Of a stretch of 47,757 bases of DNA, positions 1-47,757 are shown in pieces (position 1 is the first letter of the stretch; each line of letters starts with the position of its first letter). Position numbers and translations under genes: made by a program. The DNA is from Victivallaceae bacterium (GTDB lineage: Bacteria > Verrucomicrobiota > Lentisphaeria > Victivallales > Victivallaceae): contig JAKSOF010000016.1 of the NCBI GenBank assembly GCA_024405735.1, positions 1 to 47,757 on the forward strand, given 5' to 3'. The notes under the pieces are model-generated. The model saw nothing but the letters and a program-made list of their open reading frames with translations. It did no database searches and had not been told where the DNA came from.

Positions 1-1821
1 ACGATTACGCTCGACGGCGACACTGAAAAAAGTTTCACCGTTTCGGTCGGCGGCGGAAAGGTGTACGGCTCCAACTATTATTCTTTGAAGCTTGCCGACG
101 GGACGCTTTCGCTTACCATTCAGGGGCAGAGCGATGTGGGCGTTGTAACGTTTGACGGCGGGACGGATACCGTCGTCATCGCGGGGGCGACTTACACGGG
201 CAAGGCCTATCGGCAGGAAGATATCGGTCAGGCGCTCGACCAAAAGCAGATCGTCGCGGCGCAGGACGTGACGCTTTCGGGCTTCACCGTTTCCTCCGGG
301 CAAACGTTCGTCGGGGACAATATCACGATGTCCGAAACCTCGGCGGCGATTTACAACGAAGGCACGATGACGCTTTCCGGCACAATCACGACCGGGGCGA
401 ACATCACTTCGACGAAAGCATTCAACGTCGAAGGCGACACGCAACTTGTGCTCGACTTTTCTGCGCGCACGGCGGATATGGGGGAAATGCTCACCGATTA
501 CAATACTTCGTTCAGCGAAATGCAGAGCAATTTGAGCATCACGATCAATGCCGATCAGGAGCAAAGCACGGGCGTTTACACGTTGGCGACGAATGCGACA
601 AAAATCGACTGCCCGATCACGTTCGATATCAACAACGAATTTGTCGCGCCGCTTGATTTTGTGACCAAAGTTATTTCCGGAAAAAGAGTGTACCGGCTTG
701 ACTGGAACAACTTAGACATACAGTTCATCGTCAAAGATGTTTCGGACGGCAAGATTTTCGGCGGAGACACGATCCTCTCTGAAGATACCGCAGTTTCGGA
801 AGTGGCCCGTCTGAACATCAAGGAGGGCAGTTTCGTCGCGGCTGCGGGCGGTGTTTACGCGACAAATTGCCGCGTTGACATCAATACCGACACGAATGTT
901 TCGGTCGAAAACGGTTATTTCTCCAACATCGTCTGCGCGGGGAGCATCGTCAACGAAAATACGGTTTTGACAGTCAACGACGCTTCCCGATTGACGATTT
1001 CAGGCGGCACCTTTGCCAACGCGGTCGCGGGCGGGAATTACATTCAGAAAGAGGGCGGTACGGTTTACGGCGGACGCGGCGCAAAAGCGTCCAACACCTA
1101 CGTCAACATCACGGGAGGCACTTTCCTGCGCGACATTTACGGCGGCAACATCGCGGCGAAAAACAGTTTTGCGACGACGACCAACAGTTATATCACGGGT
1201 TCGACCAATATTACGATCGACACGAGTGAAAACGTTGTTTCCATCAGCGGCAATCTCGTTGCGGGATCAAGCGGGGTGGGACAAATCATCGGCTCGACGA
1301 ATTTGACCTTCACGGGCAATGCCGACAAACTTCTTTTCGGAAGCAAGAGCATCGTTTGCGGTGACAGTCACGATGCGACAACGGCGGTAAGTTGCGTCGG
1401 CAGTGCAAAAACGGTTTCCCGCTTCCTGAATTTCGATGATTTCACGGGCACGCTTGATGCGAAAGTCGTCGGATTTGATCAGGTGAACCTTTCCGGCGGC
1501 AGCGTAACGCTCGCGAAATCCTCGCGGTTGAGCGATGTTTCCTCCTGGAATTTTTCAGGAGGCGCGATATTGACGTTTGAAAATGCGGACAATAATTTCC
1601 GCGGCGACACGCTCACTTTTGGCACGTTTGACGGCAACGAATGGACGGTCGTTTCCGGTTCGGATTCGACGCTTGCAAACTGGGACTGGGCGGATCAGGT
1701 GACAATTGCCGGGCAAAACGCGAGTTTCGACGAGTCGCTCGGCTACTGGACAAGCGCCGATTACAAGTTCTACAAAGAGGACAATGCGCTCATCGTTGCC
1801 AAAAAAGGTCAAATCGCGTAG
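1..1821 (+). CDS. large repetitive secreted beta-helix-like protein, 3' part
   Basis: The reading frame is already open at base 1, so the gene begins outside the window; the GTG at 61 is internal. About 606 residues are visible. They are rich in G, T, S, N, V and I, with short repeating turns such as GGTF, YGGN, NITGG and LSGGS, and two hydrophobic strands per turn. This is the pattern of a right-handed parallel beta-helix as found in very long adhesins and autotransporter passengers. I see no transmembrane beta-barrel, LPXTG or PEP-CTERM-type signal at the C-terminus, which ends in KKGQIA. It is therefore probably secreted or surface-associated by an unknown route. It lies 8 nt upstream of the small peptide gene at 1830 and probably shares its transcript. 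Family and ligand are not recognisable; the secreted repetitive character is fairly sure. Confidence 0.75.
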   Translation, partial: TITLDGDTEKSFTVSVGGGKVYGSNYYSLKLADGTLSLTIQGQSDVGVVTFDGGTDTVVIAGATYTGKAYRQEDIGQALDQKQIVAAQDVTLSGFTVSSGQTFVGDNITMSETSAAIYNEGTMTLSGTITTGANITSTKAFNVEGDTQLVLDFSARTADMGEMLTDYNTSFSEMQSNLSITINADQEQSTGVYTLATNATKIDCPITFDINNEFVAPLDFVTKVISGKRVYRLDWNNLDIQFIVKDVSDGKIFGGDTILSEDTAVSEVARLNIKEGSFVAAAGGVYATNCRVDINTDTNVSVENGYFSNIVCAGSIVNENTVLTVNDASRLTISGGTFANAVAGGNYIQKEGGTVYGGRGAKASNTYVNITGGTFLRDIYGGNIAAKNSFATTTNSYITGSTNITIDTSENVVSISGNLVAGSSGVGQIIGSTNLTFTGNADKLLFGSKSIVCGDSHDATTAVSCVGSAKTVSRFLNFDDFTGTLDAKVVGFDQVNLSGGSVTLAKSSRLSDVSSWNFSGGAILTFENADNNFRGDTLTFGTFDGNEWTVVSGSDSTLANWDWADQVTIAGQNASFDESLGYWTSADYKFYKEDNALIVAKKGQIA

Positions 1822-1829
1822 GAATCAAA

Positions 1830-1955
1830 ATGGAGCAATTGGATTACGTCAAGCCGGAAATGACGGAGTTCGTCATTTCCGAAGCCAAAGGGGAAAGTTG
1901 CTACATCGACTGCACGTCGGATGACATTTGCCCGAGTTCGGTCGACACCATCTGA
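1830..1955 (+). CDS. 41-residue cysteine-containing peptide, RiPP-precursor-like
   Basis: ATG at 1830 follows AGGAA at 1820-1824, which overlaps the stop of the large upstream gene, so translation is probably coupled. The product begins MEQLDYVKPEMTEF, carries a charged stretch (ISEAKGE), then a short tail with three cysteines (SCYIDCTSDDIC) and ends PSSVDTI. The Y-x-KPEM opening and short Cys/Ser/Thr-rich tail resemble short leader-plus-core peptides of ribosomally made modified peptides, and also small unannotated proteins of anaerobes. No modification enzyme is seen within the window downstream; the left flank is not visible. A strong terminator at 1970-1997 closes the unit. It is too short for routine gene callers. 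That it is a gene is well supported by RBS, position and terminator; its function is unknown. Confidence 0.6.
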   Translation: MEQLDYVKPEMTEFVISEAKGESCYIDCTSDDICPSSVDTI

Positions 1956-1969
1956 TTATCGGTGATTTT

Positions 1970-1997
1970 GCCCCGGTGAAAAGCCGGGGCTTTTTTT
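1970..1997 (+). terminator. intrinsic terminator after the small peptide gene
   Basis: A perfect 7-bp GC-rich stem (GCCCCGG at 1970-1976 with CCGGGGC at 1984-1990), a 7-nt loop and seven T residues at 1991-1997. It ends the transcription unit of the repetitive protein and the 41-residue peptide. Confidence 0.92.
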
Positions 1998-2023
1998 GTC
2001 CCCGCCACCCGTTTCTGCTCCTC

Positions 2024-2200
2024 CTAATCGGCGGGGATGTTGCCGAACATTAAATCTTTGGCATTGACGGGCAGATCACCCGTCAGTGCCTTGTGGACGA
2101 TCTCCGGCGAGAGGAGTGCCAGTCGGAGCGTCCGCGAGACTTGAGCGCGATCCTTGCCGGCGGCAACCGCCTCGCATCCGACTGCAATCAAAGAGTATAC
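2024..2200 (-). pseudogene. remnant resembling a site-specific (serine) recombinase C-terminal part
   Basis: On the minus strand, about 58 codons ending at a TAG read ...GKDRAQVSRTLRLAL then SPEIVHKALTGDLP and ...FGNIPAD. This resembles the segment VSR-LRL-LLAPDIVEAIL-G-QP...PLDW at the end of phage-type serine recombinases. The stop sits exactly where the family usually has a tryptophan (PAD followed by TAG). No catalytic resolvase domain is found upstream in this frame: the open frame runs back to 2353 but looks unrelated and overlaps the nitroreductase gene. I read it as a decayed fragment of a mobile-element gene. It could instead be a chance resemblance in a short open frame. Confidence 0.4.
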
Positions 2201-2279
2201 GGTTTTTCTCTCATCTCTCATAGCTGAAATAACAGCTGAAAGCGCATCAGCGCGGGAGTTTGACCGGATTTTCCCTTTT

Positions 2280-3074
2280 TTACAGGATCTCCGCTTTTTC
2301 CGGCAACGTACAGCGTGGATAACTGACGGCGGGGTAACCGAAAAGGAGTACATAGCCGACGCGGTAGCCGCGGGGAATGGCGAGCCGTTTTTTCATCGCC
2401 CGGCTGCAGTTGATCGCATAGACGGCAAAACCGCACCAGCAACAGCCGATGCCAAATGTTTGCGCGTAAAGTTCAAATTGTTCCAACGCGATGACGGGAT
2501 CGACGGCGGAGCACGGCGCGTTTTTGGGAGTCAATGCGACGATCATATGAGGCGCACCGCGAAAGACGAGATCGCGCTCAAGATCATCAAGATAGCGGCA
2601 AATCCGGGGATAAAAAAGTTTCAGCAAGCCGCTTTTGAGCAGAAACTGCAACTGTTTGCGGTTGATCGCGCGGAATACATCCATTTCCGCACGGCTTTTC
2701 ACGACGGCAAATTTCAGACGGTGATCGTTGCATCCCGTCGGGGAATAACGCAAGGCATCGGTCAATTTTTCCAGCGTTGCGGCATCGACTTCCTGCGGTT
2801 TAAACTGGCGGATGCTCCGGCGGTTGCGGAGCGTTGAAAGCATCGCTTCGGGAGTCGCCCCCTGCCCTGCGGGAGAAATCATTTCCGGCGTTACGCCGTC
2901 GACTGAGATCGCGCCTGTCGGGCAAACGGCAAGGCAATGTTGGCAATGGATGCAGAATTTTTCGTTTTCAACGGGGATGACAGGATATTTTTTCCCTTTT
3001 TGCAACACTTTGACGATGCAGTCGCCGACGCATTGAAAGCATCCGGTACATTTCGTTTGATCGATGAAAATCAT
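2280..3074 (-). CDS. ferredoxin-nitroreductase fusion flavoprotein
   Basis: The 264-residue product has an N-terminal bacterial ferredoxin domain with two 4Fe-4S motifs: C10-x2-C13-x3-C17-x-D then C42-x2-C45-x2-C48-x3-C52-PTGAI. From about residue 85 it is a nitroreductase-family FMN domain (RNRRSIRQFK, SPTGCNDH, GIGCCWCGFA). Such fusions are common in anaerobes and are thought to pass electrons from the iron-sulfur clusters to the flavin; the physiological substrate is usually unknown. RBS-like AAAGGGG precedes the ATG. Transcription is divergent from accD, from a promoter that shares its -35 box with the accD promoter. No signal peptide; cytoplasmic. Family assignment is firm, substrate is not. 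Confidence 0.9.
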   Translation of the reverse strand: MIFIDQTKCTGCFQCVGDCIVKVLQKGKKYPVIPVENEKFCIHCQHCLAVCPTGAISVDGVTPEMISPAGQGATPEAMLSTLRNRRSIRQFKPQEVDAATLEKLTDALRYSPTGCNDHRLKFAVVKSRAEMDVFRAINRKQLQFLLKSGLLKLFYPRICRYLDDLERDLVFRGAPHMIVALTPKNAPCSAVDPVIALEQFELYAQTFGIGCCWCGFAVYAINCSRAMKKRLAIPRGYRVGYVLLFGYPAVSYPRCTLPEKAEIL

Positions 3075-3097
3075 AATCCGCCCCTTTCCTTTTTTAC

Positions 3098-3149
3098 AAT
3101 ATAGCGCAAAAAGGAAAAGATTGCAAAAAAAGCAAACTGCGGTTATATT
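3098..3149. promoter_or_regulatory. divergent promoters sharing one palindromic -35 box (nitroreductase / accD)
   Basis: Plus strand: TTGCAA at 3121-3126, 17-bp spacer, TATATT at 3144-3149, leading to accD. Minus strand: the same TTGCAA read from the other side, 17-bp spacer, TATATT at 3103-3098, leading to the nitroreductase gene. TTGCAA is its own reverse complement, so one hexamer serves both directions. Two polymerases could not bind together. Confidence 0.75.
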
Positions 3150-3178
3150 AAGAGAAACGCAGCAAAGGAGTTGAAACT

Positions 3179-4021
3179 ATGCCTCTTTTTGGCGGACAAC
3201 ACATTCCCAAGCCGGGGGAGCACAAGATGGTGATCCCCGAAGGCTCCTGGATCAAGTGCAAAAAATGCGGTCACACGCTCTATACGGATCGTCTTGCGGA
3301 CAACACCAATGTCTGCTGGAACTGCAATTTTTATTTTCCGCTCACCGCCCAGGCGCGGATCAAAATGCTGACCGACGAAGGCTCGTTCCAGGAAATCGAC
3401 GCCAATATATCGTCGGTCGACGTGCTCGGTTTCAAAGACTCCAAGCAATATTCCGACCGGATCACCGAAAGCAAGACCAAATCCCGTTTGAACGACGCCG
3501 TCGTTTGCGGCAAAGCGACTTTGGATCAACGCCCCTTCATGCTCGGCGTGATGGACTTCCGCTTCATGGGCGCCTCGATGGGCTCCGTCGTCGGCGAAAA
3601 GATCACGCGGCTCTTTGAAATGGCGCTTAAGAAAAAACTTCCCGCCGTCATGGTGACCGCTTCCGGCGGCGCCCGGATGCAGGAAGGCATTTTAAGTCTG
3701 ATGCAAATGGCGAAAACCTGCGGCGCCGCCCAGCGGCTCGCCGCAGCGGGACTGCCGTACATCGCGATATTGACCGACCCGACCTATGGCGGCGTGACGG
3801 CAAGTTTCGCGACCGTCGCCGACGTGATTCTCGCCGAGCCCGGCGCGATGATCGGTTTCGCCGGGCCCCGCGTGATCCAGGAAACCACCAAGGCGCGCTT
3901 GCCCGAAGGCTTCCAGACGGCGGAATTCCTTTTGCAGAAAGGGCTGATCGACCGCATCGTCGAACGCAAAAATCTGCGCAAAGAATTATCGATTTTGCTT
4001 GATTTTTTACAAAAACAGTGA
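3179..4021 (+). CDS. accD: acetyl-CoA carboxylase carboxyltransferase subunit beta
   Basis: 280 residues, near the usual family length. The product forms the carboxyltransferase component with AccA, moving CO2 from biotin to acetyl-CoA to give malonyl-CoA, the first step of fatty acid synthesis. The N-terminal zinc ribbon is visible (C27-x2-C30-GHTLY and CWNCNFYF). The crotonase-like carboxyltransferase fold follows, with GARMQEG, the oxyanion region SGGARMQE and DPTYGGVTASFA. The start has a strong RBS (AAAGGAG at 3164-3170). accA is not in this window. The 3' end of the coding region contains the promoter of the SRP RNA gene. Confidence 0.97.
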   Translation: MPLFGGQHIPKPGEHKMVIPEGSWIKCKKCGHTLYTDRLADNTNVCWNCNFYFPLTAQARIKMLTDEGSFQEIDANISSVDVLGFKDSKQYSDRITESKTKSRLNDAVVCGKATLDQRPFMLGVMDFRFMGASMGSVVGEKITRLFEMALKKKLPAVMVTASGGARMQEGILSLMQMAKTCGAAQRLAAAGLPYIAILTDPTYGGVTASFATVADVILAEPGAMIGFAGPRVIQETTKARLPEGFQTAEFLLQKGLIDRIVERKNLRKELSILLDFLQKQ

Positions 4022-4027
4022 TATGTT
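3999..4027 (+). promoter_or_regulatory. promoter of the SRP RNA, inside the accD 3' end
   Basis: TTGATT at 3999-4004, 17-bp spacer, TATGTT at 4022-4027. The predicted first transcribed base (about 4034) coincides with the first base of the closing helix of the SRP RNA. Confidence 0.6.
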
Positions 4028-4034
4028 AATTTCT

Positions 4035-4143
4035 GCCGCCGGGGTGGACCTCGTGCGTTGTCAAAAATGCCAACCGGGTCAGGTGGGGAACCAAGCAGCC
4101 CTACGCACCTTTTGACAGGCCACGGGCAATCTGCTCCGGCGGT
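4035..4143 (+). ncRNA. ffs: signal recognition particle RNA, small bacterial type (4.5S)
   Basis: The conserved SRP Alu-less hairpin tip is present: ACCGGGTCAGG, then GGGGAACC and AAGCAGCC around 4073-4100, corresponding to the Ffh-binding domain of bacterial 4.5S RNA. The arms close with CCGCCGG at 4036-4042 pairing perfectly with CCGGCGG at 4136-4142, and CGTGCG pairing with CGCAC-type sequence within. Length about 109 nt fits the short bacterial form. A T-run at 4144-4150 follows the last helix and may end transcription. It has its own promoter in the accD end. Together with Ffh it targets membrane and secreted proteins to the translocon. Confidence 0.93.
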
Positions 4144-4180
4144 TCTTTTTATACGTTTTTAGAGCAAAGGAACCCCGCAG

Positions 4181-4903
4181 ATGTCCAGAATTGACGGCCG
4201 TGCCAACGACGAATTGCGCCCTTGGAATTTCACTCTTGATTTTATGCGTCACCCCGCAGGTTCCGCTTTGCTTTGCTGCGGCAACACCCACGTCGTCGCC
4301 GCCGCGACCTTTGACGACAAAGTCCCCGGCTGGATGAAAGCGCAAAAAGTTCCCGGCGGCTGGATCACCTGCGAGTACGGGATGCTTCCCGCTTCCACCG
4401 GAGAAAGGATGAAGCGCGAAGCTTCACAGGGCAAACAGGGCGGCCGCACCGTCGAGATACAGCGGCTGATCGGCCGTTCGCTCCGGATGGCCGCCGATTT
4501 GCAGAAACTCGGCGAAAAAACCGTCTACATCGACTGCGATGTCCTCGACGCCGACGGAGGTACCCGGTGTGCGGGCATCACGGCGGGCGCGCTCGCGCTC
4601 GCGCTCGGTTGCAAGCGGCTCTACCCGCAGTCGGAAACGCCTTTCAGGGAACTGGTCGCCGCCGTCAGCGTCGGCGTCGTCCGCGGAGAAGCGATGCTTG
4701 ACCTCTGCTACGAGGAGGATTCCTCCGCCGAAGTCGATATGAATGTCATTATGACCGAATCCGGCAAGCTGATCGAAGTCCAGGGCACGGCGGAGCACAA
4801 TCCTTTTGACCGCAGTCGTCTCAACGAGTTGCTCGACCTTGCGGAGCACGGATTAAAACAGATTTTTGCCAGACAGCGCGAAGTTTTGGAGCAAAGCAAA
4901 TGA
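4181..4903 (+). CDS. rph: ribonuclease PH
   Basis: 240 residues, the normal length for this phosphorolytic 3'-to-5' exoribonuclease, which trims the 3' ends of tRNA precursors and works as a hexamer. The start MSRIDGRANDELRPW matches the family opening. GERMKREASQGKQGGRTVEIQRLIGRSLR carries the RNA- and phosphate-binding arginines, and DCDVLDADGGTR holds the catalytic aspartates. AAAGGAA lies upstream of the ATG. It overlaps dnaX by 4 nt (ATGA), so the two are translationally coupled. I have no doubt about the family. Confidence 0.97.
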   Translation: MSRIDGRANDELRPWNFTLDFMRHPAGSALLCCGNTHVVAAATFDDKVPGWMKAQKVPGGWITCEYGMLPASTGERMKREASQGKQGGRTVEIQRLIGRSLRMAADLQKLGEKTVYIDCDVLDADGGTRCAGITAGALALALGCKRLYPQSETPFRELVAAVSVGVVRGEAMLDLCYEEDSSAEVDMNVIMTESGKLIEVQGTAEHNPFDRSRLNELLDLAEHGLKQIFARQREVLEQSK

Positions 4904-6555
4904 GCGAATATCAAGTCATCGCCCGTAAATGGCGGCCGCAAACCTTTGCCGACGTCGTCGGTCAACAGCATGTCGTACGCACGTTGCTCAACGCGATCAT
5001 TTCCGGGCGCACCGCTCACGCCTACCTTTTTGTCGGTTCGCGCGGCATCGGCAAAACGACGCTCGCGCGTATCTTCGCCAAGGCGCTCAACTGTGAACAC
5101 CCGGTCAACGGGGAACCGTGTTGCCAATGCGCCAGTTGCCAGGCGATCGCCGAGGAGCGCAGTCTCGACATCATTGAGATCGACGCCGCCAGCCGCAACA
5201 GCGCGGCGGGGATGCGCACCCTCGCCGAAGAAGTCCTGACGCGCCCCGTCGGCGGCAAATACAAAATCTACATCATCGACGAAGTCCACATGCTTTCCAA
5301 TGCCGCGTGGAACGTTTTGCTGAAAACGGTCGAGGAGCCCCCGTCGCACGTCAAATTCATCTTTGCGACGACGGAAGTCCATCTCGTTTTGCCGACCATT
5401 CTGTCGCGCTGTCAGAGATTTGATCTACAGCCGATCCCGACCCGGCTCATCGCCGAACGGCTGAAACTCATCTGCGAAACGGAAAAAATCGCCATCGACG
5501 CCGAAGCGATCGGGGCGATCGCCCGTTCCGGCGAAGGCGGGATGCGCGATGCGCAATCTCTGCTCGATCAGGTGATCGCCTTTTTTGCCGACGGTTCCGG
5601 ACGCGCGATCACGGCGGATCAGGTGCGGTCGCTTTTCGGCTTGACCGACCGCAACGAATTGGAAAGTCTCGTCCGCGCGCTGTTGCTCAATCAGCCGGGG
5701 GAAATGATCCGGCTGATCAATCAGCAGAGCAAACGCGGCAAAAATCTGGAAACGCTCTTTGAAGACCTGTTGGAGTTGTTGCGCGCGATCCAGCTTTGCC
5801 AATTGTTGCGCAATCCCGCCGAAGTGCTCGACGAAAGCGACGAGATCATCGCGCGCGACACGGCGATCGCCAAGGCGGCTCCGTCGGAAACTTTGCGCAT
5901 TTTACTGGAGATCCTTTCCGGCGTCGGCCGTGTATTGCACGAGGCGGTCAACAAACAGATCTATCTGGAAACGCTTTTGCTCAAAGCGATGCACGAAGCC
6001 CACGCGGTACGCATCGAGGATGTTCTGGCGCGGCTCAATCAACTGCGCACGGCAGGCGAATTGAAATTTCTCGACACCTTGCCGACGGGGAAACCGGCGG
6101 CGGCGGCGACCTTTCCCGAGCCTCTGCCGGAAAAACCCGCAGTAAAAGAGCCGGAACTTCCCGCCATCCCCCCGGAAGCGGAAATCGTCGTCGACGAGGA
6201 ACCGGAAGAACACGCCGCCCCCCTCACCTCCCCCGCACAACCCCAAACGCCTTCGGCTCCGGACATCCCGGATGCTCCGGAAAGCATTCCCGCCGGGGAT
6301 CCGGAAATTTCCGTCGTCATACCGGAAAGCGATCCCGCAGACGAAGAATCCCCTGCCGCTGCCGTTGCGGTTTCTCCGTCGGCACCGGACACGCAGGATC
6401 GTCTTGCGCCGCAAGAACATACCAAACAACGCCAGAGTGTCCTCTCCTCCGACCCCGAAGCGTTAAAAAAGGCGATGTCGGAAACCGACATCGCCGAAAC
6501 GGCGGAACTCTTTGACGCCAAAGTAGTTGACGTCCACCGTCCGATGGAACTCTGA
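4900..6555 (+). CDS. dnaX: DNA polymerase III subunit gamma/tau
   Basis: 551 residues. This is the clamp-loader ATPase of the replicative polymerase. Visible are Walker A GSRGIGKT at residues 46-53, the zinc module with C69 and the CCQCASC cluster, Walker B IIDEVH, and the sensor/SRC finger TILSRCQRF. AAA+ lid and collar regions run to about residue 365. A proline/glutamate/alanine-rich linker covers roughly 390-510 and a short C-terminal end follows. Near the 3' end the codons TTA AAA AAG contain the heptamer A AAA AAG, immediately followed by a perfect hairpin; a -1 shift there would give 538 instead of 551 residues. That hairpin is better explained as a terminator for the opposite strand. 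Confidence 0.95.
   Translation: MSEYQVIARKWRPQTFADVVGQQHVVRTLLNAIISGRTAHAYLFVGSRGIGKTTLARIFAKALNCEHPVNGEPCCQCASCQAIAEERSLDIIEIDAASRNSAAGMRTLAEEVLTRPVGGKYKIYIIDEVHMLSNAAWNVLLKTVEEPPSHVKFIFATTEVHLVLPTILSRCQRFDLQPIPTRLIAERLKLICETEKIAIDAEAIGAIARSGEGGMRDAQSLLDQVIAFFADGSGRAITADQVRSLFGLTDRNELESLVRALLLNQPGEMIRLINQQSKRGKNLETLFEDLLELLRAIQLCQLLRNPAEVLDESDEIIARDTAIAKAAPSETLRILLEILSGVGRVLHEAVNKQIYLETLLLKAMHEAHAVRIEDVLARLNQLRTAGELKFLDTLPTGKPAAAATFPEPLPEKPAVKEPELPAIPPEAEIVVDEEPEEHAAPLTSPAQPQTPSAPDIPDAPESIPAGDPEISVVIPESDPADEESPAAAVAVSPSAPDTQDRLAPQEHTKQRQSVLSSDPEALKKAMSETDIAETAELFDAKVVDVHRPMEL
6465..6495 (-). terminator. minus-strand intrinsic terminator embedded in dnaX
   Basis: Read on the minus strand: GGCGATGTCGG (6495-6485), TTT loop, CCGACATCGCC (6481-6471), then six T (6470-6465). 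An 11-bp perfect stem with a U-tract, 80 nt past the stop of the monooxygenase-like gene. It lies wholly within the coding 3' end of the convergent gene dnaX. Confidence 0.8.
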
Positions 6556-6574
6556 TCCGCTTGAAAGAAATCCG

Positions 6575-6868
6575 TTATTTCATTTCCGAGCAGATCGTGC
6601 CGCGGATCTCATCCGCGAGCAAGCCCGCTTTGTCCGCGAGAAATTCCACCAGATAATCCTGCTGCATATGATGATCGAGCGCCGCCTGATCGCGCCACTG
6701 CTCGTAAATCATGAATTTGTTTTCCTCCGTCGTCGCTTCGTGCGGACGATAGCAGATATTTCCGGCTTCTTTTTGAGTTTTTTCCGCCAGACTTTTCAGG
6801 GCTTCGCGCAAAGCGTCCTTCTTGCCGGGAGCGGCGTAAATCGGACAAAAAATCGTGATCTCTTTCAT
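6575..6868 (-). CDS. antibiotic biosynthesis monooxygenase-domain protein (YgiN-like)
   Basis: 97 residues starting at the ATG of MKEITIFCPIYA, chosen because AGAAGGA lies 8 nt before it; an upstream TTG at 6889 has no such support. The product is a single ABM ferredoxin-like domain (PGKKDALREALKSL, FMIYEQWRDQAALDHHM). Relatives are small dimeric heme- or quinone-interacting oxygenases, or proteins without known substrate. It lies 17 nt downstream of the sigma factor gene and is probably cotranscribed with it, the unit ending at the terminator inside dnaX. Why a housekeeping sigma factor should share a transcript with it is unclear. Confidence 0.8.
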   Translation of the reverse strand: MKEITIFCPIYAAPGKKDALREALKSLAEKTQKEAGNICYRPHEATTEENKFMIYEQWRDQAALDHHMQQDYLVEFLADKAGLLADEIRGTICSEMK

Positions 6869-6885
6869 TGCCGTAAATCCTTCTT

Positions 6886-8295
6886 TCAATCTTCTTTTTC
6901 TCCGGTGAACCCGGCTTCATCCTGCAACAAACGTTTGAGTTTGGTCAACGCCTGATTCTGGATCTGACGGACGCGCTCGCGGGTACGGCCGATCTCCTGA
7001 CTGACTTCCTCCAGCGTCAGCGGACGGTTGCCGCGCAATCCGAAACGCATTTCCAGGATCTTGCGTTCGCGATCCTCCAACTTGTCAAGCAAATCGAGCA
7101 AGCGGAAAACCGACTCCACATCACCGATGATCTGATCCGGCGTCATTGCGTGACGGTCGGGGATGATGTCCTGAAATTCACCTTCTTCTCCCTGCTGGAT
7201 CGGGTCGTGCAGAGAAATCGTCCGCAGATCCGCCAGACGCAATCCGGCGACGGTGCGTTCGCTGAAATCAAGATGTTCGGCGATCTCGGCATCGCTCGGT
7301 TCGCGACCGAGTTCTTCGGTGAGGTGCATCCGCACCGTCTTGATTTTGTTGATCTTGCCGGCGCTCTGCACGGGGATCCGGATCGTCCGGCTCTGATTCG
7401 CCAATGCGCGGCGCATCGACTGTTTGATCCACCAGGCGGCGTAACTGCTGAATTTCGCGCCCTTGGAAGGATCGAATTTTTCCACCGCGCGCATCAGACC
7501 GATATTGCCTTCGCTGATGAGGTCGAGCAACGGCAAACCGAGCCCCTTGAAATCGTGTGCGATCTTGACGACGAGACGCAAATTCGCCTTGATCAAGGTC
7601 GTGCGCGCATCTTCGTGACGGTCGTCATCCCCGCCGTGAATGGCGTCGGCAAGCTCCGCTTCTTCCTTTTTGTTGACGAGCGGGATCCGGGCGATCTCGC
7701 TCATATAGACTTTCATCGTGTCGTTTTTCGTGCCGAGCGCGGTACGCGCTTCCAACGCATTTTTACGCGCGGAATCTTTTTCCTTTTTGGTGCGGATCCG
7801 GGTGGTTTCCGCGGCAACCGCGTCTTTGTGATGACGCGATTCCTCTTCATCCTCGCTCGTTTCCTCTTTCGGAATGAATTTCACGGGAGGCGCAAAAACT
7901 TTTTTGATGACAAGTTTGCGGCGAAGCGTCGGCGCGGCGCTTACGACTCCATCATCTGCATCGTTTTCCGTATCGTCAAAATCCGCTTCGGAAAAATCAA
8001 TCAATTTTCCCGTTACCGCCTTTTTTGCGGGAGCAACCGATTTCTCCACCTCGGGCGCAGTTTCGGGCGCGCTCTTTTTCGCCGCCGCCGATTTGACGGG
8101 GGCTTTTTTCACCGTCTTTTCGGGAACGCTCTTGACGGGAGCCGCCTTTGCCTTTTTCACCGCTTTTGGCGCGGTTTCGGTCGCGCTCTTTTTCGCCGCC
8201 GCCTGTTTGACGGGGGCTTTTTTCACCGTCTTTTTGGCGGTCACCGTCTCTTTATCGGATTTCGCTTCATTCGTTTTCGTTTTTTTGGTTGCCAT
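6886..8295 (-). CDS. rpoD: primary RNA polymerase sigma factor (RpoD/SigA family) with Lys/Ala-rich N-terminal tail
   Basis: 469 residues. From residue about 192 it has sigma regions 1.2, 2 ([19 protein letters not shown], the -10-reading [13 protein letters not shown]), 3 (HPIQ-type DPIQQGEEG) and 4 with the helix-turn-helix [20 protein letters not shown]. These are typical of a housekeeping sigma-70. Ahead lies an unusual extension: residues 1-95 are almost only K, A, P, V, T and E, and contain a near-perfect internal duplication (23-43 against 61-81). An acidic stretch (100-155) follows. No canonical region 1.1 is recognisable. GGGGGAT is the RBS. A TTGAAA-N17-TATAAA promoter lies at 8459-8431. 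Primary status is inferred from region 2/4 quality; a group 2 sigma is possible. Confidence 0.93.
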
Positions 8296-8350
8296 AGATC
8301 CCCCTTTTTTTATTTTTTGCTTTTTTTTAAGCAGGAATTCCCTTTTTGAT

Positions 8351-8379
8351 TTTCAAAAAACACATTTCGCGGCTATAAT
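8351..8379 (+). promoter_or_regulatory. probable mfd promoter
   Basis: TTTCAA at 8351-8356, 17-bp spacer, TATAAT at 8374-8379. The -10 is consensus, the -35 weak. The predicted leader is about 95 nt and overlaps the rpoD promoter region. Confidence 0.5.
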
Positions 8380-8430
8380 ATATATATGGAAAAAACGGCG
8401 TCCCCTTTCGGGAAACGCATTTTCTCTGGT

Positions 8431-8459
8431 TTTATACATTCAATATAAAATGTTTTCAA
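8431..8459 (-). promoter_or_regulatory. promoter of the sigma factor operon
   Basis: On the minus strand TTGAAA (8459-8454), 17-bp spacer, TATAAA (8436-8431). The leader to the sigma factor ATG is about 130 nt. Confidence 0.65.
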
Positions 8460-8480
8460 ATAAAATCAAGTCTTTTTTTG

Positions 8481-11400
8481 ATGTTTTGGCAAAGGGCTTT
8501 AAAAAACTATCTTTTTGACCGTGCATCGGCACTTGTTTCACGCCGCGGCGTAGAGAGAAACGTCCTTGCGCTTCCCGTTTTGCGCGCCGCATTGGCAAGC
8601 GAAAGCAAGCTCGTTGTGATGTTGCCCGAAGCCAACTGCGCCGAAGCGCTTTTTTCGGATCTTTTTTCGCTCACGGTGCAATATCACATCACCAAAAAAA
8701 TTCTCCTCATCCCTGAAAGCGGCAGGGGCAAAATGCTTTTCCCGGGCGGTGAAAGCCGCCGCGCCCGCGCGCTCGACCGTTTGCTCAACGGCGATTTCGA
8801 CCTCGCACTCGGCAGCGCGCACGCGATTTTCGGCGCGGCGCCGCCGCCGGAAGAAACGCGTTCATCCCGCATCTGCTTGAAGCCCGGGATGGAGATCAAA
8901 CCGCAGACGCTCATCGAAAAACTCGTTTCCCTCGACTACGACGATGAATTCGAGGCGACCGTCCCCGGAGAATTCGCCCGGCGCGGCGGACTGATCGATG
9001 TTTTCAGCCCCGCTTCCGACGCCCCCTGCCGGATCGAATTTTTCGGGGACGTCATCGACGACATGCGGCTTTTTTCCGTTGCCGATCAGCGTTCGACGGG
9101 AAAAGTCGATTCCTATGAGATCATCGGACGCGGCGGCATCACCGCCGGCGGCGCGGCGAAATCCGACGCGACCGATTATCTGGCAAAACGCAAGTGGCAT
9201 CTGCTCGCCGTCCATATCGAAGCGTCCCGGCAATACCTTGAGAAGTATTCTGTCGACGGCGCGGCAAAAAAACTGGAAACGCTTCTGGCACAGAAACTTG
9301 CCGATGACAGCGCGACGCTTTTTTTCGACTCGGCGGAAAACATCGCGCTTGCCGATGTCGCGGAAACGGACATCCTGCCCCGCACCGCGCCGGAAGTTTC
9401 CGCCGACAGCAACGTGCGCGCCAGCGAGGAGATCCTTTTCCGGCACAGTTTGCGCGACGAATTCCGCGCCGGGGATGAAAAATGCGTCGTTTTCACCCGT
9501 CACGATGAAGACGTCGCCCAACTTCGGTCGTGGTGCCGTCAGCAACAACTCTTTCCCGAAGAAGCGGAATACGCCCGGTTGGATCTGCAGTCGGGATTCC
9601 GGCTGCCGGGAAAACTGGAAGCGGTGAGTTTCCATGAAGTCGTCGCCGCAGGATTCCGCTTCACCGCCGGAGAAACGGCGGAGAGTTCCGCATCGGACGC
9701 GGTCGCGGAAGACACCGCAACGACGCTTCCCGATCTTCAACTTGCCGATCTTGACGTCGGCGATCTCGCCGTCCACGTCGATCACGGCATCGGTCTTTTC
9801 CGCGGCTTGAAAACCGTTTCCAGCGGCGGCATCCGCCGCGAAATGCTCCTTTTGGAGTATCAGGACAACCAGATGCTTTACGTCCCCGTTTTGCAGGCGG
9901 ACAAAGTGAGCCGCTATCTCGGCTCGCCCACCAAAGTAAAACTTCACGCACTCAACGCTTCCAAATGGAAACGCGACCGCGAAAACGCCCGTGCGGGGGT
10001 GCATTCCTACGCCGCCGACATGCTCCGGATGCAGGCGTTGCGCCAGTCGATCCCCGGCATCGCCTTCCCGCCCGACGACGCGATGATGGAATCCTTTTTG
10101 CGAAGTTTTCCCTTTACCGATACATCCGACCAGTCGCGCGCGACGCTTGAGGTGAAACGCGATATGCAATCGCTCCGCCCGATGGACCGGTTGCTCTGCG
10201 GCGACGTCGGCTACGGCAAAACGGAAATCGCGATGCGCGCGGCATTCCGTGCCGTTGCCGCAGGTTATCAGGTGGCGATCTTGGCGCCGACGACGGTTCT
10301 GGCGCATCAGCATCTGCAAAGTTTCAGTCAGCGTTTTTCCGAATATCCTTTCATCGTCGCCGAACTGAGCCGCTTCACATCGGCGGAGGAGCAGCGGAAA
10401 ATCATCGCCGATCTCGCATCAGGCGCGGTCGACATCGTGATCGGCACCCATCGGCTCGCTTCGGGAAGGATCAATTTCCGCAACCTCGGGCTGGTCGTCA
10501 TCGACGAAGAACAGCGTTTCGGGGTCGAACACAAGGAAAGGCTTCGCCGCTTCCGCGCCGAAGCGGACGTTTTGACGATGTCGGCGACGCCGATCCCGCG
10601 CACACTTTACCTTGCTATGGCAGGCGCGCGCGACTTGAGCACGCTGCTCACCGCGCCGAAACAGCGGCTTCCCGTCAAAACCGTGGTGGCGCCCGCCGAC
10701 GACGAGTTGATCGTCACGGCGATCAAGGCGGAACTCGCCCGCGGCGGCCAGGTCTTTTATCTGCACAACCGCGTCAAGACGATCGAAGATTGCGCCGCGC
10801 GTTTGCGCGCTTTGCTCCCCGAAGTCAAGTTTGCCGTCGCCCACGGACAGATGCCGGAAAATCAGCTGGAGGAAACGATGCAGAATTTCCTCGCCGGAAA
10901 AATCGACTGCCTTGTCGCCTCGACCATCATCGAATCGGGGTTGGATGTGCCGCACGCCAACACGATCATCATCGAGCACGCCGAGCGTTTCGGGCTCGCC
11001 GAACTTTATCAGTTGCGCGGCAGGGTCGGCAGATGGAAACATCAGGCGTATGCGTATTTATTACTGCCGAAAAATCAGCTGATCGGCAGTGACGCCAAGC
11101 GGCGGCTCGCCGCGATCCGCCGTTGTACCAAACTCGGTGCGGGGATCCAGCTGGCGCTCCACGATCTGGAGATACGCGGCGCCGGAAACATCCTCGGTGC
11201 GGAGCAATCCGGGCACATCAACGCGATCGGATTCGATCTTTACTGCCGCTTGCTGAAACAGGAAGTGGCATCATTGCAGGGAAAAAATCCGGAATTTCTG
11301 CCGGAAGTGGAAGTTTCCATTGATTTCGTCAGTTTTTCGCTCTGCGCCGCGCCGCACCAGATCGCCGCCGCGATCCCCGTCGAATACATCGGCGGCGAAA

Positions 11401-11717
11401 GGCTCCGGATCGACGCCTACCGCCGGCTCGCCTCGCTCCGCAATGAAAACGAACTCGACGATTTCGCCGCCGAACTTGCCGACCGCTTCGGGGCGTTGCC
11501 GGAAATCGCACGCAATCTGATCGAAGTGACGCGGCTCAAACTGCTCGCCGCCCGCGCCGGATACACGCTTTTTTCCGTCATCGAAGGGCGCGTGATGCTC
11601 CGCAATCCGGGCGGCGCCATCTACCGCGACGCATCCGGCAAAGCGCCGCAATTGGACTACCGCGATCCGCCGCAACTGCGTTTGAAACAAATGCGGCAAA
11701 TTTTGCGCAAACTCTGA
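8481..11717 (+). CDS. mfd: transcription-repair coupling factor
   Basis: 1078 residues from the ATG at 8481; the preceding TTG is in frame but adds one residue only. The protein removes stalled RNA polymerase and recruits UvrA to damaged template strands. Domains in order: UvrB-homology modules (SLDYDDEFEATVPGEFARR, GLIDVFSP, CRIEFFGD), an RNA polymerase-interacting CarD-like domain near residues 415-480 (DVGDLAVHVDHGIGLF), a RecG-like translocase with Walker A GDVGYGKTE near 575, DEEQRF near 675, the TRG motif (LRGRVGRWKHQAYAYLLLP), and a C-terminal autoinhibitory domain. It is slightly shorter than the usual 1150 residues. The start lacks a clear Shine-Dalgarno sequence. Confidence 0.96.
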   Translation: MFWQRALKNYLFDRASALVSRRGVERNVLALPVLRAALASESKLVVMLPEANCAEALFSDLFSLTVQYHITKKILLIPESGRGKMLFPGGESRRARALDRLLNGDFDLALGSAHAIFGAAPPPEETRSSRICLKPGMEIKPQTLIEKLVSLDYDDEFEATVPGEFARRGGLIDVFSPASDAPCRIEFFGDVIDDMRLFSVADQRSTGKVDSYEIIGRGGITAGGAAKSDATDYLAKRKWHLLAVHIEASRQYLEKYSVDGAAKKLETLLAQKLADDSATLFFDSAENIALADVAETDILPRTAPEVSADSNVRASEEILFRHSLRDEFRAGDEKCVVFTRHDEDVAQLRSWCRQQQLFPEEAEYARLDLQSGFRLPGKLEAVSFHEVVAAGFRFTAGETAESSASDAVAEDTATTLPDLQLADLDVGDLAVHVDHGIGLFRGLKTVSSGGIRREMLLLEYQDNQMLYVPVLQADKVSRYLGSPTKVKLHALNASKWKRDRENARAGVHSYAADMLRMQALRQSIPGIAFPPDDAMMESFLRSFPFTDTSDQSRATLEVKRDMQSLRPMDRLLCGDVGYGKTEIAMRAAFRAVAAGYQVAILAPTTVLAHQHLQSFSQRFSEYPFIVAELSRFTSAEEQRKIIADLASGAVDIVIGTHRLASGRINFRNLGLVVIDEEQRFGVEHKERLRRFRAEADVLTMSATPIPRTLYLAMAGARDLSTLLTAPKQRLPVKTVVAPADDELIVTAIKAELARGGQVFYLHNRVKTIEDCAARLRALLPEVKFAVAHGQMPENQLEETMQNFLAGKIDCLVASTIIESGLDVPHANTIIIEHAERFGLAELYQLRGRVGRWKHQAYAYLLLPKNQLIGSDAKRRLAAIRRCTKLGAGIQLALHDLEIRGAGNILGAEQSGHINAIGFDLYCRLLKQEVASLQGKNPEFLPEVEVSIDFVSFSLCAAPHQIAAAIPVEYIGGERLRIDAYRRLASLRNENELDDFAAELADRFGALPEIARNLIEVTRLKLLAARAGYTLFSVIEGRVMLRNPGGAIYRDASGKAPQLDYRDPPQLRLKQMRQILRKL

Positions 11718-11725
11718 TTTTCGGC

Positions 11726-11753
11726 TTGAAAAGCGTTGATCTTGTGCTATATT
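11726..11753 (+). promoter_or_regulatory. promoter of the small basic protein gene
   Basis: TTGAAA at 11726-11731, 16-bp spacer ending TGC, TATATT at 11748-11753. The TG-N before the -10 is an extended -10 element. Placed directly after the mfd stop. Confidence 0.7.
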
Positions 11754-11806
11754 ATAAGACAATTGAAGTGTTTTGAAATTCATTTTCAGTATAAGGAATT
11801 TAAATT

Positions 11807-11962
11807 ATGTCTCAGCATCCCAGTCTCCGCGTCGGCGGCAAGATCCGCAAAATCCGCAATGTCATGAAGCGTTACGAGCGCATCAACGTGCTCCGCGCCG
11901 ATGGTCGCATCGCCGAGGACAAAGTGCTCGGTCTGCCCAAGACCAAGCCGGTCGAAATCTAA
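11807..11962 (+). CDS. small basic protein of the PVC-group family (TIGR04137-like)
   Basis: 51 residues: it opens MSQHPSLRVGGKIRKIRNV, continues MKRYERINVLRADGR and ends VLGLPKTKPVEI. The pattern S-x-HxSL...RNVxxRxERIxxL...DGR...V-GLPKTK matches the small basic protein family I know from Planctomycetes, Verrucomicrobia and Chlamydiae, which is thought to be ribosome- or rRNA-associated but is not characterised. It has its own strong promoter, an AAGGAA RBS and a long perfect terminator, so it is probably abundantly expressed as a single-gene unit. It is the best taxonomic marker in the window. Confidence 0.85.
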   Translation: MSQHPSLRVGGKIRKIRNVMKRYERINVLRADGRIAEDKVLGLPKTKPVEI

Positions 11963-11978
11963 AAAAAAGCTCCTTTTT

Positions 11979-12016
11979 GCGGTCATCGAATTTTTTCGAT
12001 GACCGCTTTTTTTTTT
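11979..12016 (+). terminator. intrinsic terminator of the small basic protein gene
   Basis: A 12-bp stem (GCGGTCATCGAA at 11979-11990 with TTCGATGACCGC at 11995-12006), TTTT loop, then ten T to 12016. The T-tract merges with the left arm of the inverted repeat beginning at 12011. Confidence 0.93.
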
Positions 12017-12529
12017 AAGTTTTAAGTTGTAAGTTTAAAGTTTACAGTACTTGGTCGGGGGCTCTGCCCCCGTACCCCTGAATGCGCCGATGCATCGCAT
12101 CGGCTTACAGAGCGACACAAAACGGCAGTACGCGATTGGTTTGGTCAATGCGTACTGCCGTTTGTTTTTAAAGCATCGCGCCGCGGGGGCGAAAGAAACG
12201 TGGTTATATGGGAGTTGTGAGAGGAGTGGGAATTGTGGGACAATACGCTCTCTATCGCGCTCATTACCGCAGAATTGTGATCATCGCAGACTTGCCATAT
12301 CTCAAAAATCCCACAATTCCCACAAATCTCAATATTCCCATCGCCCCGTAAATTTCGCGGCAGCGCCGCGAGAATGGCATTTTGCCGTTTGCTTTTTTAA
12401 GCCCAAGCGACTTGTCCCGCCGTAGCCTCGGCGAAGGGGGATGCATCGGCGCTGTCGGAGGGTCAGGGAGCCGAAAAGCTCCCTGCATAGCACTGTAAAC
12501 TTTAAACTTATAACTTAAAACTTAAAAAA
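12011..12529. repeat. 519-bp palindrome-rich intergenic element with 38-bp terminal inverted repeats
   Basis: The left end 12011-12048 and the right end 12492-12529 are reverse complements over 38 bp with one mismatch (G at 12029). Inside lie further palindromes: a 14-bp stem at 12120-12133/12150-12163 followed by TTTTT, a 15-bp perfect pair GTGGGAATTGTGGGA at 12226-12240 with its complement at 12309-12323, and a small hairpin AGGGAGC/GCTCCCT near 12466-12486. No open reading frame is convincing. It fills the whole gap between two convergent genes, and its right arm contains the ligA stop codon. It may be a non-autonomous mobile element (MITE-like) or a structured RNA region; no target-site duplication can be assigned. 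Confidence 0.6.
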
Positions 12530-14390
12530 GTTCATCTTGCACGGGTTCATCGGCAGTCGCCTTGACTCCGGCTTCCGCGAGGAAATCCGCGAGGGAAAGG
12601 ATTTTTGTACCGTATTTGCGGGCGTTGCGCAGTTTCGTGCTGTTGCCGGATGGGTCGTCGGCGACGAGCAAACGGAGCGTTGAAGTGGCGTCATCGACAC
12701 AGCGGTAACCGATCTTTTCGGCGATTTTTTCATAATAGGAACGCTTTTCCGGCATTTTGCCCGTAAAGCAGATCGTGGGCACATCACCGGAAGCCACGGA
12801 AGCGATCAAAGTGACGGCGGTCAGCAATTCATCGAGAAAATCGCTTTGCGCGGCAAGTTCCGCGACGACGGCGTTGGCGCGTTCCGGACCGATACCGTCG
12901 ATCGCCGCGAGTTCCTCCGCCGTCGCCTTGCGCAACTCGGCAAAAGAATATTTCGCCAGCAGAAGTTTGGCGATATTGGGTCCGATATTGGGAATGTTGA
13001 GTGCGGCGAGAAGCCGGTAATCCTCAATGCGGCGCGCCTTTTGGATCTCGGCAACGAGCGACGACGCCGATTTTTCGGCGAAGCCCTCGATCTGCAGCAG
13101 ATCTTTTGCGGAAATTTCAAAAAGATCGCCGATGTGGCGGATGTCGAATTTCGCCATCATTTTACGCAAAGTCGGTTCTCCGAGCCGCTCGATGCCGAGG
13201 TTGCGTACCGCGCCGAGAAGCCGCTGAAGCCGGGTCTCGGAGCATTCCGCATTGGGACAGCAAAGTTCGGGACCGCGCCGGACAAGCGCCGTGCGGCACG
13301 CCGGGCAGTTTTCGATCAGCGCGGTACGCCGGAGAATGCCGGGACGCGATTCGACGATATAGGGGATGACGTCCCCTGCCCGCTCGACGACGACGGTGTC
13401 GCCGATCATCACGCCGAGATCGAGGATATTCTGGACGTTGTGCAGCGTCGCGCGCCGGATCGTCGTGCCGGAAATCTCGACGGGATCAAGACAGGCGACC
13501 GGAGTCAGGCAGTTTTTGCCGAAACTCCACTCGACGTCGCGCAAGACGGTTTCGCGGCGGATATTGGTGAATTTGTAGGCGATCTCGCCGCGCGGATGAT
13601 GCACCGTGCGTCCGAGGCTCGCGGCAAAGGCGGCATCGGCGAATTTGACGACGATACCGTCCTGCGGGTAAGGCAGTTGCGCGAGGGCGAGTTTCAACTC
13701 CTCCCAGCGCGACGGCAGATCCGCAAGGCGGACGCGGTATGAGATCAGCGTATAATCCGCCAATGTCAGTTTCGCCTTTTGCAACTGCATTTCGGAAATG
13801 TCTTTCAATCCCATGATCCCGGCGACGGCGTTGCGGCTGTTTTTGTAAAGCTGACCGTCCTTTTTACGGATATTCCGGTAAAGCGTGGCGAAATCATCGT
13901 CGCGGATGACCAGTTCGCCGCGCGCCGGACGGTCAAGTTTTCCGGTATAGCCGGGGGCTTCCAGTTCGATCAACGGGAGTTTGTCGGTAACGTCTTCGCC
14001 GAAAACGCCGTCGCCGCGCGTCACGAGCACCTTGCCGTCGTATTTCGCGGAAATGCCGTCGTATTTGGGCTGAACGAGCATTTCCTCCTCTTCACTGCGG
14101 GCGAATTTGCGCGCCCAGTCGAGCACCGCGTCAAGCGTGTACGCCTTGTCGAGCGAAAGCATCGGCTCGGCGTGACGGACTTTGCCGCCGGAAGCAACGC
14201 TTGGAGCATAAACTTTTTCCAACAGCGGATTTCCGGGGTCGGCTTTGCGGAGCGCTTCGACGATCTCGTCGTAACGGGCGTCGGAAATCTCCGGCGTGCC
14301 CTTTTCCCAGTAAGCGCGGTTGTGATACTCCAGCAACGCGGCGAGTTCCGCGGCGCCGAGCGTTGCCAAATCGAAGTTCAAATAATCCAT
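12522..14390 (-). CDS. ligA: NAD-dependent DNA ligase
   Basis: 622 residues, a little shorter than the typical 670. The enzyme seals nicks during replication and repair using NAD. Domain Ia with YHN-RAYW and DARYDEIV comes first. The adenylated lysine is K109 in KYDG, followed by TRGDGVFGEDVT. The OB fold has SFGKNC and GDTVVVERAGDVIPYI. A four-cysteine zinc finger (CPAC...CPNAEC), helix-hairpin-helix repeats and a C-terminal BRCT domain (ICFTGKMPEKR) follow. The start is the ATG at 14390; only about 4 nt separate it from the predicted transcription start and there is no Shine-Dalgarno, so the message looks leaderless. Its stop lies in the right arm of the neighbouring inverted repeat. Confidence 0.95.
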   Translation of the reverse strand: MDYLNFDLATLGAAELAALLEYHNRAYWEKGTPEISDARYDEIVEALRKADPGNPLLEKVYAPSVASGGKVRHAEPMLSLDKAYTLDAVLDWARKFARSEEEEMLVQPKYDGISAKYDGKVLVTRGDGVFGEDVTDKLPLIELEAPGYTGKLDRPARGELVIRDDDFATLYRNIRKKDGQLYKNSRNAVAGIMGLKDISEMQLQKAKLTLADYTLISYRVRLADLPSRWEELKLALAQLPYPQDGIVVKFADAAFAASLGRTVHHPRGEIAYKFTNIRRETVLRDVEWSFGKNCLTPVACLDPVEISGTTIRRATLHNVQNILDLGVMIGDTVVVERAGDVIPYIVESRPGILRRTALIENCPACRTALVRRGPELCCPNAECSETRLQRLLGAVRNLGIERLGEPTLRKMMAKFDIRHIGDLFEISAKDLLQIEGFAEKSASSLVAEIQKARRIEDYRLLAALNIPNIGPNIAKLLLAKYSFAELRKATAEELAAIDGIGPERANAVVAELAAQSDFLDELLTAVTLIASVASGDVPTICFTGKMPEKRSYYEKIAEKIGYRCVDDATSTLRLLVADDPSGNSTKLRNARKYGTKILSLADFLAEAGVKATADEPVQDELF

Positions 14391-14400
14391 AATGAGAGAA

Positions 14401-14445
14401 AATATAATCCGGCAGGTTGAATTTTTCAAGAAAAAAAGGTATATT
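14401..14445. promoter_or_regulatory. back-to-back promoters of ligA and asd
   Basis: Minus: TTGAAA (14429-14424), 17-bp spacer, TATATT (14406-14401), ten bases before the ligA ATG. Plus: TTGAAT (14417-14422), 17-bp spacer, TATATT (14440-14445), leading to asd. The two -35 boxes abut, and each lies in the other's spacer. Confidence 0.75.
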
Positions 14446-14502
14446 ATTCTTTATACTTGAGAGAAATACCCTTCTTTCTATAATTTTAAGGAAAAAAATA
14501 CG

Positions 14503-15507
14503 ATGAGCAAAAGTTTTTGTGTTGCAGTCGCCGGAGCGACCGGCGCCGTCGGCGTTGAAATGGTCAAGACCCTGGAAAAACGCAATTTTCCCGTCGGCAA
14601 GCTGAAGTTGCTCGCCTCGGCGCGTTCCGCGGGCAAAACGGTGAAATTCCACGGCGAAGACGTGGTGATCGAGGAAATGACGGAAAATTCCTTCAAGGGC
14701 GTTGACATCGCGCTTTTCAGCGCGGGCGGCGACATTTCCCGCGCCTACCGGCAGGCGGTGGTTTCCTCCGGTGCCGTGATGATCGATAATTCGAGTGCGT
14801 TCCGCATGGATGCGGACGTGCCGCTGATCGTCCCCGAAGTCAACCCCGAAGACGTCAAACTTCATCACGGCGTCATCGCCAACCCCAACTGCACGACGGC
14901 GATCATGCTGGTCGCGGTCGCGCCGCTGCACCGGGCGAAAGGACTTAAACGCGCAGTCGTTTCCACCTATCAGGCGGCTTCCGGCGCCGGAGCCAAAGGG
15001 ATGCAGGAGCTGATCGACCAGACCCGGCAGGTGCTCAACAACGAACCGATCTCGCCCAAGGCTTTCGCCCACCGGATCGCATTCAGTCTGATCCCGCACA
15101 TCGACGCCTTTACCGACAACGGCTACACCAAGGAAGAGTTGAAAATGCTCAACGAATCGCGCAAGATGCTCCATCTGCCCGAATTGCTGTTGAGCTGTAC
15201 CAGTGTCCGCATCCCCGCGCTCCGCGCCCACTCCGAAGCGTTGAACCTTGAATTCGCCGAGGAGATCACGCCGGAAGAGGCGCGCGCGATCCTCGCCAAA
15301 GCGCCCGGGGTGACGCTCTGCGACGATCCGGCAAGCAACCTCTACCCGATGCCGGTCGACGCGACCGAAAAATACGACGTGCTCGTCGGCCGCATCCGTC
15401 AGGATATTTCGCGGCGCGACAAGCGCGGTCTGGATCTTTTCGTTTCCGGCGACCAGTTGCTGAAAGGCGCGGCACTCAACGCCGTTCAAATCGCGGAGTT
15501 GCTCTGA
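14503..15507 (+). CDS. asd: aspartate-semialdehyde dehydrogenase
   Basis: 334 residues, normal length. It reduces aspartyl phosphate to aspartate semialdehyde with NADPH, the branch point for lysine, diaminopimelate, threonine and methionine. The Rossmann motif GATGAVG is at 11-17. The catalytic cysteine is C130 in NPNCTT. A histidine in the RAHSEA segment near 243 is the expected acid/base. It is the first gene of a run that continues with four further plus-strand genes, 3 nt before the next ATG. The promoter is the asd half of the pair at 14401-14445. Confidence 0.97.
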   Translation: MSKSFCVAVAGATGAVGVEMVKTLEKRNFPVGKLKLLASARSAGKTVKFHGEDVVIEEMTENSFKGVDIALFSAGGDISRAYRQAVVSSGAVMIDNSSAFRMDADVPLIVPEVNPEDVKLHHGVIANPNCTTAIMLVAVAPLHRAKGLKRAVVSTYQAASGAGAKGMQELIDQTRQVLNNEPISPKAFAHRIAFSLIPHIDAFTDNGYTKEELKMLNESRKMLHLPELLLSCTSVRIPALRAHSEALNLEFAEEITPEEARAILAKAPGVTLCDDPASNLYPMPVDATEKYDVLVGRIRQDISRRDKRGLDLFVSGDQLLKGAALNAVQIAELL

Positions 15508-15510
15508 AAA

Positions 15511-17076
15511 ATGTTCCGCCGTGCGGTAAAAATTTTTGCCGGGATCGCCGCGACTTGCGCGTTTTCCGGTATCGTCATCGCCAATGACTTCGAGGAAGTC
15601 AGCCGCCATCTTGACCACGGCGGAGACTACTTCGAGATCCACTGCACGGCGGAAATCAACAAACGGCTCACCGATTGCTTTCACGAGATCAAATCCGGCA
15701 TCGCCGCGCTGGATCTGCCGGCGGAGCAGCGGACGGCGCTCTGCGGCGGATTCGATTTTGCCGAATCGCTGATCGAATTTTCCGGCATCAAGGAGATCAT
15801 TGCGACCGGAAAAAGTTCAAAGTCCGTCGGCAACGGATATTTCTGCAACCGCTCCTTTTATCTGGTAAAACAGCCGTCCTCCGGAATGATATGGAATCTG
15901 TCTTCAAAGGAAAACACTCCTATTCTGGACGCCATCGGCGAAATGCCGGCGGAAACCATGGCGGCGTTCGTCGCCGATTTTGATTTCACGCAGGAAACAT
16001 TTCAAAAGCAACTGGAAAAATTCCTCACGCCGCAAATCGCCGCCATGCTGAAAGAATCCGGCATCGGGGCGCGGGAGCTCGCGACTTCCCTCAGCGGACG
16101 CTGGCGTTTTCTCCTTTTCCCCGGAAACAGTTTTCTCTGCATCATCCCCGATACGCAAAAGAAAGCCTTTTCCTTTTTGCAGGGATTTTTAAGCGATGAA
16201 TACGAATCCAATGAAAACGGCACGTTGACCAGGGACGACATCACGATCGCACACGACGATAACTTCCTGCTCATCAACAAAAACTTTTCCGGATTCGATG
16301 ACGGTTTTGCCAAAATCAGGGATACAGAATTTTTCAAAACCGCCGCCGATCATCTCCGATCTGACGGAGTCGCCGCCTATTTCAGCGCGGTGTCCCGGGA
16401 ACAGGAGATCATCGAAATTTTCGGGATCCCCGTCAATCTTTCCGCAATGGAAAGCAATCAGCTCGGCATCCTCCGCAAAGAAAGCAACGGCGTTGAAATG
16501 CAATCGGTCTCGGATATGACGATCCCCTGCGAAAATCTGATGACGGTTTTCAATCTCATCTGCCGCGCGCTGTCGGCTTTCGGCACGGCGCAGGAAGCAA
16601 TCGCCGAAGATGCCGAAAATCAGCACGATGTCTGTCAGAAAAATCTGCAGACCATTTATGCCGCGCTCGATCAATACCGCAAAAAAAACGGTGCTTTCCC
16701 GACGGAAATGCAGAATTGGGAATTTTTACTCAAAGACGATTCCGAACTTGCGGCATCGCTGATTTGCCCCGACCGCAAACAAAACACCGATGATGCTTCC
16801 GGCGCGCCGGAAAAGACAAGTTACATCTACTTCGGGAACTGGGGGGATTTTGCCGACGACACCTTGCCGCTCGTCATGGATCTGCCCGGCAATCACACGG
16901 ATTCTTTCAACGTGCTTTACAGCGACGGCTCCGTGGCGACATTGGAGCAGGAAAACATCACTTCCGTCCGCAAGGCGGCAAGTGTTTTGCATACCGTAAA
17001 CCGTTATGACGAAGCGCGTTTCATCGAATTGATGCGGCGCGCCGCATTCATCGATCAACTTCTCAATCTGGAGTAA
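15511..17076 (+). CDS. unrecognised exported protein with pseudopilin-like C-terminal segment
   Basis: 521 residues. A positively charged start and hydrophobic stretch (VKIFAGIAATCAFSGIVIA) form a Sec signal peptide with likely cleavage after IAND. The bulk (30-370) has no motif I recognise and contains several cysteines. From about residue 385 the sequence CQKNLQTIYAALDQYRKKNGAFP followed by LLCP-like ICPDRK, YIYF and finally FNVLYSDGSVATL resembles the globular part of DUF1559-type or type II pseudopilins of PVC bacteria, but without their N-terminal methylated helix. It lies 3 nt after asd and 8 nt before the next gene, so it is in an operon. A periplasmic role is inferred; function is unknown. 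Confidence 0.8.
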   Translation: MFRRAVKIFAGIAATCAFSGIVIANDFEEVSRHLDHGGDYFEIHCTAEINKRLTDCFHEIKSGIAALDLPAEQRTALCGGFDFAESLIEFSGIKEIIATGKSSKSVGNGYFCNRSFYLVKQPSSGMIWNLSSKENTPILDAIGEMPAETMAAFVADFDFTQETFQKQLEKFLTPQIAAMLKESGIGARELATSLSGRWRFLLFPGNSFLCIIPDTQKKAFSFLQGFLSDEYESNENGTLTRDDITIAHDDNFLLINKNFSGFDDGFAKIRDTEFFKTAADHLRSDGVAAYFSAVSREQEIIEIFGIPVNLSAMESNQLGILRKESNGVEMQSVSDMTIPCENLMTVFNLICRALSAFGTAQEAIAEDAENQHDVCQKNLQTIYAALDQYRKKNGAFPTEMQNWEFLLKDDSELAASLICPDRKQNTDDASGAPEKTSYIYFGNWGDFADDTLPLVMDLPGNHTDSFNVLYSDGSVATLEQENITSVRKAASVLHTVNRYDEARFIELMRRAAFIDQLLNLE

Positions 17077-17084
17077 CGATCACT

Positions 17085-17585
17085 ATGGAAAAAGAAAAAA
17101 ACGAATCTTTCAGGAAACCGGCGGACGATCATTTTTCCCGGGTCACCAATGCGCGCATCGAAATGTTGCGCCGTTTCATCAACCGCTCCGCCCGCGACGC
17201 AAAAGCGGAAACTTGGGACAAAATCTACACGACGCTGAAACCTTTTCTCTCCGGAGCCGAAGCGGAGACCGCCAACGAGCCGCCGCCGCGCCTCGGGCCC
17301 GCCTACCGCCGCCACAACGAACTCGTCGCGATGACCAGCAATCAGAAGGTGTTGCTCGACGAATTTTCGATGCTTTCGGATGCGTTACGCAAGCAGGTTT
17401 TGAAACAGCTTGCAACTGCGTCGCAAAATGCGGAAGCGACCCAATACACCAGTTTGTCGGCGGAGGAAAATCAACTGATGGGCTACTTTACCGCGCTTCC
17501 GGCGGAAGAGGAGGAAAAACAGCTTCTTGAGATCACCGCCATCGCGACGGCGGAATTGCAGCGTCTGCGCCGGGAGTTGCTGTAA
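17085..17585 (+). CDS. hypothetical charged cytoplasmic protein
   Basis: 166 residues, rich in K, E, R and A, predicted almost entirely helical, without signal peptide, membrane segment or cysteines. Helices near 85-110 and 125-165 (EEEEKQLLEITAIATAELQ) could form coiled coil. I do not recognise a family. Eight nucleotides separate it from the upstream exported protein gene and one nucleotide from the DUF486 gene, so it is an operon member. Codon use resembles its neighbours. Confidence 0.75.
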   Translation: MEKEKNESFRKPADDHFSRVTNARIEMLRRFINRSARDAKAETWDKIYTTLKPFLSGAEAETANEPPPRLGPAYRRHNELVAMTSNQKVLLDEFSMLSDALRKQVLKQLATASQNAEATQYTSLSAEENQLMGYFTALPAEEEEKQLLEITAIATAELQRLRRELL

Positions 17586-17586
17586 A

Positions 17587-17946
17587 ATGGAATTTTTCGC
17601 CAATCCCGCGTTGTGGAAAACCGTCGGGCTTTTGCTTGTTTCCAACTGCTTCATGACCTTCGCCTGGTACGGACACCTGCGGACGCTCGGCAGCAAGCCG
17701 CTCATCATCGTGATCCTCGCCAGCTGGGCGGTCGCCTTTTTTGAATACTGCGCGCAAGTGCCCGCCAACCGCATCGGTCACGCCGGGAATCTTTCATTGG
17801 CGCAACTGAAAATCATGCAGGAAGTGATCACGCTCGCCGTTTTCGTGCCCTTTTCCGTTTACTTTATGGGCGACAAACTGCGCTGGAATTTCCTGTGGGC
17901 GGGGCTTTGCATGGTCGGCGCCGTTTATTTCATTTTCAAAAAATAA
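17587..17946 (+). CDS. DUF486 / DMT-like small membrane protein
   Basis: 119 residues with four hydrophobic helices (WKTVGLLLVSNCFMTFAWY, LIIVILASWAVAFFEY, VITLAVFVPFSVYF, LWAGLCMVGAVYFIF). The FAWYGHL and EYCAQVPANRIGH motifs are those of the DUF486 family, short relatives of drug/metabolite transporters. The ATG at 17587 lies 1 nt after the stop of the preceding gene. The substrate is unknown. It is 6 nt upstream of nfo in the same run. Confidence 0.88.
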   Translation: MEFFANPALWKTVGLLLVSNCFMTFAWYGHLRTLGSKPLIIVILASWAVAFFEYCAQVPANRIGHAGNLSLAQLKIMQEVITLAVFVPFSVYFMGDKLRWNFLWAGLCMVGAVYFIFKK

Positions 17947-17952
17947 CGTCTT

Positions 17953-18801
17953 ATGAAATACTTCGGCGCTCACGTCAGCACGCAGGGTGGACTTTTCAAC
18001 GCGCCCGCGAACGCCCGCGCAATCGGGGCGACCGCCTTTGCGCTTTTTACCAAAAATCAGCGGCAGTGGGTCGCCCCTGCCCTGACGCAGGACGACATCG
18101 GCTCTTTTAAGAAAAGTTGCGAAGCCAACGGCTATCAGGCGAAACAGATATTGCCGCACGACAGTTATCTCATCAACCTGGGACAACCCGACGACGCGAA
18201 ACGCGACAATGCGGTCAAAGCCTTTACCCTCGAATTGGAGCGTTGCCGTCAACTGGGGCTGACAATGCTCAACTTTCACCCCGGCAGTTCGCTGAAAGCC
18301 ATCAGCGATTCCGAATGTATCGGGCGCATCGCCCGCAGCGTCCGGGAGTCGCTCGATGCCGTCCCCGGCGTGACCGCGGTTTTTGAAAATACGGCGGGAC
18401 AGGGAAGCAATCTCGGTTTCACGTTTGAACAAATCGCCGAAATGCTTGCAAAAACCGATCGGGATGACCGCGTCGGCGTCTGCATCGACACCTGTCACGC
18501 CTACGCCGCCGGATACGATCTGGCGACGGATGACGGATATGCGCAAACGATGGCGGACTTTGACCGGATCATCGGCTTCCGGTATTTAAAGGGAATGCAT
18601 CTCAACGACGCGCGCTGTGAAAGAGGCGGCAAACTCGACCGCCACGAACCATTGGGCGCCGGAAACCTCGGTTGGGAAACATTTCGCCGCATCGCGCAGG
18701 ATCCGCGCATCGACGGGATCCCGCTGATCCTGGAAACGCCCCTCCCCGAAAACTGGGCGAACGAGATCGCGCAGTTGAAAGCCTTTGCCGCGCAAGCGTA
18801 A
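17953..18801 (+). CDS. nfo: endonuclease IV (apurinic/apyrimidinic endonuclease)
   Basis: 282 residues, typical. It cleaves the backbone 5' to abasic sites and removes 3' blocking groups using three zinc ions in a TIM barrel. The start KYFGAHVSTQGGL, then HPGS, ENTAGQGSNLG, CIDTCHAYAAGYD, HLNDA and LETP supply the conserved zinc ligands. It is the last gene of the asd run, converging on the ceramidase-like gene with only 6 nt between the stops. Assignment is secure. Confidence 0.97.
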   Translation: MKYFGAHVSTQGGLFNAPANARAIGATAFALFTKNQRQWVAPALTQDDIGSFKKSCEANGYQAKQILPHDSYLINLGQPDDAKRDNAVKAFTLELERCRQLGLTMLNFHPGSSLKAISDSECIGRIARSVRESLDAVPGVTAVFENTAGQGSNLGFTFEQIAEMLAKTDRDDRVGVCIDTCHAYAAGYDLATDDGYAQTMADFDRIIGFRYLKGMHLNDARCERGGKLDRHEPLGAGNLGWETFRRIAQDPRIDGIPLILETPLPENWANEIAQLKAFAAQA

Positions 18802-18807
18802 CTTGCT

Positions 18808-20103
18808 CTAATTCCTTTCGATATTGACCAGAGAGTCGCCGCAGTTGTCGGGATAGACTTCATCGGATGACGGATAAAGTTTTTCACGCAGATCGCACAG
18901 GGCGTCGACGGCGGTGTTGACCATTTTCAAACCGCCGCGGGAAGTGATGCGCTGACTGAACGCCTCATAACCGCCGGAAACCAGAAAATTGGCGGGCCCG
19001 ATATAGGAAAAGTAAGCGGTCGAGTTGTAGGCGATAAAAGTACGGCGGAAGGGGCTGTGCCATTTGATCTCCTGTCCCAATTCACAGCAGACTTCACCGG
19101 GGACTCCGACAAAGGCGACGTCGCCGACGGCGACGCATTGGATCTCCAGCGTAACGTCATCGCTTCCGAGGTATTCGGCGGGAAGCCTCGCGGGATCGTT
19201 GCGGTATTTTTTACGCAAAGGTGCGGTAAACGTCGCAATGCTGGAAGAAACTTTGGCGTTTTCCAGACCGTAACGGTGCGGACTGCGCGACGCATCGACG
19301 ATGCCGCCGATGACTTGTTTCCCGAGCCGGATGCCGAGCGACCGGAAAGCGTCGTCCCCGAATTCATCCTCCCGGGGTACAAGATCGCCCGCCGCACCGG
19401 AAATGAACATACATTCCGCCCCCGTGTTGGCGGTGACGTAATCGCGCAACGCGCCGGGATAATCGGCGGAAATGCGGAGCGACCCCAATCCCGGGACATG
19501 TCCGGCAAGCGGATGTGCGGCATAGTTGGCGATGACGAAAAGCGGGCGGTCGCTCCCCGGCTCCAGAAACATCAGCGAACCGAGTTCCTTATCGGCGAAA
19601 TTCGTGCGCATCGGCACAAATTCGCGGCGGAAAGGCGTATAGGTCGTGCGGTTGTCGCCCGAGGTGTAGCGGCGGTTCTGATTTTCGTCGCACAAAACGG
19701 AGTGGAAATAAGGTACGGCTTCGCGGAAATCACCGAGATTTTTCACGGCGCGGCAGAGAATATCGCTCAAGTTTTTCATATAGTCGCGGGCAAGCATATC
19801 CGGACGGGCGGCGAGGCTTCGCGTATGAGGTCCGCAATGCGTGTGCGTGCAACTGAAAAGCACAGCGGATTCCGGGATGCCGAGGATGCCGGCGCATTTT
19901 TTCCGGGTCTCCCGGACGAACCATCCGTCCAGACCGAGCAAGTCGAAACTTACCAGCAAAACCCGGTTCTCCCCGTCGTCGATGCACAATCCAACGGCGT
20001 AAAGATCATCCAGTTTCATCACCGACTGATCGACGGTGTTGTATCCGGCAAGATACACTCCGACTTCCGGTGAAATGTTTTCCTTGAAGCAGGCGATTTT
20101 CAT
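18808..20103 (-). CDS. neutral/alkaline ceramidase-like family protein
   Basis: 431 residues from the ATG at 20103, which has GAGAGGA upstream; the open frame continues to 20211 but without support. The sequence matches the N-terminal domain of neutral/alkaline non-lysosomal ceramidases: ISPEVGVYLAGY, CTHTHCGPHT (zinc-binding HxH), NYAAHPLAGH, FISGAAGDLVPR, and FVGVPGEVCCELG. Bacterial members lacking a signal peptide, as here, are common in Lentisphaerota, Planctomycetes and Bacteroidota, and their substrate is not established. The protein appears cytoplasmic. Hydrolysis of an amide bond is the family expectation; actual ceramide use is not implied by the sequence. Confidence 0.87.
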   Translation of the reverse strand: MKIACFKENISPEVGVYLAGYNTVDQSVMKLDDLYAVGLCIDDGENRVLLVSFDLLGLDGWFVRETRKKCAGILGIPESAVLFSCTHTHCGPHTRSLAARPDMLARDYMKNLSDILCRAVKNLGDFREAVPYFHSVLCDENQNRRYTSGDNRTTYTPFRREFVPMRTNFADKELGSLMFLEPGSDRPLFVIANYAAHPLAGHVPGLGSLRISADYPGALRDYVTANTGAECMFISGAAGDLVPREDEFGDDAFRSLGIRLGKQVIGGIVDASRSPHRYGLENAKVSSSIATFTAPLRKKYRNDPARLPAEYLGSDDVTLEIQCVAVGDVAFVGVPGEVCCELGQEIKWHSPFRRTFIAYNSTAYFSYIGPANFLVSGGYEAFSQRITSRGGLKMVNTAVDALCDLREKLYPSSDEVYPDNCGDSLVNIERN

Positions 20104-20230
20104 TGAACTGTCCTCTCTTTCGGAAATTTTTCTTTTGCTGTCATATATACTATACCATAAAATCAGTATAAAAAAATCCACTATCCGGCAGATCGTTGCA
20201 TTTTCCGGCAAAAGATGCGAAAACCGTTAA

Positions 20231-20788
20231 CTAAAAAAAATCATTCCGGCTTTTCAGCAGTCTGTCCAGCGCAATGGCAAGCAGTTGCACCGTCCACTCG
20301 ACATCCGCGCCCGCGCGGTGCGCGCCGAGCTCCGAAACGTCGTCGAGTTGAAAGATCCCGCGCAGATACTGCAAGCGGTAGGAGATCAGCCCCGGGTGCG
20401 TCTTTTGGAGCAGTTTGATCGTATCCATCGTTTTGCCGCCCCAAAGCGGCAGATGGTCGCGATTCAGACTTTCCTGCAAAAAGCCGAGGTCGAAACGGAC
20501 ATTGTGTCCGACCAGTACCGAACCGGCGGCGAAATCGAGGAAATCCTGCCCGATCTCGGCAAAAGAGGGCGCATCCGCCACCATCGCGTCGTCGATGTGG
20601 TGGATCTGCGTGGCGCAACGCGGGATCAAGCGGCGCGGATTGACCAGGGTCTTGAACTCCCGGCGGGAACCGTCCGGCTCCACCCGCACCGCGCCGATCT
20701 CGACGATCCGGTCGGTGACGGGACTCATTCCGGTCGTTTCCAAATCAAAAACGGTAAAGGGACCGCATTCAAACCATTTTTTCATCAT
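20231..20788 (-). CDS. DEDDh 3'-5' exonuclease (DNA polymerase III epsilon-like)
   Basis: 185 residues from the ATG at 20788 (a second ATG follows at once), with CAGGAT upstream. Exo I is VFDLETTGMSP, Exo II is VGHNVRFDLGFL and Exo III is AHRAGADVEWT, giving the D-E-D-H-D set. It has no clamp-binding or polymerase-binding tail, so it may be the proofreading subunit or a free-standing nuclease. It is transcribed divergently from the M24 peptidase from fully overlapping promoters. A dnaQ label would be a guess. Confidence 0.88.
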   Translation of the reverse strand: MMKKWFECGPFTVFDLETTGMSPVTDRIVEIGAVRVEPDGSRREFKTLVNPRRLIPRCATQIHHIDDAMVADAPSFAEIGQDFLDFAAGSVLVGHNVRFDLGFLQESLNRDHLPLWGGKTMDTIKLLQKTHPGLISYRLQYLRGIFQLDDVSELGAHRAGADVEWTVQLLAIALDRLLKSRNDFF

Positions 20789-20820
20789 CGCCGATCCTGA
20801 AAATTTTTGCCGATTCCGAT

Positions 20821-20883
20821 TTGTATCATCCCGAAGCAAAGGTTACATTATTGTAATGTACATTTCACAGAAAAAAATTGCAA
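20821..20883. promoter_or_regulatory. face-to-face overlapping promoters with a shared -10 palindrome
   Basis: Plus: TTGTAT (20821-20826), 17-bp spacer, TACATT (20844-20849), to the peptidase. Minus: TTGCAA (20883-20878), 17-bp spacer, TACATT (20860-20855), to the exonuclease. The two -10 boxes form the perfect palindrome TACATTA-TTG-TAATGTA (20844-20860), which could also be an operator. Confidence 0.6.
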
Positions 20884-20888
20884 CTTGA

Positions 20889-22004
20889 ATGATGAAAAAC
20901 CTTGCGCTTCTTTTGCTCGCATCGGGAGAAAATTCACCCGACATGCGTTACGCCGCCGGATTTTCGACGCCGGATGATTTCATTTTGTTCCAGACGGAAA
21001 ACGTCAACTACGCCGTGATGTCCGAGCTCGAATACGACCGGGCGAAATCATCTGCGGGCAAAAACTGCCGCGTCCTCGCGGAAAGCGACTTCGGCGGTCC
21101 CGACCGGATGAAAGTATTTCAAAACATCAAAGAGCGTTTCGGCATCGACGGTTTTCTCGTGCCCGGAAACTTCCCGTTGCTCTGGGCGGATAAACTGCGG
21201 CAATCGGGGATCCCCGTCACCGTCAAGGAAGGGGCGTTTTTTCCTCAACGGGAATTCAAGACGCCCGACGAAGCGGCGATGATCGAAGCAAGCGAGCACG
21301 GCGCGATCAAAGGATTTCTGCGCGGCCGTGAAGTGCTCGGCGAAGCCTCCGTCGCCGACGACGGGAAACTGATCTGGCAAAAGCGTGTTTTAACGAGCGA
21401 AATCCTGCGCGCCGAGATCGATGCTGCGATGCTCCGCGCCGGAATGCTCCCCACCGGGACGATCTGCGCCGGAAGTCTGCAAAGCGCACAGCCCCACAAT
21501 GCGGGCACGGGACCGCTTTTTGCCCATACGCCGATCGTCCTCGATATTTTTCCCAGAAGTCAGACGACGGGGTACTGGGGCGATATGACCCGCACGCTCG
21601 TCAAGGGCAAGGCTCCCGAAATCGTCCGCAAAGCGCATTTTGCCGTCTGCGAAGCGAAAAAGCGCGGCATTTCGCTGCTTAACGTCGGAGCGATCCCCGC
21701 CGAGATCCATCTCGCCGCCAACGCGGTTCTGGAAAAACACGGCTTTTTCACGGGATGCAACGATGCCGGGAACTTCGGATTTTTCCACAGCCTCGGTCAC
21801 GGCGTCGGCTTGGACATCCACGAAATGCCGCGTCTTTCGTCCCGCAATGCGAAAAAACTCGCGGGCGGCGAAGTCGTCACCGTGGAGCCCGGCGTCTACT
21901 ATCCCGAATGGGGCGGCGTCCGGCAGGAAGACTTGCTCTATCTCGGCACGGACGGCACGGTGACGAACTATACCGCAGTCGACGACGATTTGTGCGTGGA
22001 ATAA
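20889..22004 (+). CDS. M24 family metallopeptidase (Xaa-Pro aminopeptidase-like)
   Basis: 371 residues. The creatinase-like N-terminal domain (1-145) is short. The catalytic pita-bread domain carries the five metal ligands: D in LDIFPRS, D in YWGDMTRT, H in HSLGHGVGLDIHE, E in VEPGVYY and E in VRQEDL. The family removes N-terminal residues before proline, or cleaves related dipeptides. No signal peptide is present. The Shine-Dalgarno sequence is poor. The exact specificity cannot be read from the sequence. Confidence 0.93.
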   Translation: MMKNLALLLLASGENSPDMRYAAGFSTPDDFILFQTENVNYAVMSELEYDRAKSSAGKNCRVLAESDFGGPDRMKVFQNIKERFGIDGFLVPGNFPLLWADKLRQSGIPVTVKEGAFFPQREFKTPDEAAMIEASEHGAIKGFLRGREVLGEASVADDGKLIWQKRVLTSEILRAEIDAAMLRAGMLPTGTICAGSLQSAQPHNAGTGPLFAHTPIVLDIFPRSQTTGYWGDMTRTLVKGKAPEIVRKAHFAVCEAKKRGISLLNVGAIPAEIHLAANAVLEKHGFFTGCNDAGNFGFFHSLGHGVGLDIHEMPRLSSRNAKKLAGGEVVTVEPGVYYPEWGGVRQEDLLYLGTDGTVTNYTAVDDDLCVE

Positions 22005-22043
22005 AATTTTCTTTTTTTTTCGCCATAAAAACGGCAATCCGGA

Positions 22044-22071
22044 TTGAAATTCCCGAAAAAAGTCCTATATT
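22044..22071 (+). promoter_or_regulatory. promoter of the leader ORF / symporter transcript
   Basis: TTGAAA at 22044-22049, 16-bp spacer, TATATT at 22066-22071. Its start point near 22078 lies after the first in-frame ATGs at 22072, which makes the later ATG at 22114 the likelier start of any leader peptide. Confidence 0.6.
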
Positions 22072-22113
22072 ATGATGTTTTCAAAAAATCAGTTCAATCA
22101 GGAAAGCGTTTTG

Positions 22114-22224
22114 ATGATGTTTGCGGCATCCCGTTTCAGTATGGCACAGTTCGCCAAAACTGCGCAGAAATACTATCGGCTTCGCACGCCGGGAGGAGTC
22201 CCGCTGTTTCAAATCATACGTTAA
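22114..22224 (+). CDS. candidate 36-residue leader peptide
   Basis: ATG-ATG at 22114 preceded by CAGGAAAG, encoding a basic peptide opening MMFAASRFSMAQFAKTAQK and ending with PGGVPLFQIIR. It lies between a good promoter and an intrinsic terminator (22231-22268) upstream of a transporter gene, the arrangement expected for an attenuation leader. The peptide has no known homologue that I recognise. It could instead be a chance ORF in a small RNA. Confidence 0.35.
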   Translation: MMFAASRFSMAQFAKTAQKYYRLRTPGGVPLFQIIR

Positions 22225-22230
22225 TTGTTC

Positions 22231-22268
22231 AACCGGCTTCCGCCATTCGGGCGCGATGCCGGTTTTTT
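22231..22268 (+). terminator. intrinsic terminator / possible attenuator before the symporter
   Basis: AACCGGC at 22231-22237 pairs with GCCGGTT at 22258-22264, with an inner GC-rich substem, followed by a T-run to 22268. Forty-eight nucleotides separate it from the symporter start, and no other clear promoter lies between. Confidence 0.75.
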
Positions 22269-22315
22269 ACACCCTTAAAAATCAATCCATAAAAAAATAG
22301 GGACAAGAAGAAGAA

Positions 22316-23848
22316 GTGAACAATTTCTTTCTGCTCGCGGCGGCGGGATCGATGGAACTCGATTCCAAGGCAAAAATGATGTTGTGGATCGGCATCGCCG
22401 TCTACATGGTCGTGTTGCTTGGGATCGGCTTCTGGTCGAGTAAAAAAATCAACGGGATGAAAGATTTCCTCGTGGCGGGCAGACGTCTGCCGCTCTGGAT
22501 GGCGACGGCAACGCTGTTGGCGACTTGGTTCGGCGCCGGTTCCAGTATGGGCGTCGCGGCGACCGTTTACGAAGGCGGCATCGGCGGCGTCATCGCCGAT
22601 CCTTTCGGCGGCGCGATCAGTCTTTTGCTCGCCGGCGTTTTCATCGTCGGATTGCTCCGCAAGCACAACTGCATGACGGTCACCGACATCATCGCCAACC
22701 GTTTCGGTCAGGGAGCCGGAGTCTACGCTTCGATCTGGATGCTCCCCGTCTACATCGGCTGGATCGCCGCGCAGGTGCTCGGCATGGGGACGATCCTCCA
22801 TATCCTGACCGGGATCTCCGTTTTCTGGGGCACGATGATCGGCGCCGTCGTCGTACTGATCTACACGGTCGGCGGCGGGATGTGGGCGGTCACGCTCACC
22901 GACGTTTTGCAGGTCGGATTGCTGATTATCGGACTGGTCATCATCATGCCGTTTGCCATTTCGCAGTCGGGCGGGATGAATGCGGTCATCGAACGGCTCA
23001 ACCCGGGGGATCTTTCCATCGGCTGGGGAAATCCCAAGTCGATCAACGACGTCACCTATTATATCGGCACCTGGATCATCATGGGGCTCGGCTGTATGGT
23101 CGGGCAGGACTTGATCCAGCGCTCGCTTGCCAGCCGCGACGAACAGGTCGCGATCTCAAGTTCGGTGCTTTCGGGCTTCCTCTATCTGATGATCGGCATC
23201 ATTCCGATCACGATCGGCTTCACCGCCCGTTTCATCCTCGGCACCGGCATCGCCGACAGCAATCAGGTGATGCCGCGCATGGCGATCACGATCCTCGGCA
23301 ATCTGCATCCCGTTTTGATGACGCTTTTCCTCGCCGCGCTGATCTCGGCGATCATGAGCAGCGCCGACAGTTCCCTGCTCGCGGGGTCCTCGCTGCTCGT
23401 GCGCAACATCATCGAAGCGTGGTTCCCCGCCGCCGACGACAAAAGCATGTTGCTCCGCACCCGTATTTTCACCGTTATTCTGCTGATTATTTCAACCTTG
23501 CTCGCCTTTACCTGCAAGAGTATTTACGCTTTGATGATCAACTGCTGGACAAGTCAGCTGGTCGTCGTTTTCCTGCCGGTCATGATCGCGCTTTACGCCC
23601 CCAAGACCAGCAAGACCTGCGTCTGGACCGTGATGATCACCTCGACGGTGGTATGGCTGTTTTACACCTTTGTCAACACCTGCGGCAGCAATATGCCGCT
23701 TGAGGAACTGCTCAACAGCGAGATGAGCGAACGCGCCCAGACCTGCGGCGCCGTCTACGGATTTGTTTCCGGCATCATCTGCTTCGTGCTGATCCACCTC
23801 GGTGAAATCATCACCCAGCGCGACACTGGGAAACGGATCGACGAATAA
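22316..23848 (+). CDS. sodium:solute symporter family transporter
   Basis: 510 residues from GTG 22316; an ATG at 22352 is an alternative that would remove the first 12 residues. About 13 hydrophobic helices are visible. SSS-family features include GFWSSKKINGMKDFLVAGRRLPLWM, ATLLATWFGAGSSMG, GGGMWAVTLTDVLQ and ALISAIMSSADSSLLAGSS. The family couples sodium influx to uptake of sugars, amino acids, nucleosides or vitamins; the substrate cannot be told. It may be controlled by the leader ORF and terminator just upstream. A long hairpin terminator follows. Confidence 0.92.
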   Translation: MNNFFLLAAAGSMELDSKAKMMLWIGIAVYMVVLLGIGFWSSKKINGMKDFLVAGRRLPLWMATATLLATWFGAGSSMGVAATVYEGGIGGVIADPFGGAISLLLAGVFIVGLLRKHNCMTVTDIIANRFGQGAGVYASIWMLPVYIGWIAAQVLGMGTILHILTGISVFWGTMIGAVVVLIYTVGGGMWAVTLTDVLQVGLLIIGLVIIMPFAISQSGGMNAVIERLNPGDLSIGWGNPKSINDVTYYIGTWIIMGLGCMVGQDLIQRSLASRDEQVAISSSVLSGFLYLMIGIIPITIGFTARFILGTGIADSNQVMPRMAITILGNLHPVLMTLFLAALISAIMSSADSSLLAGSSLLVRNIIEAWFPAADDKSMLLRTRIFTVILLIISTLLAFTCKSIYALMINCWTSQLVVVFLPVMIALYAPKTSKTCVWTVMITSTVVWLFYTFVNTCGSNMPLEELLNSEMSERAQTCGAVYGFVSGIICFVLIHLGEIITQRDTGKRIDE

Positions 23849-23868
23849 AAAATAAGAAAAATACCCCC

Positions 23869-23903
23869 AAAGGGCGGTTGCCAATTGGCAACGCCCTTTT
23901 TTT
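23869..23903 (+). terminator. intrinsic terminator of the symporter gene
   Basis: A stem of about 14 bp with one bulge (AAAGGGCG-GTTGCCAA pairing with TTGGCAACGCCCTTT) followed by seven T. It lies 21 nt after the stop codon. Confidence 0.85.
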
Positions 23904-23905
23904 AT

Positions 23906-24247
23906 TTCACCGCCCCCCTTTACGTCAGTTATGAGAAATGAGAAATGAGAGAGACTCGCACCGATGTCAGTTTCGCGGCAGCGTCCGCGAGATGATCCTT
24001 GGCGTGGGAGTATCGCAGATCAGGCAGTCGGGCGGGCGGAGCGGCAGAGCGGAGCATTAGCCCGCGTGGGACGCAGGTCGATTTGCAATAACAAAACAGA
24101 CGAGCCCGCGGAGATTTGCGGTGCCAAATGTCAAAAGCGCGGACAAAACGATTTATCCGCAAATATCTGCGGCAGGTACAAAGTCCAGCCTGTGGCTGGT
24201 TGAGAGAGCCGCGAGAGGCGAAATCAGCCTCTCGTGCCCCCATTGCG
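23906..24247. other. 342-bp gene-free region
   Basis: I find no credible gene here. A minus-strand frame of 104 codons is open but is low in hydrophobic periodicity and lacks an RBS. The region holds a micro-repeat (ATGAGAA three times near 23936-23950), an imperfect 16-bp inverted repeat at about 24108-24123 and 24158-24173 (CCGCGGAGATTTGCGG type), and a GAGAGGC/GCCTCTC hairpin near 24213-24233. A 22-nt motif around 23968-23990 (TTTCGCGGCAGCG-CCGCGAGA) also occurs inside the intergenic element near 12353-12374. Confidence 0.6.
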
Positions 24248-25339
24248 TTATTTCGTTTCGATCGCGTCGCGTAATTGGCGCAAGGCTTCTTCCTCGCTGA
24301 AAACGCCGAGCGTTTTGCCGTGCGAAAAAAAGAGGACGCTGCCGTTGCGGCTGCCGGCGATGCCGAAATCGGCTTCGCGGGCTTCGCCGGGACCGTTGAC
24401 GGGACACCCCATCACGGCGATTTTTTTTGCGGCGACCGTTTTGCCGGAGGCTTTGATTTCTTCGAGCATCGCTTCGACTTTTTGCGCGAGGGCAAAAAGA
24501 TCGATCTCGGTGCGTCCGCAAGTGGGACAACTGACAAGTTCGGGGGCGGCTTTCCGCAGACCGCACGCTTCAAGGATGCGGATCGCGGCGATCACTTCCT
24601 CCCCGGGAGGCGCGGTCAAACTGACGCGGATCGTATCGCCGATCCCCTCGTTGAGCAAAGTTCCGATGCCGACGGCGGATTTGACGATCCCCATCGCAGG
24701 AGTTCCGGCTTCCGTCAAGCCGACGTGGAGCGGATAATCGGTGCGCGCGGCAAATTCGCGGTATGCCGCCAACGTCACGCCGACATCGCTCGCCTTGACG
24801 GCGACTTTGATCGCGGAAAGTCCGAAAGATTCGAGTTTTTCGCACTGGCGCAACGCGCCCTCGACCAAAGCGGAACCGAGCGCATCGACAAAAGATACGC
24901 CGTTTGCCATTTTCTTTTCGATCGCGGCTTTGCCGATACTGCCGGAATTGGCGCCGACGCGGACGGCGACGCCCTTTTCGACGGCAAGACGCGCCATCGC
25001 TTCCAACTCGGCGTCATCGTGAAACAGTCCGGGGTTGACGCGCACGCCCGCCGCTCCGGCGCGGATCGCGGCGGAAGCCGCTCCGGCGCAGAATTGAATA
25101 TCGGCGACGACGGGAAGACGCGACGCGCGGCAGACTTCCGCAAAAAGCGGCTCCTCTTCAACCGAATCGAGCGCGATCCTCACAATGTCGCAACCGCGCG
25201 CGGCAAGGGAATCGACCTGGGAAATCAGTTGATCGGTTTTCGCGACCGGGACGGTCGCCATCGACTGGACCGAAACGGGATAATCGGAGCCGATGCCGAT
25301 TTTTCCCAAATGGATCTGCCTGGTGATACGCCGTTTCAT
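24248..25339 (-). CDS. ispG: 4-hydroxy-3-methylbut-2-en-1-yl diphosphate synthase
   Basis: 363 residues. This iron-sulfur enzyme makes HMBPP from the cyclic diphosphate of the MEP isoprenoid pathway. The TIM barrel begins with RQIHLGKIGIGSDYPVSVQSM. The 4Fe-4S ligands are in SCPTCGR and GCPVNGPGEA, the latter with the cluster-binding glutamate. It overlaps the rseP stop by 4 nt and ends a three-gene minus-strand operon that also holds a desulfurase paralogue, with a second desulfurase divergent. The location beside sulfur-mobilising genes is suggestive but not proof of a link. Confidence 0.96.
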   Translation of the reverse strand: MKRRITRQIHLGKIGIGSDYPVSVQSMATVPVAKTDQLISQVDSLAARGCDIVRIALDSVEEEPLFAEVCRASRLPVVADIQFCAGAASAAIRAGAAGVRVNPGLFHDDAELEAMARLAVEKGVAVRVGANSGSIGKAAIEKKMANGVSFVDALGSALVEGALRQCEKLESFGLSAIKVAVKASDVGVTLAAYREFAARTDYPLHVGLTEAGTPAMGIVKSAVGIGTLLNEGIGDTIRVSLTAPPGEEVIAAIRILEACGLRKAAPELVSCPTCGRTEIDLFALAQKVEAMLEEIKASGKTVAAKKIAVMGCPVNGPGEAREADFGIAGSRNGSVLFFSHGKTLGVFSEEEALRQLRDAIETK

Positions 25340-26955
25340 TTCTTGCTCTCCACGGGAATATATTTATGATAGAAACGCTTGCCGTCGGCAAACGTCACAA
25401 AAACCATCAGCGCAAGCAACAAAATCATAAACAAATAGGAAATATAGCGGATGACACACGTCGGCAGCGGACGGCGGAAAACCGCTTCGATCGCGCCGAA
25501 AAGGATGTGCCCCCCGTCAAGAACCGGCAACGGCAGTAAATTGAAAAGCGCCAAGGCGAACGAGATCATCACAACGAAATAAAGCGCAAACACGATCGAG
25601 CCGTGACGCACCGAATCGTACAGCACCATTCCGATACCGAGCGGTCCCGACATATGACCGACCTTGAGCGAACTTTGCTTTTCCGTCCAGCCGAATTTAT
25701 GCCCGATGCCGATGGCGATGCCGCGCAAACTGCGCCAACTCATCTGACAGCATCCGACCAGTTGCGCCCAGGGCGTCGGATGGTCGACCGACATCATCTG
25801 AATGTCGATCCCGCACGGATAAAGATACTCCGGCGTCACCTCGGCGGAAAAAGTCCTGCCGTTGTTTTCCCAGACGATTTCAACGGGAGTCCCGTGATTG
25901 TTTTCCAATGCCGCGTAAACGTCGGCAAAAGTTGAAATCGTTTTACCGCCGATTCGCGTCAGCGTCGATCCCGGGGTGATCCCGGCACGGGCGGCGGGAC
26001 CGTCGGGATCGGCGGACTGGACTTCAACACGATTTCCCTTGTCCGTCATCAGGATCATCAGCATCGCCCCGCCCTCTTGCGAAAGCCGTTTCGGACAGAC
26101 GGTGATTTTTTTCTCGGCATCTCCCCGCCGTACGAGAATTTCCGCCGCTTTGCCGTCCGCCCGGTTCAACGCGAGTTGAAAATCGGAGAAATCGCGGATC
26201 TCTTTGCCGTTGACGGCAATCACGATGTCTCCGGCGCGGATGCCCGCCTTTTCGGCGATGCCTCCACACTCCGGCACGAGTTCGATCGGAATGACGACGG
26301 CGAAACTCGGCGCCGCGATGTTTTCCATCTGAGAATTGGGACGCGGACGGTAAACGATCTTATGCTTTTCGCCATTGCGCAGAAAAGTCAATTCCATTTG
26401 ATCGACGGCATAGAAATTTTCTTCCAGAAATTCCTTCCACGTATACTGAAAGGATTTGCCATTCACCTCGACGATGCGGTCGTTGACCCGCAATCCGGCG
26501 GCGTATTCGGGCCCGGTCGGGTCGATCGCGCGCACGGTCATCTCGCGCATTTTGGGCGAAACCTGCGGGATCCCGACCGCCCAGACGACGATGGAAATCA
26601 GCAAACCGGAAAGAAGATTGAATCCGGGGCCCGCCACCGCCGTGACGATGCGGTCCAGCGCCTTGGCGCGCGGCAATTCACGACCGTCCGCCGATTTCGG
26701 CACATCGCCCGTCGCGTCGATTTGCGGGATCTCGCAGTAGCCGCCAAAGGGCAGATAGCCGAGGCGGTATTCGACACCGCGGTAAGTTTTCCGCCAGAAA
26801 GGACGGAATCCGAGGGCAAAGGCATCGACGTGCAATCCGCGCCATTTCGCCGCAAGGAAGTGCCCGAACTCATGAATAAAAATGCAGAAACCGAGCGCAA
26901 AGACCACAAACAAAACGGAGCCGACACAGAGCAGAAAATCGTAAAAAGAGGACAT
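25336..26955 (-). CDS. rseP: RIP/site-2 intramembrane zinc metalloprotease
   Basis: 539 residues from the ATG at 26955 (MSSFYDFLL). The first membrane helix holds the zinc site HEFGH at 28-32. Two PDZ domains follow (GPEYAAGLRVNDRIVEVNG and AGIRAGDIVIAVNGKEI, with a third PDZ-like repeat AGITPGSTLTRIGGKTI). The third zinc ligand is in NLLPLPVLDGGH near the C-terminus. The family cleaves membrane-bound anti-sigma factors and signal peptide remnants. The length exceeds that of E. coli RseP (450) because of the extra periplasmic PDZ-like segment. It lies 22 nt after the desulfurase-like gene and overlaps ispG. Confidence 0.94.
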   Translation of the reverse strand: MSSFYDFLLCVGSVLFVVFALGFCIFIHEFGHFLAAKWRGLHVDAFALGFRPFWRKTYRGVEYRLGYLPFGGYCEIPQIDATGDVPKSADGRELPRAKALDRIVTAVAGPGFNLLSGLLISIVVWAVGIPQVSPKMREMTVRAIDPTGPEYAAGLRVNDRIVEVNGKSFQYTWKEFLEENFYAVDQMELTFLRNGEKHKIVYRPRPNSQMENIAAPSFAVVIPIELVPECGGIAEKAGIRAGDIVIAVNGKEIRDFSDFQLALNRADGKAAEILVRRGDAEKKITVCPKRLSQEGGAMLMILMTDKGNRVEVQSADPDGPAARAGITPGSTLTRIGGKTISTFADVYAALENNHGTPVEIVWENNGRTFSAEVTPEYLYPCGIDIQMMSVDHPTPWAQLVGCCQMSWRSLRGIAIGIGHKFGWTEKQSSLKVGHMSGPLGIGMVLYDSVRHGSIVFALYFVVMISFALALFNLLPLPVLDGGHILFGAIEAVFRRPLPTCVIRYISYLFMILLLALMVFVTFADGKRFYHKYIPVESKK

Positions 26956-26977
26956 CGTAGTGAAAAAACCTTCTGTT

Positions 26978-28063
26978 TTAATACCGCCGGAGCACGTCGC
27001 CCAATACCGTGACGAAACGCTCCGCTTCATTCATTTTATTGGCAAGCGAAAAACTCAAGCGCAGTCCGCTGTAAGCTTCTTCGCGGGAAAATCCGAGCGC
27101 AAGCATCGCCGGACTGGGCTGATCGCTTTCGGAAGCGCACGCGCTCCCCGCCGAAGTCATAATATCGGCACCGGAAAGCATCCGCACCAGGATCGCACCC
27201 TGTTTGCCGGGGAAGTGCAAATGCAAAATGGAAAAATGCGCTTTTTCCTCCGGGATCGTCGCCACCGCGCCGAGCGCGGCGCAATTTTCGCGCAAAAAGC
27301 GGTTCAGCGGCTCCAACTGGAATTTCTCCAGTTTCCGCTGTTTCAATTTCAATTCCAACGCCGTTTCGATCATAAAAAGTTCGGGAGCGTAAAGTTTGTC
27401 GACCATATAACGCTCCCTGCGCCACGCCGAGCGCAACGCCTCCCAATCGCGCAATGCGGGATGCTCCCGGTCGTAAATCAGCGCCGCGCCGCCGGCGGGA
27501 GAGCCGAGTTTGGCGGCACTGCAAAAATAGACCGACGCCTCCTGCGGCAACTCCATTTTGCCGATCGCCTGGATGGCGTCGGCGGCGATCACGGCATCGG
27601 GAAACGCGGCGCGAAGCGCGGAAAAATCGGGCATCGTACCCAGTTCGCTTTGCAACTGGTGAATGGCGACCAGCGACGCGTCCGGCGGATTTTCCGGCAA
27701 CATCAATGCTCCTTGCGCGTCGCATTTCAGCCAAGAAACGCGCTCCGCCGAATCCGCGAGCGCGGCGCGCAAAGCGGGATGCTCCAGATAAGAGGAAACC
27801 ACGCGGCGTTTGGCGACCAGTTGCGTCGATGCGGCAAACCGGAAAGCCTCCGCCGCGCCGCCGAACCAGAGCACGCCGAAGCGGGCGTTCAAGCCGAGCA
27901 TTTGCACGATGCGCTCGCCGCTGTGAGTCAACGCCTGACGCGCGCGTCTGCCGAGCAGATGCCCCGCTTCGCTGTTGGTGCCGAATTCCCGCACCAGATC
28001 GAAGTAGCGCTGATAAAGCCCTTGCGTCGGCATCATTCCGGCGGCGTGGTCAAAATAAATCAT
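26978..28063 (-). CDS. diverged cysteine desulfurase-like class V aminotransferase
   Basis: 361 residues. The fold and order of motifs follow NifS/IscS: YFDHAAGM at the start, EHPAL, DAIQAIGK, the PLP lysine K185 in CSAAKLGSP, and a possible sulfur-carrying C309 in SAGSACASES. Several positions normally fixed are changed. The cofactor-facing GATES segment reads FGGAAEAF, the NNE of VNNEIGT reads LQSELGT, and the histidine before the PLP lysine is alanine. It is therefore a specialised or weakly active paralogue of the canonical enzyme encoded divergently at 28214. AAGGAA precedes the ATG; promoter TTGATA-N17-TATTTT lies at 28135-28107. First gene of the operon with rseP and ispG. Confidence 0.85.
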   Translation of the reverse strand: MIYFDHAAGMMPTQGLYQRYFDLVREFGTNSEAGHLLGRRARQALTHSGERIVQMLGLNARFGVLWFGGAAEAFRFAASTQLVAKRRVVSSYLEHPALRAALADSAERVSWLKCDAQGALMLPENPPDASLVAIHQLQSELGTMPDFSALRAAFPDAVIAADAIQAIGKMELPQEASVYFCSAAKLGSPAGGAALIYDREHPALRDWEALRSAWRRERYMVDKLYAPELFMIETALELKLKQRKLEKFQLEPLNRFLRENCAALGAVATIPEEKAHFSILHLHFPGKQGAILVRMLSGADIMTSAGSACASESDQPSPAMLALGFSREEAYSGLRLSFSLANKMNEAERFVTVLGDVLRRY

Positions 28064-28106
28064 TCTTTTTCCTTAATAAAAAGACAACTTTGGTGTCATC
28101 TTGCGT

Positions 28107-28176
28107 AAAATAACCGTTTTCCCGCGATTTATCAACCGGAAAAGGGTTGACTTTTGCAAAAAAGATGATTTATTTT
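28107..28176. promoter_or_regulatory. back-to-back promoters of the two cysteine desulfurase genes
   Basis: Minus: TTGATA (28135-28130), 17-bp spacer, TATTTT (28112-28107). Plus: TTGACT (28147-28152), 18-bp spacer, TATTTT (28171-28176). Only 11 bp separate the two -35 boxes. Confidence 0.65.
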
Positions 28177-28213
28177 AAAGATGACAAGTGTCGAAATGGA
28201 GATTCAACGAAAA

Positions 28214-29401
28214 ATGCAACCCGATACGATTTATCTGGACAACAACGCGACCACGCGCGTCGCGCCGGAAGTTTTTGACGCGATGCGTCCTTATTTCTGC
28301 GAGCGTTACGGCAATCCCTCGAGCATTCACCGCTTCGGCGGAAACGTCGCCGCGGAAATCGAAAAAGCCCGTTGCGCCGTCGCCGACCTCATCGGGGCGA
28401 AATACCGCAACAAAGACGGCAACGCCACCGAGATCATTTTCACCAGCTGCGGTACCGAAAGCGACAATACCGCACTGCAATGCGCCGTCCGCGCCGCGCA
28501 AGGCAAAAAAAAGATCATCACTTCGGCGGTGGAGCATCCCGGCATCAACCACTATCTCGACGAACTTGCACGGCAAAATTATGAAATCGTCAAAATCGGC
28601 GTCGACGGTCAAGGCCGCCTCAAAATGGATGATTTCCGCGCCGCGCTCGACGGTAACACCGCCGTTGTTTCGATGATGTACGCCAACAACGAGACGGGAA
28701 CGATCTTTCCGGTCGCCGAACTCTGCCGCCTCGCACACGAAGCCGGAGCTTATTTCCACACCGACGCCGTCCAGGCGGCGGGCAAGGTCGAAATCGACGT
28801 CGACCGCGATGGATTTGACTTCCTCTCGATCTCGGGACACAAACTGCATGCGCCCAAAGGCGTCGGCGTGCTTTTCGCACGGCGGGGGATCCCTTTCACG
28901 CCGCTCATTCTCGGCGGGCATCAGGAAAAAATGCGGCGCGGCGGCACCGAAAACGTCGCTTCGATCATCGGTCTCGGCGAAGCGTGCCGTATGGCAAAAT
29001 CCGCATTGCCGGAGGAGATCGGCTACCTTGCGTCGCTCCGCGACGCGTTTGAAGCCAAACTCAAGGCGTCGATCCCCGATATCCGCATCAACGGCGACTT
29101 GGAGCATCGTCTCCCCAACACGTCATCGGTCAGTTTCGAAGACATCGAGGGCGAATCGATCCTGATGTTGCTCGATCAATTCGGCATCTGCGCTTCGAGC
29201 GGTTCCGCCTGTACGACGGGAAGTCTTGAGCCGTCGCACGTCATGCGGGCGATGAATATCCCCTACAACGCCGCGCACGGCACGATCCGTTTCAGTCTTT
29301 CCAAGTACAACACGCCTGCGGAACTCGACTTCACCGCGCAGAAACTCGTACCGGTCATTGCGCGTTTGCGCGAAATTTCACCTTACTGGAAGAAAAAATG
29401 A
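28214..29401 (+). CDS. nifS: cysteine desulfurase, NifS type
   Basis: 395 residues from ATG 28214, preferred because the predicted transcript starts near 28183 and GGAG lies before it; ATG 28196 is possible and an ATG at 28181 is not. The enzyme takes sulfur from cysteine for iron-sulfur cluster and thio-cofactor synthesis. All core motifs are intact: YLDNNATTRV, CGTESDN, VEHPGI, ANNETGT, DAVQAAGK, the PLP lysine in SISGHKLHAPKG, and the persulfide cysteine in SSGSACTTGS. It overlaps the next gene by 4 nt. No iscU-type scaffold follows, which is unusual for an isc or nif cluster, so a general housekeeping role is likely. Confidence 0.94.
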   Translation: MQPDTIYLDNNATTRVAPEVFDAMRPYFCERYGNPSSIHRFGGNVAAEIEKARCAVADLIGAKYRNKDGNATEIIFTSCGTESDNTALQCAVRAAQGKKKIITSAVEHPGINHYLDELARQNYEIVKIGVDGQGRLKMDDFRAALDGNTAVVSMMYANNETGTIFPVAELCRLAHEAGAYFHTDAVQAAGKVEIDVDRDGFDFLSISGHKLHAPKGVGVLFARRGIPFTPLILGGHQEKMRRGGTENVASIIGLGEACRMAKSALPEEIGYLASLRDAFEAKLKASIPDIRINGDLEHRLPNTSSVSFEDIEGESILMLLDQFGICASSGSACTTGSLEPSHVMRAMNIPYNAAHGTIRFSLSKYNTPAELDFTAQKLVPVIARLREISPYWKKK

Positions 29402-29676
29402 ACATCCCCTCCTCTTCTCCGAAACCGGAGATCAAATTCCCGGCGGAATGGGAATTCCGCATCATCGTAATGGGCGACCAGTCGGAAAAAACCGTTTCCG
29501 GTCTGCAGGATGTTTTCCGCCGTTTCGGCGAAGATCCCGCGATCGAGCGCCGGGAAACGTCCAAACAGGGAAAATATCAGGCGCTCTGCGCCAAAATGAC
29601 GATGCCCGACCGGTCGACGCTTGATGCGATCAGCCGGGAACTCGCCGCCGTCCCCGGCGTCAAAATGATCCTGTAG
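29398..29676 (+). CDS. YbeD/DUF493-like small protein
   Basis: 92 residues overlapping nifS by ATGA. After a proline-rich start (IPSSSPKPEIKFPAEW) the sequence EFRIIVMGDQSEKT ... GKYQALCAKMTMPDRSTLDAISRELAAVPGVKMIL follows the DUF493 (YbeD/lipoate regulatory-like) ACT-like fold: beta-alpha-beta-beta-alpha-beta with G-KY-S-like strand and VPGVKM-L end. In Enterobacteria the relative sits beside lipoate genes; here it is coupled to a desulfurase, so a link with sulfur transfer is possible. Function unknown. Confidence 0.75.
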   Translation: MNIPSSSPKPEIKFPAEWEFRIIVMGDQSEKTVSGLQDVFRRFGEDPAIERRETSKQGKYQALCAKMTMPDRSTLDAISRELAAVPGVKMIL

Positions 29677-29721
29677 TTATGGACAAATCAACAAACATTT
29701 TGCTGATTTTGACAAATTCAT

Positions 29722-29750
29722 TTGACAACTCGACCGAAGTGAATTATTTT
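29722..29750 (+). promoter_or_regulatory. nagB promoter
   Basis: TTGACA at 29722-29727 (perfect consensus), 17-bp spacer, TATTTT at 29745-29750. The leader is about 35 nt with AGGAGG close to the ATG. Confidence 0.75.
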
Positions 29751-29792
29751 TAAAAAGAAGCACGTTGCAACCCTTATCAGGAGGATCTTATT

Positions 29793-30578
29793 ATGGAAGT
29801 CATCGTTCGTCCGACGACCGCGGAAGCGGTCAAACTCACCGCGCAACTGATCGCCGATCTCGTCAAGGCGAAACCTGCGTGCAACCTCGGTCTTGCCACC
29901 GGCGCCACGATGGAGGCGGTCTACGCCGATCTCGTCAAAATGTACCAGGCGGGGGAAGTCGATTTTTCGCAAGTCACCAGTTTCAACCTCGACGAATACA
30001 TCGGTCTCGCGCCCGATGATCCCAACAGTTACCGTTATTATATGAATCATCACCTTTTCGATCACATCAACATCGACAAGGCGAAAACTAATCTGCCCGA
30101 CGGTCTTGCCAAGGATTACGCCGCCGAGGGCGAGCGTTATGAAAAGGCGATCAAGGCGGCGGGCGGCGTCGATCTGCAGTTGCTCGGCATCGGCCGCGAC
30201 GGACACATCGGTTTCAACGAGCCGCTTTCCTCCTTTGCCTCGCGCACCCGCGACAAGGCGTTGACCCCGGAAACCTGGCGGCAGAATTCGATCTACTTCA
30301 ATCCTCCCGAATCGATGCCGATGAGCGCATTCACGATGGGCGTCGGCACCATTCTCGACGCGAAACAGGCGCTGTTGCTGATCACCGGCAAAAGCAAAGC
30401 CGCCATCGCCGCCAAGGCGATCGAAGGTCCCGTTTCGTCGATGGTGACGGCGAGCGCGTTGCAGTTGCATCAGCACGCGATCGTCATCCTCGATGAGGAA
30501 GCCGCCGCCGAGTTGACGATGCGGGAGTACTACGACTGGGTTTTCGCCCACGACCGCAAATGGGAAAACTACCGTTAA
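29793..30578 (+). CDS. nagB: glucosamine-6-phosphate deaminase
   Basis: 261 residues. It converts glucosamine-6-phosphate to fructose-6-phosphate and ammonia, the last step of amino-sugar catabolism. LGLATGATMEAVYADL is the phosphate loop, FNLDEYIGL holds the catalytic aspartate, and GIGRDGHIGFNEP the catalytic histidine region. The RBS AGGAGG is strong. It sits 11 nt upstream of the ROK-like gene, suggesting a two-gene amino-sugar unit with its own consensus promoter. nagA is not in the window. Confidence 0.96.
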   Translation: MEVIVRPTTAEAVKLTAQLIADLVKAKPACNLGLATGATMEAVYADLVKMYQAGEVDFSQVTSFNLDEYIGLAPDDPNSYRYYMNHHLFDHINIDKAKTNLPDGLAKDYAAEGERYEKAIKAAGGVDLQLLGIGRDGHIGFNEPLSSFASRTRDKALTPETWRQNSIYFNPPESMPMSAFTMGVGTILDAKQALLLITGKSKAAIAAKAIEGPVSSMVTASALQLHQHAIVILDEEAAAELTMREYYDWVFAHDRKWENYR

Positions 30579-30589
30579 AGGCTGAAAAA

Positions 30590-31969
30590 ATGGCTGTCAT
30601 CCAGTTAAAAGATTACGTTGCGCCCGAGTTGGACAAGGGCTTCGTCCCCGCCGTGCTCTGGAATCGCGAATACCGCAAAACAGTTGCCGCAGACAAAGAG
30701 AGTCAACGCGTCGCGTTGACACTGGAGCGCGTCAACGGCGCCATCTCGCGTTTCGATACCGCGATCCTCGCGGAAAAGGCGGAAAACACCGCGCTCAACG
30801 TGCGTTACATCGAGCGCATCGTCAAAATGATGCTCTGGAGTTTCGGCGGCTACCGCGTCGGTATCTACGGCGCCCCCGCGACGGCGGCGGAAATCGCCAA
30901 AATCTACAGTCCCGACGGGGCGCGCGCCTTTGACTATCAGGTAATGGGCGAACGCATTTACGATAAAAAGTTCGAGATCGTCACCGGAAGTTTCGCCGAT
31001 GCTCCCGCAGGCAAAGCGATCACCGTGAAACTCGGCGGACACTTCGACGGATGCCGCATCGGTTTCGACCTCGGCGGTTCCGACCGCAAATGCGCCGCCG
31101 TCCAGGACGGAAAAACCGTCCACAGCGAGGAAGTCGTCTGGGACCCCTATTTCCAGAGCGACATCCAGTATCATTACGACGGCATTCTCGATTCACTGCG
31201 CCGCGCCGCCGCCAAGTTGCCGCGCGTGGACGCCATCGGCGGGAGCGCCGCCGGCGTATACGTCGACAATCAGCCGCGCATCGCGTCGCTTTTCCGCGGC
31301 ATCCCCGAAAAGGATTTCGCGACCAAAGTGCGTCCGATCTTTCTTGAGATCGCCAAGGAATTTCCCGGAGTGCCTTTCGTCGTGCTCAACGACGGCGAAG
31401 TCACCGCGCTCGCGGGTGCGATCAGCCTTAAACGCAACTCCCTCATCGGTCTGGCGATGGGTACGAGCGAAGCGGTCGGCTATGTCACGCCCGACGGGAG
31501 TCTGACCGATTATCTCAACGAACTCGCTTTCGCGCCGATCGACTACCGCGAAACCGACGCCCCCCGCGACGAATGGTCGGGCGACGCCGGAGTCGGTGCG
31601 CTTTTCCTCTCACAGCAGGCGGTCGGCAGACTTGCCCCCGCCGCCGGATTCGACTTCGGCAAAATGCCGTTGCCGGAGCAACTTAAAATGGTGCAGAAAG
31701 CGATGGCGGAAAACGATCCGCGCGCCGCGGCGATCTACCGCACGATCGGCGTTTACCTCGGCTACGCGATCGCGCATTATGCGGATTTCTACGCATTGGA
31801 AAACCTGCTGCTCCTCGGTCGTGTTTCTTCCGGCAACGGCGGCACGGTCATCGTGGAAACGGCGCAGAAACTCCTTCGTGAGCAATTCCCCGAATTGAAT
31901 GTCGCCATCCATGTGCCGGATGAAACCTTCAAGCGGCACGGACAGGCGGTCATCGCCGCAACGCTGTAA
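30590..31969 (+). CDS. ROK/ASKHA-type sugar kinase homologue with N-terminal extension
   Basis: 459 residues from ATG 30590 with AAAGG before it; an upstream in-frame start at 30560 overlaps nagB. The ASKHA nucleotide-binding fold begins only near residue 155 (CRIGFDLGGSDRKCAAVQDG, the phosphate-1 loop). It continues with IGGSAAG, PFVVLNDGEVTALAG and LAMGTSEAVGYV (phosphate-2). The first 150 residues form a separate helical domain of unknown role (MMLWSFGGYRVGIYGAPA). The zinc motif CxCGxxGC of classical ROK proteins is not seen. Coupling with nagB suggests a role with amino sugars, perhaps phosphorylation of glucosamine or N-acetyl sugars. Exact substrate is not shown. Confidence 0.75.
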   Translation: MAVIQLKDYVAPELDKGFVPAVLWNREYRKTVAADKESQRVALTLERVNGAISRFDTAILAEKAENTALNVRYIERIVKMMLWSFGGYRVGIYGAPATAAEIAKIYSPDGARAFDYQVMGERIYDKKFEIVTGSFADAPAGKAITVKLGGHFDGCRIGFDLGGSDRKCAAVQDGKTVHSEEVVWDPYFQSDIQYHYDGILDSLRRAAAKLPRVDAIGGSAAGVYVDNQPRIASLFRGIPEKDFATKVRPIFLEIAKEFPGVPFVVLNDGEVTALAGAISLKRNSLIGLAMGTSEAVGYVTPDGSLTDYLNELAFAPIDYRETDAPRDEWSGDAGVGALFLSQQAVGRLAPAAGFDFGKMPLPEQLKMVQKAMAENDPRAAAIYRTIGVYLGYAIAHYADFYALENLLLLGRVSSGNGGTVIVETAQKLLREQFPELNVAIHVPDETFKRHGQAVIAATL

Positions 31970-31980
31970 AAAGCAATACG

Positions 31981-32010
31981 ACGGGGGCGGCAACGCCCCC
32001 GTATTTCTTT
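31981..32010 (+). terminator. intrinsic terminator after the nagB unit
   Basis: ACGGGGGCG at 31981-31989, GCAA loop, CGCCCCCGT at 31994-32002, then a T-rich tract (ATTTCTTTTC). The tatD start lies only 9 nt past the tract, so some readthrough may feed it. Confidence 0.7.
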
Positions 32011-32018
32011 TCAGAAAA

Positions 32019-32804
32019 ATGACGCTTTTTGACACGCATTTTCATTACTCCGGGGAACTTCCCGTCACGGAATACCGCGCCAAAATCGATGCGGCGATAA
32101 AAGAAAATACGCTTTTCACGCTTGCCGTCGGCGGCAGTCCGGCGGAAAGTTCCCGCGCTTTGGAATACGCCCGGAGTTTTGCCGATTCGTGGTGCGCCGT
32201 CGGGATCCATCCGCACGAAGCGCAGAAATACCGGCAAAGCGGCGACGACCTTTCCATTTTCCGCAACGAAAAAAAAGTCGTCGCGATCGGAGAACTCGGA
32301 CTGGATTATTTCTACGACTTTTCCTGCCGGGAACTTCAAAAGGAGGTCTTTGCCGAATATCTCGCGCTCGCCCTCGACTGGGACAAGCCCGCCATCGTCC
32401 ATTTGCGCGACAGGGAAAATTGTGAAAACGCTTATCTTGACGCGCTGGAGTTGTTGCATCCTTTTGCGGCGCGCGGCGGGCGCTTTGAGATCCATTGCTA
32501 TACAGGAGGGAATGCGTTATTGCCGCAGTTTGCCGCATTGGGCGCGTATTTCGGCGTAACGGGGATGGTAACTTTTAAAAATTCGGAAAACATCAGAAAG
32601 CAACTTCCCCTCATCCCTCCGGACAAACTGCTTCTGGAAACCGATTCCCCTTATCTCGCCCCCGTACCGTTGCGCGGAAGCGAAAATCATCCGGGCAATC
32701 TGCCGCTTGTCGCCGCAAAGACGGCGGAAGTCCTGCAAAAAGACGTGGAGGAGATCGCCCGGCTCACGACGGACAACGCGATGACGTTTTTCCGGCTCAA
32801 GTAA
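32019..32804 (+). CDS. tatD: TatD family metal-dependent hydrolase/DNase
   Basis: 261 residues from ATG 32019. Metal ligands of the TIM barrel are all present: H-x-H in FDTHFHY, E in IGELGLDY, H in VHLRD, H in IHCYTG and D in LETDSPYLAP. GIHPHEA is typical. Family members are 3'-5' DNases and D-amino-acyl-tRNA or repair nucleases. No strong RBS and no promoter are visible; it is probably expressed by readthrough past the terminator just upstream. TatD/YcfH/YjjV sub-assignment is not possible. Confidence 0.93.
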   Translation: MTLFDTHFHYSGELPVTEYRAKIDAAIKENTLFTLAVGGSPAESSRALEYARSFADSWCAVGIHPHEAQKYRQSGDDLSIFRNEKKVVAIGELGLDYFYDFSCRELQKEVFAEYLALALDWDKPAIVHLRDRENCENAYLDALELLHPFAARGGRFEIHCYTGGNALLPQFAALGAYFGVTGMVTFKNSENIRKQLPLIPPDKLLLETDSPYLAPVPLRGSENHPGNLPLVAAKTAEVLQKDVEEIARLTTDNAMTFFRLK

Positions 32805-32807
32805 GTG

Positions 32808-33905
32808 CTACTTGATGTCGATCTCCATTTGCCCCGTCGAATTGATGCGCAACGGGATCGGCGAGGAAACCAGCTGGCACTTCACAAGATAAAGCGAGCG
32901 GTCGCCCGAAGAGGAACGGTTCTTTTTGACTTCAAACGGCCGGATCAGCGGATAGCCGTTTTTCGTGCAGTCGAACTGCGTGGTGCGGAAACGGTAGACT
33001 TTGCCCTCGGTCACGTAGCCGACCTCGCGTTCATCGAAATAGCAATAGACGTAACTGCCGTTGTTGAAGGAGTGGATCTCCGCGACGTTGGACGCGGCGC
33101 CGTCGTAAGCGTTGACCGTATCGGAATTGTTGACGACAATGCCGTTGCGCGGAGAAACGATGCGGTAGTGATTGCCGTCCTCCTCGATGAGGCTCTGCAC
33201 TTTTTTCAAATCTTCCAACTTGGTGCGCGCGTCCTCCAGATCCTTTTCGGCAATGGCGATGTAAAGCGCGCCCAATCCTTTATTGATGATGCTGATGTCG
33301 TGGGAAAGGCTCTCCACATCCGCTTCGGCGTCCTTGTAATCCTGCGTTTTTTCGCGCAATGAAAAATCGGAAACGATCCGGTTGCCGTGCAGTTTTTCGT
33401 AGGCGTCCAACTCCTGTTTCAAGCGGGAGAGTTTTTCCTTTGCCGCCATTTGTTTCCAACTGGCGTTGCGGTACTCCGACGGGAGCGGATTGAGTTTTTT
33501 CAGCTGAAGCGCAAGTTCTTTGGATTCAACGACTTTTTGCTGCTCACGCACGGCATTCGCCGCCTGGGTGAGACGCAGACGCCAATCCAGATCGTCGTAT
33601 TCGATGATGACGTCGCCGCACATGATTTTCTGCCCGGTGTAGAAATTGACTTTTTTGACGTACCCGGCATATTTGTTTTTTAAAGTGATCATCGAACTGC
33701 CGCGGACATATCCGAAGCCTTTGACCATTTTTCCGGGGTGTTGCTCCACAACGACCGGATCGGGCTTCACTTCGGGAGGAGCATTCCGCTCCATCGTCAG
33801 AAAGAGGATCGTCACCGGCAGAAAGATCGCGAGCAGCAGGACGATCAAGCCGATCAGCAATAACCGCTGACGGCGCATGAATACGATTTTTTGCAGATAT
33901 TCCAT
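32808..33905 (-). CDS. HlyD-like membrane fusion (periplasmic adaptor) protein
   Basis: 365 residues from the ATG at 33905. An N-terminal helix (LLLIGLIVLLLAIFLPVTILFL) anchors it in the inner membrane. A beta/lipoyl half-motif (GYVRGSSMITLKNKYAGYVKKV and GQKIMCGDVIIEYDD) precedes a long coiled-coil hairpin (residues about 120-225). The second half of the lipoyl fold (YRIVSPRNGIVV) and a beta-barrel domain (GSYVYCYFDEREVGYV) follow. No ABC or RND partner is adjacent. Only about 3 nt lie between the predicted start of transcription and the ATG, and no Shine-Dalgarno is present, so the message looks leaderless. It lies downstream of feoB on the same strand but has its own promoter. Confidence 0.82.
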   Translation of the reverse strand: MEYLQKIVFMRRQRLLLIGLIVLLLAIFLPVTILFLTMERNAPPEVKPDPVVVEQHPGKMVKGFGYVRGSSMITLKNKYAGYVKKVNFYTGQKIMCGDVIIEYDDLDWRLRLTQAANAVREQQKVVESKELALQLKKLNPLPSEYRNASWKQMAAKEKLSRLKQELDAYEKLHGNRIVSDFSLREKTQDYKDAEADVESLSHDISIINKGLGALYIAIAEKDLEDARTKLEDLKKVQSLIEEDGNHYRIVSPRNGIVVNNSDTVNAYDGAASNVAEIHSFNNGSYVYCYFDEREVGYVTEGKVYRFRTTQFDCTKNGYPLIRPFEVKKNRSSSGDRSLYLVKCQLVSSPIPLRINSTGQMEIDIK

Positions 33906-33914
33906 AATGGAGAG

Positions 33915-33943
33915 AATATACTCTTTCAAAGTAAAAATTGCAA
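33915..33943 (-). promoter_or_regulatory. promoter of the membrane fusion protein gene, leaderless start
   Basis: Minus strand TTGCAA (33943-33938), 17-bp spacer, TATATT (33920-33915). Nine nucleotides then separate the -10 box from the ATG at 33905. The stretch from -10 to ATG closely matches that of ligA. Confidence 0.75.
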
Positions 33944-33976
33944 CCGCGCGCGAAGGAAAAATCCGGTTTTTCCGCG

Positions 33977-36334
33977 TTAAAACATCTGCACGATGATTTT
34001 GACGAGAAACGCCGCGCCCCAGGCAAGAAGACATTGCCATACGGCGACGATCACCGCCCAGAGCGTGCCGAGTTCGCGCCGGATCGCGGCGATCGCGGCG
34101 ACGCACGGGGTGTAGAGCAAAGTGAAAATCAACAGCGCCGCCGCCGCCGCCGTGGAGAGGTAAGTGTGCAAATCGACGCCGTTGTCCAGCAGGACGTTGA
34201 GCGAAGAAACGACGCTTTCCTTGGCGCTGACTCCGGTGATCAGCGAAACGCAAATGCGCCAGTCGCCCAATCCGAGAGGAGCCATCAAAGGCGACAGAAA
34301 TCCGGCGATCTTCGCCAATATGCTTTCACCCTGATCGGCAACCATATTCAAATGCAGATCAAACGTGCTGAGCAACCAGATCACCATCGATGCAAAAAAG
34401 ATCACGGTAAAGGCGCGTTGCAAAAAGTCCTTGATCTTTTCCCAGAGCAACTGGCAGACGTTTTTGATCCCCGGCATCCGGTAGTTGGGCAATTCCATCA
34501 CAAAGGGAACCGCTTCTCCCCGGAAAAGCGTCTTTTTCAAAATCAGCGCCACGAGCAGCGCGAAGCAGACGCCGACAAGATACAAAAGCGTCATCACCAG
34601 TGCGCCGTGCCCCGGAAAAAACGCCGCGACAAAGAAAGCGTAGATCGGCAGTTTCGCCGAACAGCTCATAAAGGGCGTCAAAAGGATCGTCATTTTGCGG
34701 TCGCGCGCCGACGGCAGTGTCCGCGTCGCCATCACGGCGGGGACGGTGCATCCGAAGCCGATCAGCATCGGCACGATGCTCCGTCCGGAAAGACCGATCC
34801 GGCGGAAAAGTTTATCCATCACAAATGCGACGCGGGCGATATAGCCGCTGTCTTCCAGCATCGAGAGAAAAAAGAAAAGCGTCACGATGATCGGTAAAAA
34901 ACTCAAAACGCTGCCGACTCCGGTGAAAACGCCGTCAAGCACCAGACTTTGCCAGGTGGGATTCACCCCCGTCCCGATCAAAAAGGATCTCATTTTCTCG
35001 TCGCAGAAACCGATGCCGGACTCCAGGATCCCCTGCAAAAACGCGCCGATCACGCCAAACGTCAGATAAAAGACGAGCGCCATAATGGCGAAAAACGCGG
35101 GGATCGCCGTATATTTCCCCGTCAGCACGGCGTCGATCGCGCGACTGCGCCGATGCTCCTTGCTCTCGACGGGTTTGCGCACGGTTTCGCGGCAGACTTT
35201 GCGGATAAAGGAAAAGCGCATATCCGCAATAGCGGCGGCGCGGTCCAAACCGCGCTCCTTTTCCATCTGGATGATGATATGCTCAAGCATATCGCGCTCG
35301 TTTTCGTCAAGGCGGAGTTTCTGCAAAATCAGCAAATCCCCCTCGATGACTTTGCACGCCGCAAAGTGACGCGGTATCCCCGCTTCGTCGGCGTGATCCT
35401 CGATCAGATGGATGATCGAGTGGATCGCCCGGTGCACGGCGCCGCCGTGCTCTCCCACATCGCAGAAATCCTGTCTTTTGGGCGCTTCCTGATAGCGCGC
35501 GATATGCAGGGCGTGACTGACCAGTTCGTCAATGCCCTCGCCGCGGCAGGCGGCGAGCGGGATCACCGGGATCCCCAGCGCCGCCTCCAGTTTGTTGACG
35601 AGGATCGCCCCGCCGTTGTTGCGCACTTCATCCATCATATTGAGCGCGAGCACCATCGGTACGCCCAACTCCAGCAATTGCATCGTCAGATACAAGTTGC
35701 GGGTGATATTGGTCGCATCGACGATATTGATGATCGCATGCGGCTTTTCGCCGAGGATGAATTTGCGCGTCACCAGTTCTTCGGCGCTGTACGGCGACAT
35801 CGAATAGATGCCGGGCAAATCGGTCACTTGGGTAAAGAGATGCTTTTTGATGCGCCCGTCTTTCCGGCTGACGGTAACGCCGGGGAAATTGCCGACGTGC
35901 TGATTGGCGCCGGTCAATTCGTTGAAAAGCGTGGTTTTGCCGCAATTCTGATTGCCGACGAGAGCGAAACGGAGCAACGTCCCCTCCGGAAAAGCGGCTT
36001 TTTTCTCCCCCGTTTGCTCCTCGTGATATTTGCCTTCCTCACCGAAACCGGGGTGGATCGCCTGATTGGCGGGAAGCGTGTCCGCGACGGCGGATTCCTG
36101 CGCTTTTTCCGCGACCTGCCGGATCTCGATACGCGCCGCATCGGCGAGCCGGAGCGTCAGATTGTAATCGTAGATCAGCAACTCCATCGGATCGCCCATC
36201 GGAGCGTACTTAAGGAGTTTCACCCGGGTACCGGGGATCATTCCCATATCCAGAAAGTGCTGGCGCAACGCCCCTTCCCCGCCGACGGCGAGAATTTCGG
36301 CGCTGCTGCCGACGGGCAACTCGCGAAGCGTCAT
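33977..36334 (-). CDS. feoB: FeoA-FeoB fusion ferrous iron transporter
   Basis: 785 residues. The first 75 residues are a FeoA SH3-like domain (TLRELPVGSSAEILAVGG ... MGMIPGTRVKLL). A linker (80-115) joins it to the FeoB G-domain: GNQNCGKTTLFNEL (G1), FPGVTVSRKDG (G2), DLPGIYSM (G3), NMMDE (G4). Helical guanine-dissociation inhibitor and membrane domains with paired gate motifs follow (PMLIGFGCTVPAVMATRTL, FMSCSAKLPIYAFFV). FeoA and FeoB are usually separate proteins; the fusion is known in some anaerobes. It imports Fe(II) across the inner membrane. GAGGGGA precedes the ATG. An operator-like repeat covers the promoter. Confidence 0.96.
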   Translation of the reverse strand: MTLRELPVGSSAEILAVGGEGALRQHFLDMGMIPGTRVKLLKYAPMGDPMELLIYDYNLTLRLADAARIEIRQVAEKAQESAVADTLPANQAIHPGFGEEGKYHEEQTGEKKAAFPEGTLLRFALVGNQNCGKTTLFNELTGANQHVGNFPGVTVSRKDGRIKKHLFTQVTDLPGIYSMSPYSAEELVTRKFILGEKPHAIINIVDATNITRNLYLTMQLLELGVPMVLALNMMDEVRNNGGAILVNKLEAALGIPVIPLAACRGEGIDELVSHALHIARYQEAPKRQDFCDVGEHGGAVHRAIHSIIHLIEDHADEAGIPRHFAACKVIEGDLLILQKLRLDENERDMLEHIIIQMEKERGLDRAAAIADMRFSFIRKVCRETVRKPVESKEHRRSRAIDAVLTGKYTAIPAFFAIMALVFYLTFGVIGAFLQGILESGIGFCDEKMRSFLIGTGVNPTWQSLVLDGVFTGVGSVLSFLPIIVTLFFFLSMLEDSGYIARVAFVMDKLFRRIGLSGRSIVPMLIGFGCTVPAVMATRTLPSARDRKMTILLTPFMSCSAKLPIYAFFVAAFFPGHGALVMTLLYLVGVCFALLVALILKKTLFRGEAVPFVMELPNYRMPGIKNVCQLLWEKIKDFLQRAFTVIFFASMVIWLLSTFDLHLNMVADQGESILAKIAGFLSPLMAPLGLGDWRICVSLITGVSAKESVVSSLNVLLDNGVDLHTYLSTAAAAALLIFTLLYTPCVAAIAAIRRELGTLWAVIVAVWQCLLAWGAAFLVKIIVQMF

Positions 36335-36355
36335 AAAAATCCCCTCAAAATCGTT

Positions 36356-36384
36356 GATATATCATCACAATAATATATCATCAA
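36356..36384 (-). promoter_or_regulatory. feoAB promoter covered by two 16-bp-spaced direct repeats
   Basis: Minus strand TTGATG (36384-36379), 17-bp spacer, TATATC (36361-36356). On the plus strand the 11-mer ATATATCATCA occurs at 36357-36367 and at 36373-36383, so one copy overlaps the -10 and the other the -35. This is a plausible binding site for an iron-sensing repressor of the Fur or DtxR type; the regulator is inferred, not seen. Confidence 0.55.
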
Positions 36385-36415
36385 CGCGGACTTTTTTCAA
36401 CGGGACAACGGGAAA

Positions 36416-36922
36416 TCACACCTTGTAGAGAATTTCTTTCACGTCATCGTCGATCAGGTAAGGCATCTGCTCGTGCACATCGACTCCGGCGGAAATCTTG
36501 GCGGCATCCAGTTTGATGTACTTGACGATGCCGTCGGCGAGGATGTGTCCGTAAAGATCCATCACCGTCGCTTCGACGGAGAAAAAACGGCTGGTATTGC
36601 TGACGACGGCGCCCCGGGCGAGAAGATCGCACTCGTAGGGGACCGGCTTGCGGAAGTGGCTTTCAAGGGAGATCGTCACGCCGAACTGCGATTCGTCGAG
36701 CGTTTTCGCCCAGAGCGCGCGCAATCCCATTTCGTCGAGCATCGCCGTGATGATCCCGCCGTGGACCCTGCCGGGATAACTCTGCTGCTCCGCCCGGAAA
36801 CGGAAGCGGCTCATCACGCTTTCATCCGCCATATTGTAAAAGGGCGCACGCACGCCGCTCGGGTTATCCAGACCGCAGATCACACACATCCGGCTGTTGC
36901 GCTGTTTGCTGATGACTTTCAT
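36416..36922 (-). CDS. PaaI-like hotdog-fold thioesterase
   Basis: 168 residues. The opening CVICGLDNPSGVRAPFY with CxxC is typical of a PaaI subgroup. HGGIITAMLDEMG is the hotdog helix with the catalytic acidic residue, and later strands (VTISLESHFRKPVPYECDLLARG) complete the fold. It hydrolyses a CoA or ACP thioester of unknown identity. The RBS is strong (AAAGGAGGAG). It is divergent from the MATE exporter gene. No operon partner. Confidence 0.87.
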   Translation of the reverse strand: MKVISKQRNSRMCVICGLDNPSGVRAPFYNMADESVMSRFRFRAEQQSYPGRVHGGIITAMLDEMGLRALWAKTLDESQFGVTISLESHFRKPVPYECDLLARGAVVSNTSRFFSVEATVMDLYGHILADGIVKYIKLDAAKISAGVDVHEQMPYLIDDDVKEILYKV

Positions 36923-36994
36923 TTTTTCTCCTCCTTTTTCTATTAATATACCGTTTTTTCACCGAAAAGCAACCTTTTATCCAAAATCCGCCTC

Positions 36995-37022
36995 TTGAAA
37001 AAGCCGGAAAGCGGAGTATTTT
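36995..37022 (+). promoter_or_regulatory. promoter of the MATE exporter gene
   Basis: TTGAAA at 36995-37000, 16-bp spacer, TATTTT at 37017-37022. A facing minus promoter for the thioesterase (TTGCTT-N16-TATATT, -35 at 36971-36966) lies back to back. Confidence 0.6.
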
Positions 37023-37054
37023 TTATCAACGCCACAAAAGGAGGCGTCTTTTTT

Positions 37055-38407
37055 ATGCTTAAAAATATGACCCAGGGCAGTCCGTTGCGGTTGATCGTCG
37101 GTTTTTCACTGCCGCTCATCATCGGAATGGTATTGCAACTCTTTTACGGGATGACCGACACCATCATCGTCGGGCATATTCTCGGCTGGCGCGCATTGGG
37201 TGCGGTCGGAGCCTCCGGGGTCACGGTCTTTCTGCTTTTCAGTTTCATTTTTTCGCTCACGGGCGGTTTCGCCATTCTGACCGGACAGAAATTCGGCGCG
37301 CAGGATATGGCGGGCGTCCGCCGTTCGATGACGACGTCGCTCCTTTTGAGCACCGTCACCGCGATCATCGTCATCTCGGCGGCGTTGCTGGGATTGGACA
37401 ACATCCTGACGTGGCTCCAAACTCCGGCGGAACTCTACGGCTGGTGCCGCGAATATCTTGTCATTATCATCGCGGGGCATCTGGCGATCGCCGTTTACAA
37501 TGTTTTTTCTTCCACGCTGCGCGCGCTCGGCGACAGTAAAACGCCGCTTTATTTCCTCATTGTTTCGACGTTGCTCAACATCGCGCTCGACCTGCTTTTT
37601 CTTTTGAAATTCCATTGGGGGATCCAAGGAGTTGCGTATGCGACGGTCGTCAGTCAGCTTGTTTCCGGCATTTTGTGCGCATTTTACACGTTGCATCACT
37701 TCCCGGAACTGCGGCTTTCGCGCGCCGACTGGAAGCCTTATCAGGTCAAAGAGCATCTCCGGCTCGGGATCCCGCTCGGCATCCAGTCCAGTTGCATCGC
37801 ATTCAGTTGCGTCGTGATGCAGGGCTCGCTCAACACTCTGGGCGACGTCGCCGTCGCCGGATTCGCGACCGCGTGTCAGGTCGATCGGCTCTTTACGATT
37901 TTCATCTACGCGGTCACGACGACAGTCGGCGCGTTTGCCGCCCAGAATTTCGGCTCCAGACGCTTTGACCGCATCTGCAACGGCTGTACTGATGCAAGCT
38001 ACTTCATCCTTGCGCTCGCCGTCATCGGATATGTCGGCACGACGACATTTTATCCCGCTTTCACGAGGATTTTCGTCGGCAAGGATCAAGTGGAGATCCT
38101 GTTGCCTTATGTGCGCGACTTCATGTATTACCGCTCGCCGTTTTACATTTTTCTGGGATTGATGTTCATTTACCGCAACGCCTTGCAGAGCATGGGATAC
38201 AGTCTGCTGCCGTTGCTTTCCGGATTCAGCGACCTTGTTTTCCGCTCGGTGCTGTGTGTGGCACTCGGACGCATCTGGGGCTACCGCGGCGTCTGCCTCG
38301 GCGACGTGCTCAGTTGGGTCATCACCTGTTTCCTGCTCGGAGTGCCTTATTTTCTCACCATCCGCCGCCGCACCGGAAACTTTTTACGCACGCCTTACCG
38401 CAATTAG
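37055..38407 (+). CDS. MATE family multidrug/metabolite exporter
   Basis: 450 residues from the ATG at 37055, which has AAGGAGG 10 nt upstream; the frame is open from 36995 but that lies at the -35 box. Twelve hydrophobic helices in two halves are visible. Family motifs: PLIIGMVLQLFYGMTDTIIVGH, GFAILTGQKFGAQDMAGVRRS, GIPLGIQSSCIAFS and TVGAFAAQNFGS. The group is NorM/DinF-like and uses sodium or proton antiport. The substrate is unknown. Its TAG stop overlaps the TAA stop of the convergent acyl-ACP thioesterase gene within the four bases TTAG. Confidence 0.93.
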   Translation: MLKNMTQGSPLRLIVGFSLPLIIGMVLQLFYGMTDTIIVGHILGWRALGAVGASGVTVFLLFSFIFSLTGGFAILTGQKFGAQDMAGVRRSMTTSLLLSTVTAIIVISAALLGLDNILTWLQTPAELYGWCREYLVIIIAGHLAIAVYNVFSSTLRALGDSKTPLYFLIVSTLLNIALDLLFLLKFHWGIQGVAYATVVSQLVSGILCAFYTLHHFPELRLSRADWKPYQVKEHLRLGIPLGIQSSCIAFSCVVMQGSLNTLGDVAVAGFATACQVDRLFTIFIYAVTTTVGAFAAQNFGSRRFDRICNGCTDASYFILALAVIGYVGTTTFYPAFTRIFVGKDQVEILLPYVRDFMYYRSPFYIFLGLMFIYRNALQSMGYSLLPLLSGFSDLVFRSVLCVALGRIWGYRGVCLGDVLSWVITCFLLGVPYFLTIRRRTGNFLRTPYRN

Positions 38408-39120
38408 CGCGGTCGCGTCGTAAATTCGGCGACGGCGCAACTCAAGTGGGATTCACCCCGCATATCGACGACGATCCGTTTTTCCCCGTCGCGGTACAGA
38501 AACGGCGTGACTTTTTCATCCGGCGACGCCTGCTGTTTGAATTCCATGCGGACGCGGTCAAAGGAGAAATCCGGCGGCAATACGTCCCCCGCCAACGCGA
38601 AGTAACCGTGGCTGGTCAAATGCCCGTTGGGGTCGAGCAAAGAGCGCGTCACCGTCAAAGCGGGAGCTGTTTCCGGCTCGGTCGCGGGGATCGGGATCTT
38701 GCGGCCGAGGCACTCCATCGGCAACGGTTCGTCGTAGACGACGCCGAGAGCGTCCGGCTCAAGTTTCACCGCTTTGCGCGCCTCGATGTCGAAAAAAGCG
38801 CCGGTCGCGTCGGCGATCAGACACAAATCATTTTTTTCATCGTGCATCGTGATCTGCCGCAAACCGTAGATCGAGCGGCAACCGTAGATCTTGACCGCCG
38901 TTTTCACCTTTTCCCGGAATTCCGGCATCCGCAGGATGTCCAACTGGATCGAAAAGAGAAAGACCGCCAGATGATTCCGCCGCAAATAGGCGCAGAATTT
39001 TTCCTCCTGATACTCCTGAAACTGACAGCAATTCATCATCATCGCCACCGCGTTGTGAAGTTTCAATTTCCCGTCCGCTCCGGCATCCACAAAGGGGATC
39101 ACATTGGTCATCTCGTACAT
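38404..39120 (-). CDS. acyl-ACP thioesterase-like double-hotdog protein
   Basis: 238 residues. Two hotdog repeats are visible: KLKLHNAVAMMMNCCQFQEYQEE with RNHLAVFLFSIQLDILRMPEF and YGCRSIYGLRQITMHDE in the first, and DPNGHLTSHGYFALAGDVLP in the second. This is the arrangement of bacterial acyl-[acyl carrier protein] thioesterases (PF01643 type), which release fatty acids from ACP. GAAAGG precedes the ATG. The C-terminal stop overlaps the MATE stop. The plant-type catalytic cysteine is not obvious, as in other bacterial members. Family assignment is good, chain length specificity unknown. Confidence 0.83.
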   Translation of the reverse strand: MYEMTNVIPFVDAGADGKLKLHNAVAMMMNCCQFQEYQEEKFCAYLRRNHLAVFLFSIQLDILRMPEFREKVKTAVKIYGCRSIYGLRQITMHDEKNDLCLIADATGAFFDIEARKAVKLEPDALGVVYDEPLPMECLGRKIPIPATEPETAPALTVTRSLLDPNGHLTSHGYFALAGDVLPPDFSFDRVRMEFKQQASPDEKVTPFLYRDGEKRIVVDMRGESHLSCAVAEFTTRPR

Positions 39121-39208
39121 AAAACGCCTTTCAATACTGAAATTTCCCGTTTTTCATAAAATATACCGCAAAACTGAAAAAAATCCATCTTTTTCTCCAA
39201 AAAGCGGA

Positions 39209-39237
39209 TTGATTCCGCCGGCGGCATCGTGTATACT
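39209..39237 (+). promoter_or_regulatory. promoter of the patatin / lipid kinase operon
   Basis: TTGATT at 39209-39214, 17-bp spacer, TATACT at 39232-39237. The leader is about 17 nt and contains AAAGGG before the ATG. Confidence 0.65.
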
Positions 39238-39260
39238 ATAAGCCGGAAAGGGCAAAAGAA

Positions 39261-40115
39261 ATGAAAACGGGATTGATTCTCGAGGGCGGCGCGATGCGCG
39301 GACTTTTCAGTTGCGGCGTTCTCGATGTTTTTTTGGAAAATCATCTTGACTTCGACGGCATGATCGGAGTTTCCGCCGGAGCCGCCTTCGGCTGTAATTT
39401 CAAATCGCGCCAAAACGGACGCCCGATCCGCTACAACAAGCGTTTCGCCCGCGACAAACGGTACTGCAGTATCGCATCGCTTTTGAAAACGGGCGATCTC
39501 TACAACGGGAATTTCTGCTACCATACGCTCCCGGAAACGCTCGACCCTTTTGACGCGGAGGAATTTTCCCGCAATCCGATGGAATTTCACCTCGTCGCGA
39601 CCGACGTCGAAACGGGACGCCCCTTTTACCGGCGTTGTGATTCGGCAAATTACGATACGATGGAGTGGATCCGCGCATCCGCGTCGATGCCGTGCGTCAG
39701 CAACCCCGTCGAAAGAAACGGCAGAAAATATCTTGACGGCGGGATTTCCGACTCCATTCCGCTCGACTACTTTGAATCGCTCGGTTTCGACCGCAACGTC
39801 GTCATTCTGACGCGTCCGGCGGGATACCGTAAAAAGCCGTCGGCGCTGCTGCCGCTTTTTTCTCCGTTTTTCCGCAAAATGCCGGAAATCTACCGCGCGC
39901 TCCAAAGCCGTCCGCAACGGTACAACGAAACCTTGGAACGCATTGAGGAAAAAGAAAAAAAGGGAGAGATCCTCGTCATCCGCCCCCCTGCCCCGCTTCC
40001 GAGCGGAAAAGTGGAGCACAATCCCGAAAGAATGCAAACGACTTACGGGATCGGCCGCGCCGCCGGTTCCGGTATGCTTGACAAAATCCACCGTTTTCTG
40101 GAGAAAGAAAAATGA
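39261..40115 (+). CDS. patatin-like phospholipase
   Basis: 284 residues. The oxyanion hole GGAMRGLFSCGV, nucleophile S38 in GVSAG and catalytic aspartate in DGGISDSIP form the complete patatin Ser-Asp dyad. It lacks a signal peptide and is probably cytoplasmic or membrane-peripheral, like RssA/YlbK-type patatins. It would hydrolyse acyl esters of glycerolipids. The gene overlaps the following lipid-kinase-like membrane gene by 4 nt, so both are made together and may act in sequence on membrane lipids. Confidence 0.92.
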   Translation: MKTGLILEGGAMRGLFSCGVLDVFLENHLDFDGMIGVSAGAAFGCNFKSRQNGRPIRYNKRFARDKRYCSIASLLKTGDLYNGNFCYHTLPETLDPFDAEEFSRNPMEFHLVATDVETGRPFYRRCDSANYDTMEWIRASASMPCVSNPVERNGRKYLDGGISDSIPLDYFESLGFDRNVVILTRPAGYRKKPSALLPLFSPFFRKMPEIYRALQSRPQRYNETLERIEEKEKKGEILVIRPPAPLPSGKVEHNPERMQTTYGIGRAAGSGMLDKIHRFLEKEK

Positions 40116-40741
40116 GCGAGATCCCTTTCCGAGATGAATTACGCCGCAAACTGGTCCATTTGAGTTCCTTCTGGATGCCGGTCGCGATGATTTTTTTCCG
40201 TTCGTACCGCTGGCAACTTGCCGTTTTTTTCGGATTTCTCGCTCTCGGCAGCGTCCTTGTCGAACACGCCTACGCCCGGGGGAACCAAGCCGTGCAAAAA
40301 GTCTACAACATCTTTTTCAACAACATGTTGCGTCAAGTTCCGAACCCGACGGACTGGGTCATCAGCGGCGGGCCTCCGGTACTGGCGGCAAGTTGCGCCG
40401 TATTGATTTTCTTCCCTCCGGTACTGGCGGCAGGCTGTATGGCGCTGATGCTCGGCGGCGACACGGCGGCGGCGCTGATCGGCAGACGCTTCGGGCACAT
40501 CCGCTTCGCCAACGGCAAATCGCTGGAGGGTGTGATCGCTTTTATTTTGATCGGAGCATTGGCTTTCGGGATCTTCTTTTCATTCGGAGAGATCGCCTTT
40601 TCCCGGCTCGCCGCCGCATCGCTGATCGCGGCGGTCATCGGCGCGCTTGCGGAATTTTTTGAAAAAGTCATCCGTATCGACGACAATTTCGGGATCCCCG
40701 TCTTTGCCGGATTGGCGGTTCAGCTTTTTCTGATGGTCTAA
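40112..40741 (+). CDS. CTP-dependent diacylglycerol/polyprenol kinase-like membrane protein
   Basis: 209 residues with about six hydrophobic helices. RRKLVHLSSFWMP is the family start, and GDTAAALIGRRFGHIRFANGKSLEGVIAF matches the nucleotide- and metal-binding loop (GDxxAxxxGRxFG...K-K-EG) of the SEC59/DGK1/VTE5 family. Members phosphorylate diacylglycerol, dolichol or phytol with CTP. The bacterial substrates are little studied. It is coupled to the patatin gene by ATGA. A phosphatidate cytidylyltransferase (CdsA-like) is the nearest alternative. Confidence 0.82.
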   Translation: MSEIPFRDELRRKLVHLSSFWMPVAMIFFRSYRWQLAVFFGFLALGSVLVEHAYARGNQAVQKVYNIFFNNMLRQVPNPTDWVISGGPPVLAASCAVLIFFPPVLAAGCMALMLGGDTAAALIGRRFGHIRFANGKSLEGVIAFILIGALAFGIFFSFGEIAFSRLAAASLIAAVIGALAEFFEKVIRIDDNFGIPVFAGLAVQLFLMV

Positions 40742-40860
40742 AAGCGGTTGCCAATTTTTGACGCAATGGGAACAAGAGGGCGCTCACGCCGCGCCCTCTT
40801 AACTCCCCAAGCGCCCGCCACAGGCGGGATCTGTACGCTGCCGAAAACAACGGATTTTTT

Positions 40861-40936
40861 AACCGCGAATGAACGCGAATACACACGAATAGAAAAAGGA
40901 AAAATTATTAGTGTGTATTAGTGTGCATTAGCGGTT
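40861..40936. repeat. hairpin of two arms, each three 10-bp units
   Basis: The left arm 40861-40890 is three decamers ending in CGAAT (AACCGCGAAT, GAACGCGAAT, ACACACGAAT). The right arm 40907-40936 is the inverse in decamers ending ATTA (GTGTGTATTA, GTGTGCATTA, then GCGGTT). The arms are complementary at 25 of 30 positions, with a 16-nt A-rich loop. Sequences of this kind (...ATTCGCGGTT) recur in many environmental bacterial genomes as intergenic repeats. Confidence 0.75.
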
Positions 40937-40996
40937 TCAAAAAAACAAAACGGGACCTACAAAGGACAGGAATCACGCGAAGGAAATAAAAAAAAG

Positions 40997-41023
40997 AACC
41001 GGAGCTCCCGGTTCTTTTTTTCG
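40997..41023. terminator. bidirectional intrinsic terminator (rpsT / lipid kinase operon)
   Basis: GAACCGG (40997-41003), AGCTC loop, CCGGTTC (41009-41015), with an A-run on the left and eight T on the right. The structure ends rpsT on the minus strand and can stop plus-strand readthrough. Confidence 0.88.
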
Positions 41024-41038
41024 CAATGCGATAAAAAA

Positions 41039-41302
41039 TTACTTCGCCATCGAATTGACGAGTTTGTCCGCCTGCGATTTCTTGTTGGCGGCGCGGTTCG
41101 CGTGGATCGTACCGACTTTTGCCGCTTTGTCGAGCGCGCTGACGAAATCCTTGGCAAATTCCACCGCGGCGGCATCGTTGGCGGCGACCGCCGCACGGAG
41201 TTTCTTTTCCAACGTGTGGAGTTTGCTGATGCGCGAACGGTTGCGCAGATTCGCCTGTGCGCTGGTGCGGATGCGCTTGATCGCCGATTTCATGTGAGCC
41301 AT
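41039..41302 (-). CDS. rpsT: 30S ribosomal protein S20
   Basis: 87 residues, typical. It binds 16S rRNA early in small-subunit assembly. The S20 pattern is clear: MKSAIKRIRTSAQANLRNRSRISKL, AVEFAKDFVSALDKAAKVGTIHANRAANKKSQ. GGAAGGAA lies before the ATG. It is a monocistronic unit with promoter TTGCAT-N17-TATTTT at 41391-41363 and terminator at 40997-41023. Confidence 0.97.
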   Translation of the reverse strand: MAHMKSAIKRIRTSAQANLRNRSRISKLHTLEKKLRAAVAANDAAAVEFAKDFVSALDKAAKVGTIHANRAANKKSQADKLVNSMAK

Positions 41303-41362
41303 AATGACAATTCCTTCCGTTATATCGGTTTATTTTGAATCAACTGATAATTGCATTTATTT

Positions 41363-41391
41363 AAAATAACACGCTTCTTTGAAAAATGCAA
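41363..41391 (-). promoter_or_regulatory. rpsT promoter
   Basis: On the minus strand TTGCAT (41391-41386), 17-bp spacer, TATTTT (41368-41363). The leader is about 54 nt. Confidence 0.65.
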
Positions 41392-41419
41392 CTCTTTTTC
41401 GTAAAAAAAAGCGAGAGTT

Positions 41420-43054
41420 TCACCCGTTTATCGCGATGATCCGGTCACAGCTTTGCAATGCGGCTTTGCGGTGGGAAATGACGAGGATCGTCACTTTGCC
41501 GTGAAGCGAGGCGAGCGTTTCCGCAAATTCCGACTCGGTCATCGCGTCAAGCGCGCTTGTCGCCTCATCGAGCAGCAGAAGTTTCACGCCGCGCCGGCAG
41601 AGAGCGCGCGCGATGGCGAGCCGTTGCCGCTGACCGCCGGACAAATTGTTGCCGTCGGGGTCGATCCGGTGATCCAGCGCGCCCGGCAGACTCCGCACGA
41701 AATCGTCGATACGGGCAAGTTTCAAGGCGCGGTAAACATCCTCATCGGAGACCGCCTCGCCAAAAGTGAGATTATACCGCAAGGTATCTTCAAAAAGCGG
41801 AATATGTTGTGGTACAAAACCAGTCTGCCGCCGGAAAGACGTCAACACTTCGTTCAACGCTTTCCCGTCGACGCGGATCTCTCCCGACTCCGGCGCATAA
41901 AAGCCGAGCAACAGCGAAAACAACGTCGATTTGCCGCTTCCCGTGCGCCCCGTGACGCCGACGCATTCCCCCGGTTTCACGGTAAGGGAAAAACGATCGA
42001 AAATTTTTTGTCCGCCGGGATAACCGAAAACAAGATCGCGAATTTCCACGCTTCCGGAAAATTCAAATCCGTCCGCTTCATTGGAAATCCTCTCCTCCGG
42101 GATCGCGGTAAAATCACGGTAAAAATCGTTCCACAGCGGTTCATATTGCCGCAACAAAGCCGTTGCGTAATGCATCCGGCTGAATGCCGGAAGCAAACGC
42201 GAAAAAACGGCGATCAACGCGGCAAAATCCAGCAAGATCGTCGGATGCGGCACTTTCAACAGCAACATTACGCACAACAGTCCGAAAAGATATAGCAAGG
42301 CGGAACTTTCCAGTATCAGCCGGGGCGCCTGTCCGAAATCATAGAGTTTTTTCCGCATCGGAAAAAGTTTCTCCTGATATGCGGCATAGCGTTGCGAAAA
42401 AAAGTTTTCTCCGCCGAATGCGCGCAATGTTTCCAATGCGTCAAGCGATTGCGCCGCAAGTTTGCCCGCTTCAAGATCAAGCGTCCCCGCCGCCGCGCCG
42501 AGCCGGCGGTTCCGGCGGTAAAAAAACCACACTACGCCAATTGTCGCCGCGCCGAAAAAAAGCACACCGGAAAGTGCAATATAAGGCAAATAAACCGCAA
42601 GCGCCGCGAGCAATACAGCGCAGAGCATCACGTCCGCGACCAACTGCATCGCCGGCAAAAACGCCCGTTCGCAAAGCAGATTCACCCGCGACAGCGACAA
42701 AGCGCAATCCGCGCCGCCGCGCCGCCGGATCCCGGCAAAATCGCCGTGGAGATAGCGGTCATACAGCGTTGCGCACCATTTTTGCTGTTTTTGATAGACG
42801 AAATCCGATTGCAGAGAGACGATCCAATAGGCGAAAAGATTTTTGCCGATCAGCAAAACGAGCACAAGCAAGAGCAATCCGGCGCTGACCAGAGAAGTCT
42901 TTCCCTGCAGAAAAAATTTGACGGCGACGACGAAAACACCGATCCCCGCCATTTCCAGCACGGCGGAAACGAACATCGCGATCTCAATGCCGAAACGCTT
43001 CCAGCGATCGCCCGGGGAGAGCAGAGAATTGAGTTGTCCAAAAAGTTTCAGCAT
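41420..43054 (-). CDS. ABC exporter, fused permease and ATPase
   Basis: 544 residues. Six membrane helices occupy 20-300. The ATPase has Walker A VTGRTGSGKST, Q-loop FVPQHI, signature NLSGGQRQRLAIARAL, Walker B LLLLDEATSALD and H-loop VISHR. It is a half-exporter acting as a dimer. Closest in feel are PglK/MsbA-like flippases, but the cargo cannot be told. The RBS is AGGAGC. It lies 69 nt after the small membrane protein gene downstream of mraZ, probably in the same transcript. The permease helices contain several cysteines (DRYLHGDFAG, GGADCALSLSRVNLLCERAF). Confidence 0.92.
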   Translation of the reverse strand: MLKLFGQLNSLLSPGDRWKRFGIEIAMFVSAVLEMAGIGVFVVAVKFFLQGKTSLVSAGLLLLVLVLLIGKNLFAYWIVSLQSDFVYQKQQKWCATLYDRYLHGDFAGIRRRGGADCALSLSRVNLLCERAFLPAMQLVADVMLCAVLLAALAVYLPYIALSGVLFFGAATIGVVWFFYRRNRRLGAAAGTLDLEAGKLAAQSLDALETLRAFGGENFFSQRYAAYQEKLFPMRKKLYDFGQAPRLILESSALLYLFGLLCVMLLLKVPHPTILLDFAALIAVFSRLLPAFSRMHYATALLRQYEPLWNDFYRDFTAIPEERISNEADGFEFSGSVEIRDLVFGYPGGQKIFDRFSLTVKPGECVGVTGRTGSGKSTLFSLLLGFYAPESGEIRVDGKALNEVLTSFRRQTGFVPQHIPLFEDTLRYNLTFGEAVSDEDVYRALKLARIDDFVRSLPGALDHRIDPDGNNLSGGQRQRLAIARALCRRGVKLLLLDEATSALDAMTESEFAETLASLHGKVTILVISHRKAALQSCDRIIAING

Positions 43055-43123
43055 AAAACAGCGCTCCTATTTCATATAAAAAATAGCACGCCGTTCCCTT
43101 TTCTGCAAATCGAATGCAAAAAA

Positions 43124-43354
43124 TCAATGACGGGAAGCCAGACGCAATATCAAAAGCGGATTTTTTTCCGCGAGATGATTCCAGTTCTGACCGTTTTTCG
43201 GGAAGCGCATCGAAACGTTCTTTGCCATTTTCTGCGCAGTCGTCACCGACTGCGGCGCATCGTGATGAAGCCGTACGCCAGACAAGAGCATCGTAATGGA
43301 AAAAAAGACCGCGACAAGCAGAATTTTGACCAACGGTGAAGCATTACGATTCAT
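43124..43354 (-). CDS. small single-span membrane protein in the mraZ operon
   Basis: 76 residues. The ATG overlaps the mraZ end by 11 nt and has AAGGAGG 8 nt before it inside mraZ, so it is a real and coupled gene. A short basic start (NRNASPLVK) precedes one helix (ILLVAVFFSITMLLSGV). The remaining 49 residues face the periplasm and are basic and polar. Topology and place resemble FtsL, which is often encoded near mraZ, but the tail is shorter than FtsL's and lacks a leucine heptad coiled coil. I do not assign it. Confidence 0.72.
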   Translation of the reverse strand: MNRNASPLVKILLVAVFFSITMLLSGVRLHHDAPQSVTTAQKMAKNVSMRFPKNGQNWNHLAEKNPLLILRLASRH

Positions 43355-43847
43355 GAGAAACGGCCTCCTTCTGATTCAATTCCATTTGACGTTTGTTTTT
43401 TTCTGCGCGTAAAATATCATCCATTTCCGCTTCAAAGCGGTCGGCTGCCCAAATTTCGACGCCGATCTCGACGCCGACGACCTTTGCCGCTTCTCCCGGG
43501 AACAATCCGGCAAAACGCTGCAGGACTTCCGGCAAAGTCACCCTGCCCTGACGGCTGATTTTAGCGGCACTTGCCATCGAGCCGAAACGGCGCAACGAAC
43601 GGCGGGCGGCAAAACTTGCTCCGACCGCGTCCAGATCGCCGAGTTCCCGGCGGCGCATTTCCTGGTAGACTTCCTCCGGATAGACCGCAACCGCCCCCTC
43701 CGGCAAGCCGAAAAGCACGACTTCCCCGTCGCAACGGCGCAGAAAATCCTCGACCGTCGCCGCCGTCAGCCGCACCCTGCCCGCGCCGTCGACACGGCAG
43801 GAATCCATTCCGCAAAAACTCAACATCGCAGCCGTCGTGCCTTTCAT
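43344..43847 (-). CDS. mraZ: MraZ-like transcriptional regulator
   Basis: 167 residues from ATG 43847 (GGA upstream; an ATG at 43826 is possible). Two SpoVT/AbrB-like half-repeats are seen: VDGAGRVRLT near residues 19-28, and ISRQGRVTLPEVL near 96-108, followed by VGVEIGVEIWAADRFE, matching the MraZ pattern D-x-GR-x-P and G-x-EIW. In other bacteria MraZ is the first gene of the division and cell-wall cluster and represses its own promoter through 10-bp-spaced boxes. Here it is followed by a small membrane protein and an ABC exporter, with no rsmH. A 10-bp-periodic box array lies upstream. Confidence 0.85.
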   Translation of the reverse strand: MKGTTAAMLSFCGMDSCRVDGAGRVRLTAATVEDFLRRCDGEVVLFGLPEGAVAVYPEEVYQEMRRRELGDLDAVGASFAARRSLRRFGSMASAAKISRQGRVTLPEVLQRFAGLFPGEAAKVVGVEIGVEIWAADRFEAEMDDILRAEKNKRQMELNQKEAVSHES

Positions 43848-43853
43848 TTTATT

Positions 43854-43904
43854 CCAATATTCTCCATTTATTGTCAATATAATCCAATTTTTTCCAAAAT
43901 ACAA
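43854..43904 (-). promoter_or_regulatory. mraZ promoter overlaid by a 10-bp-periodic box array
   Basis: On the minus strand TTGTAT (43904-43899), 17-bp spacer, TATATT (43881-43876). On the plus strand the box TCCA(A/T) has its CC at 43854, 43864, 43884 and 43894, with a degenerate copy (GTCAA) at 43874. On the minus strand these read TTGGA at exact 10-bp steps. This matches the known MraZ operator layout (repeats of TGGGN with 5-nt spacers). Confidence 0.7.
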
Positions 43905-43934
43905 GTGCTTTTTTCTGATTTTTTATTTTTTTGC

Positions 43935-43960
43935 AAAAAAAATCCCTCCGGGCGGAGGGA
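43935..43960 (-). terminator. intrinsic terminator of the rhodanese gene
   Basis: On the minus strand TCCCTCC, GCCC loop, GGAGGGA (43960-43943), then a run of eight T (43942-43935). It insulates the rhodanese gene from mraZ. Confidence 0.85.
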
Positions 43961-43998
43961 AAAGCAAAAAAAAGGAAAAGAGGGTTATCTGTTACTGC

Positions 43999-44349
43999 TT
44001 ATTTTTCTATCGGCAGTTGCAGGATCCTTGCGGCATCGCCGACCCCGCCCAGATTGTAAACATTGACGTAGCCTTTTTGCGTCAATGCTTCTTTGGCGAT
44101 GCCGGAGCGGCGTCCACTGCGGCAATAAAGATAGACGGGGATCGACAAATCGGGCGCGACTCCGGCGATTTCCCGGGAAATTTCCCCGTGCGGGATCCAT
44201 ACGGCTCCGGCAAGATGCCCCGCCGTATATTCTTCCCGGGAACGGACGTCGATCAATTTCGCTTCCGGCGGCATCGGCAGCGGGACATCGGCTTTTTTGC
44301 ATCCGCAAATGCCGCAAAGTGAAATCAAGGCAAGTAAAAAGCGATTCAT
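43999..44349 (-). CDS. rhodanese-domain lipoprotein
   Basis: 116 residues from the ATG at 44349, which has AGGAGG before it. The start NRFLLALISLCGICGCKK is a lipoprotein signal with a lipobox-like ICGC, so the cysteine at 17 is probably lipidated. One rhodanese domain follows: KLIDVRSREEYTAGHLAGAVWIPHGEI and the active-site loop LYCRSGRRSG with the catalytic cysteine. It would sit in the periplasm or outer membrane and carry or transfer sulfane sulfur, or bind anions. Stand-alone transcription unit. Confidence 0.9.
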   Translation of the reverse strand: MNRFLLALISLCGICGCKKADVPLPMPPEAKLIDVRSREEYTAGHLAGAVWIPHGEISREIAGVAPDLSIPVYLYCRSGRRSGIAKEALTQKGYVNVYNLGGVGDAARILQLPIEK

Positions 44350-44434
44350 GTCAAAAACCTCCTGCGCCATTATCTTTTACAATATATAACGGCTTTGAAA
44401 AAAATCAAGTCTGCGGATTTCCGCCACTCAAGAC

Positions 44435-44463
44435 TTGACAAATCCCGGTTCAGAGGGTATAAT
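44435..44463 (+). promoter_or_regulatory. consensus sigma-70 promoter of the secreted CBM-like gene
   Basis: TTGACA at 44435-44440, 17-bp spacer, TATAAT at 44458-44463, the only promoter in this window perfect at both boxes. The leader is about 55 nt with GAAAGGA before the ATG. Confidence 0.85.
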
Positions 44464-44523
44464 AAAGAAAGTCTCTTAAAAAAAGAGCGATTCCATCACA
44501 CATGAAAAGAAAGGATTTTAACG

Positions 44524-45054
44524 ATGAAAAAACTGCTGATCGCTTCGTTGGTCGCGGCGGGCGCACTCGCCGGAGCCATTGAATTCCGCATTGAGGGGGA
44601 ACATCTTCCCCATAAGGGCGCGTGGGCGGACGGCGGACAGAATTCCGCAGTCGGCACACGCGTCGCGACCTCCAACAAGAACTTCCAAAAGGGCAACGAC
44701 GATGCCAACAAGGGCACCGGCACTTACGGAGTTCCCGCTCCCGGGAAATATTTCGTCTGGGTCCGCACGCTCGATTTCGGCGAAGGCTACCGCAAGACGC
44801 AGATCAAGATCAACGGTCAGAGCATCGGCAAATTCGGCGACGGCAAAGTCGCCGTCAAGGGCAAACCCGAATACAAGTGGAAGCGTGCGATGCTCCCCGT
44901 CGAACTCACGGACAAAATCGCGTTGGAAGCGATCCCGTTCGCCGGCGTCAGCCGCCTCGACTCGATCATTTTCACGCAGGATGAAAATTTCAAGCCCTCC
45001 GATGATGCCGCGGAAGTGACCGACAGCATCGAAGAAATGGAAGCGCTTGACTAA
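44524..45054 (+). CDS. secreted stand-alone carbohydrate-binding-like domain protein
   Basis: 176 residues. A Sec signal peptide (KKLLIASLVAAGALAGA) is followed by one beta-sandwich of about 130 residues: EFRIEGEHL, PAPGKYFVWVRT, GYRKTQIKINGQSIGKFGDG, KRAMLPVELTD, ALEAIPFAGVSRLDSIIFT. The pattern (E at the first strand, Y/W-VR, R-DSI-FT) is that of CBM35/CBM6-like domains. The acidic tail ends EEMEALD. The next gene has the same domain at its N-terminus fused to a large hydrolase-like protein. It has a perfect promoter and a 15-bp terminator, so it is likely abundant. Binding of a glycan is inferred. Confidence 0.82.
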   Translation: MKKLLIASLVAAGALAGAIEFRIEGEHLPHKGAWADGGQNSAVGTRVATSNKNFQKGNDDANKGTGTYGVPAPGKYFVWVRTLDFGEGYRKTQIKINGQSIGKFGDGKVAVKGKPEYKWKRAMLPVELTDKIALEAIPFAGVSRLDSIIFTQDENFKPSDDAAEVTDSIEEMEALD

Positions 45055-45068
45055 GCGGTCAATTTGTC

Positions 45069-45108
45069 AAGACTGCCGCAAAAGCGTTTTGCGGCAGTCT
45101 TTTTTTTA
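45069..45108 (+). terminator. intrinsic terminator after the CBM-like gene
   Basis: A perfect 15-bp stem (45069-45083 with 45087-45101), a GCG loop and at least seven further T. It separates the two related secreted genes. Confidence 0.93.
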
Positions 45109-45218
45109 TGCAAAAAAACAGTCGTTTCATCCCTCTTTGATTTTTATTTTCCGACTTTTGTGCTATTTTATTAGGTATCGTGTTTTTTTCACCCATAAAA
45201 CGACAGGAGAAACCAAGG

Positions 45219-47757
45219 ATGAAAAAATTTTTGACGTTGCTCGGCATCGCGCTTTGCGGAGTGCTTTCCGCCGCGACTTTCAAAGTCGAAGCGGAAAAGC
45301 TCAACGACACCGGCAAATGGATGATCGCCCCCGACGGGAAAGCCTCGGAACTCAAAATGCTCTACTCCAATTTGCAGTCGGGAATCGTCGCCAAAGGCTC
45401 GTTCAAAGTGGAAAAAGCAGGAGCGTACACGATGTATGTGCGTTCCAATTCCCAGGGCGGCGGCTACCGTAAAACCAAGATCTCGATCAACGGTGTCGGC
45501 GCGGGCAGTTTCGGCGACAAGCCGGGCACGAGCGGCTACATCTGGGAAAAGCGCAAACTCCCCGTCAAACTCAAGGAAGGTGAAAACAAGATCACCCTCA
45601 AAGCGGAATCCGGTTATTCGCGCATCGACACGATCCTCTTTACCGATGATGCCGCCTTCAATCCCGACAACGGCTTCGGCGAAGTCGCCAACGCCGAACG
45701 CATCGGCGAAGAAGTCATCCGCATCAATCTGCCAATTCAAGGCGCCAAAGGCAAACCGGAATTTCTCCTTTTCCACGGCAACCGTCCCTGGGTCGCCAAC
45801 GACTGCGCCGCGCTTTACGCCAAGGCGGGATTGCGCACGACTTGCGTCAACAGCGTTTATTTGAATGGCCTCGGCGGCGCGTCGATCAAACAATTTTTGA
45901 GCGACAAAGTCGAACCCAAACCGAAAGACGGCATCACCCCCAGTTTCGCCGCGCTGAAAAAATACAAGGCGGTGCTTTTCACCGCGATCCCGGCGGATAA
46001 TCAGAAAAAACTTTTCACTCCGGAGCGCATCGCCAAACTGAAGGAATACGTCGAAAACGGCGGCGTGGTCTTTTTCAACTGCAACGTACCGGATTCGCTG
46101 CAGGAACTTCTCCCCGTAACCTGGGATGGCGACCTCCTCAACGACGATGTCGAACAATTTGCGGCAAGCCGTCCGGAGGGCGAAGTCTATTCTTTCCTGC
46201 CGGAAAAACTTCCCGTCTTTTACGGTACGCATCTTGCGCAGCCGCTTCCCGGCGCCAAGGTGCTTTCCTATGTTCTTTCCCCCGGCGGCGACAAACTCGG
46301 CGCTTATATTGCGGAAAAAGAGATCGGCAAGGGCAAAGTCGTCTACTTCGCCTTTGACTGGAATCGCACTCGGGGATTGCGTCAGCTCTGGAGCTGGGCT
46401 TACGGTCAGCCGCTGATGGCGGCGATGGTGGGATATTCCGCCGATCTCAAAGTCGATCCGGCGAAACTCATGGAGCACAGCGCGATCATTCCGCAGCAGG
46501 AAGTCGCCGAAGCCAGCGTCAAAATCGACGATGTGAAATGGGATATTGCCGATGTCCGAGGCGTTACGCTCGAGGGAAATGCCGCCACTTTTGCCAACGG
46601 CACGAAACTTGTCATCAGCGACAAGGGTGCGGTTTCCGTCACCTACCCCGGTCAGCAAATCGCGCAACTGAATTTCACCGACTCGCCCAAAATGAAATTT
46701 TTCGGCGCAATGGAGCAGAATCTCGTCGGCGCGGAAGCCGTCGAAAATATGCGCAAAGCGGTCAAATCCAAAATCGTTTCCTGGCATTTCGACGGCGTTG
46801 AAGTTTCCGGCGACACGGTTTTGCTTCACTTCAGCAATGAGAGCGGCAAATACGACTGGCAGTTCAAAGCGGGGACGCTTGACCTTGACGGCCGCCACTA
46901 CGACTGCGTCGCCGACCGCATCCACGTCATCGAATACAAGGGCAACTTGCAGACGATCGACTTTCCGGCGGAGATCCGCCTCGGCGAAACGCTCGCCGGA
47001 CATCAGGTGAAGCGGCTTGCCTGCTACGCGGGACCGCGCGGTTACGCGGAATTCGACTATTCCGGCAAAAAAGCGCAGACTTGCGGCAGTTACGGATTTT
47101 TCTCGGCGGGACAGCCTTTCAGCTGGATCGTTGCGCCGCAGGGGATCTACTCAAGTTTCACCGAAGCGCCGCAGGTGGTCGAGGTGAATCCATCCGTCAG
47201 TCAGGGGGCAAAAGCGATCAAGGAAAACTTGTCCGTCACCGTCGGACGCCGCAAAGCGCCGATCACGACGAAATATATGTGGCACGGATTTTCCGCCGGA
47301 AAGGAAAATCCGCACAACGACTGGATGGCGATGTACCAGTTCCAGCGGCATAACTTGCGCAAAGCCGCCAACTTGCGCGAGATCCCCTCGGTGCCGACGG
47401 CGAGCCACACCAACACGCTGTCGGGCGACGAGCCGCGCAAGGCGATCGAAGCGGCGAAAAAACTCGGCTTCCAGCAGTTCCATCTGCAACTTTGCCCCAG
47501 CCCGATCGAAAGCCTCGACCGCACTAAAAACGAGAGGTTCGACATGATCCGCGAAAACGGGATGCGTCCGCGTCCCTGGACGGCGGCGGATTATACGCAC
47601 GGCGACGGTGAAAAAGTCCACGCCCGCAAGGATTTCTTCCTCCGCAATCCCGACGGTTCGATTTACGCCTACGGCGGCGTCCACCCGGTGCTGGATATGA
47701 ATAACCCCGAAGTGCAGAAATGGTACTTCGCGATCATTGAAAACGCGGTCAAGGCGG
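45219..47757 (+). CDS. large secreted glycoside-hydrolase-like protein, 3' end outside window
   Basis: The frame is open from ATG 45219 (CAAGGA before it) to the window end, 846 codons seen. A signal peptide (KKFLTLLGIALCGVLSAA) leads to a CBM-like domain (20-140) that mirrors the upstream protein (YTMYVRS, GGGYRKTKISINGVGAGSFG, SRIDTILFTDD). Residues about 170-400 resemble a class I glutamine-amidotransferase/ThuA-like fold (FLLFHGNRPW, NGGVVFFNCN, GKGKVVYFAFDWN), as in several polysaccharide-degrading enzymes. A beta-sandwich follows. From about 680 a TIM barrel with MWHGFSAGKENPHNDW, KLGFQQFHLQ and HPVLDMNNPEVQKWY begins, in the style of alpha-galactosidase-like families. The family and substrate are not certain, and catalytic residues may lie beyond the window. 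Confidence 0.85.
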   Translation, partial: MKKFLTLLGIALCGVLSAATFKVEAEKLNDTGKWMIAPDGKASELKMLYSNLQSGIVAKGSFKVEKAGAYTMYVRSNSQGGGYRKTKISINGVGAGSFGDKPGTSGYIWEKRKLPVKLKEGENKITLKAESGYSRIDTILFTDDAAFNPDNGFGEVANAERIGEEVIRINLPIQGAKGKPEFLLFHGNRPWVANDCAALYAKAGLRTTCVNSVYLNGLGGASIKQFLSDKVEPKPKDGITPSFAALKKYKAVLFTAIPADNQKKLFTPERIAKLKEYVENGGVVFFNCNVPDSLQELLPVTWDGDLLNDDVEQFAASRPEGEVYSFLPEKLPVFYGTHLAQPLPGAKVLSYVLSPGGDKLGAYIAEKEIGKGKVVYFAFDWNRTRGLRQLWSWAYGQPLMAAMVGYSADLKVDPAKLMEHSAIIPQQEVAEASVKIDDVKWDIADVRGVTLEGNAATFANGTKLVISDKGAVSVTYPGQQIAQLNFTDSPKMKFFGAMEQNLVGAEAVENMRKAVKSKIVSWHFDGVEVSGDTVLLHFSNESGKYDWQFKAGTLDLDGRHYDCVADRIHVIEYKGNLQTIDFPAEIRLGETLAGHQVKRLACYAGPRGYAEFDYSGKKAQTCGSYGFFSAGQPFSWIVAPQGIYSSFTEAPQVVEVNPSVSQGAKAIKENLSVTVGRRKAPITTKYMWHGFSAGKENPHNDWMAMYQFQRHNLRKAANLREIPSVPTASHTNTLSGDEPRKAIEAAKKLGFQQFHLQLCPSPIESLDRTKNERFDMIRENGMRPRPWTAADYTHGDGEKVHARKDFFLRNPDGSIYAYGGVHPVLDMNNPEVQKWYFAIIENAVKA

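Follow-up and report, generated by a model that had tools for sequence, protein, structure and literature searches.

The window, i.e. the whole stretch of 47,757 nucleotides analysed here (contig JAKSOF010000016.1 of a Victivallaceae bacterium of the gut), carries on its minus strand a gene of the MraZ superfamily, here named mraZ2, with an array of short repeats in front of it and the genes of a small membrane protein and of a transporter behind it. In the direction of transcription, the features are as follows:

43943..43960, minus: terminator-like hairpin between mraZ2 and the upstream rhodanese gene (7 pairs, 5 of them GC, then a T run; a pattern match only)
43899..43904, minus: -35-like hexamer TTGTAT, read from the sequence and absent from the list of a generic promoter scan
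43853..43897, minus: putative operator of five 10-bp-phased boxes, TTGGA, TTGGA, TTGAC, ATGGA and TTGGA; array kept by 75 of 78 distinct homologues
43876..43881, minus: -10-like hexamer TATATT, overlapping box 3, read from the sequence
43344..43826, minus: mraZ2, a diverged second MraZ paralogue of 160 aa (Pfam, AlphaFold, start from the homologue set)
43124..43354, minus: small single-span membrane protein of 76 aa, overlapping the end of mraZ2 by 11 bp, without a Pfam or NCBIfam family
41420..43054, minus: ABC exporter-type transporter (Pfam ABC_tran/ABC_membrane), 69 nt downstream and probably outside the conserved system

A second MraZ paralogue, with the dcw cluster intact

The mraZ2 product matches the Pfam MraZ family PF02381 (28.8 bits, cut-off 23), as do 26 of 26 aligned homologues, and its AlphaFold model (pLDDT 86.5) shows the MraZ fold with its two repeats of AbrB/SpoVT type. 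A sequence search against the PDB gave weak matches only, whereas the fold search was clear, returning 16 MraZ chains at E<=5e-5, 9sz7 among them. Foldseek E-values of the model ranged from 2e-9 to 7e-9 against solved MraZ proteins and reached 3e-8 against 9sz7, the complex of Mycoplasma genitalium MraZ with a 4-box promoter; the references for dcw MraZ were those of E. coli and M. genitalium (PDB 1n0e, 9qlg, 9r4j and 9sz7). The DxxxR motif is invariant in repeat 1 (D13-R17), and repeat 2 has QGR (R95), its Asp being replaced by Ser or Thr. An N-terminal CxxxxC was considered as a metal or redox site and dropped, neither Cys being invariant.

As to the start codon, TTG 43904 and ATG 43847 were rejected and ATG 43826 was retained, since every homologue starts with residues that correspond to MLSFCG, encoded from ATG 43826, and since the closest relative (locus L033, homologue 84% identical) lacks a start codon upstream of that position.

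Against the NCBIfam MraZ equivalog, MraZ2 scores 30.2 bits at best, below the cut-off of 162, and it is therefore filed as a paralogue within the MraZ superfamily and not as the dcw equivalog. The division gene is the first of the dcw cluster and is followed by rsmH; this holds for mraZ1 (locus L001) and does not for mraZ2, which does share with division mraZ a 10-bp direct-repeat array on its own promoter. The preliminary description had read the gene as an mraZ lying outside the division cluster, and rightly so: a normal mraZ-rsmH-ftsL-ftsI cluster, headed by mraZ1, was found on another contig of the same genome. The window gene is hence a second paralogue. The MraZ identity proposed earlier is thus upheld by Pfam and by fold, while the idea of a relocated dcw mraZ was given up, the dcw cluster being intact and the window gene an extra copy.

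Strong matches to MraZ2 (at least 110 bits) are confined to Lentisphaeria in a sample of 289 genomes of the phylum; the remaining matches score at most 52 bits and behave as dcw MraZ. By these matches MraZ2 is a Lentisphaeria-specific MraZ paralogue. Among its carriers is the cultured gut species Victivallis vadensis, whose locus L039 has all three of mraZ2, array and small protein. A literature search, to which subscription papers were largely out of reach, found no description of a second MraZ.

Elsewhere in the window, a minus-strand ORF of 785 aa (33977-36334) looks like a FeoB iron transporter to which a FeoA-like N-terminus has been joined. On the plus strand, 44524-45054 and 45180-47756 encode adjoining secreted-type proteins with a common N-terminal module, which form one similarity cluster; the shorter of the two (44524-45054) has no Pfam match.

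The array on the mraZ2 promoter

The minus strand over the mraZ2 promoter reads CTTGTATTTTGGAAAAAATTGGATTATATTGACAATAAATGGAGAATATTGGAATAAAATG. Its boxes are TTGGA (43897-43893), TTGGA (43887-43883), the degenerate TTGAC (43877-43873), ATGGA (43867-43863) and TTGGA (43857-43853), successive boxes being spaced by exactly 10 bp, and the array spans TTGTAT, the 17-bp spacer and TATATT. Five consecutive 10-bp phases, one of them degenerate, laid over the promoter, had been claimed at these positions, and the claim stands: on a 5-phase TGGA count the site scores 18/20, a value reached by none of 3000 dinucleotide shuffles and nowhere else in the window on either strand.

Absence of the array from close relatives would have spoken against an operator; instead, it recurs across the class, at the 75 distinct mraZ2 promoters already mentioned. 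TGG pairs upstream of the 78 mraZ2 genes number 239 at a distance of 10 bp, 167 at 20 bp and 103 at 30 bp, all other spacings up to 39 bp giving at most 15. Likewise, a score of at least 14/16 is attained by 69 of the 78 upstream regions and by 0 of 7800 shuffles, and period 10 alone stands out. The 75 delimited arrays hold 4-6 boxes each, with the consensus WTGGAAWAWA. Among 74 homologues, 58 have a -35-like TTG 7-8 nt ahead of the first TGG, and 57 have a -10-like hexamer 15 nt past that TGG.

MraZ is known to repress its own operon through direct-repeat boxes (PMC8475190). For comparison, 35 upstream regions of dcw mraZ were taken, with rsmH in every locus. Their arrays have the 10-bp step as well, with boxes reading WAGG, so the array sought at the dcw genes is there in phase and not in box sequence. 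Immediately before GG, 321 of 334 MraZ2 units (96%) have T, and 141 of 152 MraZ1 units (93%) have A; the mraZ2 array begins between -35 and -10 and encloses the -10, whereas the MraZ1 array comes directly after the -10. Since the boxes read WTGGA in one case and WAGG in the other within the same lineage, each paralogue appears to have its own operator, and the earlier suggestion of an MraZ-type operator with an adapted box is borne out. Because both the letter before GG and the promoter register differ, the two circuits are probably insulated from each other. Overall, MraZ2 resembles dcw MraZ in its two-repeat fold and its autoregulatory-type array of 10-bp direct repeats, and departs from it in being an extra paralogue with no rsmH behind it, with the box WTGGA and with an array that overlaps the spacer between -35 and -10.

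The array is essentially unique to the mraZ2 promoter, as judged from pattern searches of 78 family genomes. A 4-box array with at most one mismatch occurs in 33 of them and, among the matches listed, is in all cases the mraZ2 promoter of that genome; exact 3-box matches away from mraZ2 in the 78 genomes amount to 5, against 4 for a reversed-pattern control. A wider MraZ2 regulon was therefore rejected, other arrays in these 78 genomes being no more frequent than chance, and what the preliminary description called a regulon comes down to a single operon. In one genome, a 4-box WTGGW array without mismatches (G277:C115:5427-5461, plus strand) and mraZ2 lie on different contigs, and this array is a possible second target there. 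In M. genitalium, too, the MraZ motif occurs at the mraZ promoter only (PMC8475190), and the predicted target set of MraZ2 is similarly confined to its own operon.

The small membrane protein, the pedestal and the third SEDS

The order behind mraZ2, a 76-residue single-span protein (43354-43124) followed by an ABC exporter (43054-41420), is as first described. The small-protein gene is found behind mraZ2 almost everywhere, and its family, counted at significant E-values, adjoins mraZ2 only (44 of 46 family genomes with mraZ2, 0 of 32 without). Members are 70-111 aa long and share a single invariant Gly where the span ends and a C-terminal W..AA..NP..LL pattern; Pfam and NCBIfam searches gave scattered chance matches only. 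A likeness to FtsL, raised at the outset, lies in position, both being small single-span membrane proteins between mraZ and a PBP-type gene. It does not extend to the protein itself, and the identification as FtsL was rejected: the hhalign probability is 0.5%, and the low-confidence AlphaFold model has the TM helix followed by short helices, without one long periplasmic helix. The dcw cluster has a genuine ftsL, whose product measures 140-160 aa. At L128, L135 and L162-L164, an extra Cys-rich ORF of 76-79 aa stands between mraZ2 and the small membrane protein.

Outside Victivallaceae, the operon is usually mraZ2 - small protein - PBP pedestal - SEDS polymerase, an order that recalls a dcw cluster in shortened form. 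The pedestal gene lies within about 2 kb of mraZ2 on the same contig in 25 of the 27 non-Victivallaceae genomes that have both. Its product matches PF03717 (PBP_dimer) alone, with 32-60 bits in three homologues, and the frame stops at about 200-260 aa, where the SEDS gene begins at once; lacking a transpeptidase domain, the protein is not filed as a class B PBP. Proteins with a pedestal alone were not found beyond the class, where the matches are full-length PBPs of about 600 aa, nor did the literature search, within the same bounds of access, find any description of a pedestal-only SEDS partner.

In the genome of the window, the genes for the pedestal (203 aa) and the SEDS (366 aa) share 4 bp and lie on a separate contig, C12, unlinked to mraZ2, and a search for the 4-box pattern with at most one mismatch found no array at the pair. 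MraZ2 need not, therefore, control pedestal and SEDS in this genome. For the pedestal of this genome, the A4 profile gives a match and NCBIfam PBP2 a weak one. At L196, 1615-4898, a histidine-kinase-like gene of 520 aa comes immediately before the pair, so a different control may have been gained.

The C12 SEDS protein scores 180.9 bits on PF01098 (cut-off 26.4), and FtsW and RodA of this genome are encoded on contigs other than C12. The motif Asp of the third SEDS is kept, aligned with that of FtsW and RodA. In a tree of 55 SEDS rows, the pedestal-linked proteins form a third clade (100/100) beside FtsW and RodA and fall in neither of these; each of four outgroup genomes sampled has two SEDS proteins. 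Across 78 family genomes, mraZ2 and the pedestal occur together in 44, mraZ2 alone in 2, the pedestal alone in 9 and neither in 23 (Fisher p 2e-10, a figure that ignores shared ancestry); three of the nine genomes with a pedestal and no mraZ2 are at least 90% complete.

The pair is like FtsW-FtsI and RodA-PBP2 in that a SEDS protein with the conserved Asp stands beside a bPBP-type pedestal in overlapping genes, and unlike them in that the SEDS belongs to a third clade and its partner stops after the pedestal. SpoVD retains its transpeptidase domain, which the partner in Lentisphaeria lacks, and the Lentisphaeria SEDS scores nearer to FtsW than to SpoVE. SpoVE-SpoVD, the third SEDS-bPBP pair, found in spore formers (PMC10693644), is nonetheless comparable as an extra specialised pair on top of the standard two.

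Proposed regulation, alternatives and meaning

The reading favoured here, at a probability of about 0.72, is one of autorepression: MraZ2 acts as repressor of the operon it belongs to, and that operon was originally a second dcw-like cluster, compact in form, with the genes of a third peptidoglycan synthase. MraZ2, as a ring-like oligomer by analogy with the Mycoplasma structures, would bind the WTGGA boxes, in their 10-bp phase, over the mraZ2 promoter and, once bound, would block RNA polymerase and thereby keep expression of the operon at a fixed level; the sign of this control, repression and not activation, is assumed from the known MraZ case. In the ancestral operon, comprising mraZ2, the small single-span protein, the transpeptidase-less pedestal and the SEDS, MraZ2 would thus set the level of an extra polymerase module. 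The pedestal of class B PBPs activates the SEDS partner (PMC8078798), which explains why some bacteria need FtsI but not its transpeptidase activity (PMC8078798). Along the same line, the truncated pedestal probably switches on the glycan polymerase activity of the third SEDS but brings no cross-linking with it, and the pedestal-SEDS complex probably has the small protein as an accessory. In Victivallaceae, pedestal and SEDS would have moved to another locus devoid of the operator, mraZ2 being left with the small protein.

Four other readings may be weighed against this one. The small protein might act as a feedback sensor, holding MraZ2 at the membrane or releasing it, depending on what state the synthase is in. 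Its strict pairing with mraZ2, one-to-one even where pedestal and SEDS have moved away, speaks for such a sensor; yet its cytoplasmic part measures only about 6-12 residues and its fold model is of low confidence, and the reading is deemed unlikely. A single regulon, in which the dcw MraZ1 also reads the mraZ2 array and joins both clusters, would account for the shared 10-bp phase, GG core and protein family; given the change from A (93%) to T (96%) before GG and the different promoter registers, it appears slightly less likely still. The AbrB-type fold, an autoregulator by virtue of its array, and a small hydrophobic second gene that overlaps mraZ2 and is strictly paired with it also recall a toxin-antitoxin-like pair, i.e. 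an autorepressor with a small membrane toxin encoded behind it. Such a reading is very unlikely, for mraZ2 is single copy per genome and class-wide, and the pair sits inside a cell-wall operon in most non-Victivallaceae families. Finally, the export of an envelope component under a relocated MraZ regulon, as the preliminary description proposed, is hardly credible: the exporter follows on the same strand, 69 nt downstream, only in the window and in its closest relative L033, and was rejected as a conserved target, since it is not behind mraZ2 at the other loci examined, dcw mraZ is intact, and the conserved cargo behind the array is the small membrane protein and, ancestrally, the truncated PBP and SEDS.

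The favoured reading, of MraZ2 as repressor of its own wall-synthesis operon, may be carried further. Lentisphaeria may have evolved a complete second dcw-like system, in which a third SEDS is switched on by a transpeptidase-less pedestal together with a small accessory protein, under an MraZ of its own whose operator became orthogonal to the division MraZ through changes in the 10-bp box; the odds of this broader scenario are put at even.

MraZ is regarded as a single regulator, that of the dcw cluster. In the present case, two MraZ copies seem to have an operator each, the main difference between these being one conserved letter, and the two may serve as a natural experiment on DNA recognition by MraZ, a timely one now that structures of MraZ with its promoter are available. 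The operon, in turn, suggests a third SEDS synthase whose partner is devoid of a cross-linking domain, and such a synthase would directly test the model in which the PBP pedestal, and not the transpeptidase, activates the polymerase.
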